Shown: one piece after another, positions 1 through 64,000 of the stretch
How the letters are laid out: the number at the start of each line of letters is the position of its first letter
Numbering within the stretch: position 1 is the stretch's first letter
Assembly: GCF_001294535.1 (NCBI RefSeq)
Contig: NZ_LGIC01000091.1
Coordinates: 1 to 64,000, forward strand
Direction of reading: 5' to 3'
DNA length: 64,000 bases
Source of the DNA: Cypionkella psychrotolerans
GTDB taxonomy: Bacteria > Pseudomonadota > Alphaproteobacteria > Rhodobacterales > Rhodobacteraceae
Translations under genes and position numbers: made by a program
The notes under the pieces: model-generated
Database searches by the model: none
What the model was told of the DNA's origin: nothing
Seen by the model: only the letters and a program-made list of their open reading frames with translations

Positions 1-201
1 CGGTCTTCATATCCTCGACCGTCGCGCGCTTGCGCCACTTCGCCACCGTCTTGGGGTTGATGCCCAGTCCTCGGCTCAGCTGCGCGAGCGAAGCTTGTGA
101 TCGCTGTATTGCGGCTCTGACGGCGTGCGCCTCTCGGCGAATGCATGCATTCACCCGCCGGGCAACGGGATCGTGGCGCTCCCGGGACAAACCTGTCCCA
201 T
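1..201 (-). pseudogene. IS481-type transposase, N-terminal fragment, interrupted
   Basis: Read on the minus strand from the ATG at 201, the first residues are MGQV..GSAT. After a break, the frame encodes HAVRAAIQRSQASLAQLSRG followed by LGINPKTVAKWRKRATVEDM. This matches the helix-turn-helix N-terminus of IS481-family transposases as I know them. The fragment runs off the left edge of the window, so its far end is unknown. The early part is broken by a ~40 bp palindromic insert at 130-169 that adds an in-frame stop (TGA), so this copy should be inactive. The family call rests on remembered family sequence, not on a search. Confidence 0.75.
130..169. repeat. ~40 bp palindromic element, copy 1
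   Basis: The ends are CCTCTCGGCG and GCCGGGCAACGGG. The centre (139-152, GAATGCATGCATTC) is a perfect palindrome flanked by CGGCG and CGCCG, so the whole unit can form a hairpin. It sits inside the IS481 transposase fragment and interrupts its reading frame. A second copy with the same ends but a different palindromic centre lies at 530-567 in another transposase gene. Confidence 0.8.
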
Positions 202-234
202 GTTGCTTCCTTCCATGCCTGAGAAAGGATCGCA

Positions 235-758
235 CCATCAAACCGTGGAATCAAACAAAGACGCTCTACAACCGCTGGAAGCGGTGGAGCGAGATGGGGG
301 GGCTTCGCCCGGATCATGGAGGGCCTCGCGTCCGAGGCTGCGGAACGCAAGACCACCATGATCGATGCGACCTATCTGAAAGCGCACCGCACGGCCTCCA
401 GCCTGCGCGTGAAAAAGGGGGGCGCGGACGGGCCACCGGGCGCACGAAAGGGGGGCTGAACACCAAGAGCTCCATGCCATCGCCGATGCCAAGGGACGGC
501 CGTTGAAGTTCTTCATGACCGCAGGCGACCCTCTCGGCGATGCAAGCATCGCCTGCCGGGCAACGGGTCAGCGATTACAGCAGGTGCTGCGGCCCTGCTG
601 GGCCACATGCCGAAGGCAGAGTGACTTCTGGCCGACCGAGGGTATGACGCGGATTGGTATCGAGAAGCTTTGAAAGACAAAGGGATACGGGTTTGCATCC
701 CTGGCAGCAAGAGCCGCAGGAAGAAAGTCCGCTTCGACCGCCGCCGCTACAAACGACG
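235..758 (+). pseudogene. IS5-family (IS427-like) transposase remnant
   Basis: Pieces of a DDE transposase appear in all three frames. They read YNRWKRWSEMG near 270, RIMEGLASEAAERKTTMIDA and TYLKAHRTASSLRVKKG at 312-420, GRTKGGLNTK near 437-470, DAKGRPLKFFMTAG near 487-525, and GYDADWYREALKDKGI then RRKKVRFDRRRYKRR at 643-757. The gene has several frameshifts, a Trp-to-stop change near 620 (TGACTT where the family has TGG), and a ~40 bp palindromic insert at 530-567. It ends abruptly at 758 where an IS3-type left end begins, so the last part of the transposase is missing. It is certainly non-functional. Confidence 0.8.
530..567. repeat. ~40 bp palindromic element, copy 2
   Basis: This copy has the same ends as copy 1 (CCTCTCGGCG ... 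GCCGGGCAACGGG). Its central hairpin is different but equally perfect: GGCGATGC (536-543), AA, GCATCGCC (546-553). It lies inside the IS5-type transposase where the family normally reads TAG-QVSDY, so it splits a conserved stretch. That two copies keep the hairpin while changing its bases argues that the fold matters. Confidence 0.8.
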
Positions 759-824
759 TGACCTGCTCCCCGGAAACGCCCTCATTTTAATGTAGAGTCT
801 GCCCAACCCAGAAGGAGCAGACGA
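759..824 (+). mobile_element. Left end of an IS3-family (IS407-group) element
   Basis: The bases TGACCTGCTCCCC at 759-771 look like the left inverted repeat of IS407-group IS3 elements. They begin exactly where the IS5-type transposase reading stops (RRRYKRR), which indicates insertion into that gene. A ribosome binding site (AGGAG near 812) precedes orfA at 825. No matching right end is visible further on, so the element is truncated. The assignment of the end sequence is from memory of the group. Confidence 0.6.
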
Positions 825-1087
825 ATGCGAAAGAGCCGTTTCACCGAGACCAGATTATTGGGATGATCAAAGAGCAGGAAGCCGGGCTGACTGTGGCAGA
901 GGTCTGCCGCAAGCGCGGCATCAGCCCCGCGAGTTTTTACAAGCTGAAGGCCAAATATGGCGGGACGGACGTGTCTGATGGCCGACGCCTTAAGCAGCTT
1001 GAGGACGAGAACGCAAAGCTCAAGCGGCTTGTGGCGGACACGATGCTGGACGTTGTCGTGCTGAAAGACCTGCTGGGAAAGCGCTGA
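825..1087 (+). pseudogene. IS3-family orfA (IS407 group), frameshifted
   Basis: This is the small helix-turn-helix protein that, fused to OrfB by ribosomal frameshifting, makes the active IS3-type transposase. The ATG at 825 gives MRKSRFTET and then leaves frame, because one base is missing in ACCGAGACCAG; the family reads TETQIIGMIKEQE. From 863 the frame is intact: MIKEQEAGLTVAEVCRKRGI, then SPASFYKLKAKYGG, DVSDGRRLKQLEDENAKLKR, ending VVLKDLLGKR. So all but the first residues survive. Whether the shorter product from 863 is made is unknown. Confidence 0.75.
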
Positions 1088-1254
1088 CGACACCTGCCCA
1101 GCGGCGCGAAGCGGCGATCAAGGCGCTGCGGGACCACAAAATCTCGCAGCGTCGGGTCTGCGACCTGGTTGGTGTCGACCCCAAGACCGTGCGGTGCGCC
1201 CGCCCGCCTGATCATGCGGATGCGGGCGTCTTTGCGGTCAGCACTTCGCCTTGA
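1084..1254 (+). pseudogene. IS3-family orfB, N-terminal fragment
   Basis: Overlapping the end of orfA, a second frame reads LTTPAQRREAAIKALRDHKI and SQRRVCDLVGVDPKTVR, the typical start of an IS407-group OrfB. The frame then decays and stops at 1254. The rve (DDE) catalytic region is absent. Downstream sequence to about 1408 does not resemble the rest of OrfB, so the element was deleted or recombined here. Confidence 0.65.
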
Positions 1255-1408
1255 GCGCCTACATGATGGCTTCGGCCCGCTGATCATCAAACTCGATCAA
1301 TTCGGCACCGCCACCATCCGCGCCATGATCATCATCGCCACAACCGATTACAGCGCCGCAGAGCGCTTTCTCGCCTCGATCAGCACAGAACCCCTGCACA
1401 CCTAACGG

Positions 1409-1888
1409 CCTATCGCTTCGTCTTCTGCATCCTGAATTGGGGGGGTGGCGGGTTATGACGATGTGGTTCGCCATCGCTGCAATAATCGCCGTTGCATCAA
1501 TCCAGACCATCTTGAGATTGGCTCTAGGGGGGAGAACCTTCAGGATGAACGGGACTTTGCGGCAAACGGGGTGGATTTCGGTCTGCTCTGATTACCGTTC
1601 CACTGGCCCCCGCCGCCGCCAAACCCCGTCACCCATTCCACCCGCACTGGGGCATCGCTTGGGGCAGTTCCGCCAACAACTGCCCCATGGACTGCTTGAA
1701 TTGCAGTGAAGCACTCCGGTCAGGGTAGTTCTGTCTCGCCCGCCAATCTTACCAGCTTGATCTCTGACAGTGCTGCTGCATAGGCTTTGTCCGCTGCCGT
1801 TTCTGCCACCTTGATGCCCCTGCTTGCTCGGGTTCAACATGTGGGGCGGCGGCGGGTGGGTCAAGCCAACATTCGGGCATTTTCCTCC
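1409..1888. other. Non-coding stretch after the IS remnants
   Basis: No convincing gene is present. Short open frames here lack family resemblance and have no good start context. One clear hairpin is visible: GGGGCAGTT at 1661-1669 pairs with AACTGCCCC at 1678-1686. It has no T-run after it, so it is not an obvious terminator. The stretch probably holds decayed mobile-element DNA up to the tRNA promoter. Confidence 0.5.
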
Positions 1889-1917
1889 TTGACGCCCCCC
1901 GGCGCATCCCTTAGCAA
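1889..1917 (+). promoter_or_regulatory. Likely sigma-70 promoter of tRNA-Asp
   Basis: TTGACG at 1889-1894 is separated by 17 bases from TAGCAA at 1912-1917. The mature tRNA starts at 1930, which fits transcription starting in the low 1920s with a short leader. The -10 element is weak, so this is a prediction. Confidence 0.5.
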
Positions 1918-1929
1918 GCGGGCAATCGC

Positions 1930-2006
1930 GCGGTGGTAGCTCAGTTGGTTAGAGTACCGGCCTGTCACGCCGGGGGTCGCGGGTTCGAGCCCCGTCCACC
2001 GCGCCA
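1930..2006 (+). tRNA. tRNA-Asp (anticodon GTC)
   Basis: A full cloverleaf can be drawn. The acceptor stem is GCGGTGG (1930-1936) with CCACCGC. The D-arm contains AGCTCAGTTGGTTAGAG. The anticodon arm CCGGC-CTGTCAC-GCCGG has GTC at 1964-1966. The T-arm is GCGGG-TTCGAGC-CCCGT. Discriminator G and an encoded CCA end at 2006. The 77-nt length is normal. It lies next to the IS cluster, and tRNA genes are common borders for inserted DNA, but I see no integrase or direct repeat here. Confidence 0.95.
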
Positions 2007-2074
2007 TTTCAAAAATTTCCACAGAAATTTTAGCCTGTATATGTGCTTGCGGCGTTTACCTGCTGCATTGGTTT

Positions 2075-2141
2075 GAGCGGGGGTTTGCACCCCCGCACCC
2101 CGCAGAATATTTAAGCCAGTATGAAAGCAAATTTTAGCTAA
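2075..2141. repeat. Dispersed intergenic repeat, copy A (hairpin plus ATATTT block)
   Basis: A GC hairpin (GCGGGGG at 2077-2083, CCCCCGC at 2090-2096) is followed by GCAGAATATTTAAGCC, AGTATGAAAGC and AATTTTAGCTAA. The same order of blocks recurs at 8933-9027. The second half resembles copies at 11031, 48445 and 61841. It lies between the tRNA and the 3' end of the GNAT gene and may act as a terminator for either. Confidence 0.6.
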
Positions 2142-2157
2142 GTTTGAGCCAAGTGAT

Positions 2158-2601
2158 CTACAGTTTCAGCCGGTAGCGGACATGGCCGTCGCTGGGGGTG
2201 AAGCTGTCGTAGAGGCGGCGGGCGGTCGCGTTGCCCTCATCGGTGTGCCAGTAGAGGCGCTGCCAGCCGTTGGCTTTGGCGAGGGCTGCGAGGTCTTTGA
2301 TCAGCGCGCGGCCGACGCCTTTGCCGCGCGCGTCGGGGCTGACGAACAGATCTTCCAGATAGCAATCTTCGCCGATCACCCAAGTCGAGGGGTGGTGGAG
2401 GTGGATGGCAAAGCCCAAAACTGCGTCGCCTTCCACGGCCAAACGGATTCGCATCGGGCTGGCCGGGTCATGCGCGCGGGCCCAAGTGTTGGCGGTGACT
2501 TCGGGGGCGAGATCGACCTTGTAATAGGCCAGATACTGCGCCCAAAGCCCGCGCCATGCGGCCGCGTCCTCCGGGGTGGTATTGCGGATTTGAACAGTCA
2601 T
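2158..2601 (-). CDS. GNAT-family N-acetyltransferase
   Basis: The 147-residue product has the GNAT fold signature. A hydrophobic strand EDCYLEDLFVSP leads into the acetyl-CoA pyrophosphate loop RGKGVGRAL (about residues 92-100), followed by LYWHTDEGNATARRLYDSF, typical of motif B. Such enzymes move an acetyl group from acetyl-CoA to an amine; the substrate cannot be told from sequence. I start at the ATG at 2601 because GGAAGG lies 7 bases upstream; an in-frame GTG at 2628 lacks such a site. It stands alone, divergent from the DUF1344 gene. Confidence 0.85.
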   Translation of the reverse strand: MTVQIRNTTPEDAAAWRGLWAQYLAYYKVDLAPEVTANTWARAHDPASPMRIRLAVEGDAVLGFAIHLHHPSTWVIGEDCYLEDLFVSPDARGKGVGRALIKDLAALAKANGWQRLYWHTDEGNATARRLYDSFTPSDGHVRYRLKL

Positions 2602-2822
2602 TTCAGGGCCTTCCGGTTGGGCGATCACGGGGGAATCTCGCAGTTTTCACAGGGTTTCACAAGGCGGTGCCCCCGGATTTCCTTTTGATTTTGCGGGTGT
2701 ATAACCCTCGTTGAAGCCGGGATCTGCCGGACGGAATAGCTTCCGCCGACGCGACAGACCGAGACGGTTTCGACACAAGGCCGAAGGGGTGCGCCCCCGG
2801 TCCAAAATTCGGAGTTACGCAG

Positions 2823-3086
2823 ATGCGTGCTTACATGCTTCCCGCAGCGATCATTTTGTCCATTGGTTCGGCCTCATTGGCGATGGCCGCTGGCACCACC
2901 ACGGATGGGGTGATCAAATCGCTGGATATGAAAACCAACACCATCACGCTGGCGGATGGCACGGCCTATATGCTGCCGAAAGGCTTCAAGGATCCGGGGC
3001 TGAAGGTGGGCGAAAAGGTCGCGGTGGTCTGGGATCTGAAGGGCAAGATCCACGAGGCATCGGCGGTGAGTATCGTTAAAAGCTGA
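2823..3086 (+). CDS. DUF1344-type small secreted protein
   Basis: This is an 87-residue protein with a cleavable signal peptide (about residues 1-22, ending LAMAA). A small beta-rich domain follows: TTDGVIKSLDMKTNTITLAD, TAYMLPKGFKDPGLKVGEKV and AVVWDLKGK. It resembles the DUF1344 family of short periplasmic proteins of alphaproteobacteria, whose function is not known. It is a single-gene unit with a strong terminator 23 bases after the stop. Confidence 0.8.
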   Translation: MRAYMLPAAIILSIGSASLAMAAGTTTDGVIKSLDMKTNTITLADGTAYMLPKGFKDPGLKVGEKVAVVWDLKGKIHEASAVSIVKS

Positions 3087-3109
3087 GACTGGCCGCAGGG
3101 CTGGGGGGA

Positions 3110-3137
3110 ACGGGGGCCAGCTGGCCCCCGTTTTTTT
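3110..3137 (+). terminator. Rho-independent terminator after the DUF1344 gene
   Basis: ACGGGGGCCAG pairs directly with CTGGCCCCCGT, and seven Ts follow. Stem and T-run are textbook. It also abuts the 3' end of the convergent M20 gene at 3136. Confidence 0.9.
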
Positions 3138-4506
3138 ATGTGAGTTTCGCGAGGATGCGCGCCCAAGAGCGGATGCCTTTGTGGAAACATTCGAGATCGT
3201 ATTTCTCGTTCGGGGAGTGGATCTGGTCGTTGTCACGGCCAAAGCCGATCAGCATCGCGTCCATATCCAGATAGGTTTTGAAATAGCCCGCGATGGGGAT
3301 CGAGCCGCCGCAGCCGATATAGGCCGCGGGCTTGCCCCATTCTTGGCCCAAAGCCAACCGTGCAGCTTCGAAAGCCGGATCCTCAATCGACATCACACTG
3401 GCCCCGCCCGCACCGTGGCCTTTCCATTCAACACGGCAATCCGCGGGCAGTTGCGCCTCGACCCAAGTGCGGAAACTCTTGCGGATCGCATCGGCATCTT
3501 GATCGCCCACTAGACGGAACGAGACTTTCGCATGGGCCTGCGCGGGCAGCACGGTTTTGAAGCCGTCACCGGTATAGCCGCCCCACATGCCGTTGATTTC
3601 CGCTGTGGGGCGCGACCACAGCATTTCCAGCGGCGTGCGGTCTTGTTCGCCGATGGGAATCGACAGGCCAACGTCGCCGAGGAATTTCGCGTGATCGAAG
3701 GCGAGGGATTGCCATTGCGCGCGGATGTTGTCGGGCAGTTCGGTGACGCCATCGTAGAAGTTCGGGATGACAATGCGCCCGGTGGCGTCGGTCATATTGC
3801 CAAGGATTTTCGACAGAATTTTGATCGGGTTTGCCGCAGCCCCACCGTAAGAGCCGGAATGGAGGTCTTTGTTGGCGGCGTGGATGGTGAGTTCTTCGCC
3901 CAACAACCCGCGCAGCATGGTGGTGATGGCGGGGGTGTTGTCGTCAAACAACCCGGTGTCGCAGATCAGCGCGATGTCGGCTTTCAGCTCGGCGGCGTTT
4001 TCCTGCATGAACGGGATCAGGCTAGGCGAGCCCGATTCTTCCTCGCCCTCAAGAAAGATCGTCAGCTTGCCGGGCAGGGTGCCGTGGATGGCTTTCCAGG
4101 CGCGGCAGGCTTCCAGAAAGGTCATCAACTGGCCTTTGTCGTCGGACGCGCCGCGAGCGCGGATCACTTTTCCGGCAGCAGTGTCCTGGATTTCAGGATC
4201 GAACGGGTTACGGTCCCACAGGTTCAGCGGATCGACGGGCTGCACGTCGTAATGGCCGTAAAACAGCAGGTGTTTGTCGCCTTTGCCGCCGTGTGCCACC
4301 ACCATCGGATGGCCGGGGGTGGGGCGGGAGGCTGCTTCAAAGCCTAAAGATTTCAGATATTCGACCAGCCAGTCGGCGGCTTTGGCGCATTCGGCCTTGT
4401 AGGCAGGGTCGGTCGAAATCGACGGGATGCGCAAAAGCTCTAGCAGGCGGTCCAGCGCCTCTGGCAGATCGGTGTCGATGCGGGACAGGACGGCATCCAA
4501 GCTCAT
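3136..4506 (-). CDS. M20-family metallodipeptidase
   Basis: At 456 residues it has the length of M20 dipeptidases of the carnosinase-like type. Metal-site motifs are in order: GHYDVQP (His near 85), ARGASDDKGQ (bridging Asp near 122), LEGEEESGSPSL (general base and metal Glu near 155-156), a dimerisation-domain stretch DLHSGSYGGAAANP, and a C-terminal metal His in DNDQIHSPNEKY. It should be a cytosolic di-zinc enzyme hydrolysing dipeptides or related amides; the exact substrate is not predictable. AGGAGAG lies just before the ATG. It is not in an operon: the next gene upstream (4628) is divergent. Confidence 0.88.
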   Translation of the reverse strand: MSLDAVLSRIDTDLPEALDRLLELLRIPSISTDPAYKAECAKAADWLVEYLKSLGFEAASRPTPGHPMVVAHGGKGDKHLLFYGHYDVQPVDPLNLWDRNPFDPEIQDTAAGKVIRARGASDDKGQLMTFLEACRAWKAIHGTLPGKLTIFLEGEEESGSPSLIPFMQENAAELKADIALICDTGLFDDNTPAITTMLRGLLGEELTIHAANKDLHSGSYGGAAANPIKILSKILGNMTDATGRIVIPNFYDGVTELPDNIRAQWQSLAFDHAKFLGDVGLSIPIGEQDRTPLEMLWSRPTAEINGMWGGYTGDGFKTVLPAQAHAKVSFRLVGDQDADAIRKSFRTWVEAQLPADCRVEWKGHGAGGASVMSIEDPAFEAARLALGQEWGKPAAYIGCGGSIPIAGYFKTYLDMDAMLIGFGRDNDQIHSPNEKYDLECFHKGIRSWARILAKLT

Positions 4507-4627
4507 CGGGCTCTCCTTGATATATCGGCGATTATTGGCGAGGCGGAGCCTAACAGGACGGGGGGGACTGTCCAGTGGCGGCGGGCTGCGCTAGAAAGCC
4601 TGAAATTCAGGCAGCCGGAGACGTGGC

Positions 4628-5032
4628 ATGATGAAATATTTAGGGGTTGGCGTAGCATTGGCGCTCGGGTTGGCGACAGCGGGTGCCGCGGAAGCGGTCA
4701 AGACAGAAACGGGCGTTTTGGGCAGTTCCAGCATCACCCTGCATCTGCAACCGTTTCTGACCGAGGCAGAGGTGAGCACGTTGCGGGTGGTGATGACCAA
4801 CCCGGATGCGCTGGCGATTTTCGTGCCCGACAGCAGCAAAGGTTTTGCCGCGCTGGCTGTCTCGCCGGATGACGGGTTCCTGCCTGCGGGTGCGCCAGCG
4901 GCTTCCGCGCAGGCAATCGGCGGTTTGCCGGATGCCGCGTCGGCGGCGAAAGATGCGCTGGCGGCCTGTGATAAATTGCGTAAGGGTGAGGCCGCTTGCG
5001 TGCTGGTGCTGGAGATTGCACCGAAGGGCTGA
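4628..5032 (+). CDS. Hypothetical secreted protein
   Basis: I do not recognise a named family. The 134-residue protein begins with a signal peptide (MKYLGVGVALALGLATAGAA, cleavage about residue 22) and continues with a soluble domain rich in Ala, Asp and Thr. Two Cys lie near the C-terminus (AACDKL and EAACVLVLEI) and could form a disulfide in the periplasm. GGAGA sits 5-10 bases before the start. It lies just ahead of hemA with about 108 bases between, including an FNR-like site, so it is probably a separate transcript. Confidence 0.65.
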   Translation: MMKYLGVGVALALGLATAGAAEAVKTETGVLGSSSITLHLQPFLTEAEVSTLRVVMTNPDALAIFVPDSSKGFAALAVSPDDGFLPAGAPAASAQAIGGLPDAASAAKDALAACDKLRKGEAACVLVLEIAPKG

Positions 5033-5074
5033 TCCGATGGCGTGGCAAAATGCCGTCTTTCGCCCGAGGCTGGT

Positions 5075-5088
5075 TTGACGCACATCAA
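5075..5088. promoter_or_regulatory. FNR/FnrL-type box upstream of hemA
   Basis: TTGACGCACATCAA matches TTGAT-N4-ATCAA at nine of ten conserved positions and lies 53 bases before the hemA start I chose. FnrL control of hemA with such a box is known in Rhodobacter sphaeroides. That it works here is inference. Confidence 0.6.
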
Positions 5089-5140
5089 GGTATCTTGTGG
5101 CCATATGTTTTAGCAGGGCTGCAAGATGATGGAGAAGATG

Positions 5141-6364
5141 ATGAATTACGAAGCCGCCCTTGATACCGCGATTGGCCGTTTGCATGACGAGGGCCGCTAT
5201 CGCACGTTCATCGACATCGAGCGCCGCAAGGGCGCTTATCCGCATGCGATCTGGCGCAAGCTGGACGGGACCGAGGCCGATATCACGGTGTGGTGCGGCA
5301 ATGATTATCTCGGCATGGGGCAGCATCCGGTGGTTTTGGCCGCGATGCACGAGGCTTTGGATGCGACCGGGGCAGGCTCGGGCGGTACGCGGAACATCTC
5401 TGGCACCACAGTCTATCACAACCAGTTGGAGGCGGAGCTCGCCGATCTGCACGGCAAGGAAGCGGCTTTGGTGTTCACCAGCGCTTATATTGCCAATGAC
5501 GCGACGCTTTCGACTTTGCCCAAGCTGTTCCCCGGCCTGATCATTTATTCCGATGCGCTGAACCATGCCTCGATGATCGAAGGTGTGCGCCGCAATGGTG
5601 GGGCTAAACGGGTGTTCCGGCACAATGATGTGGCGCATCTGCGGGAATTGTTGGCGGCGGATGATCCGGCAACGCCGAAGCTGATCGCGTTCGAGTCGAT
5701 CTATTCGATGGATGGCGATTTCGGCCCGATCAAAGCGATCTGCGATCTGGCGGATGAGTTCAACGCGCTGACCTATATCGACGAGGTTCACGCCGTGGGC
5801 ATGTACGGCCCGCGCGGCGCGGGGGTGGCGGAACGTGATGGGTTGATGGGGCGAATCGATATCATCAACGGCACTTTGGCCAAGGCTTATGGGGTGTTTG
5901 GCGGCTATATTGCTGCAACTGCGAAGATGGTCGATGCGGTGCGGTCCTATGCGCCGGGGTTCATATTCACCACCTCTTTGCCGCCTGCGGTGGCGGCGGG
6001 GGCTGCGGCCTCGGTACGGTATCTTAAAACGGCGCAACACCTGCGCGATGCGCAGCAAACCAATGCCAGCATTCTCAAGCTACGGTTGCGCGGGCTGGGC
6101 CTGCCGATCATCGACAATGGCACTCATATTGTGCCTGTTCATGTTGGCAACCCCATCCATTGCAAGATGCTGTCCGACATGCTGCTGGAGCAGTTTGGCA
6201 TTTACGTGCAGCCGATCAACTTCCCGACGGTGCCGCGCGGCACCGAACGGCTGCGGTTTACGCCGTCTCCGGTGCATGATTCGCGGGCGATTGACGCAGT
6301 TGTGATGGCGATGGACTCGCTTTGGGGGCAGTGTGCGCTGAATCGTGCCGAAGCTGTGGCGTAA
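5141..6364 (+). CDS. hemA: 5-aminolevulinate synthase (C4 pathway)
   Basis: HemA condenses glycine with succinyl-CoA to 5-aminolevulinate, the first step of heme and, where present, bacteriochlorophyll synthesis. The 407-residue protein is near-identical in pattern to Rhodobacter Hem[46 protein letters not shown], the cofactor aspartate in [15 protein letters not shown], and the PLP lysine in [13 protein letters not shown] at residue 248. I start at ATG 5141 ([10 protein letters not shown]) because it matches the family N-terminus and GGAG lies 6 bases upstream. ATGs at 5126, 5129 and 5138 are alternatives. The FNR-like box upstream suggests higher expression at low oxygen. Confidence 0.96.
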
Positions 6365-6479
6365 ATGTCTTTCTGCACATGCAGAATCGCTTGCCCCGTG
6401 CTAGGTTTTGCCCAATAGACAAAATATGAGTCGCCCTTAAGGGTGGCAGGGATATCGGGGCAGAAATGGGGCTCAGCGC

Positions 6480-7685
6480 ATGATCGGGCGGAGAGTGAAA
6501 ACTCCGGCAGCTGAAGCGGACAAGCCGAAAGGCTTTGACGATTTTGAGCTGCGCTTGGGCGACCTGATGCGGGGCGAGCGCGCCACGCTGGGCAAATCGC
6601 TTCTGGATATTCAGCGCGAGTTGAAGATCAAGGCCACCTATATAGCCGCGATTGAAAATGCCGATGTGTCGGCGTTTGAAACTCCGGGTTTTATCGCAGG
6701 CAACGTGCGATCTTATGCGCGTTATCTGGGCATGGACCCGGATTGGGCATTTGCCAAATTCTGCCGTGAGGCGAATTTCGAAGTCGCGCATGGCATGTCG
6801 GCGGCGGCATCTTCGGTGTCGATGACGGCTTTGCGGGCGCGGCAAGTGGCGAATGAGGGCCGCGAAAGCTTTGGCGATCTGAACACCGCGTTCATTCCGC
6901 GCAGCGAAGGCCTGTTTGCACGGGTCGAGCCGGGGGCGATTGGCTCGCTGGCGGTGCTGGTCGCGTTGATTGGCGCGCTAGGCTATGGCGGCTGGTCGGT
7001 GTTGCAAGAAGTGCAGCGCGTTCAGCTTTCCCCGGTTGAGCAGGCTCCGGTGGTGGTGGCTGAGTTGGACCCGCTGGCGGGCGTGAAAGCGGCACCCGAA
7101 CAAGTGGCGGATGCGGGCACCGATGCGCAGGCAGGCAGCGATCAGTTGGATCGGCTGTATCAGCCCGAGGCGTTGGAGGCTCCGGTGCTGACAGCACGCG
7201 ATGGCCCGATTGGCACGATCAATCCGCGCGCGGCTGGCGTGCTGACGGCGGATGCAGGCGTGGCGCCCACGGCGCAGGACAGCTTGCAAGCGGCGATTGA
7301 CGATACGGTGCAGGTTGTGGCCGAGGCCAAACCCGGCGTCGAAGTGCTGGCGGTGCGGCCGTCTTGGGTGCGCGTCTCGGCTGCCGATGGCACGGTGTTA
7401 TTTGAGAAAATCCTTGATGCGGGCGAGCGCTATGCGGTGCCGCCGTTGCAACAGGCGGCTTTGCTGCGCTCGGGCAATTCGGGGTCGATCTATTTCGTGG
7501 TGAACGGCAAGACCTACGGCCCGGCAGCGCCCGGTGCGCAGGTGATCAAGAATGTGGCACTGTCTGCAGAAGCGTTGACGGCGGGCTATCAGACGGCTGA
7601 TATTTCAGGCGATGCTGATCTGGCGCAGTTTGTGAATGTGGCCGATGCAAGCGTGCCTGCCGCGCCTGTAGCGCCCTCGGAATAA
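6480..7685 (+). CDS. RodZ-like helix-turn-helix membrane protein (DUF4115)
   Basis: The 401-residue protein has a cytoplasmic HTH_25 domain (about residues 20-100, with LGKSLLDIQRELKIKATYIA and FETPGFIAGNVRSYARYLGM). One membrane segment follows (about 153-175, IGSLAVLVALIGALGYG). A low-complexity Ala/Val/Asp-rich linker leads to a periplasmic DUF4115 domain (about 290-360, PSWVRVSAADGTVLFEKILD). This is the RodZ layout; RodZ links MreB to the cell-wall elongation machinery. The name RodZ is a family-level inference, since many alphaproteobacterial members are untested. ispG follows 94 bases later, as in many proteobacteria where rodZ precedes ispG. Confidence 0.82.
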   Translation: MIGRRVKTPAAEADKPKGFDDFELRLGDLMRGERATLGKSLLDIQRELKIKATYIAAIENADVSAFETPGFIAGNVRSYARYLGMDPDWAFAKFCREANFEVAHGMSAAASSVSMTALRARQVANEGRESFGDLNTAFIPRSEGLFARVEPGAIGSLAVLVALIGALGYGGWSVLQEVQRVQLSPVEQAPVVVAELDPLAGVKAAPEQVADAGTDAQAGSDQLDRLYQPEALEAPVLTARDGPIGTINPRAAGVLTADAGVAPTAQDSLQAAIDDTVQVVAEAKPGVEVLAVRPSWVRVSAADGTVLFEKILDAGERYAVPPLQQAALLRSGNSGSIYFVVNGKTYGPAAPGAQVIKNVALSAEALTAGYQTADISGDADLAQFVNVADASVPAAPVAPSE

Positions 7686-7714
7686 GCCAAATACCCAAAG
7701 TTGATGCGGCTTTT

Positions 7715-7741
7715 GGCCCCGGGCGGTTGCTCCGGGGCTTT
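7715..7741 (+). terminator. Possible terminator after the RodZ-like gene
   Basis: GCCCCGG at 7716-7722 pairs with CCGGGGC at 7732-7738, followed by TTTGG. The T-run is short, so termination may be partial and ispG could be cotranscribed. Confidence 0.5.
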
Positions 7742-7779
7742 GGCTTGTCTATCTAAGGGGCAGCTTAAAGGAGCCCGCC

Positions 7780-8910
7780 ATGACCCATAATCCGATCCGC
7801 CCTTGGCGCAACATCGAACGGCGGGTGTCGCGGCAGATCCGCGTTGGCAAGGTCTTGGTCGGCGGCGATGCGCCGATTTCGGTGCAGACGATGACCAACA
7901 CTCTGACCACCGATGTCGCGGCGACGATTGAGCAGATTCAGCGCTGTGCGGTGGCCGGCGCGGATATTGTGCGGGTCTCGACCCCGGATGAGGGCAGCAC
8001 CTTTGCGTTGCGGGAAATCGTGCGGGAAAGTCCGGTGCCGATCGTCGCCGACATCCATTTCCACTATAAACGCGCGATTGAAGCCGCCGAGGCGGGGGCG
8101 GCCTGTCTGCGCATCAACCCTGGCAATATCGGTAATGCGCAACGGGTGCGCGATGTGGTGCAGGCGGCGAAGGATCACGGCTGCTCAATCCGCATTGGGG
8201 TCAACGCCGGGTCGTTGGAAAAGCATCTGCTGGATAAATATGGCGAACCCTGCCCGGATGCGATGGTGGAAAGCGGCATGGATCATATCCGGCTGCTGCT
8301 GGACAATGATTTCCACGAGTTCAAGATTTCTGTGAAGGCGTCAGACGTGTTCATGGCTGCCGCAGCTTATCAGCAACTGGCGATGGCCACCGATGCACCG
8401 ATTCATCTTGGGATTACTGAGGCCGGGGGGCTTGTGTCTGGCACGGTGAAATCGGCGATTGGGCTTGGCAATCTGCTCTGGTCAGGGATTGGCGATACCA
8501 TTCGGGTCAGCCTCTCGGCCGATCCGGTCGAGGAGGTCAAGGTCGGCTTTGAGATTCTGAAATCGCTTGGCCTGCGCCATCGCGGCGTGACGATCATCTC
8601 TTGCCCCTCCTGCGCGCGGCAGGGGTTTGATGTGATCAAGACGGTTTCGGCGCTGGAGGATCGCTTGGCGCATATCACCACGTCTTTGAGCCTGTCGATC
8701 ATCGGTTGCGTGGTGAATGGGCCGGGAGAGGCGTTGATGACCGATATTGGCTTCACCGGCGGCGGGGCGGGGTCAGGCATGGTCTATCTCGCGGGCAAGC
8801 AGCATCACAAACTGGGCAACGAAGGTATGGTCGATCACATCGTCGAGCTGGTTGAGAAAAAGGCGGCGGAGATTGAGGCGGCGGAGGCTGAAGCCGCTCA
8901 ACCTGTTTAA
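7780..8910 (+). CDS. ispG: 4-hydroxy-3-methylbut-2-enyl diphosphate synthase
   Basis: IspG (GcpE) reduces methylerythritol cyclodiphosphate to HMBPP, the penultimate step of the non-mevalonate isoprenoid pathway, using a 4Fe-4S cluster. The 376-residue protein has the three cluster cysteines in [12 protein letters not shown] (Cys275, Cys278) and [11 protein letters not shown] (Cys310), with the Glu of NGPGE as fourth ligand. The TIM-barrel part shows [12 protein letters not shown] and [10 protein letters not shown]. It is the two-domain bacterial form with no inserted domain. GGAG lies before the ATG. Confidence 0.96.
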
Positions 8911-8932
8911 GCCTGCGCTCTTGGCCTCTGGC

Positions 8933-9027
8933 GAGCGGGGGTTTCACACCCCCGCGCTGCATTGCTGAAGCAGCAATGCAGCTTCCCCCGTGGGATATTT
9001 GTGCACAGAGGATGGCAATTTTAGATA
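8933..9027. repeat. Dispersed intergenic repeat, copy B
   Basis: This copy has the same block order as 2075-2141: hairpin GCGGGGG (8935-8941) / CCCCCGC (8949-8955), then a GGATATTT block near 8993 and AATTTTAGATAA near 9017. Between the blocks it carries an extra strong hairpin at 8956-8982. It lies between two convergent genes. Confidence 0.6.
8956..8982. terminator. Strong hairpin between convergent ispG and dsbA-like genes
   Basis: GCTGCATTGCTG and CAGCAATGCAGC form a perfect 12-bp stem with a 3-base loop (AAG). It lies 45 bases after the ispG stop and 57 bases after the stop of the opposite gene, so it can serve both strands. No clean T-run is present. Confidence 0.6.
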
Positions 9028-9039
9028 AATTTTAGAGGC

Positions 9040-9786
9040 TTAGCTTTTCCGCTCGGACGCGACGATCTGTTGCATGCCGTCCAACGGCACATAGCCGCGC
9101 AGCATTTGGCTGTCGATCACGAAGGTCGGCGTGCCGCTGATCGCCATTTTGGTGCCAAGCTCTTGATTGGCCGCGATCACGGCGCTGACTTCGGGCGAAG
9201 CCATTTTGTCGAGCACGGGTTTCGCGTCAAAGCCCAGATCTGTTGCAAGGCGGCCCAAGGTTTCGGCATCGGGGGCACCGCGCAGGGTGATCAGCGCGTC
9301 GTGGGCTTTCTTATAGGCGTCGTTGCCGTGCAGTTGCAGCACCGCGATGGCAAAGCGGGCGGAGGTGACGGAATCGTCGCCCAAGATCGGGTATTCCTTC
9401 AGCACCAGACGGATGTTGCCGTCGGCTTTCACCAGATCTTCGACCTCTTGATAGGCCTTGCGGCAATAGCCACAGCGGTAATCCATGAATTCGACCATGG
9501 TGATATCGCCATCGGGATTGCCGCCAACCCATGAGGCTTGATCGGCGAAAAGGTCAGCTTTGTGGTCGATCACCAACTGCTTGTCGCTGGCCTGCTCGGC
9601 CTGCGCTTGACGGTCTTGCAGCACGTTCATTGCCTCGACCAGCACTTCGGGGTTCTCGATCAGATAGGCTTTGACCTCGGCGCGGAACGCGGTGCGCTCG
9701 GACTCGGTCATTGAGTCGATGCCTCCGGCGAGGCTGGGGGCGGCAAGGGTACAGGTCAGCAGGGCAGCAATCAGGGGCAGGCGCAT
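9040..9786 (-). CDS. DsbA-family thiol:disulfide oxidoreductase
   Basis: The product has 248 residues from the ATG at 9786, where a signal peptide begins (MRLPLIAALLTCTLAAPSLA). The thioredoxin-fold domain contains the redox motif CGYC in MVEFMDYRCGYCRKAY, and the cis-Pro loop SGTPTFVI. An N-terminal helical region (VKAYLIENPEVLVEAMNVLQ) resembles the Com1/ScsC-type DsbA proteins of alphaproteobacteria, which form or isomerise disulfides in the periplasm. A longer reading from 9864 would hide the signal peptide and is unlikely. The gene is divergent from the aminotransferase. Confidence 0.88.
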   Translation of the reverse strand: MRLPLIAALLTCTLAAPSLAGGIDSMTESERTAFRAEVKAYLIENPEVLVEAMNVLQDRQAQAEQASDKQLVIDHKADLFADQASWVGGNPDGDITMVEFMDYRCGYCRKAYQEVEDLVKADGNIRLVLKEYPILGDDSVTSARFAIAVLQLHGNDAYKKAHDALITLRGAPDAETLGRLATDLGFDAKPVLDKMASPEVSAVIAANQELGTKMAISGTPTFVIDSQMLRGYVPLDGMQQIVASERKS

Positions 9787-9877
9787 CAGGGAACCTCGGG
9801 CTGGGCCGGACGGGTCGGCCGGGGTTGACGAACGCCTTGTAGGCGGGACTATTGGGCACAACAATAGGGGCAGGGTG

Positions 9878-11020
9878 ATGGATAGATCAAGCCGGGGTCA
9901 GGTTGATCCCTTCATTGTGATGGATATGGTGGCGGAAGCCGCCGCCTTGGAGACTTTGGGGCGGCGGATTATTCATATGGAGGTGGGGCAGCCGTCCACT
10001 CCGGCACCGCAGGGCGCGATTGCGGCGCTGTCGGCGCGGATGGGGACCGAGGCTTTGGGCTATACCGTGTCGCTTGGTATCCCGGAATTGCGGGCGGGTA
10101 TCGCGGCATTATATCAACGCTGGTATGGGGTTACGCTGAACCCTGAGAGGGTGATTGTCACCGCAGGCTCATCCGGCGCGTTCCTGCTGGCTTTTACGGC
10201 GCTGTTTGAGGCAGGAGATCGGGTGGGCCTCGGCGAGCCGGGGTATCCATCGTATCGGCAGATTTTGAAGGCGCTGTCTTTGCAGCCGGTGGGCATTGCG
10301 ACGCGGGCGGAGAACCGCTTGCAGCCAGTGCCGGAGGATTTGGCGGGGGTCGAGATGAAGGGGCTGATCGTGGCCTCGCCAGGGAATCCGTCGGGGACGA
10401 TGCTGTCCAAATCCGCCTTGGCCGATCTGATCGGATATGCGCATCAGCGGGAGATCAGCTTTGTCTCGGATGAGATTTACCACGGGCTGCATTACGGCGA
10501 GCGGGCGCATTCGGCGCTGGAGATCAGCGATGATGTCTATGTGATCAACTCGTTTTCGAAGTATTTCAGCATGACCGGCTGGCGGGTGGGCTGGATGGTG
10601 GTGCCAGAGGATCATATTCGCACGGTCGAGCGGTTGGCGCAGAACATGTTCATCTGCGCGCCGCATGTGTCTCAGGTGGCGGCACTGGCTGCGCTGGATT
10701 GCGTCGAGGAGATGGAGGCCAATCGTGCGGTTTATGCCGAGAACCGTCGGTTGATGCTGGAAGGTCTGCCGCGCGCGGGGTTTGACAAGATCGCGCCGCC
10801 GGATGGGGCGTTTTATATCTATGCCGATGTCAGCGACTTCACCGATGACAGCTTGGGCTTTGCGCGCGATATTCTGCACAAGGCAGGGGTGGCGGTGACG
10901 CCGGGGTTGGATTTTGACCCGGTGCGCGGCGCGCAGACCTTGCGGTTTTCCTATGCGCGCGGCACGGCGGATATTGTCGAAGGGCTGGAGCGATTGGCCG
11001 CGTATATGGCGCAAAGGTGA
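9878..11020 (+). CDS. Class I/II PLP aminotransferase
   Basis: The 380-residue protein has fold-type I motifs. These are VGQPSTPAPQGAI near the N-terminus, ASPGNPSGTML (substrate/cofactor Asn), SDEIYHGLHYG (Asp binding the PLP ring nitrogen), and SFSKYFSMTGWRVGWMV with the Schiff-base lysine. A C-terminal FYIYADVSDFT and LRFSYARG supply the carboxylate Arg. It should transfer amino groups between an amino acid and a 2-oxo acid; the specificity is unknown, and aspartate, alanine or aromatic donors are all possible. I use the ATG at 9878 (AGGGGCAGGG upstream) rather than the longer frame from 9671, which would overlap the divergent gene. Confidence 0.87.
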   Translation: MDRSSRGQVDPFIVMDMVAEAAALETLGRRIIHMEVGQPSTPAPQGAIAALSARMGTEALGYTVSLGIPELRAGIAALYQRWYGVTLNPERVIVTAGSSGAFLLAFTALFEAGDRVGLGEPGYPSYRQILKALSLQPVGIATRAENRLQPVPEDLAGVEMKGLIVASPGNPSGTMLSKSALADLIGYAHQREISFVSDEIYHGLHYGERAHSALEISDDVYVINSFSKYFSMTGWRVGWMVVPEDHIRTVERLAQNMFICAPHVSQVAALAALDCVEEMEANRAVYAENRRLMLEGLPRAGFDKIAPPDGAFYIYADVSDFTDDSLGFARDILHKAGVAVTPGLDFDPVRGAQTLRFSYARGTADIVEGLERLAAYMAQR

Positions 11021-11030
11021 GTTCCTTTTT

Positions 11031-11071
11031 GCCTCCGGCGGGGATATTTAGGCCAAGATGAAAGCGCTTTT
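11031..11071 (+). repeat. Dispersed intergenic repeat, copy C, overlapping the amidase start
   Basis: The block CCTCCGGCGGGGATATTTAG followed by GCCAAGATGA is identical over 31 bases to the inverse copy at 48445-48477. It runs on as AAGCGCTTTTTAG, like the AAAGC..TTTTAG tail of copy A. Its ATG at 11058 is the start codon of the next gene. Confidence 0.75.
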
Positions 11072-12266
11072 TAGTCTTATCTTACTGATCTGCGCGCTGG
11101 CCTTTGCGGGCCAGGGTCGGGCGCAGCAATTGTCGGGTTTGGCGAAATTTAACCCCGGCGCGTCTGAAATTGCAGACGCGGGATCGGGTGTGCAGATTGA
11201 TCTTGGCCTCTCGCAAGCGGTGCCGTGGCGGGTGCGGGTGCTGGATGATCCGGCGCGGCTGGTGGTGGATTTCCGCGAGGTGGATTGGACCGGGCTGGCT
11301 GATATGCCCTTGGACAGCAAAGCGGTTGTGGCCTTGCGGGCCGGGGTGTTTCGCCCCGGCTGGTCGCGGTTGGTGATCGAGCTTGCGGGGCCGATGCAGC
11401 TGACGTCTGCCGAGATGCGCACCAGCGGCGCTGTTGGCGTGCATCTGCGGTTGGAGCCTGCGACCGAGGCCGCCTTTGCAGCGCTTGCGGCTTTACCTGA
11501 GCCTGCTGATTGGACCTTGCCAAAGCCTGTCGATCTGCCCGCAGCACCGGTGAAGAAGGATGGCAAGCTGGTGGTGGTGCTTGACCCCGGCCATGGCGGC
11601 ATTGATCCAGGGGCTGAGAGCGACGGGCAGAACGAGAAAACCTTGGTGCTGACATTTGCGCGCGAGTTGAAAGAAGCCCTGGTGCGCGATGGCGGTTTTG
11701 ACGTGGTGATGACACGGGACGAGGATGTGTTCGTGCCGCTGGAGACCCGGATTTCCATTGCGCATCAGGCGGGTGCGGATGTGTTCCTGGCGCTGCATGC
11801 CGATGCGATTGCCGAGGGTGATGCGGTGGGGGCGACGATCTATAGCCTGTCTGCGGACGCCAGCGATGCGGCCTCGGCAGCTTTGGCGGAGCGTCATGAC
11901 CGTGATGATTTGCTGGCTGGGGTTGATCTGACGCAGCAAGACGATCTGGTGGCCGAGGTGCTGATGGATATGGCGCGCACTGACACCAGCCCGCGCACCG
12001 AACGGCTGGCGATGGCGTTGGAGGCGGCGATCAAGGCGCAGGGGTTGAAAATGCACCGCCACCCCCGGCAGCAGGCGAGTTTTTCGGTGCTGAAATCGGC
12101 GGATATTCCTTCCGTCTTGCTTGAGCTGGGATTTTTGTCGTCCGAGCGTGACCTGAAACGGTTGGACGATCCGAAATGGCGGGCGAAGATGGCGCAGGCT
12201 TTGGTTTCGGCGTTGAAGGCTTGGGCCAAGCAGGATGCGGGCCTGCAGGCTTTGCCGTTGAAATAG
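11058..12266 (+). CDS. amiC: N-acetylmuramoyl-L-alanine amidase with AMIN domain
   Basis: This zinc enzyme cuts the amide bond between N-acetylmuramic acid and the peptide, separating daughter cells. The 402-residue protein has a signal peptide (MKALFSLILLICALAFAGQG), an AMIN domain (about 25-135, VPWRVRVLDDPARLVVDFRE) for peptidoglycan or divisome binding, and an Amidase_3 domain from about 172. Metal and catalytic motifs are LDPGHGGIDPGAES, NEKTLVLTFA (Glu), LALHADA (His) and LLELGFLSS (Glu). The start codon and first codons lie inside a dispersed intergenic repeat, and no other start would preserve the signal peptide. PBP1A follows, so the pair probably serves envelope growth. Confidence 0.92.
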   Translation: MKALFSLILLICALAFAGQGRAQQLSGLAKFNPGASEIADAGSGVQIDLGLSQAVPWRVRVLDDPARLVVDFREVDWTGLADMPLDSKAVVALRAGVFRPGWSRLVIELAGPMQLTSAEMRTSGAVGVHLRLEPATEAAFAALAALPEPADWTLPKPVDLPAAPVKKDGKLVVVLDPGHGGIDPGAESDGQNEKTLVLTFARELKEALVRDGGFDVVMTRDEDVFVPLETRISIAHQAGADVFLALHADAIAEGDAVGATIYSLSADASDAASAALAERHDRDDLLAGVDLTQQDDLVAEVLMDMARTDTSPRTERLAMALEAAIKAQGLKMHRHPRQQASFSVLKSADIPSVLLELGFLSSERDLKRLDDPKWRAKMAQALVSALKAWAKQDAGLQALPLK

Positions 12267-12378
12267 CCTTGACGACTGGCAGCACTTCGCCCGGATTGAA
12301 AAATCGCAGCGGAGTGTTTTGACCTTTCCGCCCGCCCGCGTGTATAAGCGCGCGTGCGCGGGCAGAGGGCCGGACGCA

Positions 12379-14946
12379 GTGACGGGAATGACAGGCGTGC
12401 TCAGGTTTATCGGCTCTTTCTTCGGGGGCATTTTCACGACGATCACGCTTGGTCTGTTGTTCGGCGCTTTGACTCTGGGCGCGGTGTTTTGGATGTATTC
12501 GGCGGACCTGCCGAGCCATGAAAGCCTTGCGCAATATTCGCCGCCCACCATCAGCCGGATTTATTCCGGCGAGGGCCGGATCATTGACGAATTCGCCAAG
12601 GAACGCCGGTTGTTCGTGCCGATCGAGGATATTCCGGTGCTGGTGCGCGATGCGTTCATCTCGGCGGAAGACAAGCATTTCTACACCCACAAGGGCTATG
12701 ATGTGCAGGGCATGATCTCGGCGGCTTGGGATGCGATCAAATCGCGTGGCAAGAACACCCGGGGGGCGTCCACCATTACCCAGCAGGTGATGAAGAACTT
12801 CCTGCTCGATGGATCGCGGTCGGTTGAGCGCAAGGTCAAGGAATTGATTCTGGCATCTAGGCTGGAGCAAACGCTGTCAAAGGATAAGATCCTTGAGCTC
12901 TATCTGAACGAGATTTTCCTTGGCCAGAATTCCTACGGGGTGGCGGCTGCCGCGCAGACTTATTTCAATAAATCGCTGGATCAACTGAGCCCCGCCGAGG
13001 CTGCAACCTTGGCTTCGATGCCGAAAGCGCCCAGCGATTACAATCCGGTGACGCAGAAAGAACGCCTGACAACCCGGCGGAACTATGTGCTGAATGAGAT
13101 GTTCCAGAACGGCTATATCGACGAGGCCAGCTATAACGAGGCCAAGGATGAGCCGCTGAAATCGGTACAAAACGGCGATTACCCGGCGTTCCGCGAGGCT
13201 TTGCCGCCGCGTGATTACTTCACCGATGAAATTCGGCGTCAGTTGTCGGGGACGTTCGGCGAGGAAGAATTCTTCGGTGGTGGCTTGTCGATCCGCGCCA
13301 CTGCCGACCCGGAATTGCAGGAAATCGCCGCTGTCGCCCTACGCCGGGGGCTAGAAAAATACGACCGCAATCAGGGCGTTTGGCGTGGCACGGGTAAGAC
13401 CGTTCCGACCGAGGTTTTGGGGGATGAGTCGGCTTGGCGCAAAGCTTTGTCCGAGGTCAACGACATGCCGCGCGATGTGACAGGCTGGCATGTCGCCGTG
13501 GTGCTGTCTTTGGGCGAAGCCACCGCCGAGGTCGGGATTGAGGGCGTGGATGGCACGCAGGAAATCCCCGCCAATGACGTGACTTGGGCGCGCAAGCGGC
13601 TGGAAGGCGGCAAGCTGGGCAAGAAGGCCCGCGTGCCTGCCGATCTGGTCAGCGTCGGCGATGTCGTCATGGTGCGGCAGGTGACCGACGACAAGACCGG
13701 CGAATTTGTGCGCTGGTCTTTGCGGCAGGTGCCGGAGGTGCAGGGCGGGTTCATGGCGATGGACGTGAACACCGGCCGCGTCATGGCGATGCAGGGCGGC
13801 TTCAGCTATCAATCCTCGGTGTTCAACCGCGCGACGCAAGCCACACGGCAGCCGGGTTCCAGCTTCAAGCCGTTCGTCTATGCCGCAGCCTTGGATTCGG
13901 GTTTCACCCCCGCCACCATCATCGTCGATGCGCCGATTGAGGTGGAAACCCCGCAAGGCTTGTGGACGCCAAAGAACTCCACCAACAAATTCTATGGCCC
14001 CACCCCGATGCGCACCGGGATTGAGCAGTCGCGTAACCTGATGACGGTGCGGATCGCGCAGGAAATCGGCATGCCGCTGGTGGCGAGCTATGCCGAAAAG
14101 TTTGGCGTTTACAAACCGATGCAGCCATTCCTCGCCAACGCCTTGGGTGCGCAGGAAACCACGCTTTATAAAATGGTCGCCGCCTATGCGATGTTCGCCA
14201 ATGGTGGGGAACGGGTGGAGCCGACGCTGGTTGACCGCGTGCAAGACCGTTACGGCAAGACCATCTACCGCCACGATCAGCGCAAATGCGAGGATTGTAA
14301 TTCTCCACGCCTGCCCAAAGGCGACGGCGTGAAGATCGATAGCAACCGCGAACGCGTGATGGATGCGATCACCGCCTATCAGCTGACCTCGATGATGCAG
14401 GGGGTTATTCAGCGCGGTTCTGGCACTGGGGTAAAGCTGCCGGTTCCTGTGGCTGGCAAGACCGGGACGACCAACGACGCGAAGGATGTGTGGTTCATCG
14501 GCTATACCTCGAACACCGTGGCGGGCTGCTATATGGGCTTTGATCAGCCGCGCACCTTGGGGCCGGGGGCGTTTGGCGGCACATTGTGCGTGCCGATCTT
14601 TCAGGAATTCATGAAAGAGGTGGTCAAGCGCCGCGGTGGCACCACGTTCAAAGTGCCGCCGGGCGGCTATTTCCAGAATATCGACCGCTTTACGGGTGCG
14701 CTTTTGGGCCCGGATGCGTCCGGTGCCAATGTGGTCGCCGAATACTTCCGCGAAGGCGAAGAGCCGCTGTTCGCCTTGGGTGAAATCATCGACGGCGGCT
14801 TTGCGATGGGATCAAACCTGCCGCTGTTTGCCAATGGCGAAAGTGATATTGGCGGCTCGGATACGGTGACCACTTCGGACGGCCAGACGAAATCGGTGCC
14901 GAAGAAGGCGAATTTCGGTACGCTTTCGTCCGGCGGGCTGTATTAG
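12379..14946 (+). CDS. mrcA: Penicillin-binding protein 1A (bifunctional class A PBP)
   Basis: The enzyme polymerises lipid II and cross-links peptidoglycan. About 855 residues contain an N-terminal membrane anchor (FIGSFFGGIFTTITLGLLFG), a GT51 glycosyltransferase domain with SAEDKHFYTHKGYD and RGASTITQQVMKNF, a PBP1A-type OB insert, and a transpeptidase domain with PGSSFKPF (active-site Ser), EQSRNLMTV (SxN) and AGKTGTTND (KTG). The start is uncertain: GTG 12379 has AGAGGG 9 bases upstream, ATG 12388 is a close alternative, and a TTG further up is unlikely. It follows amiC by about 110 bases and is followed by prfB. Confidence 0.93.
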   Translation: MTGMTGVLRFIGSFFGGIFTTITLGLLFGALTLGAVFWMYSADLPSHESLAQYSPPTISRIYSGEGRIIDEFAKERRLFVPIEDIPVLVRDAFISAEDKHFYTHKGYDVQGMISAAWDAIKSRGKNTRGASTITQQVMKNFLLDGSRSVERKVKELILASRLEQTLSKDKILELYLNEIFLGQNSYGVAAAAQTYFNKSLDQLSPAEAATLASMPKAPSDYNPVTQKERLTTRRNYVLNEMFQNGYIDEASYNEAKDEPLKSVQNGDYPAFREALPPRDYFTDEIRRQLSGTFGEEEFFGGGLSIRATADPELQEIAAVALRRGLEKYDRNQGVWRGTGKTVPTEVLGDESAWRKALSEVNDMPRDVTGWHVAVVLSLGEATAEVGIEGVDGTQEIPANDVTWARKRLEGGKLGKKARVPADLVSVGDVVMVRQVTDDKTGEFVRWSLRQVPEVQGGFMAMDVNTGRVMAMQGGFSYQSSVFNRATQATRQPGSSFKPFVYAAALDSGFTPATIIVDAPIEVETPQGLWTPKNSTNKFYGPTPMRTGIEQSRNLMTVRIAQEIGMPLVASYAEKFGVYKPMQPFLANALGAQETTLYKMVAAYAMFANGGERVEPTLVDRVQDRYGKTIYRHDQRKCEDCNSPRLPKGDGVKIDSNRERVMDAITAYQLTSMMQGVIQRGSGTGVKLPVPVAGKTGTTNDAKDVWFIGYTSNTVAGCYMGFDQPRTLGPGAFGGTLCVPIFQEFMKEVVKRRGGTTFKVPPGGYFQNIDRFTGALLGPDASGANVVAEYFREGEEPLFALGEIIDGGFAMGSNLPLFANGESDIGGSDTVTTSDGQTKSVPKKANFGTLSSGGLY

Positions 14947-15012
14947 CGGCGCTTGCCGCTTGCCGCTGCCCACGCTATCACCCCGCCAAAGTCTACGAAG
15001 GAACTGCCGATC

Positions 15013-16140
15013 ATGCGCACCGAGACGCAATACAATGTCGATGCCATCACCAAATCTCTGCGCCTGCTCGGGCAGCGGATGGATTGGGAGACGGCTGCGC
15101 ATCGGTTGGAAGAATTCGACGCGATGATCGAGGCCCCCGATCTGTGGAACGACCCCGCCAAGGCGCAAAAGTTGATGCGCGCGCGGCAGGGTCTGTTGGA
15201 CCAGATGTCAACCTACCGCCTGATCGAATCTGGCCTGCGCGACAATGTCGAGTTGATTGAACTCGGTGAGGCTGAGGCCGATGAGGAGATCATCACCGAG
15301 GCCGAGGCGGCGCTGAAAGCTCTGGTAGAGCTTTCGGGGGCGAAAGAGTTGGAGGCTTTGCTGAATGGCGAGGCCGATGGTAATGATACGTTCTTGGAGA
15401 TCAACGCAGGTGCAGGGGGCACCGAGTCCTGCGATTGGGCGTCGATGCTCGCGCGGATGTATGTGCGGTGGGCCGAGAAAAAGGGTTATAAGGTTGAGTT
15501 GCAGTCGGAAAGTGCTGGGGATGAGACCGGCATCAAATCGGCAGGCTACAAGATTTCCGGGCTGAACGCCTACGGCTGGCTGAAATCGGAATCCGGTGTG
15601 CATCGTCTGGTGCGGATCAGCCCTTATGGCTCGGCCGACAAGCGGCAGACCTCTTTTGCCTCGGTCTGGGTCTATCCGGTGGTCGATGATAACATCGAGA
15701 TCGACATCCCCGACCGTGACATCCGCATCGACACCTATCGGTCGTCGGGGGCAGGCGGTCAGCACGTCAACACCACCGACTCGGCGGTGCGTATCACCCA
15801 CTTGCCGACCAATATCGTGGTGACCTCGTCGATGAAATCGCAGCACCAGAACCGTGAGGCCTGCATGAACGCTTTGCGCTCGCGGCTGTACCAGGTGGAG
15901 TTGGACAAGCGTAACGCCAGCATCAACGCGCAGCACGATGCCAAGGGCGACGCGGGCTGGGGCAACCAGATCCGCTCTTATGTGTTGCAGCCCTATCAGA
16001 TGGTGAAAGATCTGCGCACCGGGCATGAGACCAGCGATACTGGCGGTGTGCTGGATGGCGATCTGGACAAGTTCATGGCGGCGACGCTGGCGATGGACGT
16101 GGCCGGGAAATCCCGCGCAGAGGCCAATGCCGAGGATTAA
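15013..16140 (+). CDS. prfB: Peptide chain release factor 2
   Basis: RF2 ends translation at UGA and UAA. The 375-residue protein has the GGQ peptidyl-hydrolysis motif in SSGAGGQHVNTTDSAVR and the stop-codon region HRLVRISPYGSADKRQTSFA. Position SPF of E. coli reads SPY here, which I recall as common in alphaproteobacteria. The start is ATG 15013 (MRTETQYNVD), with AAGGA 10 bases upstream. The frame is continuous, so the programmed +1 frameshift of E. coli prfB is absent. It sits 66 bases after the PBP1A gene. Confidence 0.95.
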   Translation: MRTETQYNVDAITKSLRLLGQRMDWETAAHRLEEFDAMIEAPDLWNDPAKAQKLMRARQGLLDQMSTYRLIESGLRDNVELIELGEAEADEEIITEAEAALKALVELSGAKELEALLNGEADGNDTFLEINAGAGGTESCDWASMLARMYVRWAEKKGYKVELQSESAGDETGIKSAGYKISGLNAYGWLKSESGVHRLVRISPYGSADKRQTSFASVWVYPVVDDNIEIDIPDRDIRIDTYRSSGAGGQHVNTTDSAVRITHLPTNIVVTSSMKSQHQNREACMNALRSRLYQVELDKRNASINAQHDAKGDAGWGNQIRSYVLQPYQMVKDLRTGHETSDTGGVLDGDLDKFMAATLAMDVAGKSRAEANAED

Positions 16141-16224
16141 GATCGGCGCTTAATGCCTTGTCAAAAATACATCTTTCTGAAAGCGACCTTCCCCGCATAG
16201 GCTGATCAAAAGCGGGGGAGACGC

Positions 16225-16998
16225 ATGGAACAGAGCCAAGCCGACAGGCCAGAGGTGATGCATGTCGAGGTCAGTGATCTGGCGGCGGCCTTGCGCGCGG
16301 GCTGGCAGGACTTTCGGACCGCCCCGCAGTATGGACTGCTGTTCGCCTGCATCTACGTTATCGGCGGCTGGCTGATTTATTTCGCGCTGACCGGGACCGG
16401 GCAGCTGTGGTGGACCTTGCCCGCCGCTGCGGGCTTTCCGATTCTGGGGCCGTTCATCGCCTGCGGTCTTTATGACGTCTCGCGTCGGCTTGAGGCGGGC
16501 CTGCCGAGGGACCTTCACCAGACCTTGCTGGTGATCTTCCGGCAAAAAGATCGGCAAATCCCCTCGATGGCGGCAGTGATCGTGGTGTTCTTTCTATTCT
16601 GGAATTTCCTGTCGCATATGATCTTCGCGCTGTTTCTGGGCAATGCGGTGATGACCAATGTGTCGTCGTCGCTGGCGGTGTTTGCCTCGCCTGCGGGGCT
16701 GACCATGCTGGCGGTGGGCACAGCTGTGGGGGCGGCGTTTTCGACGCTGCTGTTCTGCCTGACGGTGGTCAGTCTGCCGATGCTGCTGGAGCGCGAGGTC
16801 GATTTTGTCACCGCGATGCTGACCTCGTTTGCGGTGGTGACCGAAAGCCCTGTGGTGATGTTGTGCTGGGGCGCGTTCATTGCGGCGGCGCTGTTTGTGG
16901 CGATGCTGCCGGGGTTTCTGGGGCTGTTCGTGGTGCTGCCTGTGCTGGGGCATGCCAGTTGGCATCTCTATCGCCGCGCGGTCAGTTGGAACGCCTGA
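16225..16998 (+). CDS. DUF2189 integral membrane protein
   Basis: The 257-residue protein has about six hydrophobic segments, among them LLFACIYVIGGWLIYFALTG, LPAAAGFPILGPFIACGLYD, MAAVIVVFFLFWNFLSHMIF and a glycine-rich C-terminal one, GFLGLFVVLPVLGHASWHLY. The pattern GPFIACGLYDVSRRLEAG is the mark of the DUF2189 family, whose function is not established. A GGGGGAG motif precedes the ATG. Its last 17 bases overlap the end of the convergent MFS gene, so any transcriptional stop for either gene must lie inside the other's coding sequence. Confidence 0.82.
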   Translation: MEQSQADRPEVMHVEVSDLAAALRAGWQDFRTAPQYGLLFACIYVIGGWLIYFALTGTGQLWWTLPAAAGFPILGPFIACGLYDVSRRLEAGLPRDLHQTLLVIFRQKDRQIPSMAAVIVVFFLFWNFLSHMIFALFLGNAVMTNVSSSLAVFASPAGLTMLAVGTAVGAAFSTLLFCLTVVSLPMLLEREVDFVTAMLTSFAVVTESPVVMLCWGAFIAAALFVAMLPGFLGLFVVLPVLGHASWHLYRRAVSWNA

Positions 16999-18445
16999 GG
17001 CCCCAAGCCGACACAAGCGCCGAGGCAAGCGAGGCGACAGCGGCCAAAGCTGCGAGATGCGCAAAGCCCAGGCTGGTCGCCGCGATATGCGCAGGCGCAC
17101 CGGCGATCACGCCGAATCCCGGAGTCTCGGGCCCAATCGTACCATATCCCGTCGCCGCCAACCGCCCCATCAGCGCAATCGCCAAAAGGCTGGCCGCGCG
17201 GGCGACGGCATTGTTGATCCCCGATGCAGCACCCTGATCGGCATCACTGGCGGAAGTCATCACCACAGTGGTCAACGGCGCCACCAGCAGCGCCATGCCA
17301 AACCCCGACAGCCACATCAGCGGCACGGCGCGGGTCCAATACAGCGCCTCATGCGCGGTGATTGCCAAGCCGGCCTGTGCCAAAGCCACCAAGATCGCGC
17401 CACCGACGAGAAACGGCGCAGGGCCGATGCGATCCGCCAGTTTGCCCATGCGTGTCGACAGCGCGGCGATCATTAACGCCCCAGGCAGGAAGGCGGCGGT
17501 CATCGCCAAAGCATCCGCGCCCCAAGCCGACACGGCGGTCATTGGCAGGTAAAACCCGATCCCGGTCACCGCGAAATAGAGCAGGAAGGTGGCGAGGTTG
17601 ATGGTGGAAAACCTGCGCACCCGGAACATGCTCAGCCGGATCATCGGGGCAGGGCAGCGCGCCTCCCACAGCAGAAACCCGGCGAGGATCACAAAGCCCA
17701 ACCCCATCAGTGCCAGCGATTCTCCAGTCTCAGTACTGAGGCCATAGGCGACCAATCCGAAGCCCAAGGTGGCCAGAGCAGCCCCGATGAAATCAATCGG
17801 CACTCCCGGGCGCCCCCTGTCTGCCAAAGCAAACCGCGCCAGCAGCCACAACGACACCCCGCCCAGCGGCAGGTTCAACGCGAAAATCCAGCGCCATCCG
17901 GCGACCGGATCGACCATCAAACACAGCCCCGCCAGGATCGGGCCCGCCGAGGCCGTCGCAATCGACGCCGCCGCCCACAACCCCAGCGCCGCCCCGCGTT
18001 CTTCGCGCGGGAAGGCGCGGCCAATGATCGCCATCGAGCCCGGCACCATCAGCGCCGCCGCCACGCCTTGCAAGCCGCGCGCCACGATCATCCCCGTCGG
18101 GCTGATCGCCAAAGCGCAGCCTAACGAGCTGACCACGAACAGAATAATCCCCAAGCCAAAGCCGCGCGCCGTGCCAAAGCGATCGCCCAACGCGCCGCCG
18201 ACCAAGATCAACGAGGTCAGCGCCAGCAGGTAAATTCCACTGAACCATTGGGCTTGTGGCAACGACGCCGCCAAAGATGCGCGCATCGCAGGCAGGGCGT
18301 TGGCCGTCACCGACGAGTCGATAAACCCCATCGAAGAAGCCAAAATCGCCGCCCACAGGATCGCCCGCCGATGTTCGGGCGCACAAATGGCAACGGGCAC
18401 CAAGGTTTCCCTCGATGCCCGTGCTGTCATTTCCATCTTGGACAC
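16982..18445 (-). CDS. MFS drug exporter of the DHA2 (14-TM) type
   Basis: The protein has 487 residues. The first helix carries AILASSMGFIDSSVTANALP, the DHA2 signature region with the helix-1 acidic residue. GDRFGTARGFG is the MFS loop 2-3 motif, and GPILAGLCLMVDPVAGWRWI plus FALNLPLGG is the motif C/antiporter region. It probably exports hydrophobic compounds using the proton gradient; the substrate is unknown. It is the last gene of the minus-strand block and convergent with the DUF2189 gene. Only about 12 bases separate its start from the end of the bactofilin gene, so cotranscription with the M23-bactofilin pair is likely. Confidence 0.88.
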   Translation of the reverse strand: MSKMEMTARASRETLVPVAICAPEHRRAILWAAILASSMGFIDSSVTANALPAMRASLAASLPQAQWFSGIYLLALTSLILVGGALGDRFGTARGFGLGIILFVVSSLGCALAISPTGMIVARGLQGVAAALMVPGSMAIIGRAFPREERGAALGLWAAASIATASAGPILAGLCLMVDPVAGWRWIFALNLPLGGVSLWLLARFALADRGRPGVPIDFIGAALATLGFGLVAYGLSTETGESLALMGLGFVILAGFLLWEARCPAPMIRLSMFRVRRFSTINLATFLLYFAVTGIGFYLPMTAVSAWGADALAMTAAFLPGALMIAALSTRMGKLADRIGPAPFLVGGAILVALAQAGLAITAHEALYWTRAVPLMWLSGFGMALLVAPLTTVVMTSASDADQGAASGINNAVARAASLLAIALMGRLAATGYGTIGPETPGFGVIAGAPAHIAATSLGFAHLAALAAVASLASALVSAWGLRRSN

Positions 18446-18457
18446 TTGTGCGAGAAC

Positions 18458-18967
18458 TTAGGATTCTTCGCTGGAGGCCGGAGCCTGCACGATCCGGCTG
18501 GTCGGGGCTGCTACGCGCCCGGTCGACAAAGGATCATCCTGACGCTGCACCGAACCTTCAAAATGCGCACCCGATTCAATCGCGATGGTCTTGTGAATGA
18601 TGTCGCCTTCAACCTTGGCGGTCGAGGTCAGGCGCACTTTCAGCCCACGCACCCGGCCAATCACCCGGCCGTTGACGACGATATCATCGGCGACAATCTC
18701 ACCACGGATGGTTGCGGTTTCGCCCACGGTCAGCAAATGCGCACGGATATCGCCTTCAACCGTGCCTTCGACCTGAATATCACCGGTGGTGCGCAGATTG
18801 CCCACCACGGTCAGATCGGCGGACAGCACAGAGGCCGCCACTTTGCCCTTCGGCGCCGAAGGGGTAAATTCCATCGAGGGTTTGGTCACAGGAGCCTCCG
18901 GGGCTTTGGGTTTATCGCTCTCGCCAGCCTTGGGGCCCGGTTCGTTGATGCGGCTTTTAGAAAACAT
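18458..18967 (-). CDS. Bactofilin (polymer-forming cytoskeletal protein)
   Basis: The 169-residue protein has a disordered Pro/Lys-rich N-terminus (about 1-45) and a beta-helical bactofilin domain of repeating short strands: SVLSADLTVVGNLRTTGDIQ, VEGTVEGDIRAHLLTVGETA, TIRGEIVADDIVVNGRVIG. Bactofilins polymerise without nucleotide and localise wall enzymes. The gene overlaps the end of the upstream M23 peptidase gene by 11 bases. Bactofilin-M23 pairs are known in several bacteria, so this one probably guides that peptidase. Confidence 0.9.
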   Translation of the reverse strand: MFSKSRINEPGPKAGESDKPKAPEAPVTKPSMEFTPSAPKGKVAASVLSADLTVVGNLRTTGDIQVEGTVEGDIRAHLLTVGETATIRGEIVADDIVVNGRVIGRVRGLKVRLTSTAKVEGDIIHKTIAIESGAHFEGSVQRQDDPLSTGRVAAPTSRIVQAPASSEES

Positions 18968-20333
18968 TGGTCGCTGCCTTTATGAAGGTCATCGGATTTA
19001 TCGCAGATCCACCGATGCGGATCTCGTAGTGAAGATGTGTGCCAGTCGAGCGGCCCGAGTTGCCCATATCACCGATCCTGTCGCCGCGCGATACCTTTTG
19101 GCCGACTTCCACCCTGATCTGCGAAAGATGGCCGTAGCGGGTCTCGATGCCAAAGGCGTGCTGGACCTTGATCAAGCGACCATAGCCGTTTGACCAGCCC
19201 GCAAAAGTCACAACGCCGTCAGCGGTGGAATAAATTGGCGCGCCGTAATCGCCCGCCAAATCCTGGCCCTCATGCATCCGCAGGCCACGGCCCAAGGGAT
19301 CATCCCGCCCGCCAAAGCCCGAAGTATAGCGCACCGCGGTTCTCACCGGCATCCCGAACGGCGCTTTGAACGCGGCGATGCGGTACATGTTCATGTTATC
19401 AAGGCTTTTCAAGATCGCATTGGCGCGGATTTCATCCATCGACGCCGCTTGCCCCGAGGTCGACAGCGAAATCGGTGTCAAAGGCCCGCCCTGACCACTG
19501 TAGCCTTTGCGGACGGCTGACAGCAGATCATCCGGCGACAAGCCTGCGGCGCGGAACATCTTGTCCAAGGGCTCAACCGAGACATTCATCGCTTGTTCCA
19601 GCTGCGCGAAAATCGCGTCATTCCGGGTCTCAAGCTGTTGTTTTTCTTGGGTCACTTTGGCGGTGCGCGCATCGGCTTTCTCGGCCTCGGTCTGCATCAC
19701 ATCGCGGGCTTGCGCGGTTTCGCCCAAGCTGGCGGTCATCATTTCCAGCGTGGCATCGGCATCGGCGAGCTTCTCGGCCTCAGTCCGGCCCGCCGTGGGG
19801 GCGGTGGACAGCGAGGCCACCTGATCGCGCGCAGAATCGCGTTCTTTGATCACGCCGCGCAGGGTGTTCTGGATCACGTCGATGCCGGTTTCCAACTCAC
19901 GCCGCCGGTCTTCCGAGGCCAGCAGCCGTGCTTGCATCTGGGACACCTGTGCGAGAGCGAGATTAAACCGCCCCTGCGCCGAAGCCGCCTCATCCGCGCG
20001 CAGATCGCGGTCGGCGGACAGATCATTCAGCCGTTGTTCATAAAGCGCCTGCTGGCGCGCCACTTGCTGCCGCGAGGTGCCCGCCGAAATTGAATCCAGC
20101 AGCAGGACCGCCGTCGCTAGAATCGTCCAAGCCAAGGCCAAAGAGCCGAACACCAAAGCAATCGCTTGCGTGCTGGGGCGCAGACGGATGAAGCGCGTCT
20201 CGGTGTCGGATTTCAGAAACAGACGTTGTTCCGGCAGATACCGCTCCAACGTGGTGTGAATCCGATAGGTGAGGCGTGTCAGCACAGCGGCATGTTCCGG
20301 TTCTTTAGGCACAAAGGGCGGTGGGGTGCCCAT
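18957..20333 (-). CDS. M23 metallopeptidase with coiled-coil region
   Basis: About 458 residues. A short cytoplasmic part (HTTLERYLPEQRLFLKSDTE) is followed by one membrane segment (STQAIALVFGSLALAWTILA). A long periplasmic helical region rich in Ala, Glu and Arg is likely coiled coil. The C-terminal LytM/M23 domain has zinc-site motifs HEGQDLAGDYGAP (H and D) and HLHYEIRIGG (HxH). All metal ligands are present, so it is probably an active peptidoglycan endopeptidase. The ATG at 20333 is my choice; a TTG at 20381 or a downstream GTG is possible because no strong ribosome site is visible. It is translationally coupled to the bactofilin gene. Confidence 0.88.
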   Translation of the reverse strand: MGTPPPFVPKEPEHAAVLTRLTYRIHTTLERYLPEQRLFLKSDTETRFIRLRPSTQAIALVFGSLALAWTILATAVLLLDSISAGTSRQQVARQQALYEQRLNDLSADRDLRADEAASAQGRFNLALAQVSQMQARLLASEDRRRELETGIDVIQNTLRGVIKERDSARDQVASLSTAPTAGRTEAEKLADADATLEMMTASLGETAQARDVMQTEAEKADARTAKVTQEKQQLETRNDAIFAQLEQAMNVSVEPLDKMFRAAGLSPDDLLSAVRKGYSGQGGPLTPISLSTSGQAASMDEIRANAILKSLDNMNMYRIAAFKAPFGMPVRTAVRYTSGFGGRDDPLGRGLRMHEGQDLAGDYGAPIYSTADGVVTFAGWSNGYGRLIKVQHAFGIETRYGHLSQIRVEVGQKVSRGDRIGDMGNSGRSTGTHLHYEIRIGGSAINPMTFIKAATNVF

Positions 20334-20406
20334 TTGCCGGGCTCTTGCCTGATTAGCCAGCGCTTGGCCCAGTCGCAACAAATTTGACCAAAGCGGGGGG
20401 AACCGG

Positions 20407-20440
20407 GGCGGAAACTCGCCAGCATCGGCGAGTTTCCGCC
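20407..20440 (-). terminator. Hairpin after the DUF455 gene
   Basis: GGCGGAAACTCGCC and GGCGAGTTTCCGCC form a perfect 14-bp stem with a 6-base loop. It begins 9 bases beyond the DUF455 stop, between that gene and the M23 gene on the same strand. No T-run follows, so it may act as a partial terminator or an mRNA 3' end protector. Confidence 0.6.
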
Positions 20441-20448
20441 GATAAATC

Positions 20449-21258
20449 TTAAGCCTGATCGACGAGGGGCCAGTAGAAATCGGGCGGCAGTCCAGCTTCA
20501 GCGCGCTTTTCTTCGTTGAACGGCGGCTTTAGATTGCCGTGGAAGTACTTGCGTACAAGCGTGTGGAATATCTCTTTCGGATCATCCCCGGCACGGCCAC
20601 ACAGCCAGTTGAACCATTTTGAGCCGTAAGCCACATGTGCCACTTCCTCGGCATAGATCGTGTTCAGCGCCGCGATGGCTTGGGTTTCTTTGGCTTGGGT
20701 GAACAAAGCGATCATCCCCGGCGTCACATCCAAGCCGCGCGCTTCCAGCACCATCGGCACCACGGCGAGGCGGCCCAGCAGGTCTTCGGCGGTATCCTCG
20801 GCGGCTTGCCACATGAAGGCATGCGCGGGCATCGCGCCATAGAAGCTGCCCATCGCCTCCAGACAATCACACAGCAGATTGAAATGCTTGGATTCGTCAT
20901 CTGCCGCCTGCACCCAATCGTCATAAAACCCCAACGGCATCGGCGTCTCGGTAAACCGCGCAATGATGTCCCAATGCAGATCGACGGCGTTGAGCTCGAT
21001 ATGCGCCACCGCATGCAGCAAGGCGATGCGACCCAAGGGCGAGCCGGGACGGCGGCGCGGCACCTCGCGCGGGTTCAGCAGATCGGGCTTTTCGGGGCGA
21101 GCAGGGCTCTGCGGGGGGCTGGCTTGCCCTACGGCTAACGGCGTACCCGCCGCCCGGGCAGCGCGCCAACGGGCGGCATGGGCATGCGACAACGCGGTTT
21201 TCGCGCGGCCATCGGCGGTGGTCAGCACCTCGACCGCCATTTCGGCCAAAGTTTGCAT
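20449..21258 (-). CDS. DUF455 ferritin-like protein
   Basis: The 269-residue protein carries ferritin-like di-metal ligand patterns in a four-helix bundle: LLHAVAHIELNAVDLHWDII (ExxH-like), DDESKHFNLLCDCLEAMGSF, and YAEEVAHVAYGSKWF. This is the DUF455 family, distantly related to tRNA hydroxylase MiaE; the substrate is unknown. Its ATG at 21258 shares one base with the stop of the peroxiredoxin gene (TGATG), so the two are translationally coupled. That suggests an oxidative link, but this is inference. Confidence 0.83.
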   Translation of the reverse strand: MQTLAEMAVEVLTTADGRAKTALSHAHAARWRAARAAGTPLAVGQASPPQSPARPEKPDLLNPREVPRRRPGSPLGRIALLHAVAHIELNAVDLHWDIIARFTETPMPLGFYDDWVQAADDESKHFNLLCDCLEAMGSFYGAMPAHAFMWQAAEDTAEDLLGRLAVVPMVLEARGLDVTPGMIALFTQAKETQAIAALNTIYAEEVAHVAYGSKWFNWLCGRAGDDPKEIFHTLVRKYFHGNLKPPFNEEKRAEAGLPPDFYWPLVDQA

Positions 21259-21719
21259 CACGGCAGCTGCACCGCCGCCAGAACCTCGGCAGCATGGCCC
21301 TTGACGCGGTCCACCTTCCAGACGCGGGCAAGCGTGCCATCCGCTTCAATCAGGAACGTCGAGCGCAGCACACCTTGCACCAATTTTCCGAAGAACAATT
21401 TTTCACCAAACGCGCCCCAATCCTCCATCACCTGACCGCCCGCATCCGAGGCCAGTGGCAAAGTGATCCCCATTTTTGCGATGAATTTGTCGTGCTTGGC
21501 CGCCGTATCCTTCGATAGCCCCAACACCACGCAGCCCGCTTTGGCAAAATCCGCCTGCAACGCGTTGAAATCCATCACCTCATTGGTGCAAGTGGGCGTG
21601 CCATCGCCGCCATAGGTAAACAGCACCACGCGGCTGGGGCGCAATTCTGACAATGTGACGGTGCCACCACCATTACGGGGTAGGGTGAAATCGGGGGCGG
21701 TTTGGCCAATCTCAATCAT
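21258..21719 (-). CDS. Peroxiredoxin of the BCP/AhpC-TSA type
   Basis: The 153-residue thioredoxin-fold peroxidase begins MIEIGQTAPDFTLPRNGGG. The peroxidatic cysteine is Cys44 in GGDGTPTCTNEVMDF, where the usual TPGC reads TPTC; the threonine at 41 is kept. A second cysteine in AKAGCVVLGLSKD could resolve. It should reduce hydroperoxides using thioredoxin-like donors. AAGGAGC lies before the ATG at 21719. The longer open frame running upstream is only a shadow of the opposite gene. Confidence 0.88.
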   Translation of the reverse strand: MIEIGQTAPDFTLPRNGGGTVTLSELRPSRVVLFTYGGDGTPTCTNEVMDFNALQADFAKAGCVVLGLSKDTAAKHDKFIAKMGITLPLASDAGGQVMEDWGAFGEKLFFGKLVQGVLRSTFLIEADGTLARVWKVDRVKGHAAEVLAAVQLP

Positions 21720-21861
21720 GCGCGGCTCCTTGCCTTTTCTGGGATCAACCCTTTGCGATCTAGTTGCCTTTGGGCAAAGATAAAGGCAAGCCCTCAGGAA
21801 TTGGACGGCGAGAGACGGCACCGGTGGCAAACGCCGGGCATTTGGAAAGGCGACGGCAGAG

Positions 21862-24800
21862 ATGATGAGTGATCCGCAGAACGAGGCAGGGGCCGATCCG
21901 GTCGCCGCCCCCGTTGTGTCGGTTGCTGCTGATGCGTCTGCGCCTTCCGCGCAACCTGCTGTGACCACGTCCAAACCGCGCAAACGCCACCGCACCGGGC
22001 TTGGCGGGCGGCTGTTCTGTCTGGCGCTGATCTTCGGCATCATCTTTGGCATCTTGGGCCTGTCCGGCAAACCCATCCCGATGCCGACTTGGGTGGTGGC
22101 CGAGATCGAACAGCGCGCCAACAAATCCATCGCCAAGGCCCTGCCGGAAGCCGCCATCGCCATCGGCGGGGTTGAGATCACCGTCGAGGGTTGGGTGCCC
22201 CGGCTGCGCCTTGACGATCTGCGCTTGCTCAAGACCAACAACCAAGCCCTGCTGACACTCCCCGACCTGCGCGTCACACTGGACCCCGGCGCTTTGCTGC
22301 ACGGCCAATTCCGCGCCCGCAGCCTGAAAATCGTCGGAGCGCACCTGCAGGTCACCCGTGACCGCGATGGTAATTTTGACCTTTCGCTGGGCGGCACCGA
22401 GATGCAGCCGAAAATCCGCACCTTGCCCGAACTTTTCGATGCGGTGGACCGCGCCTTTGCCAGCCCCGCCGCCGCCCATCTGACCACGATTGAGGCCGAG
22501 GCGCTGACCCTGACGCTGCAAGATCAAAGCTCGGGCCGGCAGTTTGATCTCGGCGATGGCCGCTTGCAGCTGGAAAACCGCGCCACGGAAGTTGCGGCAG
22601 AGGTCAGCCTGTCGCTGATCAGCAGTGCTGCGCCTGCGCGCGCCGTGCTGACCATCGTGTCGCAAAAGACCGATGATCAGGCGCGGATTTCGGCGCAGAT
22701 TGACGGCGTGGCGGCCAAGGATGTCGCGGCCCTTGCAGCCCCCTTTGCTTGGGCCGGGCTGCTGGATGCGCCGATTTCCGGCGAGATTCACACCACTTTG
22801 CGCGCCGAAGGTGTCGCGGCACTGGAGGCGAGCTTAAGCTTCGGCAAAGGCGCGTTGCAGCCCAGCCCGGAAGCCCGCCCGATCACGTTTGACAGTGCCA
22901 GCATGGCGATGCGCTTTGTGCCCGAACAAGGTCGGATGGACCTGACAGCACTTTCGGTGCAAAGCCCGACGTTGCGGGTGAAAGCCTCCGGCCACAGTTA
23001 TATGATCCGCGCCAATGGCAGCCGCATCCTCGGCCCCTTGGCCCGCGAAGTGCCGGACGCCTATCTCACCCAGCTTGAGTTCAGCCAAGTGATGATTGAC
23101 CCCGAGGGCCTGTTCCAAGAGCCGGTCGAGTTCAGCCATGGTGCGTTGGACACGCGGATGCGCTTGCAGCCGTTCTCGGTCGAGATCGGTCAACTGGCGC
23201 TGACCGAGGCCGGGCGGCGGCTGACGGCTTCGGGGAAGATTGGCGCCGATCAGCAGGGCTGGCGCGCGGCGATTGATCTGGCGTTGAATGAGATCCAGCA
23301 TGATCGTCTGGTGGCGCTGTGGCCGGTGACCTTGCTGCCAAACACCCGGCTTTGGGTGGATAAAAACGTGCTCAGCGGCTCACTGACCGACGTGCGCGCG
23401 GCGTTGCGGATCGAGCCGGGCGCTGCCCCGCGCCTGCATCTGGGGTACAACTTCAACGACGCCGATGTGCGGTTTCTGGCGACTTTGCCACCGATCAAGG
23501 CGGGGGATGGCTATGCCTCGGTCGACGGGCAAACCTATACGATGGTGATGTCGAGCGGCACGGTGACGCCACCGGAGGGCGGTGAGATCAACGTCGCAGG
23601 CTCAGTTTTCGCCATCCCCGATGTGACCAAGCGCCCCGCCACAGCAGAGATCACCCTGAAAACCCAATCCAGCCTGACCGCCGCTTTGTCGCTGCTGGAT
23701 CAACCGCCGTTTCACTTCATGTCGAAAGCCGACCAGCCGGTGACTTTGGGGCAGGGCACCGCGGCGATTGAGACGCATCTGAAGATGCCGCTGCAAAAGA
23801 AAATCGCGCTGAAAGATGTACAATATCAGGTGGCGGGCACGGTTTCGGGGTTTTCCTCGGATACGGTGGTGCCGGGGCGCAAGATCACGGCGGACAGTTT
23901 GGCGGTCTCTGCCGATACCACCGGCCTGACCATTGCGGGCGCGGGGCTGATCGGTGCTGTTCCGTTTGACGTGACTTACCGCCAAGGCTTCGCGCTGGAT
24001 CAGAAGGGTAAGGCGCACATCGACGGTGCTGTCACTTTGTCGCAGAAAACCGCCTCCGAATTCGGGCTGGGCCTGCCGGATGGCATGGTATCGGGGCAGG
24101 GGCGTGGGCAGGTCAAGATTGATCTGGTGCGCGGCCAACCGGGGCATCTTTCGCTGGTGTCCGATCTGGCCAATATCGGTCTGACCATCCCCGAGGTCGG
24201 CTGGTCGAAGCCGAAAGCCGCCAAGGGCCAGTTGACCGCCGAAGTTCGTCTGGGCAAGCCGCCTTTGGTGGAAAGCATCAGCCTGAAGGCGAGCGGTCTG
24301 GATGCCTCGGGCTCGGTCACAATGAAGCCGGGCGGCGGCCTTGATGTGGCGAAGTTTAACCGGGTGCGCTTGGGCGATTGGCTGGATGCGCCAGTGGAAA
24401 TTCGCGGACGCGGTCAGGGTAAATCGGTGGGCTTGGCGGTGACGGGGGGATCGGTGGATATGCGCCGGATGCCTTCGGCGTCTGAGCGCAAATCCAGCGG
24501 CAAGTCGGGGGGCAGCCCGCTGAGCCTGCGGCTGGACCGTTTGCAAGTGTCGCAGAGCATTGCTTTGAACAGCTTCCGGGGTGATTTCTCGCTGACAGGC
24601 GGGTTGAACGGCAATTTCATCGCGGCGGTCAACGGTAAAGCGCCGGTGAAAGGCACGGTGGTGCCTGCCCGCAACGGCACGGCGGTGCGGCTTTTGTCGG
24701 ATGATGCGGGGGCGGTGATGGCTGCGGCAGGCATTTTCGCCTCGGCGCGGGGTGGCTCTTTGGATCTGACGCTGCAACCCCGCCCCGAGGCGGGCAGCTA

Positions 24801-25275
24801 TGACGGAGTGGTGAAAATGGGCGCGCTGCGGGTGCGCAACACCAATGTGCTGGCAGAGCTGTTGAACGCCATCTCGGTGGTGGGGATACTGGAGCAGCTC
24901 AACGGTGAGGGCCTGTTGTTCAACAATGTCGAGGCCGCCTTCCTGCTGACGCCCAATGCTATACAGGTGCATCACGGCTCGGCAATCGGTGCATCCTTGG
25001 GGGTGTCGATGGCGGGGGTCTATAAAAGCGCCAGCGCCGAGTTGTTCATGCAGGGCACGATCTCACCGATCTATATGCTGAACGGCATTGGATCGATTCT
25101 GACGAAACGCGGCGAAGGGTTGTTTGGCTTCAACTATGCGCTCAGCGGCACGGCGACCGATCCGCAGGTTAGTGTAAACCCGCTGTCGATCTTGACGCCG
25201 GGGATGTTCCGCGAGATCTTCCGCAGCCCCGCGCCGGTGATCGGCAGCAAAGGCACAGAAGGAAGTGGCGGATGA
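21862..25275 (+). CDS. YhdP/AsmA-like giant envelope protein (DUF3971)
   Basis: 1137 residues. A cytoplasmic N-terminus rich in Ala and Pro is followed by one membrane segment ([17 protein letters not shown], about residues 50-68) and a very long periplasmic beta-rich part. DUF3971-like ([20 protein letters not shown]) and AsmA_2-like C-terminal regions ([20 protein letters not shown]) are recognisable. Such proteins are thought to be bridge-like carriers of phospholipid between the two membranes; E. coli YhdP and TamB are the models. No similar gene lies nearby. Its stop overlaps the start of queA by four bases (ATGA). Confidence 0.82.
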
Positions 25276-26303
25276 AGCTGTCGGATTTTGACTTTGATCT
25301 GCCCGAGGCGCTGATTGCCACTCGCCCGGCACGGCCCCGCACGGCAGCTAAGTTGCTGTTGGCGCAGGGCGATCAGATCATGGATCTGCATGTCTCTGAT
25401 CTGATCAACATCTTCCGTCCCGGTGATCGCTTGGTGCTGAACAACACCCGCGTCATTCCTGCCCGCCTGTTCGGCCACAGACAGCGCGGTGAGGCGGTGG
25501 CCAAGGTCGAAATCACCTTGCTGGAACCGCAAGCGCAAGGCTGGCGCGCGCTGGCCAAACCTTTGCGCAAGGTCAATATCGGCGAGGTGATCCGATTTTC
25601 CGATCAGCTTTCGGCGACTGTCGCCGCCAAATCCGAAACCGATCTGCGGCTGGAGTTTAACCTCACCGGCGATGATTTCGACGCCGCGCTGAATGCCGCC
25701 GGGGCGATGCCGCTGCCGCCGTATATCGCCGCCAAACGCCCCGCTGATGCGCAAGACAACACCGATTACCAGACCGTCTTCGCCCGCCATGCGGGCGCGG
25801 TTGCGGCCCCCACCGCGAGCCTGCATTTCGACGCGGAGTTGCTGGCAGCTTTAGCGGCGAAAGGCGTGGCGTTCACCGAAGTCACCCTACATGTCGGCGC
25901 GGGCACCTTCCTGCCTGTTAAAGTCGAAGACGTCACCACCCACAAAATGCACGCCGAATGGGGCCAAGTCAGCCCACAGGCAGCCTCTGAGATCAACGCC
26001 ACCAAAGCCGCAGGTGGCAGAGTGATCCCGGTCGGCACCACCGCCCTGCGCCTGATCGAATCGGCGGCGACCTCGGGCAGGGTGGAGCCGTGGGAGGGCA
26101 CTACCGACATTTTCATCTACCCCGGCTACCGCTTCCGCGTCGCCGATGCGCTGATGACCAATTTTCACCTGCCGAAGTCGACCCTGCTGATGCTGGTCTC
26201 GGCCCTGATGGGCAAGGCGCGGATGGACCGGATCTATGCCCATGCCGTGGGCCATGAGTACCGTTTCTTCTCCTACGGCGATGCGTCTTTGTTGATTCCC
26301 TAG
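25272..26303 (+). CDS. queA: S-adenosylmethionine:tRNA ribosyltransferase-isomerase
   Basis: QueA moves the ribosyl part of SAM onto 7-aminomethyl-7-deazaguanine in tRNA, making epoxyqueuosine. The 343-residue protein has the family pattern: [77 protein letters not shown]-type [12 protein letters not shown], and [19 protein letters not shown]. It is translationally coupled to the upstream giant gene (ATGA overlap), although the functions appear unrelated. No other queuosine gene is in the window. Confidence 0.95.
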
Positions 26304-26390
26304 CCTGCCGCGCCACGGGTGTTTCATGTCGCAAATAAATCACTCAGCAAGGTTTACCATGCTATCTTGCCGCCGAAACCGGAGCCTTCG

Positions 26391-27623
26391 ATGCTGAAAG
26401 TCCTCGCCCAATCCTGGCCCCTATTACTGGGCGTCATGCTGCTGATGGTTGGCAATGGCGTGCAAGGCTCGCTTTTGGGCATCCGCGGCGCGCTGGAAGG
26501 CTTTAGCACCTTTGAACTTTCGATTGTGATGTCGGCCTATTTCCTCGGCTTCCTCGGCGGTTCCCGCATGGCCCCCGAAATGATCCGCCGTGTTGGTCAT
26601 GTGCGGGTTTTTTCCGCCCTAGGATCAATGATTTCTGCCGTGCTGGTGCTGTATCCCCTCATGCTGGATTGGCAGGCTTGGGCGGTGATGCGGGTGCTGA
26701 TCGGCTTTTGTTTCTCGGGCATATATGTCACCGCCGAAAGCTGGCTGAACAACACCGCCAGCAATGAGACCCGTGGTCAGGCGCTATCCGCCTATATGAT
26801 CGTGCAGATGCTGGGCATCATCGCCAGCCAAGGCCTGTTGGCGATGGGCGACCCCAGCGGTTTTGGGCTGTTCATCATCCCCTCGGTTCTCGTCTCGCTG
26901 GCTTTCATGCCGATCCTGCTCGCTGACACCCCCGCGCCAACCTTCGCCACCATCAAACGCATGAGCTTTGCGCAACTGCTCCGCACCTCGCCGCTTGGTT
27001 GCGCCGGGATGCTGCTGACAGGGGGGGTGTTCGCCGCGATGTTCGGGATGGCCTCGGTCTATGGTGCGATGTCGGCGATGACGATCGGCCAGATCGCGAT
27101 CTTTGTGGCGGCGATGTATGTCGGCGGCCTTGTGCTGCAATACCCGGTGGGCTGGCTGTCTGATCGTGCCGACCGCCGCGTGCTGATCTTGTGGATGTCC
27201 ACCGCCGGGGCCGTGGTGATGGCCGTTGCCGCCGCCGTGCCGTTGCCGTTCACGCTGGAGGTGCTGGTGGCGGCCCTGTTGGGCGGCATCATCAACCCGC
27301 TCTATTCGCTGCTGATTGCCCACACCAACGACTACCTCAGCAAAGAGGAAATGCCCGGCGCTTCGGCGGGGCTAATCTTTCTCAACGGCTTCGGTGCGAT
27401 CTTTGGCCCGCTGCTGGCAGGCTGGCTGATGAGCGCGATTGGCCCCAAAGGCTATTTCCTGATCATCGGCGGCTTCTTTGCCGCCCTTGCAGGCTATGCG
27501 GGCTACCGGATGACCAAGCGGGTGGCCCCGGTGCAAACCAACACCTACGCGGGCCTGACGCCGACCGTGTCGGCGCTGGCAGTGGATGCAGTCCTGCAAG
27601 AGCAAGAAGAACCGCGCCGCTGA
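26391..27623 (+). CDS. MFS transporter, YcaD-like
   Basis: The 410-residue protein has about twelve membrane segments. MLKVLAQSWPLLLGVMLLMV begins helix 1, YFLGFLGGSRMAPEMIRRVG is the 2-3 loop motif, and GWLSDRADRRVLI is the equivalent loop in the second half. The AESWLNNTASNETRGQALSA stretch is typical of the YcaD/MFS_1 group of uncharacterised proteobacterial transporters. I start at ATG 26391 because GGAG lies 6 bases upstream; an upstream ATG at 26319 would add a non-hydrophobic tail. Confidence 0.85.
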   Translation: MLKVLAQSWPLLLGVMLLMVGNGVQGSLLGIRGALEGFSTFELSIVMSAYFLGFLGGSRMAPEMIRRVGHVRVFSALGSMISAVLVLYPLMLDWQAWAVMRVLIGFCFSGIYVTAESWLNNTASNETRGQALSAYMIVQMLGIIASQGLLAMGDPSGFGLFIIPSVLVSLAFMPILLADTPAPTFATIKRMSFAQLLRTSPLGCAGMLLTGGVFAAMFGMASVYGAMSAMTIGQIAIFVAAMYVGGLVLQYPVGWLSDRADRRVLILWMSTAGAVVMAVAAAVPLPFTLEVLVAALLGGIINPLYSLLIAHTNDYLSKEEMPGASAGLIFLNGFGAIFGPLLAGWLMSAIGPKGYFLIIGGFFAALAGYAGYRMTKRVAPVQTNTYAGLTPTVSALAVDAVLQEQEEPRR

Positions 27624-27686
27624 CGCCCTCCAAAGCGGTTGCGGTGGTCCTGTGAACCTGCCACCTTGCTGCAAAGAGGGATGCTT

Positions 27687-28274
27687 ATGTCTGATCCGAT
27701 TGAGATTCTCGACTTCTGGCTGGGCGAGATCGGCCCCGACGGCTGGTATGCGGGCGGCGACGAGATTGATGCCACCATCCGCGACCATTTCAGCGAAATC
27801 TGGCAAGCCGCGTTTGACGGCGGACTAGAGCATTGGGTCGAAGGCACCGTCAGCACGCTGGCCTATCTGATCCTGTGCGATCAGTTTTCCCGCAACATGC
27901 ACCGCGACACCGCCCGCGCATTCGCCACCGACCCACAGGCCTTGGCGGCTGCGAAAAAGGCTGTGGCCGAGGGCTGGGATATGAATGCCCCTGAACCCGA
28001 GCGGCAATTTTTCTACATGCCGTTTGAGCATTCCGAGGAATTGGCCGACCAAGATCAAGCGGTGGCCCTGCTGACCGAACGTCTGGCTTCAGATCCAGAC
28101 ATGGCGCTGCACGCTGAAGCGCATCGCGAAATCATCACCCGCTTTGGCCGCTTCCCCAGCCGCAACGCGGCTTTGGGCCGAGAAAACACGCCTGAGGAGA
28201 CCGAATTTCTTGCCTCTGGCGGCTATGGCGCGGTGGTCAACGCGCTGAAAGCCAGCCATGCAGCCAGCGCATAG
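27687..28274 (+). CDS. DUF924 family protein
   Basis: The 195-residue soluble protein fits the DUF924 (YyaC-like helical) family: IEILDFWLGEIGPDGWYAGG, LAYLILCDQFSRNMHRDTAR, ERQFFYMPFEHSEELADQDQ and EIITRFGRFPSRNAALGREN. The fold is a TPR-like bundle; no function is established. AGAGGG sits 6 bases before the ATG at 27687; ATG 27681 is an alternative. Confidence 0.87.
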   Translation: MSDPIEILDFWLGEIGPDGWYAGGDEIDATIRDHFSEIWQAAFDGGLEHWVEGTVSTLAYLILCDQFSRNMHRDTARAFATDPQALAAAKKAVAEGWDMNAPEPERQFFYMPFEHSEELADQDQAVALLTERLASDPDMALHAEAHREIITRFGRFPSRNAALGRENTPEETEFLASGGYGAVVNALKASHAASA

Positions 28275-28349
28275 GCCTGCAGCACCGCCAATGTTGCTGG
28301 AGTTTTAAAAATAGTTTAATGGCAAACTACTTTTTCGGAGGAGGGAAAG

Positions 28350-29744
28350 ATGGCTGCTCAAAATTTTGACGTGATCGTGGTCGGCGCAGGTCCGGGGGGC
28401 TATGTTGCCGCCATCAGGGCCAGCCAGCTTGGCCTGAAAGTGGCGATTGTCGAGCGTGAAAACCTCGGCGGCATCTGCCTGAACTGGGGCTGTATCCCGA
28501 CCAAGGCGCTGCTGCGCTCGGCCGAGGTGTTCCATCTGATGCACCGCGCCAAGGAATTTGGCCTGTCGGTGACCGGACTGGATTTTGATCTGAACGCCGT
28601 CGTCGCCCGCTCGCGTGGGGTCGCCAAACAGCTGTCCGGCGGCATCGGCCATCTGATGAAGAAAAACAAAGTCACCGTGTTCATGGGCGCCGCGACCCTG
28701 CCGAAAGCCGGGACGGTATCGGTGAAAACCGACAAGGGCGTTGATGAACTGACCGCCAAGTCGATCATCCTTGCCACCGGAGCCCGTGCGCGTGAATTGC
28801 CGGGGTTGGAGGCGGACGGCGATCTGGTCTGGACCTACCGCCACGCCTTGCAGCCCAAACGGATGCCGAAAAAGCTGCTGGTGATCGGCTCGGGTGCCAT
28901 CGGCATCGAATTCGCCAGCTTCTTCAACACCTTGGGCGCGGATACCACCGTCGTCGAAGTCATGGACCGCGTTTTGCCTGTCGAGGATGCCGAAGTTTCG
29001 GCCTTCGCGAAGAAAGCCTTCGTCAAGCAAGGCATGAAGATTCTAGAAAAAACCACGGTGAAGAAACTGGATCGCTCACCAGGCAAAGTGGTGGCGCATC
29101 TCGAAGACGCCAAAGGCACTACGACGCAGGAATTCGACACCGTCATCTCCGCTGTCGGCATCATCGGCAATATCGAAAACCTTGGGCTTGAAGCCTTGGG
29201 AGTCAAAATCGACCGCACCCATGTCGTCACCGATGAATTCTGCCGCACCGGCGTAGCTGGCCTTTACGCCATCGGCGACATCGCAGGCGCGCCTTGGCTT
29301 GCGCATAAAGCCAGCCATGAAGGCGTGATGGTGGCCGAACTGATCGCGGGCAAACATCCGCATCCGATCAAGCCGAACTCCATCGCCGGTTGCACCTATT
29401 GCTACCCGCAGGTGGCGAGCGTCGGCCTGACCGAAGCCAAAGCCAAAGAAGCTGGCTATGATATAAAAGTCGGCCGCTTCCCCTTCATCGGCAACGGCAA
29501 AGCGATTGCTTTGGGTGAGGCCGAGGGTTTCATCAAAACCATTTTCGACGCCAAAACCGGCGAGATGCTGGGCGCCCATATGATCGGTGCCGAAGTGACC
29601 GAGCTGATCCAGGGCTATGTGGTGGCACGCGGGCTGGAAAGCACCGAGGAAGACCTGATGAACACCGTCTTCCCGCATCCCACTCTGTCGGAAATGATGC
29701 ACGAATCCGTATTGGACGCTTACGGCCGCGCCCTGCATATGTGA
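28350..29744 (+). CDS. lpdA: Dihydrolipoyl dehydrogenase
   Basis: This E3 flavoenzyme re-oxidises dihydrolipoamide of 2-oxo acid dehydrogenase or glycine-cleavage complexes with NAD+. The 464-residue protein has the FAD-binding VVGAGPGGYVAAIRASQLG, the redox disulfide GGICLNWGCIPTK (Cys43, Cys48), the NAD-binding VIGSGAIGIEFASFF, and the C-terminal His-Glu pair in FPHPTLSEMMHESV. No E1 or E2 gene is adjacent, so it may serve several complexes or one encoded elsewhere. GAGGAGGG lies just before the ATG. Confidence 0.95.
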   Translation: MAAQNFDVIVVGAGPGGYVAAIRASQLGLKVAIVERENLGGICLNWGCIPTKALLRSAEVFHLMHRAKEFGLSVTGLDFDLNAVVARSRGVAKQLSGGIGHLMKKNKVTVFMGAATLPKAGTVSVKTDKGVDELTAKSIILATGARARELPGLEADGDLVWTYRHALQPKRMPKKLLVIGSGAIGIEFASFFNTLGADTTVVEVMDRVLPVEDAEVSAFAKKAFVKQGMKILEKTTVKKLDRSPGKVVAHLEDAKGTTTQEFDTVISAVGIIGNIENLGLEALGVKIDRTHVVTDEFCRTGVAGLYAIGDIAGAPWLAHKASHEGVMVAELIAGKHPHPIKPNSIAGCTYCYPQVASVGLTEAKAKEAGYDIKVGRFPFIGNGKAIALGEAEGFIKTIFDAKTGEMLGAHMIGAEVTELIQGYVVARGLESTEEDLMNTVFPHPTLSEMMHESVLDAYGRALHM

Positions 29745-29962
29745 TGCGCGCCGCCTTGCGACAAAAGGTGCTGGCGGTTTGTGATGCTAAAATTGCGCAG
29801 AAGGGCGACGGCGTTGGGCTGTCGTTCTACGCGTTCTTTGCCAATAAAAACCACGATCCCGCAGCCTTGATGGAGGCCGCAACCTGGTGGATTGAGACCC
29901 ATAAGCTGGACCATTTTGTTAAAGCCAGCCGGATCAAGGCGATGATTCTGGCGGGGCTGTAA
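29744..29962 (+). CDS. Small DUF6500-like protein
   Basis: The 72-residue soluble protein is rich in aromatic residues (VGLSFYAFFANKNHDPAALM, EAATWWIETHKLDHFVKASR). I believe it matches DUF6500, a family of about this length with no known function; this rests on memory. Its ATG shares one base with the lpdA stop (TGATG), so it is translated together with lpdA. Confidence 0.7.
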   Translation: MRAALRQKVLAVCDAKIAQKGDGVGLSFYAFFANKNHDPAALMEAATWWIETHKLDHFVKASRIKAMILAGL

Positions 29963-29984
29963 AATCTTGCCGGAAGGATGATCG

Positions 29985-31151
29985 ATGCGCAGCGTTTTAA
30001 CCGTCCTAGCGCTTTGGGCGGCGGGCCTCGGGGCGGCTGCGCAGTTCGGTAAAATATCCGTTCTGTATCAAACGCTTCAAACCACCTACGCCAGCCATGC
30101 AGGTTTCGGCATCGGGTTGATGGTGTCCATCGTCGGCATCGTCGGACTGATCTTTGGCACCACGGCGGGGCTTTTGGTGGCCAAAATCGGCCCCCGTCGC
30201 GCCATCCTCTCCGCCTTGGCTTTGGGCGCTGCGGTCAGCCTGATCCAATCCAGCTTCCCGTCCTATCCGCTGATGATGCTGACCCGCGTGCTGGAGGGCG
30301 TATCGCATTTGACCATCGTGGTCGTCGGCCCCACCGCGATTGCAGGCGTGACTTCAGCGCGGCATCAGGGCTTGGCGATGACATTGTGGTCGTCGTTTTT
30401 TGGCGTCACCTATGCGGCGCTGGCCTTTTTCGCGCCCGGTTTGATAGCGCTTCACGGCCCCGGCGCGCTGTTTCAACTGCATGGGCTATGGATGCTGCTG
30501 TGCTTCGCGGTGCTGTTTGTGTTGCTGCCGACGGATCCTGAGCATCATCCTGTGGCGGGGCAGGGCAATTTACTGGCGCAGCATTTGGCGATCTACGCCT
30601 CACCCTACATCGCAGCCCCAGCAATGGGTTTCGTTTTCTATACAGTGACTTACGTGGCCGTCCTGACCCTGCTACCCGCCGCCGTCACCCCCGGCTGGGG
30701 GCCGTTCATCGGGGTGTTCATGCCCTTGGTGTCCATCACCGTCTCGCTGACCCTCGGCGTCTGGCTGCTGTCCAAAATCGCGGCCTTCCGCCTTGTGCAA
30801 GCAGGTTTTGCGGTGGCCATGCTCGCCAGCCTTGGCCTTTGGGCAACATGGGGGCGGGGGGCGCCAGAGGCCGCGTTTGCGCTGCTGATGGCCGCCGCCT
30901 TGGGCGTGGTGCAGGGTGCGAGTTTCGCCAGCCTTGCGCAGATCAACCCCTCGGCTGAGGATCGCGCACGGGGTGCTGGGGCGATTGCGCAACTGGGCAA
31001 TCTCGGCACCACCACTGGCACGCCCTTGCTGGCGCTGATCATGGTGCAGGCCGGGGCCACCGGGTTCGCGCTGTTCCTGATCGGATTTTCCGCTTTGGGC
31101 ATCGCGATCCATGCGTTGCAGGCCCGTCGCAGGCAGCGTCAGCCGCGTTAA
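29985..31151 (+). CDS. MFS transporter (unknown substrate)
   Basis: The 388-residue protein has about twelve membrane segments. FGTTAGLLVAKIGPRRAILS is the loop 2-3 motif; RVLEGVSHLTIVVVGPTAIA lies in helix 4. The hydrophobic pattern and length fit the major facilitator superfamily, perhaps the cyanate/nitroimidazole-like group, but no substrate can be named. It starts 22 bases after the DUF6500-like gene and may share its transcript with lpdA. Confidence 0.82.
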   Translation: MRSVLTVLALWAAGLGAAAQFGKISVLYQTLQTTYASHAGFGIGLMVSIVGIVGLIFGTTAGLLVAKIGPRRAILSALALGAAVSLIQSSFPSYPLMMLTRVLEGVSHLTIVVVGPTAIAGVTSARHQGLAMTLWSSFFGVTYAALAFFAPGLIALHGPGALFQLHGLWMLLCFAVLFVLLPTDPEHHPVAGQGNLLAQHLAIYASPYIAAPAMGFVFYTVTYVAVLTLLPAAVTPGWGPFIGVFMPLVSITVSLTLGVWLLSKIAAFRLVQAGFAVAMLASLGLWATWGRGAPEAAFALLMAAALGVVQGASFASLAQINPSAEDRARGAGAIAQLGNLGTTTGTPLLALIMVQAGATGFALFLIGFSALGIAIHALQARRRQRQPR

Positions 31152-31181
31152 CCCTAGAAAATATGCTGCACCCCGTCGATT

Positions 31182-31196
31182 GTTCACACTTCGTTC
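31182..31196. promoter_or_regulatory. LexA (SOS) box of uvrA
   Basis: GTTCACACTTCGTTC is an exact GTTC-N7-GTTC direct repeat, the LexA site of alphaproteobacteria. It lies 64 bases before the uvrA start codon. uvrA is a classical SOS gene. Confidence 0.85.
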
Positions 31197-31259
31197 ACAT
31201 TTTGCAGTTGGAGACTCACCACATTCACCCTATCTATACGGCGTCGAATGGGGTGGGTC

Positions 31260-34124
31260 ATGGCCGAACATAAGTTCATCGAAGTGCGCGGCGCGCGCGA
31301 GCATAACCTGAAAAACGTCGACGTGGACATTCCGCGCGACCAGTTCGTGGTGATCACCGGGCTGTCGGGCTCGGGCAAATCCAGCCTCGCCTTCGATACG
31401 ATCTATGCCGAGGGCCAGCGCCGCTATGTCGAAAGCCTGTCGGCCTATGCGCGGCAATTCCTTGATATGGCTGGAAAACCTGATGTGGATCACATCAGCG
31501 GCCTGTCGCCTGCGATTTCCATCGAGCAGAAAACCACCTCGAAAAACCCGCGCTCCACCGTCGGCACCGTGACGGAAATCTATGACTATCTCCGCCTGTT
31601 GTTCGCCCGCGTTGGCACCCCGTTCAGCCCCGCCACTGGCCTGCCGATCACCGCAATGCAGGTGCAGGATATGGTTGATGCGGTGATGGCGATGCCGGAA
31701 GGCAGCCGGGCTTACCTGCTGGCACCGATCATCCGCGACCGCAAAGGCGAATATAAGAAAGAGTTTATCGACCTGCGCAAGCAGGGTTTCCAGCGCATTA
31801 AGGTTAACGGCGAGTTTTTCGAGCTGGAGGAGCCTCCGGTTCTGGACAAGAAATTCCGCCACAATATCGACGTGGTGGTCGACCGGATTGTCGTCCGCGA
31901 AGGCTTGGAAACCCGCCTCGCCGACAGTTTCCGCACTGCTTTGAATCTCGCCGATGGCATCGCGGTGATCGAAACCGCCCCTGCCGAGGGCGAAGGTGAG
32001 CCGCAGCGCATCACCTATTCCGAGAAATTCGCCTGCCCGGTATCCGGCTTTACCATCGCGGAAATCGAACCCCGGTTGTTCTCGTTCAACGCCCCCTATG
32101 GGGCCTGTCCGGTTTGTGACGGCTTGGGGATGGAGCTGTTTTTCGATGAACGCCTTGTTGTTCCCGACCAATCGCTAACCCTACTCGGCGGGGCCATCGC
32201 GCCGTGGTCCAAGTCGAAAAGCCCGTATTTCACCCAGACCATCGAGGCGATTTCCAAACACTACGCCTTTGATAAGAAAACCAAATGGAAGGATCTGCCC
32301 GAAAACGTCAAACAGGTGTTCCTGCGCGGCTCGGGTGGTGAGGAGATTTCGTTCCGCTATGATGAAGGCGGCCGCGTTTACCAAGTTTCCCGCGTTTTCG
32401 AAGGCGTCATCCCCAACATGGAACGCCGCTACCGCGAAACCGACAGCTCGTGGAGCCGCGAGGAAATGGAACGGTTTCAGAACAATCGCCCCTGCGGCGC
32501 CTGTGGCGGCTACCGTCTGAAGCCCGAGGCACTGGCTGTTAAAATCGGCGGCTTGCACGCAGGGCAGGTGGTGCAGATGTCGATCTCGGAGGCGCATGAC
32601 TGGATCAGCGCAGCGCCGGAACATCTGACCAAGCAAAAGAACGAAATCGCCAAGGCGATCCTGAAAGAAATCCGTGAGCGTTTGGGGTTCTTGGTAAACG
32701 TCGGCCTGAACTACTTAACGCTGTCGCGCAACGCAGGCACGCTGTCGGGTGGCGAATCCCAGCGTATTCGCCTCGCGTCTCAGATCGGCTCCGGCCTGAC
32801 CGGGGTGCTCTATGTGCTGGATGAGCCCTCCATCGGCCTGCACCAACGCGACAATGACCGTTTGCTGACCACGCTGAAAAACCTGCGCGACGCGGGCAAT
32901 ACCGTGTTGGTGGTGGAACATGATGAAGACGCCATCCGTGAGGCGGATTACGTTTTCGACATGGGGCCTGGTGCTGGTGTGCATGGCGGTTTCGTGGTGT
33001 CGCATGGCACTCCGGCGCAGGTGGCTGCCGACCCTAATAGCCTGACCGGACAGTATCTTTCCGGCGCGCGTGAGGTCAGGGTGCCGAAGGTCCGTCGCAA
33101 GGGCAGTGGCAAGAAGCTGACCGTGGTGGGAGCCACCGGCAACAACCTGAAAAACGTCACCGCCGAATTTCCGCTGGGGATGTTCGTTTGCGTCACCGGG
33201 GTTTCTGGCGGCGGCAAGTCCACTTTAACCATCGAAACCCTGTTCAAAACCGCCGCCACCCGCCTCAATGGCGCGCATGAAACACCGGCACCCTGTGAGA
33301 CGATCAAGGGCTTTGAGCATCTCGACAAGGTGATCGACATTGACCAACGCGCGATTGGCCGCACGCCGCGCTCGAACCCCGCGACCTACACTGGCGCGTT
33401 CACTCCGATCCGCGATTGGTTTGCTGGCCTGCCCGAAGCCAAAGCCCGCGGCTATCTGCCGGGGCGGTTCAGCTTTAACGTCAAGGGCGGGCGCTGTGAG
33501 GCTTGTCAGGGCGACGGCGTTTTGAAGATTGAGATGAACTTCCTGCCGGATGTTTATGTCACCTGTGAGACCTGCAAGGGCCATCGCTATAACCGCGAGA
33601 CTTTGGAAGTTAAGTTCAAAAACAAGAGCATCGCCGATGTTCTTGATATGACATGTGAAGATGCGCAGGTGTTCTTCCAAGCCGTGCCGAGCATTCGTGA
33701 GAAGATGGATGCGCTGTGTCAGGTTGGCCTTGGCTATATCAAGGTCGGCCAGCAGGCGACGACTTTGTCAGGCGGCGAAGCGCAACGGGTCAAGCTTTCC
33801 AAGGAGCTTTCCCGCCGCGCCACCGGACGCACTTTGTATATCCTCGATGAGCCTACCACCGGATTGCACTTTGAAGACGTGCGCAAGCTGTTGGAAGTGC
33901 TGCATGAATTGGTCGATCAGGGCAACACCGTGGTGGTGATTGAACACAACCTTGATGTGGTGAAAACCGCTGACTGGGTGATCGACATTGGCCCCGAAGG
34001 CGGTGATGGCGGTGGTCAGATCGTTGCGGTTGGCACGCCGGAAACCATCGCCAAGGCGGGCCACAGCCACACCGGGCATTACCTGAAAGACCTGCTTACT
34101 CCGCGCCGGGCAGCGGCGGAGTAA
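31260..34124 (+). CDS. uvrA: Excinuclease ABC subunit A
   Basis: UvrA finds DNA damage and loads UvrB in nucleotide excision repair. The 954-residue protein holds two ABC ATPase units. Walker A motifs are [10 protein letters not shown] and [10 protein letters not shown]; signatures [12 protein letters not shown] and [12 protein letters not shown]. Zinc modules are [13 protein letters not shown] with [12 protein letters not shown], and [16 protein letters not shown] with [15 protein letters not shown] start at ATG 31260 ([20 protein letters not shown]) matches the family; ATG 31248 is possible. The LexA box upstream indicates SOS control. Confidence 0.97.
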
Positions 34125-34137
34125 GCACGCCTGCGCG

Positions 34138-34542
34138 TCAATTATTGGTCAGAATGTCCAAAATCGTCAGGACCGCACGGGTCTCCGGGTCAATCCGCAT
34201 CAGCCGATCTTCGTAGCGGCAGTAGGTACCAGCGGGCAGCGACCGATAGCGTGTGTACGGCACGACCGTACAATCGTCGCGCACCACGTCGCCGAGGCGG
34301 TAGTAGATGACATGGCCTTCATGGTCGTCATCGTCATCATGTCCGTGTTTCTTCGCTTGGCCGGGTGGGATGCAAGCCGGTGACTTCTTTGCCAAACCCG
34401 GAGGGCAAAACTGCGTCGCGTGATGCGCTTTTGGCTTTTTACCATGGCCCTTGTCGCCGTGGCCTTTCGAGTCAGCCAAGGCAGAGCCCGCCGACAAGGC
34501 TAAAACGGTGAGGGGAATGTAGAGAGCTTTGATCATGTTCAT
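34138..34542 (-). CDS. His/Asp/Lys-rich secreted protein, RcnB-like tail
   Basis: The 134-residue protein begins with a signal peptide (MIKALYIPLTVLALSAGSAL, cleavage after LADS). It continues with a very polar stretch (KGHGDKGHGKKPKAHH, and HGHDDDDDHEGH) and two related short units, PPGLAKKSPAC and PPGQAKKHG. The C-terminal part (YYRLGDVVRDDCTVVPYTRY, RLMRIDPETRAVLTILDIL) is reminiscent of RcnB-type periplasmic metal-related proteins. His/Asp clusters suggest metal binding, but no function is proven. The ATG at 34542 has AGGA 6 bases upstream. It is convergent with uvrA, 13 bases apart. Confidence 0.7.
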   Translation of the reverse strand: MNMIKALYIPLTVLALSAGSALADSKGHGDKGHGKKPKAHHATQFCPPGLAKKSPACIPPGQAKKHGHDDDDDHEGHVIYYRLGDVVRDDCTVVPYTRYRSLPAGTYCRYEDRLMRIDPETRAVLTILDILTNN

Positions 34543-34960
34543 GGTGAGATCCTGACGACAGATTGGCACTGCAACCTTAACGCCCATCCGGGGTTTCCGT
34601 TCCGACAAAATCAGCCCGTCAGCGATTTGGCGCGCATCAGAGATCGGGTATCGGTGTCATAATACGCCCGAAGGCCGATTTCATTTTCGCCAAAAATCAG
34701 GGCAATTCACCTGCGTTACCCGAAACATTTTCAAAATTTCCCGAAAGGTCCATTTCAGATTAACACGATTGTGTGAAACCCTGATCAGGAGCACCCTGCG
34801 CCTGCGACAATCCGGCGCAAGACCGGGCCCGCGACCGAAAGCCAACAGCCATTCGGTAAACCAACACAGGCCCAAAACGGGCAACACGGTTTTCGCAAGT
34901 TATGCTGGGCGCTTTGGCGTCGATAAAAGCGTATCTGCGCTATAGGATAGGGACAGCACG
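34543..34960. other. Divergent intergenic region with AT-rich core
   Basis: The 418-base region between the secreted-protein gene and the NCS1 permease gene has no convincing coding frame. An AT-rich part near 34680-34780 probably holds promoters for one or both genes. A small inverted repeat, TGCGCC and GGCGCA, lies near 34796-34816. No clear regulator site is recognised. Confidence 0.45.
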
Positions 34961-36391
34961 ATGCAACTCACCAACCCGTCACCCTCGCTCCATAACGAGG
35001 ATCTGGCGCCCGCGACTGAGCGAAAATGGGGCGCGTTTTCGATTTTCAACGTCTGGACCTCGGACGTTCACAGCCTTTGGGGCTATTATCTGGCCGCCAG
35101 CCTGTTTTTGCTCTGCGGCAGCTTCGTTAACTTCGTCATCGCGATTGGTGCGGGGTCTTTGGTGATCTTCGTGCTGATGAGCATGGTCGGCAACGCAGGC
35201 GTCCGTACAGGCGTGCCGTTCCCAGTGCTGGCGCGGGCCTCGTTTGGCACCTTTGGCGCCAATGCCCCGGCCTTGGTCCGGGCGATCGTCGCCTGCTTTT
35301 GGTATGGTGCGCAGACCTCGGCAGCATCAGGGGCCATCGTGGCTTTGCTGATCCGCAGCCCCGGCATGTTGGAGTTTCACACCAATTCCCACCTGCTCGG
35401 CCACTCGACGCTTGAGGTGATCTGCTTCTTCGTCGTCTGGTGCCTGCAGCTGCTGATCATCCAAAGCGGCATGGAAACCGTGCGCAAGTTCCAGGATTGG
35501 GCAGGCCCGGCGGTCTGGATCGCCATGCTGTTGCTCGCCGTCTATCTGGTCGTGAAAGCCGGCACATTCTCATTCGGTGCCGAAATCCCGCAAGATGTTC
35601 TGTTGAAAGCCACCGCTGATGCAGGTGTCCCCGGTGTTCCCGGCTCTACCGCAGCCCTTGCTGCTGTTGCTGCGACATGGATCACCTATTTCGCAGCGCT
35701 TTACCTCAACTTCTGCGACTTCTCGCGCTATGCCACATCCGAGGCCGCCCTGCGCAAAGGCAACCTCTGGGGCCTGCCGATCAACCTGCTGGCGTTCTGC
35801 TTGGTCGCAGGCATCACCACCACGGCCGCTTTCACCGTCTATGGTGAGGTTCTGCTGCACCCCGAGCAAATCAGCGCCAAATTCGACAGCTGGTTCCTGG
35901 CAGCCCTCGCAGCCCTGACCTTCGCCGTTGCCACCTTGGGCATCAACGTGGTGGCAAACTTTGTCTCTCCGGCCTTCGACTTTGCCAACGTGTTCCCGCG
36001 TCACATCAGCTTCAAACGCGGCGGCTATATCGCCGCGGCTATCGCGCTGATCCTGTATCCTTGGGCGCCGTGGGAGACGGGTGCCGCGCATTTCGTCAAC
36101 TTCATCGGCTCCACCATGGGCCCGATTTTCGGCATCATGATGGTGGATTACTACCTGATCCGCCAAGGCAAGATCGACGTCAACGCGCTCTATCAAGAAA
36201 ACGGCGAGTTCCGCTTTGAAGGCGGCTGGCACGTCAAAGCCTTCGTCGCACTGGCGATTGGCATGGTGTTCTCGTCGATCCTGCCGACGTTCACCACGAT
36301 CCTGCCCGCTTGGTGGGGCACCTATGGCTGGTTCTTCGGCGTCGGCATCGGCGGTGGGGTGTATTTCCTGCTGCGGATGGGCGCGAAGTAA
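34961..36391 (+). CDS. NCS1-family nucleobase/hydantoin-type permease
   Basis: The 476-residue protein has about twelve membrane segments and family marks: LAPATERKWGAFSIFNVWTS, FPVLARASFGTFGANAPALV, RAIVACFWYGAQTSAASGAI and FDFANVFPRHISFKRGGYIA. NCS1 symporters import purines, pyrimidines, hydantoins, allantoin or thiamine with Na+ or H+. Sequence alone does not settle the substrate, and no catabolic genes for these compounds sit next to it. AGGATAGGGA precedes the ATG. A bidirectional-type terminator follows. Confidence 0.87.
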   Translation: MQLTNPSPSLHNEDLAPATERKWGAFSIFNVWTSDVHSLWGYYLAASLFLLCGSFVNFVIAIGAGSLVIFVLMSMVGNAGVRTGVPFPVLARASFGTFGANAPALVRAIVACFWYGAQTSAASGAIVALLIRSPGMLEFHTNSHLLGHSTLEVICFFVVWCLQLLIIQSGMETVRKFQDWAGPAVWIAMLLLAVYLVVKAGTFSFGAEIPQDVLLKATADAGVPGVPGSTAALAAVAATWITYFAALYLNFCDFSRYATSEAALRKGNLWGLPINLLAFCLVAGITTTAAFTVYGEVLLHPEQISAKFDSWFLAALAALTFAVATLGINVVANFVSPAFDFANVFPRHISFKRGGYIAAAIALILYPWAPWETGAAHFVNFIGSTMGPIFGIMMVDYYLIRQGKIDVNALYQENGEFRFEGGWHVKAFVALAIGMVFSSILPTFTTILPAWWGTYGWFFGVGIGGGVYFLLRMGAK

Positions 36392-36407
36392 GCCCTGACA
36401 GCAAAGC

Positions 36408-36437
36408 AAAAGGGCGGGAGTTCATCCCGCCCTTTTT
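36408..36437. terminator. Bidirectional terminator between permease and DUF2892 genes
   Basis: AAAGGGCGGGA and TCCCGCCCTTT pair around a GTTCA loop, with As before and Ts after the stem. It lies between two convergent stops (36391 and 36450), so it can act on both strands. Confidence 0.9.
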
Positions 36438-36449
36438 CAACCCTAAACT

Positions 36450-36641
36450 TCAGGTCTTCAGACCCAACAATGTATAAAGCGGGCAAGTGCGCAGCAGCGC
36501 CGTCCCGATGGCCACAAGCCCGATCAGCTTGGCGTAATGCCAAAACCCCGTGCCCTGATCCATGAAAAACCACAGCAGCAAAGCGACACCCACCACCACG
36601 CGCAGAATGCGGTCCAGATTCCCGACATTGGTTTTCAACAT
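36450..36641 (-). CDS. DUF2892 small membrane protein
   Basis: The 63-residue protein has two membrane helices (RVVVGVALLLWFFMD and YAKLIGLVAIGTALL) and ends TCPLYTLLGLKT. This is the DUF2892/YgaP-type inner-membrane domain, often linked to rhodanese sulfur chemistry, but here it stands alone and no function can be given. The ATG at 36641 has GAAAGGAA upstream; the longer frame to 36710 has no ribosome site. Confidence 0.82.
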   Translation of the reverse strand: MLKTNVGNLDRILRVVVGVALLLWFFMDQGTGFWHYAKLIGLVAIGTALLRTCPLYTLLGLKT

Positions 36642-36754
36642 GATGTTTCCTTTCAGACATTCCCGCCAGCGCAGCGGCTTTGTCGGAAGGATAACCCATA
36701 TCCGTCCCATCGACTTTGATCTGACCCCAGATTTCCGGGGTCAGATCAGAGTTT

Positions 36755-38257
36755 TTACTCCATCTGCTTGAAGTTAAACTCCTCGCCTTCTTTGATCCCC
36801 GACGGCCAGCGCGCAGTGACCGTCTTGGTGCGGGTGTAAAACCGGAAGCTGTCCGGCCCGTGCTGGTTGAGATCGCCAAACGAGGATTTCTTCCAGCCGC
36901 CAAAGGTGTGATAGGCCAAAGGCACCGGAATTGGCACGTTGATGCCGATCATGCCCACATTGATCCGGGCGGCAAAGTCGCGCGCGGTATCGCCGTCGCG
37001 GGTATAGATCGCGGTGCCGTTACCGTATTCATGGTCCATCGCCATGCCGAGGGCTTCTTCATAGGTCTTGGCGCGCACCACCGACAGCACAGGCCCGAAA
37101 ATTTCCTTGCGGTAAATCTCCATATCCGTGGTCACGTTGTCGAACAGATGCGGGCCGACGAAGAAGCCGTCCTCATAGCCTTGCAGTTTGAAATCGCGGC
37201 CATCGACCACCAGATTGGCACCCTGCGCCACACCGGATTCGATCAGCTTCAGGATATTCGCCTTAGCCGCCCCAGTCACCACCGGGCCGTAGTCCACATC
37301 ATTGCCCGCCGTGTAGGGGCCAACTTTCAGCTTTTCGATCCGCGGGATCAGCCGCTCGATCAAAGCATCCGCCGTGGCTTTGCCAACAGGCACCGCGACC
37401 GAGATCGCCATGCAACGCTCGCCAGCCGCGCCATAACCGGCACCCACCAAAGCATCCGCCGCCTGATCCAAATCGGCATCCGGCATGATGATCATGTGGT
37501 TTTTCGCACCGCCGAAGCACTGCACCCGTTTGCCGTTCGCCGTGCCGCGCGCATAGATATACTGCGCAATCGGGGTCGAGCCGACAAAGCCCACGCCGGA
37601 AATCGTCTCGTTATCCAGGATCGCATCGACCGATTCCTTGTCGCCGTTGATCACCTGCATCACGCCATCGGGCAGTCCGGCTTCTTTCATCAAAGCCGCC
37701 AGCATCAAAGGCACCGTCGGCGCACGCTCGGACGGTTTCAGAATGAACGCGTTGCCGCAAGCCAGCGCCGGACCCATTTTCCACATCGGGATCATCGCCG
37801 GGAAGTTGAACGGAGTGATCCCCGCCGCCACGCCAATCGGCTGGCGCATCGAATACATGTCAATGCCGGGGCCAGCCGAGTCAGTAAACTCGCCCTTCAG
37901 CAGATGCGGTGCACCAATGCAGAACTCGATAACTTCCAGACCGCGCTGAATGTCGCCCTTGGCATCCGGGATGGTCTTGCCATGCTCTGACGAAAGCGCC
38001 TCGGCCAGCTTGTCCATATCGCGGTTCAAAAGGCCCACCATCGCCATCATCACCCGTGCGCGGCGCTGCGGGTTGGTGGCGCCCCATTTCACCTGAGCCT
38101 TCGCGGCATCAGCGGTGGCGGCGTCCAACTCGGCCTTGGAGGCCAAAGCCACCCGCGCCTGCACTTCGCCCGTCGCCGGGTTGAACACATCAGCAAACTT
38201 GCCCGAAGTGCCCGCAACCAGCTTGCCGTTGATCCAGTGACCGATCTCTTTCATCAT
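36755..38257 (-). CDS. mmsA: Methylmalonate/malonate-semialdehyde dehydrogenase (CoA-acylating)
   Basis: This enzyme turns malonate semialdehyde into acetyl-CoA and methylmalonate semialdehyde into propionyl-CoA, with NAD+ and CoA. The 500-residue protein has AGITPFNFPAMIPMWKMGPA, ILKPSERAPTVPLML, VGFVGSTPIAQYIYARG and the catalytic Cys in AAGERCMAISVAV, all typical of MmsA/IolA. It can serve both valine and inositol breakdown, and iolCDEB lie 3 kb away. No IolR-like palindrome is seen in its promoter; two TTGCnAAATTGC repeats and a divergent LysR gene point to LysR control instead. GGGAGAG precedes the ATG pair. Confidence 0.93.
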   Translation of the reverse strand: MMKEIGHWINGKLVAGTSGKFADVFNPATGEVQARVALASKAELDAATADAAKAQVKWGATNPQRRARVMMAMVGLLNRDMDKLAEALSSEHGKTIPDAKGDIQRGLEVIEFCIGAPHLLKGEFTDSAGPGIDMYSMRQPIGVAAGITPFNFPAMIPMWKMGPALACGNAFILKPSERAPTVPLMLAALMKEAGLPDGVMQVINGDKESVDAILDNETISGVGFVGSTPIAQYIYARGTANGKRVQCFGGAKNHMIIMPDADLDQAADALVGAGYGAAGERCMAISVAVPVGKATADALIERLIPRIEKLKVGPYTAGNDVDYGPVVTGAAKANILKLIESGVAQGANLVVDGRDFKLQGYEDGFFVGPHLFDNVTTDMEIYRKEIFGPVLSVVRAKTYEEALGMAMDHEYGNGTAIYTRDGDTARDFAARINVGMIGINVPIPVPLAYHTFGGWKKSSFGDLNQHGPDSFRFYTRTKTVTARWPSGIKEGEEFNFKQME

Positions 38258-38288
38258 ATCTCTCCCATGAGCTGCCGCCACAATAGCC

Positions 38289-38300
38289 TTGCGAAATTGC
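38289..38300. promoter_or_regulatory. Candidate LysR operator, half 1
   Basis: TTGCGAAATTGC matches a second site (TTGCAAAATTGC) 42 bases downstream, about four helix turns away. Both are in the 97-base gap between mmsA and the LysR gene. This is the layout expected of a LysR regulator acting on a divergent target. Confidence 0.5.
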
Positions 38301-38330
38301 GGAAGGTAGAGGCAAGGTTTCAAATAGGTT

Positions 38331-38342
38331 TTGCAAAATTGC
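38331..38342. promoter_or_regulatory. Candidate LysR operator, half 2
   Basis: TTGCAAAATTGC contains the near-palindrome GCAAAATTGC and directly repeats the site at 38289. It lies 12 bases before the LysR start codon, suited to autoregulation. Confidence 0.5.
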
Positions 38343-38354
38343 AAAGGTGACAAG

Positions 38355-39242
38355 ATGGATTGGGATGACCTGCGGGTGTTTCTGGCGGTAGCGCGCTCTG
38401 AAAGCCTGTCCGGGGCAGGGCGGCGGCTCAAGATCGACCCCGCCACCGTCGGCCGCCGCATCGCGCGTCTGGAAGACGCCATGGACGCACGGCTGTTTGC
38501 CAAAACCCCGCAAGGCTACAGCCTGACCGAAGAAGGCACCCGCCTGCTTACCCATGCGATTCGCACCGAAGCGGCGGTTGATGGCGCCTCCGAAGCCTTG
38601 AGCGGCCCCGAGGGCCTCACTGGCCAAATCCGCATCGGCGCGCCGGATGGCTGCGCCAACTACCTGCTGCCACAAGTCATCGCCCGCATCTGCGACGCCA
38701 ATCCGGGGCTAGAGGTGCAAATCGTTGCCCTGCCGCGCGTGTTCAACCTCTCGAAACGCGAGGCTGATATGGCCATCGCGGTATCCCGCCCCGAGGCTGG
38801 TCGGCTCACAGTGCAAAAGCTCACCGATTACCACCTGCACCTCGCCGCCTCCCGCGACTACCTCAACGCCCATCCGCCAATACTCACGCCGCAAGACCTG
38901 AAAGCCCACCGACTTGTCGGCTATATCCCCGATATGATCTTCGACAAGGAACTCGACTATCTGACCGAAATCGGTGCCTCCGCCCCGCCTTTGGCTTCAA
39001 ACTCCGTCTCAGTGCAGTTGAACTTCCTGCGTCACGGCGCGGGCATTGGCGTGGTGCATGACTTTGCCTTGCCCGCTGCGCCCGAACTGGCCCGTATTAT
39101 CCCCGAGCAAATCCACCTGACCCGCGCCTTCTGGCTGATCCGCCACGCCGATGATGGCCGTGTGGAACGCCTCAACCGCTTCGCCGCACAACTCATGCTT
39201 GAGGTAAAGAAAGAAATGCAAAGACTTGAAGCAATTCCTTGA
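38355..39242 (+). CDS. LysR-family transcriptional regulator
   Basis: The 295-residue protein has the LysR helix-turn-helix at the N-terminus (MDWDDLRVFLAVARSESLSG, AGRRLKIDPATVGRRIARLE) and an effector domain from about residue 90 (GLTGQIRIGAPDGCANYLLP). Its position divergent from mmsA, with two identical-pattern repeats between, suggests it controls mmsA and itself. The inducer is unknown. ATG 38355 has AAGGTGA upstream. Confidence 0.9.
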   Translation: MDWDDLRVFLAVARSESLSGAGRRLKIDPATVGRRIARLEDAMDARLFAKTPQGYSLTEEGTRLLTHAIRTEAAVDGASEALSGPEGLTGQIRIGAPDGCANYLLPQVIARICDANPGLEVQIVALPRVFNLSKREADMAIAVSRPEAGRLTVQKLTDYHLHLAASRDYLNAHPPILTPQDLKAHRLVGYIPDMIFDKELDYLTEIGASAPPLASNSVSVQLNFLRHGAGIGVVHDFALPAAPELARIIPEQIHLTRAFWLIRHADDGRVERLNRFAAQLMLEVKKEMQRLEAIP

Positions 39243-39294
39243 CAGAATCTTACGCTGCCCCGACGCTGGGACTGACAGATAGGGAGGAACCTTC

Positions 39295-39729
39295 ATGCTT
39301 GTCAGCCAAATCCTGAAATCGAAATCCGATGACGGGGTCGTCACTCTGCCACCCGGCACTATCATCAGCCGCGTCGCCGAAGTGCTGTCCGCCCGTCGCA
39401 TCGGGGCGGTGGTGATCTCGCCCGATGGCAAAAAACTCGCTGGAATCGTCTCGGAACGTGACATCGTCCGCGAAATCGGCCGTCGTGGCGCGTCCTGCCT
39501 GAATGAAAATGTGGACACCATCATGACCGCAAAGGTCGTCGCCTGCGCGCGCGCCGACAATGCCAATGACGTGCTGCAAAAGATGACCGATGGTCGCTTC
39601 CGCCATATTCCGGTGCTGGAGGGGGATGAGTTGATCGGCCTGATCTCCATCGGCGACGTGGTGAAGGCGCGGCTGTCCGAGTTGCATATGGAGAATGACG
39701 CGCTGGAAGGCATGATCAAGGGGTTCTAG
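39295..39729 (+). CDS. CBS-domain protein
   Basis: The 144-residue protein consists of two CBS motifs (TIISRVAEVLSARRIGAVVI with GIVSERDIVREIG, and ANDVLQKMTDGRFRHIPVLE with GLISIGDVVKARL). Tandem CBS domains usually bind adenine nucleotides or SAM and sense energy state. No catalytic domain is attached, so its target is unknown. AGGGAGGAA precedes the ATG. Confidence 0.9.
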   Translation: MLVSQILKSKSDDGVVTLPPGTIISRVAEVLSARRIGAVVISPDGKKLAGIVSERDIVREIGRRGASCLNENVDTIMTAKVVACARADNANDVLQKMTDGRFRHIPVLEGDELIGLISIGDVVKARLSELHMENDALEGMIKGF

Positions 39730-39751
39730 GCGGCGATTAATCCGCTTGCAT

Positions 39752-39780
39752 CCGGACGCGCAATATTGTTGCGTGTCCGG
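39752..39780 (+). terminator. Hairpin between CBS gene and coaD
   Basis: CCGGACGCGCAA pairs with TTGCGTGTCCGG (one G-T wobble) around a 5-base loop. It lies 22 bases after the CBS stop and 21 bases before the coaD start. No T-run follows, so it may be a weak terminator or leader hairpin. Confidence 0.55.
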
Positions 39781-39801
39781 GACTTACGCGAGGAGCCTCC
39801 C

Positions 39802-40305
39802 ATGCGCATCGGCCTCTATCCCGGCACTTTTGACCCCATCACTCTGGGGCATGTCGATATCATACAGCGCGCGATGGCACTGGTGGATCGTCTGGTGATT
39901 GGCGTCGCCATCAACCGCGACAAAGGCCCGGCTTTCACCTTGGAAGAACGCGTGGCGATGGTGGAAGCTGAATGCGCCGGCATCCTCGCCAAAACCGGTG
40001 GCGAGATCATCGTGCATCCGTTTGAAAACCTGCTCATTGACTGCGCCCGCGATGTCGGCGCTTCGGTGATCGTGCGTGGCCTGCGGGCTGTGGCGGATTT
40101 TGAATATGAATTCCAAATGGTTGGCATGAACCGCGCGATGGATGCATCAGTTGAAACCGTATTTCTGATGGCCGATGCGCGCCGCCAAGCGATTGCCTCA
40201 AAACTGGTGAAAGAGATCGCCCGTCTTGGTGGTGATATCTCCAAATTCGTCACCCCCCCGGTGGCCGATGCCTTGGCGCGGCGTTATCCGCAAGCAAAGA
40301 AATAA
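39802..40305 (+). CDS. coaD: Phosphopantetheine adenylyltransferase
   Basis: CoaD joins AMP from ATP to 4'-phosphopantetheine in coenzyme A synthesis. The 167-residue protein has GLYPGTFDPITLGHVDIIQR (TxGH nucleotide site), the substrate lysine/arginine region IVRGLRAVADFEYEFQMVGM, and SKLVKEIARLGGDISKFVTP. Length and motifs are standard. GAGGAG lies 6 bases before ATG 39802; the longer upstream frame is not needed. Confidence 0.96.
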   Translation: MRIGLYPGTFDPITLGHVDIIQRAMALVDRLVIGVAINRDKGPAFTLEERVAMVEAECAGILAKTGGEIIVHPFENLLIDCARDVGASVIVRGLRAVADFEYEFQMVGMNRAMDASVETVFLMADARRQAIASKLVKEIARLGGDISKFVTPPVADALARRYPQAKK

Positions 40306-40309
40306 CAGT

Positions 40310-40325
40310 TGGAATGTTTGTTCCA
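40310..40325. promoter_or_regulatory. IolR-type palindrome before iolR
   Basis: TGGAATGTTTGTTCCA fits GGAA-N6-TTCC, the IolR operator pattern reported in Sinorhizobium meliloti. It lies 54 bases before the RpiR-family gene. A second site with the same pattern precedes iolC. Confidence 0.7.
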
Positions 40326-40378
40326 CAGCGCTACCCTGCGATCAATCACCCGAAACTCCGCAGAATGATCGCAGACAT

Positions 40379-41206
40379 ATGACCGCCTTGGATTCCGACG
40401 ACCTGACCGCGCCCGCCACGATCGAGGAATTCCGCGAGCGTTTGGCCGCGATCACCGAAGGCTTGCCGCGCCGCCTGCGGCAATGCGCCGATCATATCGC
40501 CGCCAACATCGACCGCATTGCGGTGTCAACCGTCGCCGAACTCGCCGCCGGGGCCGATGTGCCGCCCTCGGCGCTGATGCGATTTTGCCAAATCCTCGGC
40601 TATTCCGGCTTTTCCGAAATGCAAAAGCTGTTCCGCGACGCCTATTCGCCCGGTTTCCCCGATTATTCCACTCGGTTGCAAAATCTGAAAGATGGCGGCA
40701 CGGGCACCCCTTCAGCGCTGCTGGGCGAGTTCATCGAAGCCGGGCGGCTGTCGCTGGAGGCCTTGGCGAAATCCGCCGATGAGGCCGCTTTGGCGCAGGC
40801 CGTTCATCTGCTCGCCGCCGCCGATACCATCCATATCATCGGTCTGCGTCGCGCCTTTCCAGTCGCCGCCTATCTCGCCTATGTGTTTGATAAGATGTCG
40901 GTTCCAGCGATGCTGCACGAAGGCACCGGCAAACTGGATCACCGCCACGCCCTGCGTCCCGGCGATGCGGTGCTGGCGATCACCTTCGCGCCCTATTCCG
41001 AAGAAACCATCGCCTTGGCCCAAGATGCCCGCGCGCGTGGGCTGCCCGTGGTGGCACTAACCGACCGTATCACCAGCCCCCTTGCACGCGTCGGCGATGC
41101 GATTCTGACGGTGCCCGAGGTTGATTTCGGCGCGTTCCGCTCGCTTTCCGCCACCCTCGCGCTGGCGATTGCGCTGGCAGTGGCGGTTGGCTCGGCGCGC
41201 GGTTAG
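40379..41206 (+). CDS. iolR: RpiR-family regulator of inositol genes
   Basis: The 275-residue protein has an N-terminal RpiR helix-turn-helix (QCADHIAANIDRIAVSTVAE, PPSALMRFCQILGYSGFSEM) and a C-terminal SIS sugar-isomerase domain (ADTIHIIGLRRAFPVAAYLA, LAITFAPYSEETIALAQDAR) that binds sugar phosphates. Its place directly before iolCDEB makes it the likely IolR repressor, relieved by an inositol breakdown intermediate. GGAA-N6-TTCC palindromes before this gene and before iolC fit autoregulation and operon control. An earlier in-frame start at 40226 would overlap coaD and is rejected. Confidence 0.9.
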   Translation: MTALDSDDLTAPATIEEFRERLAAITEGLPRRLRQCADHIAANIDRIAVSTVAELAAGADVPPSALMRFCQILGYSGFSEMQKLFRDAYSPGFPDYSTRLQNLKDGGTGTPSALLGEFIEAGRLSLEALAKSADEAALAQAVHLLAAADTIHIIGLRRAFPVAAYLAYVFDKMSVPAMLHEGTGKLDHRHALRPGDAVLAITFAPYSEETIALAQDARARGLPVVALTDRITSPLARVGDAILTVPEVDFGAFRSLSATLALAIALAVAVGSARG

Positions 41207-41241
41207 ATCGGCAAAGAAAACGCTTTTGCTTTGCGCAGAAA

Positions 41242-41257
41242 TGGAATAAATATTCCA
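41242..41257. promoter_or_regulatory. IolR-type palindrome before iolC
   Basis: TGGAATAAATATTCCA has perfect 7-base arms around AA and fits GGAA-N6-TTCC. It lies 55 bases before the iolC start, in the promoter of the iolCDEB run. Confidence 0.75.
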
Positions 41258-41311
41258 AAACGCTAAGGCGACTGAGTCTCGCTGCAGCGCCTGTCCCCGG
41301 AGGAGCCTGCG

Positions 41312-43225
41312 ATGAAAACGCTCGACACCATCACCATTGGCCGATCTTCGGTCGATCTTTACGGCGCGCAGATCGGTGGGCGGCTGGAGGACATGGCGAG
41401 TTTTCAGAAGTATATCGGCGGCTCGCCGACCAATATCGCCGCAGGCACCGCGCGTTTGGGTCTGAAATCGGCGCTGATCACCCGCGTCGGCGATGAACAT
41501 ATGGGCCGCTTCATCCGCGAAGAACTGGCGCGCGAAGGCGTCGATGTGCGCGGCGTGAAAACTGACCCCGAACGGCTGACCGCCTTGGTGATCCTTGGCA
41601 TCCGTGATGAAACCCAGTTTCCGCTGATTTTCTACCGTGAAAACTGTGCTGATATGGCGCTTTGCGAAGACGACATCGACGAGAGTTTCATCGCCGAAAC
41701 CCGTTCGATCATCGTTACCGGCACGCATCTGTCGCACAGCAACACCGAAGCCGCCGTGCTGAAAGCCCTGAAGCTCGCGCGCAAACACGGCGCAAAAACC
41801 GCTTTAGACATCGACTATCGACCGAATCTCTGGGGTCTGGCGGGCCATGGCGATGGCGAATCGCGCTTCATTGAATCCGCTGCTGTTACCACTAAGCTTC
41901 AAGCATCTTTACATTATTTCGATCTGATCGTCGGCACCGAAGAAGAATTCCACATCGCGGGCGGCTCGATCAATACCATCGAAGCCCTGCGCGCCGTCCG
42001 TAAAGTCTCCAACGCCACCTTGGTCTGCAAACGCGGGGCCGCCGGGGCTGCCGCCTTCGAAGGCGAAATCCCCGACAGCCTCGATCAAGGCCAAACCGGC
42101 CCCGGCTTTCCCATCGAAGTGTTCAACGTCTTGGGCGCAGGCGACGGTTTCATGTCGGGCCTGACCAAAGGCTGGCTCGATGGCGAATCTTGGTCAGTCG
42201 CACTGAAATACGCCAATGCTTGCGGTGCTTTCGCGGTGTCTCGCCACGGCTGTACCCCGGCTTACCCATCCTTGGAAGAACTCAATTTCTTCCTCGACCG
42301 CGGCGTAAAAACCCCAGCCCTGCGCAAAGACGCCGAGTTAGAACAAATCCACTGGTCCACCAACCGTCGCAAACAATGGTCCGAAGTGCGCGCCTTCGCC
42401 TATGATCACCGCTCCCAGTTGGAAGAAATCCCCGGCGCCAATCCTGAAAACATTGGCCGTTTCAAAGAGTTGTGTCTGGAAGCTACACTCGCCGTCAGCC
42501 AAGGCCGCGAAGGCTACGGCCTGTTGTGCGACAACCGCCTCGGCAAATCCGCGCTTCACAAAGCCTCGGGTCAAGGCCTGTGGATCGGTCGCCCCGTTGA
42601 GTGGCCCGGCTCGCGCCCACTGACGCTAGAACCTGAAATTGGCCCCGATTTCGGCGGCCTGTCGGAATGGGCGCTCGAGGATGTGGTCAAGGTGCTGTGC
42701 TTCTGCCACCCCGATGACAGCGCCGAAATGCAAGCCGAACAGGAAGCTGTGATCACCCGGCTGTTCCACGCCTGCCGCCGTAACCGTTTGGAAATGCTGC
42801 TTGAAATCATCCCGTCGAAAGTCGGCCCCGTGGATGACCAAACCAACGCCAAGCTGATCAGCCGCTTCTACGATATCGGCATCTACCCCGATTGGTGGAA
42901 GCTGGAGCCGATGCAAACGCGCGAAGCTTGGGCCGCCACCTGCGACGCCATCACCAGCCGCGACGCGCATACCCAAGGCATCGTGATCCTTGGTTTGGGT
43001 CAATCCGAGGCGGAACTGGCGTCTTCCTTCAAACTCGCCGCCGATTTCCCGCTGGTCAAAGGCTTTGCCGTCGGCCGCACCATTCACGCCGATGTTGGCC
43101 GCCAATGGATCGCGGGCAAGATTGACGACGCCAGTGCCGTGGCCATCATGGCCGAAAACTTCCGCCGCCTCTGCGGCATCTGGGACGCCGCCCGAACTGG
43201 GGCCCGCGCAGGAGTAAAGTCATGA
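41312..43225 (+). CDS. iolC: 5-dehydro-2-deoxygluconokinase fused to a DUF2090 aldolase-like domain
   Basis: At 637 residues it is about twice the size of the single-domain IolC. Residues about 1-325 form a PfkB sugar kinase (TIGRSSVDLYGAQIGGRLED, FQKYIGGSPTNIAAGTARLG, VLGAGDGFMSGLTKGWLDGE with the catalytic Asp) that phosphorylates 2-deoxy-5-keto-gluconate. The rest (from about 340, TNRRKQWSEVRAFAYDHRSQ through KGFAVGRTIHADVGRQWIAG) is DUF2090, a TIM-barrel domain thought to act as the aldolase of the next step. That would replace a separate iolJ, which is absent here. GGAGGAG precedes the ATG. The stop overlaps iolD by four bases. Confidence 0.93.
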   Translation: MKTLDTITIGRSSVDLYGAQIGGRLEDMASFQKYIGGSPTNIAAGTARLGLKSALITRVGDEHMGRFIREELAREGVDVRGVKTDPERLTALVILGIRDETQFPLIFYRENCADMALCEDDIDESFIAETRSIIVTGTHLSHSNTEAAVLKALKLARKHGAKTALDIDYRPNLWGLAGHGDGESRFIESAAVTTKLQASLHYFDLIVGTEEEFHIAGGSINTIEALRAVRKVSNATLVCKRGAAGAAAFEGEIPDSLDQGQTGPGFPIEVFNVLGAGDGFMSGLTKGWLDGESWSVALKYANACGAFAVSRHGCTPAYPSLEELNFFLDRGVKTPALRKDAELEQIHWSTNRRKQWSEVRAFAYDHRSQLEEIPGANPENIGRFKELCLEATLAVSQGREGYGLLCDNRLGKSALHKASGQGLWIGRPVEWPGSRPLTLEPEIGPDFGGLSEWALEDVVKVLCFCHPDDSAEMQAEQEAVITRLFHACRRNRLEMLLEIIPSKVGPVDDQTNAKLISRFYDIGIYPDWWKLEPMQTREAWAATCDAITSRDAHTQGIVILGLGQSEAELASSFKLAADFPLVKGFAVGRTIHADVGRQWIAGKIDDASAVAIMAENFRRLCGIWDAARTGARAGVKS

Positions 43226-45045
43226 ACACCATCCGTTTGACCGCCGCCCAAGCCATGGTGCGCTGGCTTTCCGTGCAGATGACCGAGGACGGCGCGCGTT
43301 TTATCGAAGGCATCTGGGCGATTTTCGGCCATGGCAACGTGGCCGGTATCGGCGAAGCGCTGCACGGGGCGAAGGATGTATTCCCGACTTGGCGCGGCCA
43401 TAACGAACAAACCATGGCCCATGCCGCCATCGCTTTTGCCAAGGCACACAAACGCCGCCGCGCGATGGCGGTGACCACCTCGATTGGGCCGGGGGCGCTG
43501 AACGTGGTGACCGCCGCCGGGGTGGCCTTCGCCAACCGCTTGCCATTGCTGATCATTCCCGGCGATGTCTTCGCCAACCGCGCGCCGGATCCGGTGTTGC
43601 AGCAGCTCGAAGATTTCAACGACGGTACCATTACTGCCAATGATTGCTTCCGCCCGGTCACCCGTTATTTTGATCGGATTTCCCGCCCCGAGCATATTCT
43701 CACCGCTCTGCCGCGCGCCTTCCGGGTGATGACCGATCCCGCCGATTGCGGCCCGGTGTGCCTCGCGTTCTGCCAAGACGTGCAAGCCGAAGCCTTTGAT
43801 TATCCTGAGTCTTTCTTTATCCCGAAGGTCTGGAAAATCCGTCGTCCCGAAGCCGATGCTGATGAACTCGCCGCAGCGATTGCCGCGATCAAGGGCGCGA
43901 AATCTCCGGTGATCGTGACAGGTGGCGGCGTGATCTATTCAGGGGCCGAAGCGGAATTGGCGGCTTTCGCCAGCGCCCATAATATCCCTGTGGTCGAAAC
44001 CCAAGCCGGCAAATCCAGCCTCGATTTCGACCATGCTCTGAACTTCGGCCCAGTGGGCGTGACCGGATCGGCTTCCGCCAACACGGTGTGCGAAAACGCT
44101 GATTTGGTCATCGGCCTTGGCACCCGGTTTCAGGATTTCACCACCGGGTCATGGTCGTTGTTCAAGAACCCGAACCGTCGCATCCTGTCGATCAACGTGG
44201 CAGCTTACGATTCGTATAAGCACGGCGCGATTAACTTAACCTCAGATGCGAAGAGCGCCATGCAAGTGCTTGGCAAGGCGTTGGGAAATCAGAAATGGCC
44301 CTCGATTCCCGGACTGCAAGCCGATTGGGCCGCTGCCACCGCTGCCGTCAAAGCCGCGCCCACCAGCAACGCTTTGCCGACCGATATGCAGGTGATCGGC
44401 GCTGTGCAGCGCACGGCCTCTAAGGCCACCGTGGTAATGTCTGCTGCTGGCACCATGCCGGGCGAGTTGCACAAGATCTGGGATGCTCCGACAGGCGGAT
44501 ACCATATGGAGTATGGTTTCTCCTGCATGGGCTATGAGATTGCCGGCGCTATGGGTATCAAAATGGCCCGTCCGACAGCTGACGTGATCTGTATGCTCGG
44601 CGATGGCAGCTATATGATGGCGAACTCAGAACTCGCCACCGCCGTGATGATGGGCGTGGCGTTCACCGTCGTGATCACCGATAACCGCGGCTATGGCTGC
44701 ATCAACCGGCTGCAAAAAGGCACCGGCGGGGCAGGGTTCAACAACCTTCTTGACGAATCCTACCACGTTAACCCGTCCCATATCGACTTCACCGCCCATG
44801 CAGCCTCAATGGGGGCAAATGCGGTGAAAGTCGCCACCGTGGCCGAACTAGAGGCTGCCCTGACCGCCGCCAAGGGCGCAAAAATTCCCCAAGTGATCGT
44901 GATTGACACCGATCCCTGGCCCGGCACCGAGGCGGGTGGCACATGGTGGGATGTCGGCGTGCCGCAGGTCTCGCTGCGTGCAGAGGTCAATCGGGCCCGC
45001 GCCAATTATGAAGAAAAACAAAAAGATCAGCGGCTTGTCGACTGA
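43222..45045 (+). CDS. iolD: 3D-(3,5/4)-trihydroxycyclohexane-1,2-dione acylhydrolase
   Basis: This thiamine diphosphate enzyme opens the cyclic dione of the inositol pathway to 5-deoxy-glucuronate. The 607-residue protein has the TPP-enzyme layout: an N-terminal pyrimidine-binding domain with [10 protein letters not shown] and [20 protein letters not shown], a middle domain, and the C-terminal pyrophosphate domain with [20 protein letters not shown] as the GDG metal motif. The start ATG overlaps the iolC stop (ATGA), so translation is coupled. Confidence 0.95.
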
Positions 45046-45074
45046 CCTTCACGTTATGGTTAAAATTTGAGGAC

Positions 45075-45974
45075 ATGATGATCTACTACGGCACCAACCC
45101 AATCGCTTGGACCAATGACGACGATCGCAGCCTTGGCGCGCATATCTCGTTGGAACAATGCTTGGACGAAACCGCCGCAATCGGCTTTGATGGCATCGAA
45201 AAGGGCCATAAAATGCCGCTGACGGTGGAAGGTCTGAACGCCTTGTTCCAACCGCGTGGGCTGAAATACATCTCGGGCTGGCATTCGACCAATCTGCTGG
45301 TGAACTCGGTCGAAGACGAAAAGGCCGCGATGCAACCCTATCTCGACCTGCTGAAGGGCATGGGCTGCAAGGTGATCATCGTCTGCGAAACCTCGAACGC
45401 CATCCACGGCGACGATGGCAAAGCCGTCAACGACCGCCCGCATCTGCCCGACGCCGAGTGGAAGAAATTCGGCCAAGGCATTGAAGCTTTGGCGGAATTT
45501 TCAAAAGCACAGGGCGTCAAACTGGTCTACCATCACCACATGGGCACCATTGTTGAGGCCGAGTGGGAGATTGACCGCCTAATGGCCGAGACCGGTCCGC
45601 ACACCCATTTGCTGCTCGACACAGGCCATTGCTATTACGGCGGCGGCGATCCGGTGCGGGTGGCGAAAAAGCACATGGCCCGTGTCGGCCATATCCATGC
45701 CAAGAATGTCCGCCCCGACATTATGAAACAGGTACGCGAGCAAGGGCTGTCGTTCTTGGAAGGCGTGCGGCGTGGCAGCTTTACCGTTCCGGGCGATGCC
45801 GAAGGGGCGGTCGATTTCTACTCTGTTCTCGAAGTGGCGGCGCAGCACAACTATTCGGGCTGGCTGGTGATTGAGGCCGAGCAAGACCCATCTGTGCGGA
45901 TTCCGATGGATTATCAAAGCCTTGGTTTGCGCAGTCTGAAGGGCTTTGCCAAGCGGGCTGGCCTCGACAAATAA
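45075..45974 (+). CDS. iolE: myo-inosose-2 dehydratase
   Basis: IolE removes water from 2-keto-myo-inositol. The 299-residue protein is an AP endonuclease-like TIM barrel with [61 protein letters not shown] and [19 protein letters not shown], which supply the metal-binding His, Asp and Glu residues. Start at ATG 45075, or ATG 45078 one codon later. It follows iolD by 29 bases. Confidence 0.95.
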
Positions 45975-45977
45975 AGG

Positions 45978-45997
45978 CTGGGGGGCACGCCCCCCAG
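45978..45997 (+). other. Intercistronic hairpin between iolE and iolB
   Basis: CTGGGGGG and CCCCCCAG form a perfect 8-bp stem with a 4-base loop, 4 bases after the iolE stop and 22 bases before iolB. With no T-run it is more likely to set relative mRNA levels than to end transcription. Confidence 0.55.
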
Positions 45998-46019
45998 ACC
46001 CCGTATCTGGGAGACGAAC

Positions 46020-46835
46020 ATGGCCGATCTATTGCGTAAACCCAAGGGCACATCAGGCAAGGTGCATGACATCACGCCCGAAAGCGCGGGTTGGGGCTAT
46101 GTCGGCTTTGGTCTCTATCGTCTGCAACCCGGTGAAACCGCTGCCGAAGTCACTGGCGACCGCGAAGTCATCCTCGTGCTGGTCGAAGGCAAAGCCCAAA
46201 TCCATGCCGCAGGCCAAGATTGGGGCGTGCTCGGCGACCGTTTGGATGTGTTTGAGAAAACCCCACCGCATTGCCTGTATATCCCCAACGATTCCGATTG
46301 GTCTGCCACAGCCACCACCGCCTGCACCTTGGCGGTCTGCACCGCCCCCGGCAAATCCGGCCACAAAGCCGCACAAATAGGCCCCGCTGGCATCACCCTG
46401 ACCCAGCGTGGCACCGGCGCGAACACCCGTTTCATCAACAACATCGCGATGGAAGGCTTGGATGTGGCCGACAGCCTGCTGGTCACCGAAGTCTTCACGC
46501 CCTCCGGCAACTGGTCGTCCTATCCCAGCCACCGTCATGACGAAGACGATTTCCCCCGCATGACCTATCTGGAGGAAAGCTATTACATGCGTCTCAATCC
46601 GGCCCAGGGCTTCGGCATCCAACGCGTCTATACCGAGGATGGCAGCCTTGATGAGACGATGGCGGTCAAAAACCATGACGTCACGCTGGTGCCCAAGGGC
46701 CATCACCCCTGCGGCGCGCCTTATGGCTATGAGATGTATTACCTGAACGTCATGGCGGGCCCCCGCCGCAACTGGCGGTTTCAGAACGACCCGGATCATG
46801 ACTGGATTTACCAGCGCGACAACGCGCCAGTTTAA
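46020..46835 (+). CDS. iolB: 5-deoxy-glucuronate isomerase
   Basis: IolB converts 5-deoxy-glucuronate to 2-deoxy-5-keto-gluconate, the substrate of IolC. The 271-residue protein is a double cupin. The metal-site region is NWSSYPSHRHDEDDFPRMTY, LEESYYMRLNPAQGFGIQRV and DVTLVPKGHHPCGAPYGYEM, carrying the His and Glu ligands. It is the last iol gene in the run. Confidence 0.95.
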   Translation: MADLLRKPKGTSGKVHDITPESAGWGYVGFGLYRLQPGETAAEVTGDREVILVLVEGKAQIHAAGQDWGVLGDRLDVFEKTPPHCLYIPNDSDWSATATTACTLAVCTAPGKSGHKAAQIGPAGITLTQRGTGANTRFINNIAMEGLDVADSLLVTEVFTPSGNWSSYPSHRHDEDDFPRMTYLEESYYMRLNPAQGFGIQRVYTEDGSLDETMAVKNHDVTLVPKGHHPCGAPYGYEMYYLNVMAGPRRNWRFQNDPDHDWIYQRDNAPV

Positions 46836-46838
46836 ACC

Positions 46839-47198
46839 CTATTCAAACGGCGCGTCCGAGGTCAAAAGCTGCACCTGCATCTCACCCTTATAGCCCCGCA
46901 GTTCGGCCTCGATCAGATGCGGTTTTGGCAGGCGGGGCGTCAGTACCAGACAACGCCCAGCATAGCCCAATTCGTTCAGCCGGGTCAGCACCACGATCGC
47001 GTCCAAACTGGCGCTGAACAGGGGGAAAACCACCAGATCGGGGGCGATACGGGACAGTTCTTCCGGGCAAAGCCGCGCGAAGGGCAGCGAGAAGATCATC
47101 GCATCCTGTGACGCCGGGGCAGCCTCGCCTCCGGCAAGATACAGGATTCGGCGGCTCGGCGGATTTTGGTCTTGCGACAACCCCGACTGCGGTGGCAT
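46839..47198 (-). CDS. Unknown small protein divergent from phoR
   Basis: I do not recognise the family. The 119-residue soluble protein has an alternating strand/helix look: RRILYLAGGE, PDLVVFPLFSASLDAIVVLT, RLNELGYAGRCLVLTPRLPK, GEMQVQLLTSDAPFE. The order resembles a response-regulator receiver fold, but the phospho-acceptor Asp expected after the PDLVV strand is missing. It ends 3 bases from the convergent iolB stop and diverges from the phosphate operon, so a shared promoter region with phoR is possible. A link to phosphate sensing is only a guess. Confidence 0.6.
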   Translation of the reverse strand: MPPQSGLSQDQNPPSRRILYLAGGEAAPASQDAMIFSLPFARLCPEELSRIAPDLVVFPLFSASLDAIVVLTRLNELGYAGRCLVLTPRLPKPHLIEAELRGYKGEMQVQLLTSDAPFE

Positions 47199-47392
47199 GG
47201 TAGCCTCCCACTCACTCTACTGCGCGCTTTGGGGCTTAGAGGCGTCGATATCCTGCGCCTCCACAGCCAAAGCGCGAATTTCCGTTACGACACTCGCCTT
47301 ATGTTAGCGCACACGCAGCGGCGTGAGCAAGCCCGAACTGGCATGATCAGTTGGGGCAGGGTAGAGATTGGCAAAGGCAAAAGGGGTGGGCA

Positions 47393-48421
47393 ATGGATCA
47401 TGAGGCCACAAAAGCACTACTGGGCGGACTGCCGCTGCCGGTGATTCTGATCGCGGTGGATGAGCGGATCGTGCAGGCAAACGGGCCTGCCGTTGCGCTG
47501 TTTGGTGCGGCGATTGTGGATCGTCACCACGCGCTCAGCTTTCGGCAACCGGAATTTCTGCGCGCAATAGCGGCGGCGATGCTGCGCGGCGAGAAGGGCC
47601 GCATCCGCCTCACCCTCGCGGGGGCCGCGCAGGACACCATCTATGAAATCTCGGTCAGCCCAGTGCCGCAGGGCGTGCTCTGCGCCTTCGAGGATCGCTC
47701 GGCATGGGAGCAGATGGACCAGATGCGTCGCGATTTTGTCGCCAATGTCAGTCATGAACTCCGCACGCCACTGACCGCTTTGCTGGGCTTCATCGAAACC
47801 CTGCGCGGCCCCGCCCGCAATGATGCCCCGGCGCGCGAGCGGTTCCTGGCCATCATGGCCTCTGAGGCCGAGCGGATGAACCGCCTGGTGCGCGATCTGC
47901 TGCATCTCAGCCGGGTTGAGTCCGAAGAACGTGTGCTGCCGGGAGATGATGTTGATATCGCAGGACTTTTGCGCACCTCGGTGGCCAGCCTGCGCCCGCT
48001 TGCCGAAACCGCCCGCGTCACGATCCGGGTCGAGGGCGCCGATCAACCGCTGATCATCCGCGCTGATGCCGATCAGATGACGCAAGTACTGACCAACCTT
48101 GTCGAGAACGCGGTGAAATACGGCAGCCCCGCGGGGGCCGAGGTGCGGGTGGCGTTGGCGCGGGAACAAGGCCCGCGCGGTGCGCAGTTGCGGATTTCGG
48201 TCAGCGATCAAGGCGAGGGCATCGACCCGTTCCACATCCCCCGCCTGACGGAACGGTTCTACCGCGTCGATGGCCACCGCTCGCGCGAAAAGGGTGGCAC
48301 CGGCTTGGGCCTCGCCATCGTCAAACACATCGTCAACCGCCACCGGGGCAGGCTGGTGATTGAAAGCAGCAAAGGCAAAGGCAGCCGATTCTCGGTGCTG
48401 TTGCCGTACGAGGCACGCTGA
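47393..48421 (+). CDS. phoR: PhoR-type sensor histidine kinase lacking membrane segments
   Basis: The 342-residue kinase has a PAS-like N-terminal domain (LPLPVILIAVDERIVQANGP), a HisKA domain with the phospho-acceptor His in RRDFVANVSHELRTPLTALL, and an HATPase domain (QVLTNLVENAVKYGS N-box, SDQGEGIDPFHIPRLTERFY, EKGGTGLGLAIVKHIVNRHR). No transmembrane helix is present, unlike the classical membrane PhoR. With phoU and phoB in the same run it should control the Pho response. ATG 47393 has GGGGTGGG upstream. Confidence 0.9.
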   Translation: MDHEATKALLGGLPLPVILIAVDERIVQANGPAVALFGAAIVDRHHALSFRQPEFLRAIAAAMLRGEKGRIRLTLAGAAQDTIYEISVSPVPQGVLCAFEDRSAWEQMDQMRRDFVANVSHELRTPLTALLGFIETLRGPARNDAPARERFLAIMASEAERMNRLVRDLLHLSRVESEERVLPGDDVDIAGLLRTSVASLRPLAETARVTIRVEGADQPLIIRADADQMTQVLTNLVENAVKYGSPAGAEVRVALAREQGPRGAQLRISVSDQGEGIDPFHIPRLTERFYRVDGHRSREKGGTGLGLAIVKHIVNRHRGRLVIESSKGKGSRFSVLLPYEAR

Positions 48422-48444
48422 CAAAAACCCCTACCTACAGCCAT

Positions 48445-48477
48445 TCATCTTGGCCTAAATATCCCCGCCGGAGGCTC
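48445..48477 (-). repeat. Dispersed intergenic repeat, copy D (inverse)
   Basis: On the minus strand this reads CCTCCGGCGGGGATATTTAG then GCCAAGATGA, identical over 31 bases to the copy overlapping the amidase start at 11031. It lies between phoR and pstS, 53 bases before the Pho box. Confidence 0.75.
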
Positions 48478-48529
48478 CCCCACCTCCACCCGCGCCCTAT
48501 TTCAGCTCATTTCCCCCTGCCAGCCGTTC

Positions 48530-48558
48530 CCGTCATATAACTGTTACAAAACTGTCGC
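48530..48558 (+). promoter_or_regulatory. Pho box (PhoB site) before pstS
   Basis: There are three 11-base units in phase: CCGTCATATAA, CTGTTACAAAA, CTGTCGC. The last two form CTGTTACAAAACTGTCGC, close to the PhoB consensus of two CTGTCAt-type repeats with 11-base spacing. The site is 83 bases before the pstS start. Confidence 0.8.
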
Positions 48559-48640
48559 AAAACATATGAACAACCCGCCTAGACGGGGCGGCGAAGGGCA
48601 AGCCATCCGGGCAGCCCTCGGGAATTAACTGGAGAGCAAC

Positions 48641-49696
48641 ATGTCTCTGATCAAACTGATCCCTTCCGCCGTGGCGATCCTTGCCGCCACGACCGTCATC
48701 GCCTCGGCGCGTGACCAGCTGCAAATCGCGGGTTCTTCCACCGTGCTGCCCTACGCCACCATCGTGGCCGAAGCGTTCGGCGAAAACGGCGATTTCAAAA
48801 CCCCGGTTGTTGAAGGCGGCGGTTCGGGCGCGGGTCGTAAGAAGCTCTGCGAAGGCGTCGGAGAGTCGACCATCGACATCGCGAACTCCTCCTCGCGCAT
48901 CAGCCAGTCTGACATCGACCTGTGCAAAACCAATGGCGTCACCGACATCATGGAAGTCCGCATCGGCTATGATGGCATCGTGTTTGCCTCCGACATCAAC
49001 GGCCCGGATTTCGTGCTGACTCCGGTGGACGTGTTCAACGCCATCGGCGCGCAAATCGCCAAAGACGGCGCTCTGGTTGCCAACACCGCCAAGACCTGGG
49101 CTGACGCCAACGCCGCACTTCCGGCACAAGACATCCTCGCCTTCATCCCCGGCACCAAGCACGGCACGCGTGAAGTGTTCGACACCAAGGTTCTGCTGGA
49201 AGGCTGCAAAACCAACGGCGCTTACGATCTGTTCCTCGCTGCTTCGAAAGAGGCCGATGACGCTGCCAAGAAGAAAGATGCTGAAAAGCAGTGCTTCACC
49301 ACCCGTTCGGATGGCACTTCGGTCGACATCGACGGCGACTACACCGAAACCCTGTCGCGCATCGACGCCAACAAGAACGCCGTCGGCGTGTTCGGTCTGT
49401 CGTTCTACGAGAACAACACCGACAAGCTGAAAGTCGCCACCGTCAACGGCATCCTGCCGTCGGTTGAGACGATCTCGAAGGGCGAATACCCGGTGTCGCG
49501 TCCGCTCTACTTCTACGTCAAGAAAGCCCATATCGGCGTGATCCCCGGCCTGAAAGAATACATCCAGTTCTTCGTGTCCGATGACATGGCTGGCCCGGAT
49601 GGCAAACTGGCCGAATACGGTCTGGTCCCCGACCCGGAACTGGCAGCAACCCAAGCGGCTGTTGAGGCCGAAACCGTGATGGGCCCGCTGCAGTAA
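48641..49696 (+). CDS. pstS: Phosphate ABC transporter, periplasmic binding protein
   Basis: PstS captures phosphate in the periplasm and delivers it to PstCA. The 351-residue protein has a signal peptide (IPSAVAILAATTVIASA) and phosphate-site motifs: LQIAGSSTVLPYATIVAEAF, VVEGGGSGAGRKKLCEG, IDIANSSSRISQSD and KHGTREVFDTKVLL. It is longer than E. coli PstS and closer to the SphX/PstS group common in alphaproteobacteria. The Pho box upstream implies induction when phosphate is low. GGAGAG precedes the ATG. Confidence 0.95.
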   Translation: MSLIKLIPSAVAILAATTVIASARDQLQIAGSSTVLPYATIVAEAFGENGDFKTPVVEGGGSGAGRKKLCEGVGESTIDIANSSSRISQSDIDLCKTNGVTDIMEVRIGYDGIVFASDINGPDFVLTPVDVFNAIGAQIAKDGALVANTAKTWADANAALPAQDILAFIPGTKHGTREVFDTKVLLEGCKTNGAYDLFLAASKEADDAAKKKDAEKQCFTTRSDGTSVDIDGDYTETLSRIDANKNAVGVFGLSFYENNTDKLKVATVNGILPSVETISKGEYPVSRPLYFYVKKAHIGVIPGLKEYIQFFVSDDMAGPDGKLAEYGLVPDPELAATQAAVEAETVMGPLQ

Positions 49697-49703
49697 GACT
49701 TAA

Positions 49704-49735
49704 ATAAGCGGCGCGAGGCATCTCGCGCCGCTTAT
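49704..49735 (+). other. Long hairpin between pstS and pstC
   Basis: ATAAGCGGCGCGAG and CTCGCGCCGCTTAT form a perfect 14-bp stem with a GCAT loop, directly after the pstS stop. No T-run follows. Such hairpins after pstS usually protect the pstS mRNA end or limit read-through, so that binding protein exceeds permease. Confidence 0.75.
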
Positions 49736-49772
49736 CCATCCCGCGCCTGTCCCTCTCATTGGTAGGATCCCC

Positions 49773-51221
49773 ATGAGCATCGGCCTCCTCTCCCTGATTA
49801 TTCTCGGCCTCGCCATTGCTGGCTATGTGATTGGCCGCCGTAAGGCCGTCGCTCAAGTCGAAGGCGACATTCGCAAATTGCATTCTCTGCCGCCGTTTTA
49901 TGGCCGCATCACCGCTTTGCTCACCGCCGTGCCCGCGTTCTTTCTGATCGCCGCATGGCTTTTGGCGCAACCGTTGTTTCTGGAAAACAAAGCCCTCAGC
50001 CTGATCAACCCAGCCGAGCTTCCCGCAGGCAAATCGGCCGAGCTGGTGATGGCCGATGTCCGCCGTGTCGCCGCTGGTCTCAACATGCTGGAAGCGCGTG
50101 GCGATGATGTGGGTCCTCTGCTGGCCAGCCCCACCGCGCTGAAATCCGCGCTGAATGGGGCGGGCGTTGTGTTGGAAACCGAACCCACGCCTTCAACCCT
50201 CGCCGCAACTGCCGCGTTGCGCGATGCAGGTGCAACCTCGCGGCTTGCGATGACCGGGGCCGCACTTCTGCTCGCCCTCGCAGGTCTGGCTTTTGGCCTT
50301 AGCCGCATCAATCCCGAATACCGCGCCCGCAACGCCACCGAGCGTTTTGCGATGTGGCTTCTGATGGCCTCCAGCCTTGTCGCCGTGCTGACCACAGTCG
50401 GCATCGTGGCCTCGCTGCTGTTCGAATCGATCCACTTCTTCCGGCTCTATCCCGCGTCCGAATTCTTCTTCTCCACCGTCTGGAAGCCGCAATTCGGCGG
50501 TGGCTCCAGCCTTGGCATCCTACCGCTGCTCTGGGGCACGCTCTACGTCTCGGTGATCGCCCTGATCGTGGCGGTGCCAATCGGCCTGATGTCGGCGATT
50601 TACTTGGCCGAATACGCTTCCCGCTCCACCCGCGCTTGGGTGAAACCCGCCATCGAAATCCTCGCAGGCATCCCAACCATCGTTTACGGCCTGTTCGCTT
50701 TGGTCACCGTTGGCCCCTTGCTGCGCGATTACTTCGCCTCGCCCTTGGGTCTTGGCAACTCATCCTCCTCGGTGATGACGGCAGGTCTCGTGATGGGCAT
50801 CATGGTGATCCCCTTCGTGTCCTCGCTGTCTGACGACATCATCAACGCCGTACCGCAGAGCCTGCGCGATGGCTCGCTCGGTCTTGGCGCCACGCCTTCG
50901 GAAACCATCAAACAAGTGGTGATCCCCGCAGCGCTTCCCGGCATCGTCGGGGCCGTGCTGCTGGCAGCCTCCCGCGCGATTGGCGAGACGATGATCGTGG
51001 TGATGGGGGCAGGGGCCGCAGCCAAGCTCTCGCTTGACCCGTTTGAGGCGATGACCACCGTGACGGTGAAAATCGTCAGCCAGTTGACTGGCGACACCGA
51101 ATTTGCCAGCCCAGAAACCTTGGTCGCCTTCGCTTTGGGTCTGACATTGTTCTGCCTGACCTTGGCCTTGAACATCGTCGCCTTGGTGATTGTGCGTAAA
51201 TACCGGGAGCAATACGAATGA
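49773..51221 (+). CDS. pstC: Phosphate ABC transporter permease PstC
   Basis: The 482-residue inner-membrane protein is much larger than E. coli PstC (about 319). The extra N-terminal part has membrane segments (LLSLIILGLAIAGYVIG; ITALLTAVPAFFLIAAWLLA) and a periplasmic stretch rich in Ala; it matches the alphaproteobacterial PstC N-terminal extension I know. The conserved permease part follows (WGTLYVSVIALIVAVPIGLM, LAEYASRSTRAWVKPAIEIL, and the EAA-like SLGLGATPSETIKQVVIPAA). It overlaps pstA by four bases. Confidence 0.93.
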   Translation: MSIGLLSLIILGLAIAGYVIGRRKAVAQVEGDIRKLHSLPPFYGRITALLTAVPAFFLIAAWLLAQPLFLENKALSLINPAELPAGKSAELVMADVRRVAAGLNMLEARGDDVGPLLASPTALKSALNGAGVVLETEPTPSTLAATAALRDAGATSRLAMTGAALLLALAGLAFGLSRINPEYRARNATERFAMWLLMASSLVAVLTTVGIVASLLFESIHFFRLYPASEFFFSTVWKPQFGGGSSLGILPLLWGTLYVSVIALIVAVPIGLMSAIYLAEYASRSTRAWVKPAIEILAGIPTIVYGLFALVTVGPLLRDYFASPLGLGNSSSSVMTAGLVMGIMVIPFVSSLSDDIINAVPQSLRDGSLGLGATPSETIKQVVIPAALPGIVGAVLLAASRAIGETMIVVMGAGAAAKLSLDPFEAMTTVTVKIVSQLTGDTEFASPETLVAFALGLTLFCLTLALNIVALVIVRKYREQYE

Positions 51222-52570
51222 CCGCCCGCCCGCTGAACCCACGCGCCGCCATCGACACCCGCGCGTCTTTGCTGGTGCAAGATCCCCGCACCAAGGCCCG
51301 CAACGCCACCGAAAAACGCTTTCGTGCCTATGGCCTGTCCGCCATCGTCGTGGCGCTGCTGGCCCTCGTCTGGTTGCTGATCTCGATCTTTGGCAACGGT
51401 CTGCCTGCGTTCAAGCAGACCTTCATCACTTTGCCCGTCACCCTTGACGCAGCCCTGCTCGACAAAGGCGGCAAACGCGATCCTGCCGATCTGGCAAAGG
51501 CCACCACTGTCACCTATGGCAAACTGCTGGCTTCGTCTCTGGAAGCCGACGTCGCGGCCAAAGGCCTGAACTTGGGCGATATGAAGCCCAAAGACCTCAC
51601 CAAGATGATCTCCGAAGAATCCCCGGCCACCCTGCGCAACCGCGTCCTGGCCGACCCCTCGCTGATCGGCACCACGATTGAGGTCAACGTCCTCGCCTCG
51701 GGCCGCATCGACGGCTACTACAAAGGCCGGGTGACGATGGAATCCGCCGCCTTGGACAAAAACACCTCGCCCGCCCAGCTCGCTTTGGCAGATCAGTTGA
51801 AAACCGCAGGCGTGATGAAAACCCAAATCAACCCCGGCTTCCTCACGATGCCCGATGCGTCGGACAAACGCCCGGAAGCTGCTGGCCTTGGCGTCGCCAT
51901 CGTCGGCTCGCTCTACATGATGTTCGTGGTGCTGGTTCTGGCTTTGCCGATTGGCGTGGCAACCTCGGTCTATCTCGAAGAATTTGCCCCGAAAAACAAA
52001 TTCACCGACCTGATTGAGGTCAACATCGCCAACCTCGCCGCCGTGCCGTCGATCGTCTACGGCATCCTCGGCCTGTCGATCTTCATCAACTTCGCCGGAT
52101 TGCCGCAATCCGCGCCTATCGTCGGCGGCCTTGTGCTGACCCTGATGACCCTGCCGCGTATCATCATTCCGACCCGCGCCGCCCTGAAAGCTGTGCCGCC
52201 TTCGATCCGCGACGCAGCCCTTGGTATCGGCGCAAGCCGTTTGCAAACCATCACCCACCATGTGCTGCCGCTCGCGATGCCCGGCATCCTCACCGGCACC
52301 ATCATCGGCCTTGCGCAAGCCTTGGGCGAAACCGCACCGCTTCTGCTGATCGGCATGGTCGCCTTCGTGCGCGATTTCCCCGGTGGCCCGCCCGAGGGCC
52401 TGTTTGACCCGGCCTCGGCGCTTCCGGTGCAAATCTACAACTGGACCCAACGCGGCGACCCCGGCTTTGTCGAGCGCGCCTCTGGGGCCATCATCGTGCT
52501 GCTGGTCTTCCTGATCGCAATGAACGCCGTGGCGATCTATTTCCGCCGCAAATTTGAACGCCGCTGGTAA
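51218..52570 (+). CDS. pstA: Phosphate ABC transporter permease PstA (DUF3333 extension)
   Basis: The 450-residue protein carries an N-terminal DUF3333-type extension ([20 protein letters not shown] followed by a periplasmic domain of about 170 residues). The permease domain follows ([60 protein letters not shown]). It pairs with PstC. ATGA overlaps the pstC stop, so translation is coupled. Confidence 0.93.
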
Positions 52571-52581
52571 GGGGACATCAC

Positions 52582-53376
52582 ATGAAAGACCAAAGATTGG
52601 AGACCCGCGTGGACACCCAGACCATCAAGATTGAGGCCCGCAAGGCGCAGGTTTATTACGGCACCAACCATGCCATCAAAGACGTCGATGTCGATATCAT
52701 GGACAAAACCGTCACCGCCTTCATCGGTCCGTCGGGCTGCGGTAAATCGACTTTCCTGCGCTGCCTGAACCGGATGAACGACACCATCCCGTCCTGCCGC
52801 GTGGAAGGTTCCATCACGCTGGAAGGCGAAAGCATTTACGATCCCCGCGTCGATCCGGTGCAACTGCGCGCCCGCATCGGCATGGTGTTCCAAAAGCCAA
52901 ACCCGTTCCCGAAGTCGATTTATGACAACGTGGCCTATGGCCCGAAAATCCACGGCTTGACCCGCAACAAGGCCGAACTCGACGCCATCGTGGAATCCTG
53001 CCTGCGCAAAGCCGCCTTGTGGAATGAGGTCAAAGACCGTCTGCAAGCCCCCGGCACCGGCCTGTCTGGCGGTCAGCAACAGCGCCTCTGCATTGCTCGC
53101 GCCATCGCGACCTCACCCGAGGTTTTGTTGATGGACGAACCCTGCTCGGCGCTCGACCCCATCGCCACCGCACAAGTCGAAGAACTGATCGACGAACTTC
53201 GCAGCCAATTCTCGGTCGTGATCGTCACCCACTCGATGCAGCAAGCAGCTCGGGTGTCGCAACGCACCGCCTTCTTCCATCTCGGCAATCTGGTGGAATT
53301 TGGCGAAACCGGGCAGATTTTTACCAATCCGAAAGATCCGCGCACGGAATCCTATATCTCTGGCCGGATCGGTTAA
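52582..53376 (+). CDS. pstB: Phosphate ABC transporter ATP-binding protein
   Basis: The 264-residue ATPase has the Walker A motif [11 protein letters not shown]-loop [20 protein letters not shown] (PstB-specific), signature [16 protein letters not shown], Walker [14 protein letters not shown] and switch His in [14 protein letters not shown]. It drives phosphate import through PstCA. It follows pstA by 11 bases. Confidence 0.96.
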
Positions 53377-53387
53377 GGAACACAAAT

Positions 53388-54092
53388 ATGTTGAATGATC
53401 CCCATATCGCCCGCGTTTTCGACCGTGATCTTGAAGCGGTTCAGGCCATGATCATGAAAATGGGCGGGCTTGTTGAAGCCGCCCTGTCTGATGCCGCCAA
53501 AGCGCTGGATACCCAAGATGAAAGCCTCGCCGATCAGGTGCGCAACAACGACGCCGCGATTGATCAGCTGGAAGAAATGATCAACACCGAATGCGCCCGG
53601 CTGATCGCTTTGCGCGCGCCCATCGCCACCGATCTGCGCACCGTGCTGACCGTGATGAAAATCGCCTCCAGTCTGGAACGCTGCGGCGACTACGCCAAAA
53701 ACCTCGCCAAACGTGCGCTGGTGCTGAATGCAATGTCACCGATCCCCGGTGCCGCAGGTTCGATCCGCCGTATGGCGCGTCAGGTCGGTCTGCTGCTGAA
53801 AGACGCTTTGGACGCCTTCGTGTCGCGCGATGCGGGCCTCGCCGCCGAAGTGCGTCTGCGCGATGAAGAAGTCGATCAGATGTATAACGCTTTGTTCCGC
53901 GAATTCCTGACCCATATGATGGAAGACACCCGCAACATTTCGGCCTGTATGCACCTGCATTTTATCGCCAAAAACATCGAGCGCGTCGGCGACCATGCCA
54001 CCACGATTGCCGAACAGGTGATCTATCTCACCACCGGATCACTGCCGGATGAGGCCCGCCCGAAAGCCGAACTCGCTGGGGGGGAGGCTTGA
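53388..54092 (+). CDS. phoU: Phosphate signalling complex protein PhoU
   Basis: The 234-residue all-helical protein has two PhoU repeats, each with the metal-cluster type motif: IASSLERCGDYAKNLAKRAL and FIAKNIERVGDHATTIAEQV (E/DxxxD). PhoU links Pst activity to PhoR and holds the Pho response off when phosphate is plentiful. It starts 11 bases after pstB; its stop shares a base with the phoB start (TGATG). Confidence 0.95.
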   Translation: MLNDPHIARVFDRDLEAVQAMIMKMGGLVEAALSDAAKALDTQDESLADQVRNNDAAIDQLEEMINTECARLIALRAPIATDLRTVLTVMKIASSLERCGDYAKNLAKRALVLNAMSPIPGAAGSIRRMARQVGLLLKDALDAFVSRDAGLAAEVRLRDEEVDQMYNALFREFLTHMMEDTRNISACMHLHFIAKNIERVGDHATTIAEQVIYLTTGSLPDEARPKAELAGGEA

Positions 54093-54778
54093 TGGCACCG
54101 CGTCCATCGGTGCTGCTGGTCGAGGATGAACCGGCACAGCGCGCGGTGCTGTCCTATAACCTTGAGGCCGAAGGCTTCGAGGTCCGCACAGCTGACAATG
54201 GCGAAGACGCGCTCTCCCTGATCTCGGAAGAAGCCCCCGATCTGATCCTGCTTGACTGGATGATGCCGCATGTTTCCGGCATCGAAGTCTGCCGCCGCCT
54301 GAAAGCCCGCCCTGAAACCCGGGGCATCCCGATCATCATGCTGTCGGCACGCTCGGAAGAAGTCGATAAGGTGCGCGGGTTAGAGACCGGGGCCGATGAT
54401 TACGTCATCAAACCCTATTCCGTGGTCGAGTTGATGGCCCGCCTGCGCGCGCAACTGCGCCGCGTGCGGCCTGCGACGGCGGGGCTTTTGCTGGAATGGG
54501 GCGATATTCGCCTCGATACCGAAACCCACCGCGTCTACCGCGCCGACAAAGTGCTGAAACTCGGCCCCACCGAGTTCCGCCTGCTGGCGACCTTTATGGA
54601 AAAGCCGGGCCGGGTGTTTTCCCGCGAAAGCCTCTTGGACCGCGTCTGGGGCCGCGATATCTACGTCGACACCCGCACCGTCGATGTCCACATTGGTCGG
54701 CTGCGTAAATCGCTCTGCACCTTCGGCGGCGACGACCCTTTGCGCACCGTGCGCGGGGCGGGGTATGCTTTAGGATAA
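54092..54778 (+). CDS. phoB: Phosphate response regulator PhoB
   Basis: The 228-residue OmpR-type regulator has a receiver domain (VLLVEDEPAQRAVLSYNLEA, phospho-acceptor in LILLDWMMPHVSG, MLSARSEEVDKVRG) and a winged-helix DNA-binding domain (KVLKLGPTEFRLLATFMEKP, FSRESLLDRVWGRDIYVDTR, TVDVHIGRLRKSLC). It should bind the Pho box before pstS and so control its own operon. Coupled to phoU by a one-base overlap. Confidence 0.95.
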   Translation: MAPRPSVLLVEDEPAQRAVLSYNLEAEGFEVRTADNGEDALSLISEEAPDLILLDWMMPHVSGIEVCRRLKARPETRGIPIIMLSARSEEVDKVRGLETGADDYVIKPYSVVELMARLRAQLRRVRPATAGLLLEWGDIRLDTETHRVYRADKVLKLGPTEFRLLATFMEKPGRVFSRESLLDRVWGRDIYVDTRTVDVHIGRLRKSLCTFGGDDPLRTVRGAGYALG

Positions 54779-54789
54779 CACACAACATA

Positions 54790-54820
54790 GGCGGCGCCTG
54801 ACCGCAGCTTGGGTGCCGCC
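54790..54820 (+). terminator. Hairpin after phoB
   Basis: GGCGGCGCC at 54790-54798 pairs with GGTGCCGCC at 54812-54820 with one wobble pair, 11 bases after the phoB stop. It has no strong T-run and is a possible operon end. Confidence 0.45.
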
Positions 54821-54902
54821 TCGCCTTGATGGAGGGCTTGGTTATCTTGCCTAAAACATCGACAAGGGATTGATCCCCAACCCTACCTGCAATCGAGAAT
54901 CA

Positions 54903-55307
54903 ATGCTCGACCACATCTTCCTGACAGTCAGCGACCTCGCCCGTTCCATCGCATTCTACGAGGCGGTTTTGCCGAAAGTCGGCATCACAATCCGGCACGA
55001 CTACGACGCGCCCTTAAACCTCCCAGATCACCCCGATCTGAAGGGCTTTGGCGCAGAGGGCCGCATCTTCTTCTGGCTGCGTCAGGGTGAACCCAGCCCA
55101 ACGGCACTGCATGTCGGCTTCATTGCTCATTCACAAGCCGAGGTCCACGCCGCCCATCAAGCAGCCCTCAAAGTAGGTGCGACTGAAATCCACCCACCCG
55201 GCCCACAACTGCATTACGACCCGCGCTATTACGCTGCGCAGGTCCGCGATCCCGATGGCTATAGCTTGGAGTTCGTCTACAAAAGCTGGCAGCATGCCAT
55301 TGTCTAA
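54903..55307 (+). CDS. VOC-family (glyoxalase/dioxygenase fold) protein
   Basis: The 134-residue protein is a single VOC domain: MLDHIFLTVSDLARSIAFYE at the first metal strand, LHVGFIAHSQAEVHAAHQAA for the second half, and AAQVRDPDGYSLEFVYKSW at the C-terminus with the metal Glu. VOC proteins include glyoxalases, dioxygenases and resistance proteins; the substrate is unknown. The ribosome site is weak. It stands alone after phoB. Confidence 0.85.
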   Translation: MLDHIFLTVSDLARSIAFYEAVLPKVGITIRHDYDAPLNLPDHPDLKGFGAEGRIFFWLRQGEPSPTALHVGFIAHSQAEVHAAHQAALKVGATEIHPPGPQLHYDPRYYAAQVRDPDGYSLEFVYKSWQHAIV

Positions 55308-55509
55308 AACCACATAAAACACCGCGCGTCATCGGTCTAAACGTGCTGTTCTGAGCAGTTTCACATTGGCACAAATACTCCGGGGGGCCGGGGGCTGGCC
55401 CCGGTCCTCTCATCGAAGTCCACGAAACCTTAACAGATCCTTACCGCCGCCCCATAACCTATTGATTCCCCGTGTACCCAAAACGGTCCCAACTCGGGAC
55501 CGCCCCAAA

Positions 55510-56457
55510 TCATAACCGCGCTAACCTCTCGGTCAGCAAATCAAAGAACCCCTGCGCATCCACATCGCCCACAAATAGCGCGTTCTTAGGCCGATCCGTC
55601 ACCCCCCACCAATCCGCCACCGTCATCCCCAAAGTCAGCTCTGACTGGGTCTCAATCTCGACATTGATCACCCGCCCTGAAAACAACTCCGGCTTGATCA
55701 AATAGGCCACCACAGTCGGATCGTGCAGCGGCCCGCCATCCGAGCCATATTTCTCCATATCGAACCGCTCAAAGAAATCCGCCCAATCCGCCGAAACCCG
55801 ACCGACCTCGGTTCCCATAGCCCGAAACGCCTGAACCCGCGCCTTGGTGGTCAGCACCTTGTGGGTCACATCCAGCGGCATCACCACCAAAGGCACACCG
55901 GACCGGAACACCAATTCTGCTGCCTCTGGGTCAACATAGATATTAAACTCGGCGGCAGGAGTGATATTGCCAACCTCAAAATAAGCCCCGCCCATCAGCA
56001 CGATTTCCTGCACCCGCCCCACCACATCCGGTGCCTGCAAAAACGCCTGCGCGATGTTGGTCAGTGGCCCCAGCGGACACAGAGTAACCGTCCCCGCAGG
56101 CTCGCGCCGCAGTGTCTCAATAATGAACTCCACGCCATGCTGATCCTGCAGCGGCATCACAGGGTCGGGCAAACTCGGGCCATCCAGCCCGGTTTTACCA
56201 TGCACATGCTCGGCAGTGACCAGTTTGCGCTTCATGGGACGGTCACAGCCCGCGAACACTTTCACATCCGAGCGCCCGGCCAATTCGCAAATCATCCGAC
56301 TGTTCTTCTGGGTCAACGCCAGTGGCACGTTGCCTGCGACGGCCACGATGCCCAGCACCTCGATATCTTCCGGGCTGCCGAATGCAAGCATAAGCGCAAA
56401 AGCGTCGTCTTGGCCGGGGTCGGTGTCGATGATGATTTTACGCGGGGATTGTGGCAT
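55510..56457 (-). CDS. Inosine/uridine-preferring nucleoside hydrolase
   Basis: The 315-residue enzyme cleaves ribonucleosides to base and ribose. The N-terminal calcium-binding motif is IIIDTDPGQDDAFALMLAFG (DxDxxxDD); further family marks are ICELAGRSDVKVFAGCDRPM, VTLCPLGPLTNIAQAF and GGPLHDPTVVAYLI with the active-site His and Asp. Base preference cannot be read from sequence. The gap to the next gene upstream on the same strand is about 120 bases and holds that gene's terminator. Confidence 0.9.
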   Translation of the reverse strand: MPQSPRKIIIDTDPGQDDAFALMLAFGSPEDIEVLGIVAVAGNVPLALTQKNSRMICELAGRSDVKVFAGCDRPMKRKLVTAEHVHGKTGLDGPSLPDPVMPLQDQHGVEFIIETLRREPAGTVTLCPLGPLTNIAQAFLQAPDVVGRVQEIVLMGGAYFEVGNITPAAEFNIYVDPEAAELVFRSGVPLVVMPLDVTHKVLTTKARVQAFRAMGTEVGRVSADWADFFERFDMEKYGSDGGPLHDPTVVAYLIKPELFSGRVINVEIETQSELTLGMTVADWWGVTDRPKNALFVGDVDAQGFFDLLTERLARL

Positions 56458-56520
56458 GGTCTGCTCCTCATTTTTCGGCCAGAAAACGCCATTCCCCCGA
56501 TCTTGTCCACATGGTCAAAA

Positions 56521-56542
56521 AAGAAAAAGGCGCAAAAGCGCC
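56521..56542 (-). terminator. Terminator after the iron-type binding protein gene
   Basis: On the minus strand GGCGC-TTTT-GCGCC is followed by a run of Ts with one C. It starts 34 bases past the stop at 56576. Confidence 0.8.
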
Positions 56543-56575
56543 CCTTTCAACGTCTATTTCGATCATGGGTTCCGA

Positions 56576-57583
56576 TCAGTTGTCGAAATCAACTTCCTCG
56601 ATCAGTTTCAACGCCGCCGGCCGCTGCGCAGCCACATCTGCCAAGGGCAAGCTGTCGGGCGTAAACTCACCCCAGCTTTTCACCAAGGCCGAGCGTTCCA
56701 CCCCCGGCTCGACCGGAAATTCGTAGTTGGTTTCGGCGTAGATCTTCTGCGCCTCATCCGACGACAGCCATTCCATCAGCTTCAGCGCCGCATCATGGTT
56801 CGGTGCCGCTTTGGTCATCGCCACGCCCGAGATGTTCATATGCGTGCCGCCGCCTTCAAACACCGGGAACACGATACGCACCGAGTCCGCCCATTCTTTC
56901 TGCTCGGGGTCAGCCAGCATTTGACCCAGATAATAGGTGTTGCCGATAGCAATGTCGCACTCGTTCGCCCAGATCGCCTTGACCTGATCGCGGTCCGCGC
57001 CATTGGGTTTGCGGGCGAGGTTGGCCTTCAGACCTTCTAGCCAAGTCTTGGTAAAGGCCGCATCGTGATGCGCCAGCATCGCCCCGGTCAGCGCCACGTT
57101 ATAATCACTGGTCCCCGAGCGCATACAAATGCGACCCTTCCATTTCGGATTGGCAAGGTCTTCATAGGTGGTGACTTCGCCATCCTTCACCCGGTCTTTT
57201 GCCGCGTAAACCACGCGCGAACGGGCGGTCAGGCCGAACCATTGCTTACCCGGATCGCGGTATTCTGCCGGAATATTCTTCTCCAGCACGGCGGAGTCGA
57301 CGGGCTGGGTGACGCCTGCATTTACCACTTCCGTCAGGCGGGCAATGTCCACCGTCAGGATCAGATCTGCAGGCGAGCGGTCGCCTTCGGCCACCAGACG
57401 TTCGGCCATGCCCTTGTCGACAAAGGCAATATTCACCGTGATGCCGGTTTCCTTGCTGAAGGCATCAATCAGCGGCTGGATCAGTTCGGGCTGGCGGTGC
57501 GAGTAGATATTCACCTCCTCGGCCAAGGCGGGCAAAGCGGTGCTGGCGAGCGCAAGCGCGAACAAGGAAAAACGCAGCTTCAT
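56576..57583 (-). CDS. Fe(III)-type ABC transporter binding protein, no permease nearby
   Basis: The 335-residue protein has a signal peptide (MKLRFSLFALALASTALPAL) and the layout of ferric-ion binding proteins FbpA/FutA: EVNIYSHRQPELIQPLIDAF at the start, ADLILTVDIARLTEVVNAGV, and tyrosines in the C-terminal lobe (AIGNTYYLGQM) that would bind iron. The permease and ATPase genes that usually follow are absent; nucleoside hydrolase and mazG flank it. Iron is the likely ligand but not proven. AAAGGA precedes the ATG. Confidence 0.85.
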   Translation of the reverse strand: MKLRFSLFALALASTALPALAEEVNIYSHRQPELIQPLIDAFSKETGITVNIAFVDKGMAERLVAEGDRSPADLILTVDIARLTEVVNAGVTQPVDSAVLEKNIPAEYRDPGKQWFGLTARSRVVYAAKDRVKDGEVTTYEDLANPKWKGRICMRSGTSDYNVALTGAMLAHHDAAFTKTWLEGLKANLARKPNGADRDQVKAIWANECDIAIGNTYYLGQMLADPEQKEWADSVRIVFPVFEGGGTHMNISGVAMTKAAPNHDAALKLMEWLSSDEAQKIYAETNYEFPVEPGVERSALVKSWGEFTPDSLPLADVAAQRPAALKLIEEVDFDN

Positions 57584-57683
57584 GGTTGAGTCCTTTTGTC
57601 AGGTATCTGGCTGCGCTTAAAGCGGAACCACCGGGAGGCGTCAATACCTGAGTAAATAACTTTTCCGCCGCGCACGCCGCCGC

Positions 57684-58544
57684 TTATCCAGCCTTGGCGG
57701 CCTTTTCTTCGGCCTTGGCGCGGTTCCACAGCGCATCCATTTCCGCCAGATCGCTGTCTGCCGGAGCCTTGCCCGCCTCTGCCAGCCAGTCCTCAATCCG
57801 GCCAAAGCGGCGGCTGAATTTGGCATTGGCGGCGCGCAGAGCGGCTTCGGGATCTACATCCAGATGCCGCGCCAAGTTTGCCATCACGAACAGTAAATCG
57901 CCAAATTCTTCAGTGACTTCGGCGTGGCTCAGCTGATCGCGCGCCTCAACCAATTCGGCAGATTCCTCGGCGATCTTGGCCACCACCTCATCGGTCGAGG
58001 GCCAGTCAAACCCCACCCGAGCCGCCCGTTTTTGCAGCTTGACCGCCCGCGTCAGCCCCGGCAATCCCAGTGCCACACCATCCAGCACGCGGGCGTTCTG
58101 CGCGCCGCGCTCGGCGGCCTTGATCCTCTCCCAATCCACCGTCTGCTGCGCGGGCGTTTTGTCGCGGCTCTCGTCGCCAAACACATGCGGATGTCGCGCG
58201 ACCATCTTGTCGGAAATCGCTTGCACCACGTCTTGAAAGCCAAACAGGCCTTGATCGCTGGCCATCTGGGCATGAAACACCACCTGCAACAGCAGATCGC
58301 CCAATTCCCCCGGCAACTCATCCCAAGCTTGCCGCGCAATCGCATCGGCAACCTCATGCGCTTCCTCAATCGTGTAGGGCACAATCGAGGCAAAATCCTG
58401 CGCGATATCCCATGGGCAGCCCGCAACCGGATCGCGCAGCCGCCGCATGATTTCCAGCAAACGCGCGATGCCGCCGTCCGGGTCACGCACAAGTTGATCA
58501 CGGACAAGTTGATCAGACGCGTCGTCAGAATGGGGCAGGGGCAT
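57684..58544 (-). CDS. mazG: Nucleoside triphosphate pyrophosphohydrolase MazG
   Basis: MazG hydrolyses NTPs and dNTPs to monophosphate and diphosphate, cleaning the nucleotide pool. The 286-residue protein has two MazG repeats; the first shows CPWDIAQDFASIVPYTIEEA, HEVADAI and LPGELGDLLLQVVFHAQMAS (ExxE and ExxD metal sites), the second EEFGDLLFVMANLARHLDVD. Near the N-terminus a 15-base tandem duplication gives DQLVRDQLVRD, an extra five residues. It is the standard two-domain bacterial form otherwise. Confidence 0.93.
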   Translation of the reverse strand: MPLPHSDDASDQLVRDQLVRDPDGGIARLLEIMRRLRDPVAGCPWDIAQDFASIVPYTIEEAHEVADAIARQAWDELPGELGDLLLQVVFHAQMASDQGLFGFQDVVQAISDKMVARHPHVFGDESRDKTPAQQTVDWERIKAAERGAQNARVLDGVALGLPGLTRAVKLQKRAARVGFDWPSTDEVVAKIAEESAELVEARDQLSHAEVTEEFGDLLFVMANLARHLDVDPEAALRAANAKFSRRFGRIEDWLAEAGKAPADSDLAEMDALWNRAKAEEKAAKAG

Positions 58545-58599
58545 TGCCGATCCCTTCCAGATAAGATTTGATCAAAGGCCAGCAAATCAGGAGATCCCC

Positions 58600-59763
58600 A
58601 TGCCCGTCCTCAACCGTATCGCCGCTTATGCCGAGGAAATGAAGGGCTGGCGCAGGCATTTGCATGCGAATCCTGAACTGTCTTTCGACTGCTTCACCAC
58701 TGCCGCCTATATCGTCGAGCGCCTGAAAGAGATCGGCGTCGATGAAATTCACCCCGGTATCGCCAAAACCGGCATCGTTGCCATCATCAACGGGCAGGGT
58801 GATGGCCCGACCATCGGTCTGCGCGCTGATATGGATGCGCTGCCGATCCAGGAAATCACCGGGGCCGAATACGCCTCCACCATCCCCGGCAAAATGCACG
58901 CCTGCGGCCATGATGGCCATGTGACCATGCTGCTGGGGGCCGCGAAATATCTGGCTGAGACCCGGCGTTTTAAAGGCCGCGTCGCGCTGATGTTCCAACC
59001 CGCCGAGGAAGACGGCGCGGGGGGCCGAGAGATGGTGAATGAAGGCGTGATGGACCGTTTCGCCGTCGATCAGGTCTACGGCATCCACAACGCGCCCAAC
59101 GTGCCGTTCGGGCATTTCCTGACGACGCCGGGCGCGCTTATGGCGAGCGTCGATACGGCTTATGTCTATCTGACGGGTAAGGGCGGCCATGGCGCGACCC
59201 CGCATGATTGCGTCGATCCGATTGTGGCCTTGGTGGGGATGATCTCGGCCATCCAGACCATCATTCCACGCAACATCTATGCCTTGGACGAGGCGGTGTT
59301 GTCGGTGACGATGGTGAATTCGGGCACCGCCTCCAACATCATCCCGGAAGAAGCGATGTTCGCCGCCACCATCCGCTGCTTTAAGCCCGAAGTCCGCGCA
59401 TTGCTGAAAAAGCGCTTCTATGAGATCGTCGAAGGCCATGCGAGCGCCTACGGTGTGCAGGCGCGGATTGACTACGACTGGGGCTATCCGGCGACGATCA
59501 ACCATGCCGATCAAGCCGCCTTTGCAACCGAAGTCGCCGCTGAAATCGTTGGCGAAACCTCGGTCGATGGCAATTCGGTGCGCGAGATGGGCTCGGAAGA
59601 TTTCTCTTACATGCTGGAAGCCCGCAAAGGCGCCTATCTGTTCATGGGCACTGGCCCCGGCGCGGGACTGCACCACGCCGCCTATGATTTCAACGACGAG
59701 GCCGCACCGATTGGCGCATCCTTCTTCGCAAGGCTGGTCGAACGCGCGCAGCCCTTGGCGTAA
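58600..59763 (+). CDS. M20 amidohydrolase (hippurate/N-acyl amino acid hydrolase type)
   Basis: The 387-residue di-metal enzyme has WRRHLHANPELSFDCFTTAA, LRADMDALPIQEITGAEYAS, MHACGHDGHVTMLLGAAKYL (metal His and Asp), MFQPAEEDGAGGREMVNEGV (metal/catalytic Glu) and GSEDFSYMLEARKGAYLFMG. It should remove the acyl group from N-acyl amino acids or related amides; the exact substrate is unknown. GGAG precedes the ATG. It is divergent from mazG. Confidence 0.9.
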   Translation: MPVLNRIAAYAEEMKGWRRHLHANPELSFDCFTTAAYIVERLKEIGVDEIHPGIAKTGIVAIINGQGDGPTIGLRADMDALPIQEITGAEYASTIPGKMHACGHDGHVTMLLGAAKYLAETRRFKGRVALMFQPAEEDGAGGREMVNEGVMDRFAVDQVYGIHNAPNVPFGHFLTTPGALMASVDTAYVYLTGKGGHGATPHDCVDPIVALVGMISAIQTIIPRNIYALDEAVLSVTMVNSGTASNIIPEEAMFAATIRCFKPEVRALLKKRFYEIVEGHASAYGVQARIDYDWGYPATINHADQAAFATEVAAEIVGETSVDGNSVREMGSEDFSYMLEARKGAYLFMGTGPGAGLHHAAYDFNDEAAPIGASFFARLVERAQPLA

Positions 59764-59864
59764 GGGCGCAGCGTCCCGCCGGATTTGACGATTTCGGCAA
59801 AGAAAATTAGCGCGGCAGCCTGATGTCGCGCTAAACTGCTCCTATCGTTTGAAAAGGAGTCATT

Positions 59865-60281
59865 ATGATCCGCCTCGCCTCTGCCCTTGGCCTGCTGGCA
59901 GCCCCCATTCTGGCAACATCCGCCTTTGCCGATGATTACCTCGCCTTCCACTCACCTTCCGGCAACATCCAATGCGGCATGTCCACCGGCGACTACGCGC
60001 AAGTGCGTTGCGATATGTCGGCGCTGACGCCAACTTACCGCCAAGCCCCCGCCAACTGCGAATTCGACTGGGGCAGCAGCTTTGCGGTCGACGCGGGCGG
60101 CTCGGGCTATCTCGCCTGCGTTTCCGATTCCGTCGCCGATCCGGGCGGGATTGAGCTCAGTTACGGCAAGTCGATCTCGCTGGGGCCGTTCACCTGCACC
60201 TCCGAGAAATCGGGCATGGAATGTAGCAACCTCGGCGGGCATGGCTTTAAGATCTCAAAAGCCAAGCAAAAGCTGTTCTGA
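59865..60281 (+). CDS. Secreted DUF6636-like protein
   Basis: The 138-residue protein has a signal peptide (MIRLASALGLLAAPILATSA). A small domain follows with six Cys: FHSPSGNIQCGMST, RCDMSALTP, ANCEFDWGSSF, YLACVSDSV, FTCTSEKSGMECSNLGGHGF. The SPSGNIxC pattern is what I know as DUF6636, likely disulfide-bonded in the periplasm; no function is known. GAAAAGGAG precedes the ATG. Confidence 0.75.
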   Translation: MIRLASALGLLAAPILATSAFADDYLAFHSPSGNIQCGMSTGDYAQVRCDMSALTPTYRQAPANCEFDWGSSFAVDAGGSGYLACVSDSVADPGGIELSYGKSISLGPFTCTSEKSGMECSNLGGHGFKISKAKQKLF

Positions 60282-60357
60282 AATTTGATCAAAAATCCTC
60301 TGGTGTTTTTATGCGCTTTGGCTATCTTGGCCAAATCATATTGACTGGAGATTCAAA

Positions 60358-61755
60358 ATGAACGCCCCCGCAAGTCTGCCCAACACATCCGCCTTCGAGA
60401 TGGACCGCGCCCATGTGCTGCACCCTTGGGCGAACTTTGGGCCGTTTGAAAAGGCCGGTTCCTTGGTGATCGCGCGCGGGCAGGGGGCGCGGCTGTGGGA
60501 TGAACAGGGCCGCGAGTATTTCGACGCCGTCGGTGGTATGTGGTGCACCAATATCGGCCTTGGCCGCCGTGAGATGGCCGATGCGATTGCCGAACAAGCC
60601 GAACGCCTCGCCTTCGCCAACCATTTTGTCGATATGACCAACGATCCGGCGGCGCGTCTGGCCGCGAAACTGGCGGAACTCGCGCCGGGCGATCTGAACC
60701 GCGTGCATTTCACCACCGGCGGCTCCACCGCCGTCGATACTGCCGTGCGCGTGGTCAGCTATTACCACCATTCCCGCGGCAACCCCGATAAAACCGACAT
60801 TGTGGCGCGGGAAAACTCTTACCACGGCTCAACTTACCTCACCCAATCGGTCGGCAAGCGCAACGGCGACCGTATTGAGGAATTCCGCTACAAGACCGAG
60901 GGCATCCACCACCTCTCCTGCCCCAACCCCTACCGCCGCCCGGATTGGCAGACCGAAGCGCAATTCTGCGATGATCTGATCGCCGAGTTTGAAGCGCTGA
61001 TCGCAAAAGTCGGTGCCGACCGCATCGGCGGCTTTATCGCGGAACCGATCCAAGCTTCGGGCGGCATCATTATCCCGCCGCAAGGCTACCTGCGCCGCAT
61101 GTGGGAGATCTGCAAACGCCACGACATCCTGTTCATCGCCGATGAAGTGGTCACCGCCTTTGGCCGCATCGGCCATTGGTTCGCCTCGGACGATGCCTTC
61201 GGGGTGCAGCCCGACATGATCACCTGCGCCAAGGGCCTGACCTCGGGTTATCTGCCCTTGGGCGCGCTGATCCTGTCGGAACGGATTTGGGCGGCGATGG
61301 CGGAGGGTGGGCACCGCTGGTTTACAACGGGCCTAACCTATTCCGGCCATCCGGTGTCCTGCGCTTGCGCGCTAAAGAACATCGACATCCTTGATCGCGA
61401 AGGGCTGCTCGCCAATGCCACGAAGGTCGGCGCCTATTTCAACACCCGGCTGAAAGACCTCGAATCCTTACCCCTCGTCGGCAATGTGCGCGGGCAGGGC
61501 TTGATGCTCTGCGTTGAAAACGTCGCCAACAAGACCACCAAAGAACTGCTCCCCGATGAGGTCAATGAAAGCAAACGCATCTCAGACGTGGCGGAATCTT
61601 TGGGCCTGCTGGTACGTCCCATTGGCCATCTGAACGTGATGTCACCGCCCTTGATCATCACCGAGGCGGAAGTCGATTTCGTGGTCGATACTTTGGAGGT
61701 CGCGATCCGCCGCGTCAGCGATGATCTGGTGCGCGAGGGGCACCGGCTGGGGTAA
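60358..61755 (+). CDS. Class III aminotransferase (putrescine/taurine:pyruvate type)
   Basis: The 465-residue PLP enzyme has FTTGGSTAVDTAVRVVSYYH (phosphate cup), ENSYHGSTYLTQSVGKRNGD, AEPIQASGGIIIPPQGYLRR, FIADEVVTAFGRIGHWFASD (ring Asp) and MITCAKGLTSGYLPLGALIL with the Schiff-base lysine. It belongs to the omega-aminotransferase group that uses diamines, taurine or beta-alanine with pyruvate. The agmatinase gene that follows makes putrescine a plausible substrate, but this is from context only. A 260-base gap with a dispersed repeat separates them, so cotranscription is unsure. Confidence 0.85.
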   Translation: MNAPASLPNTSAFEMDRAHVLHPWANFGPFEKAGSLVIARGQGARLWDEQGREYFDAVGGMWCTNIGLGRREMADAIAEQAERLAFANHFVDMTNDPAARLAAKLAELAPGDLNRVHFTTGGSTAVDTAVRVVSYYHHSRGNPDKTDIVARENSYHGSTYLTQSVGKRNGDRIEEFRYKTEGIHHLSCPNPYRRPDWQTEAQFCDDLIAEFEALIAKVGADRIGGFIAEPIQASGGIIIPPQGYLRRMWEICKRHDILFIADEVVTAFGRIGHWFASDDAFGVQPDMITCAKGLTSGYLPLGALILSERIWAAMAEGGHRWFTTGLTYSGHPVSCACALKNIDILDREGLLANATKVGAYFNTRLKDLESLPLVGNVRGQGLMLCVENVANKTTKELLPDEVNESKRISDVAESLGLLVRPIGHLNVMSPPLIITEAEVDFVVDTLEVAIRRVSDDLVREGHRLG

Positions 61756-61809
61756 AACGCATGGCGGGGTGAACCCCGCCCGACCCATGGCTGGCCAATC
61801 TCGAAGCGC

Positions 61810-61874
61810 TCCGCGCGGGAGTATTTGAGAAAGAGCAATTTCATCTTGGCCTAAACACTCCCGCCGGAGGCTCC
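61810..61874. repeat. Two dispersed repeat copies in head-to-head order (copy E)
   Basis: A forward copy (GCGGGAGTATTTGAG near 61815-61829, then GAAAGAGCAATTT) is followed at once by an inverse copy at 61841-61874. Read on the minus strand, that copy is CCTCCGGCGGGAGTGTTTAG then GCCAAGATGA, three mismatches from copies at 11031 and 48445. Together they make a long imperfect inverted repeat between the aminotransferase and agmatinase genes. Confidence 0.65.
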
Positions 61875-62015
61875 GCCCGAACACCAAATTGCACCCGCAG
61901 CAGGCTTGACATCCCCGCAAGCCTGCCGTCCTTTGAACCACCCGGATCCGCGCGTCTCCGGCTGGGGCTGCGGCCCGAGGATAAAGACGCAAGCGCCGTT
62001 ATCTCCGAGAGAATC

Positions 62016-62981
62016 ATGGCCCTAGAAGACGCTAAAACCGAAATCGACACCGCTTTCACCCGCACCACCCAGCGCGGTTATGCCTTTGAGAACGCATTCT
62101 CGGGAGCGACCTCATTCCTGCGCCGCAGCTACACCAAAGACCTGACCGGGGTAGATCTGGCCATCACCGGCGTCGCCTTTGACCAAGCCGTCACCCACCG
62201 CACCGGCACGCGCTTTGGCCCGCGCACGATCCGTGAGGCTTCCAGCTTGCAGCCCTATGATCCGCCCTACGGCTGGCCGACCAACCCGCTTGATGAGATG
62301 AACATCATCGACTACGGCGATTGCGCGTTTGACTATGCCAAGACCTCAGATTTCCCCGATACCCTCACCGCGCATATTCGCAAAATCTTGGCGGCGGGCG
62401 CAGGCACCATCACCTTAGGCGGCGATCACTACATCACGCTGCCGATTCTGCGCGCCTATGCCGAGAAATTCGGCCCCCTCAGCGTGATCCATTTCGACGC
62501 CCATTCCGATCTGTGGCCCGATGACGACATGACCCGCATCGACCATGGCACCATGATGTATAAGGCGGTCAAGCAGGGCTATGTTGACCCGACACGATCA
62601 GTGCAGATCGGCATCCGCACCACGACCGAGGATTATCTCGGCTTTAACGTCATCGACGCCCGCTGGGTGCATGAAAACGGCACGGCGGCGGTGGTCGCCA
62701 AGATCAAAGACATCGTCGATGATCACCAGACCTATCTCACTTTCGACATCGACGCGCTCGACCCCTCGGTCGCCCCCGGTACGGGCACGCCGGTCTGGGG
62801 TGGCTTACATTCTTGGCAAGCCGCAGCCATCTTGCGCGATCTGGCTGGCATCAACATGATCGGCGGCGATATTGTTGAAGTCTCGCCGCCCTATGACACC
62901 ACCGGCGCTACTGCCATCGCGGGCGCGCATGTCGGCTACGAATTGATCTGTCTCTATCATTGGGCGAAAACACAAAGATGA
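62016..62981 (+). CDS. speB: Agmatinase
   Basis: SpeB hydrolyses agmatine to putrescine and urea using two Mn ions. The 321-residue ureohydrolase has the metal motifs TLGGDHYITLPIL, VIHFDAHSDLWPDDD (DAHxD) and YLTFDIDALDPSVAPGTGTP (DxDxxDP), plus GTPVWGGLHSWQAA. The upstream aminotransferase could take the putrescine further. No arginine decarboxylase is in the window. Its stop overlaps the DUF1499 gene by four bases. Confidence 0.93.
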   Translation: MALEDAKTEIDTAFTRTTQRGYAFENAFSGATSFLRRSYTKDLTGVDLAITGVAFDQAVTHRTGTRFGPRTIREASSLQPYDPPYGWPTNPLDEMNIIDYGDCAFDYAKTSDFPDTLTAHIRKILAAGAGTITLGGDHYITLPILRAYAEKFGPLSVIHFDAHSDLWPDDDMTRIDHGTMMYKAVKQGYVDPTRSVQIGIRTTTEDYLGFNVIDARWVHENGTAAVVAKIKDIVDDHQTYLTFDIDALDPSVAPGTGTPVWGGLHSWQAAAILRDLAGINMIGGDIVEVSPPYDTTGATAIAGAHVGYELICLYHWAKTQR

Positions 62982-63433
62982 CCAAAATCATGACCCTCGC
63001 CGTTTTGATCCTGATCGTTGCGGCGGGGGCCATGGCGTTTGTTCGCCTTGCCCCGACCAATCCATCCTTGTGGCATGTGGCCCTCAATCCGCGCCCTCTG
63101 GATATCGCCACCCCGAGCCCGGATAGGGTCACCGCCTTGCCGAATGGGGCCTATGTCGATCTGACAGCCGCAGCCGATCAGACGCAGGCGCTGCTGGCCA
63201 AACTGGATGGCATCGCGTTGGCCAGCCCGCGCACCCTGCGCATCGCGGGCAGTGCGGAAACCGGGCGGATCACCTGGCAAACCCGCTCAGCGTTCTGGGG
63301 GTTTCCTGACTATACCACCGCCGAATCTACCCCCGAGGGCGTGACGATTTATGCCCGCCAGCGCTTTGGCAAAGGCGATTGGGGCGTCAATGCGGCCCGT
63401 TTGACGGCATGGATCAGCGCACTTAACGCCTGA
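62978..63433 (+). CDS. DUF1499 protein, membrane-anchored
   Basis: The 151-residue protein has an N-terminal membrane segment (TLAVLILIVAAGAMAFVRLA) and a DUF1499 domain with DPR-like and SAFWGFPDYTTAESTPEGVT, VTIYARQRFGKGDWGVNAAR. The family is widespread and of unknown function. Its ATG overlaps the agmatinase stop (ATGA), so it is probably translated with speB; no functional link is known. Confidence 0.85.
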   Translation: MTKIMTLAVLILIVAAGAMAFVRLAPTNPSLWHVALNPRPLDIATPSPDRVTALPNGAYVDLTAAADQTQALLAKLDGIALASPRTLRIAGSAETGRITWQTRSAFWGFPDYTTAESTPEGVTIYARQRFGKGDWGVNAARLTAWISALNA

Positions 63434-63628
63434 AACTGCGTTTGGTTCCGCTGAATCGTCCATAATTCGCCGATTGCGCGAAAACCTGCGGCGGATTCTC
63501 GCCCACAGATATTTCAGTTTGTTGAACTTTGTCACGGATCAGTGAATGTCTGCCGCAGCGCAGAAACAACTTGGATTAACCAAGGCCCTCTGCGCCAAAC
63601 AGAACACAAAAAGACTTGGGACACTCAC

Positions 63629-64000
63629 ATGGCTGTAACCTTCCGTAATTTGCCACGCTTGGCCGCTTTGTGCGGCGTTCTGGCCCTCAGTGCCGCCTGC
63701 GTGCCGAGCAATTCGGAAGTGACGATGCTCTCCGCTCACCCTGATCTGATCCAGCCCGGGCTGAACCCGAACTTCGTCTCGAAAGCCATTGGCAATGCCA
63801 AAGCGAAACGCGCCAAGGGTCAGAAGGTCTGGTGCGTGCCGTTTGCGCGTGATGCCAGCGGGGTTGAGATCATGGGCAATGCGGGCACTTGGTGGGACAA
63901 GGCCAAGGGTAAATTCGTCCGTGGCCACGAGCCTGTTGTGGGTGCGGTGATGGCGTTTTCGTCGACCCGCAAACTGCCGAAGGGCCATGTCGCTGTGGTG
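63629..64000 (+). CDS. CHAP-domain lipoprotein, 3' end outside the window
   Basis: The 124 residues in the window begin with a lipoprotein signal (RLAALCGVLALSAAC, lipobox LSAAC). The start of a CHAP domain follows: AKRAKGQKVWCVPFARDASG with the catalytic Cys, GNAGTWWDKAKGKF, and PVVGAVMAFSSTRKLPKGHV with the catalytic His. CHAP enzymes are cysteine amidases or endopeptidases, often of peptidoglycan. The end is cut off by the window. Confidence 0.85.
   Translation, partial: MAVTFRNLPRLAALCGVLALSAACVPSNSEVTMLSAHPDLIQPGLNPNFVSKAIGNAKAKRAKGQKVWCVPFARDASGVEIMGNAGTWWDKAKGKFVRGHEPVVGAVMAFSSTRKLPKGHVAVV

Follow-up and report, generated by a model that had tools for sequence, protein, structure and literature searches.

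Two palindromic inserts in transposase gene remnants

The window, by which we mean the whole stretch of 64,000 nucleotides analysed (positions 1 to 64,000 of contig NZ_LGIC01000091.1 of Cypionkella psychrotolerans), begins with the remnants of two transposase genes, each interrupted by a copy of the same small palindromic element:

1 to 201, minus strand: host 1, a truncated IS481-type transposase gene with its ATG at 201-199, broken by copy 1
130 to 168, plus strand: copy 1 of the element, with the hairpin GAATGCATGCATTC; 3' boundary given to +/- one base; empty homologues L103 and L260
258 to 795, plus strand: host 2, the remnant of an IS5-type (ISPaes2-like) transposase gene, disrupted by copy 2 as well as by other indels
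529 to 565, plus strand: copy 2 of the element, 37 nt, with the hairpin GGCGATGC-AA-GCATCGCC; empty homologues in ISPaes2 (L102) and Ruegeria pomeroyi (L101)

The letters at 130-169 read CCTCTCGGCG-AATGCATGCATTCACCC-GCCGGGCAACGGG and those at 530-567 read CCTCTCGGCG-ATGCAAGCATCGCCT-GCCGGGCAACGGG, so that the common ends and the two different palindromic centres described in the initial annotation are present as stated. Both ends separated by a gap of 12-20 bases were found twice in the window and in none of 100 dinucleotide shuffles. Homologues without the insert agree that these are two copies of one palindromic insert of about 40 bp in dead IS481 and IS5 genes, and set the boundaries slightly off those first proposed, at approximately 130-168 and 529-565. 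The insert-free homologue of copy 1 (L260) matches part of the NCBIfam IS481 model at 80 bits (full-length cut-off 224), and the homologue at copy 2 is annotated as an IS5-like ISPaes2 transposase. Both coding stretches are indeed broken, since copy 1 turns codon 17 of the IS481 frame into a stop and the 37 bases of copy 2 shift the frame of an IS5 gene that has further indels. Compared with its sister copies (L002, L003, L012, L015 and L023), copy 1 lacks two 5' C. At gathering score, Rfam recognised only a tRNA in the whole window and nothing at the element. By eye, an open frame at 863-1087 resembles the first part of an IS3-type transposase, adding to the IS481 and IS5 remnants and turning the window's first kilobase into an IS graveyard.

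Insertion sites and junctions

For 71 of 163 distinct copies, flank-joined queries recovered empty homologous sites, from which the insertion rule is SSC^(CCCTCTCGG-variable hairpin-CTGCCGGGCARYG)^GAYG, without duplication of the target. Among the comparisons listed, this was base-exact in IstB (L038 versus L123, L203 and L060), in IS3 orfA (L024 versus L032) and in L203, L073, L183 and L052, all of which read SSC^(CCCTCTCGG...GCARYG)^GAYG with no base duplicated or lost. The comparison with insert-free genes that had been proposed as a check therefore defined the inserted bases, and the clean cases were free of target duplication. In L060, L218, L129 and window copy 1 the left edge was off by one or two bases, and no clean junction was obtained for L001 and L047, both of the CTCACGG type.

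Overall, 109 distinct junction clusters shared the same ends, a cluster comprising copies that end in CAAYG and whose stem has 5 bp or more; the ends CTCNCGG and CCGGGCAAYG, present in all 109, were selected by the search pattern. C preceded the element in 93 clusters and G followed it in 107, with A at +2 in 65 and Y (T or C) at +3 in 87, and the combination C^GAY occurred at 57 of the 109 junctions versus 1.2% of background positions. Read on the opposite strand, CATC (31) or CGTC (18) stands before the element in 49 of 109 clusters, and this CRTC flank is already there in the empty sites. Both window copies lie at less typical targets, copy 2 at A^GGT. Insert lengths were mostly 41 bases (n = 45), followed by 43 (n = 19), 37 (n = 13), 39 (n = 11) and 45 (n = 10).

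The first three target bases were alike for GGC- and GGG-type stems and did not track the arm, while among copies with a CAA end the fourth was G in 54 of 80 GGC-type versus 5 of 19 GGG-type stems. Guide pairing of the variable arm with the target, considered because GGC^GAT resembles the stem base, was rejected, as GGG-type stems also use ^GAY, against their own arm. Serine, tyrosine and IS110 recombinases leave a shared core repeated at both junctions; they were rejected because no such core is present in the clean cases.

Hairpin structure

The commonest architecture, found in 62 of 140 distinct sequences, combines a stem of 9-11 pairs with a 3-base loop and a single extrahelical A that follows the third pair. 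A further 16 sequences form a class that has no bulge and whose loop is shorter; the remainder are imperfect or irregular by a simple rule. Stems of the well-formed classes start with GG, are 8-11 bp long and enclose loops of 2-3 bases. Across 56 distinct 41-mers, 95.8% of pair cells were paired (maximum of 79.0% in 500 shuffles; 32-42% when the partner was slid as a control) and 76 two-sided changes were counted versus a shuffle maximum of 34, while the 16 extra pair types did not rise above the shuffle maximum of 16. Single copies folded as DNA with weak to moderate stability (z of -0.5, -2.0, -1.7 and -1.6). The compensating changes reported for the two window copies are therefore borne out on a larger set, and comparison among copies shows that the palindrome is kept while the stem changes by compensation and the ends stay fixed. 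Since related copies can exceed shuffles, and the arms could match through snap-back correction rather than selection, this covariation shows that the palindrome is kept and not why.

Distribution among genomes

Of the 295 genomes sampled from the bacterial family, 65 contained the pattern CCTCTCGG-N10-34-CTGCCGGGCARYG, compared with a single match, in 1 genome of the 295, for the reversed pattern used as a control, so that the proposed search of related genomes for the ends did recover further copies; among the matches listed, the family sequences were by eye palindromic almost throughout. In a class-wide sample of 289 genomes, the pattern was confined to 3 of the 4 family members; none of the 285 genomes from other alphaproteobacterial families had it. 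A one-genome-per-species scan returned at least 117 stretches, of which the 80 listed carry titles that are nearly all from Rhodobacterales (e.g. Leisingera, Sulfitobacter, Roseovarius and Tateyamaria), three of the same 80 saying only Alphaproteobacteria and five lying outside alphaproteobacteria. These five (L108, L113, L146, L173 and L178) have no stem longer than 4 bp and were discarded as chance matches. With one consensus query, 66 of 72,556 plasmid records matched, the 60 listed coming from genera that we take to be Rhodobacterales, whereas 0 of 50,697 phage records did. We call the bearer family Rhodobacteraceae-type, a label taken from the genus names of the matches. At seven loci (L037, L056, L061, L120, L132, L134 and L147) the surroundings of the element are alike and seemingly intergenic, with other GC-rich inverted repeats on either side, for example ..GCCAGCCC..GGGCTGGCCC directly before the element in the L037 group, possibly a composite unit common to several genomes.

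At least 16 copies reside in the own genome, 15 from a looser pattern and one with a CAGCG end. The looser pattern matched 23 places, from which 7 of an unrelated repeat (CTCACGGGCCAAAGCATCCGGGCAA) and 1 without a palindrome (L009) were dropped. Eleven of the 16 lie less than 1 kb from a contig end, as is expected for repeats inside multi-copy IS. The copy-1 junction occurs six times in this genome and the copy-2 junction twice, so both have also spread with their hosts, in line with the earlier suggestion that the element spreads with IS as well as inserting into them. A local CTCACGG-type subfamily, CTCACGGTTTGC..GCAAACC.TTGCCGGGCAACGG, is found at four different sites of the own genome (L001, L007, L014 and L022), which suggests a recent burst, and also in L047. 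In genome G146, copies L064, L075 and L076 share similar downstream sequence (..gtttatttagcaa.atgaa..) and may be part of a longer repeat.

Host genes of the copies

Host genes were assigned for the first 37 of 42 eligible copies from the loci of the one-genome-per-species scan, taken one per locus with already represented junctions dropped, by scanning for each copy one stop-free fragment touching the junction, picked by length and codon-position GC (two fragments for L110, L143 and L196; for L198, the second-ranked fragment replaced the first). Of these copies, 27 lie in genes for transposases (n = 25) or tyrosine recombinases/integrases (n = 2; L157 and L177), three of the 27 (L143, L175 and L198) scoring under the Pfam cut-off. 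No other recognised kind of gene appeared among the 37, save general ATPase models overlapping IstB, and the remaining 10 gave no match and no recognisable host gene. By their Pfam names, the host types include IS3/IS481, IS5, IS21, IS66, IS110 and IS256. Of the 31 families at junction positions, the 25 listed are mobile-element families, save ATPase and general helix-turn-helix models; of the 54 at random control positions in the same loci, the 25 listed are ordinary cellular families together with T4SS-DNA_transf, a conjugation family, and DUF772, a transposase domain. Survival bias can explain part of this preference, as IS are dispensable and carry copies onward. One copy, L224 (G127:C121), lies near an intact IS200-type TnpA gene on an IS-dense contig, a closeness that is probably due to chance.

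Repeated use of sites and mobility

For 23 copies, both an occupied and an empty homologue could be compared. At seven of these sites (L013, L033, L038, L082, L109, L183 and L216) the nearest relative lacks the insert although a more distant one carries it at the identical nucleotide, whilst at the other 16 the closest homologue is filled. The nucleotide at which copy 2 is inserted is filled by another centre in L013. In L129, a single IS481 gene carries a pair of elements, of which one occupies the position of window copy 1 and the other a site that is unoccupied in the window. Filled sites beside empty closest relatives are most simply read as independent insertions, although they could reflect precise loss. 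With the 109 distinct junctions, the empty sites and the compensating stem changes, these comparisons support the original proposal of a tiny non-autonomous palindrome that inserts into IS, and they give good support to the view that the family is real and has moved.

We favour, with moderate confidence, a family of mobile hairpins that are non-autonomous, measure 37-45 bp in most cases and were found in our samples only in the Rhodobacteraceae-type family; an enzyme would move them in trans, and IS would then carry them. The movement is well supported by these comparisons, while the enzyme and its single-strand mechanism are what we infer. The enzyme would recognise one strand as a folded hairpin with fixed ends and, in about half of the distinct sequences, an extrahelical base; the folded hairpin would be excised as single-stranded DNA and joined 3' of CRTC on that strand, by analogy with the use of a hairpin and a target tetranucleotide in IS200/IS605. 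This enzyme would differ from the usual RAYT of the bearer family, and copies that land in IS genes would then be carried by the IS to new sites and genomes, which would partly account for the predominance of IS among the hosts tested.

The hairpins might instead have been mobile long ago and now be passive passengers, spread only through transposing IS, with the IS preference reflecting survival bias. Copies of multi-copy IS do share a junction, as in the six own-genome copies at the copy-1 junction and in four copies of G287 (L050, L070, L072 and L074), and insertions in ordinary genes would be purged. The number of distinct junctions, the filling of orthologous sites with different centres though the closest homologue is empty, and the occurrence of the local CTCACGG..TTGCCGGGCAACGG subfamily at four distinct places in one genome all argue against passive spread alone, which we consider rather unlikely.

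Search for the mobilizing enzyme

In the 1.1 Mb of DNA searched, we recognised no larger element bounded by these ends. With strict patterns, 38 of the 5' ends and 47 of the 3' ends in the same DNA remained unpaired; judged by eye, nearly all of them either had a variant or degenerate partner close by or were chance matches, and 5' ends in L046, L128, L178 and L196 had no visible partner.

The own genome encodes one RAYT (NF047646, 140 bits), the class of enzyme for which the initial annotation had suggested a search. Pfam PF01797 proved misleading as a detector, matching the own genome at 22 bits and 31 of 295 genomes although NCBIfam calls the gene a clear RAYT. With the own protein as query, homologues were found in 97 of 295 family genomes, leaving the conclusion of the PF01797 test unchanged: 26 of 65 bearers versus 71 of 230 other genomes had a match (p = 0.18), and 39 of 65 bearers had none, a count to be read with the caution that a single-sequence query can miss divergent RAYTs. 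Reading of the 20 best RAYT loci (approximately 3.4 kb each) revealed 0 copies of the element, six of them holding only 4-mismatch matches without a palindrome that were judged by eye to be chance. Beyond the span covered by these loci, a RAYT of genome G184 (G184:C58:2270-2689) does lie 1.9 kb from a copy on the same contig. Two of three RAYT loci examined (L242 and L245) contain other, GTAG-tagged repeats, GGTGCGTG..CACGCACC, which were absent from the own RAYT locus (L240). These GTAG-tagged palindromes (L242, 1371-1475 and 1993-2016; L245, 1955-2130) constitute a separate REP family.

A standard REP moved by a RAYT would share with our element its size, its hairpin, the frequent extrahelical base and the missing target duplication, and RAYT genes are available in the own genome and in the family, once close to a copy. 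Unlike GTAG REPs and their RAYTs (REPtrons), the element shows no GTAG consensus in its flanks across the 109 junctions, and it is not found beside the RAYTs examined, some of which have GTAG-tagged repeats of their own. Given this, and the bearers with no RAYT match, we regard this explanation as very unlikely; the suggested link is not borne out at the loci examined, even though the genome has the gene. The description as REP/MITE-like is thus retained in part: the element is REP-like in form, is not a RAYT-type REP by these tests, and is not a classical MITE, as no target duplication was seen. REP-like but not RAYT-type is the best reading.

Other HUH genes were more frequent in bearers. 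Y1 Pfam matches occurred in 12 of 65 bearers versus 19 of 230 other genomes (p = 0.02), and IS91 (PF04986), which matched 28 of the 295 genomes and had no match in the own genome, in 11 of 65 versus 17 of 230 (p = 0.03). Any HUH gene (RAYT, Y1 or IS91) was present in 39 of 65 bearers versus 94 of 230 others (p = 0.007), an excess that may simply reflect bearers being richer in mobile DNA and that would also fit an HUH enzyme acting earlier or from another genome, yet 26 of the 65 bearers have none of the three.

Comparison with known systems and implications

Transposition of IS200/IS605 involves a hairpin with an extrahelical base, makes no duplication and uses a short target tetranucleotide. 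The present hairpins resemble it in each of these features and differ in having one hairpin rather than two ends and in the conservation of both flanks, conserved bases on both sides of the cut being unusual for a target of this type; in addition, 53 of 65 bearer genomes have no Y1 Pfam match.

A conventional MITE of a DDE insertion sequence is highly improbable, for although the ends match weakly by eye (CCCT.CTCGGC versus CRYTGCCCGGC reversed), clean empty sites show no target-site duplication, the 1.1 Mb searched held no recognisable full-length element with these ends, and the centre covaries. Just as improbable is an insert tolerated by an active host gene, through in-frame read-through or ribosome bypass: many inserts do lie between codons of the longest open frame, the 39- and 45-base forms keep frame and some hosts are long and open (for example L140, with 401 and 304 open codons in the longest open frames on either side of the insert), but of the 53 inserts flanked by 60 or more open codons on both sides, 44 have a length not divisible by three, the consensus has no matching take-off and landing codon, and the GAY target would account for a codon-edge position. 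The same 44 inserts set our mobile hairpins apart from Rickettsia palindromic elements (RPE), which are likewise palindromic inserts within genes and are reported in frame in ORFs likely to encode functional proteins (PMC3733652).

The nearest described group, set beside our mobile hairpins by description only, comprises the CGTC-tagged REPs, with which they have in common small covarying palindromes, a mainly alphaproteobacterial range and the lack of a known transposase. As portrayed in the 2013 survey, these are small palindromes with compensating stem changes, found mainly in alphaproteobacteria and with no dedicated transposase known (PMC3733652, Di Nocera et al. 2013). Their CGTC (or TGTC, CCTC) tag is described there as the repeat end, tails fit CCA, stems of 8-9 bp almost invariably have A-T pairs first and loops of 4-5 bases, head-to-head dimers prevail, locations are mostly intergenic, and the end of the abstract leaves open what moves them (PMC3733652). 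Compared with these REPs, the CRTC flank of our element pre-exists at the target and is not part of the repeat, stems start with G-C and enclose smaller loops, close pairs are rare (four within 150 bp among 198 pattern matches, with overlapping loci counted more than once), and most copies tested lie in transposase or integrase genes. Topic searches of openly licensed PMC papers yielded no description of the present repeat, and six short strings of its end sequence retrieved one unrelated paper containing one of them, so that the family is undescribed as far as searched.

A more speculative and, in our view, improbable extension is that the element is a hyperparasite of IS with its own single-strand transposition enzyme, neither RAYT, TnpA nor IS91; that, by preferring transposase genes, the element serves as a natural brake on IS; and that the CGTC tag of the transposase-less alphaproteobacterial REPs lies outside the repeat, being the tetranucleotide (CRTC) which enzymes of this same class target. 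If true, this reading of the tag would unite the present element with the CGTC REPs. Transposase-less REPs are an open problem, to which this family brings base-exact empty sites, a clear target and sites seen both with and without the insert, and the 26 bearer genomes without the three HUH families make the search for the enzyme concrete. Small hairpins here occur in IS genes far more often than at random positions, the opposite of the case in which IS insert into REPs, which is reportedly the subject of one study. The element also explains frame breaks in the transposase genes of these bacteria.
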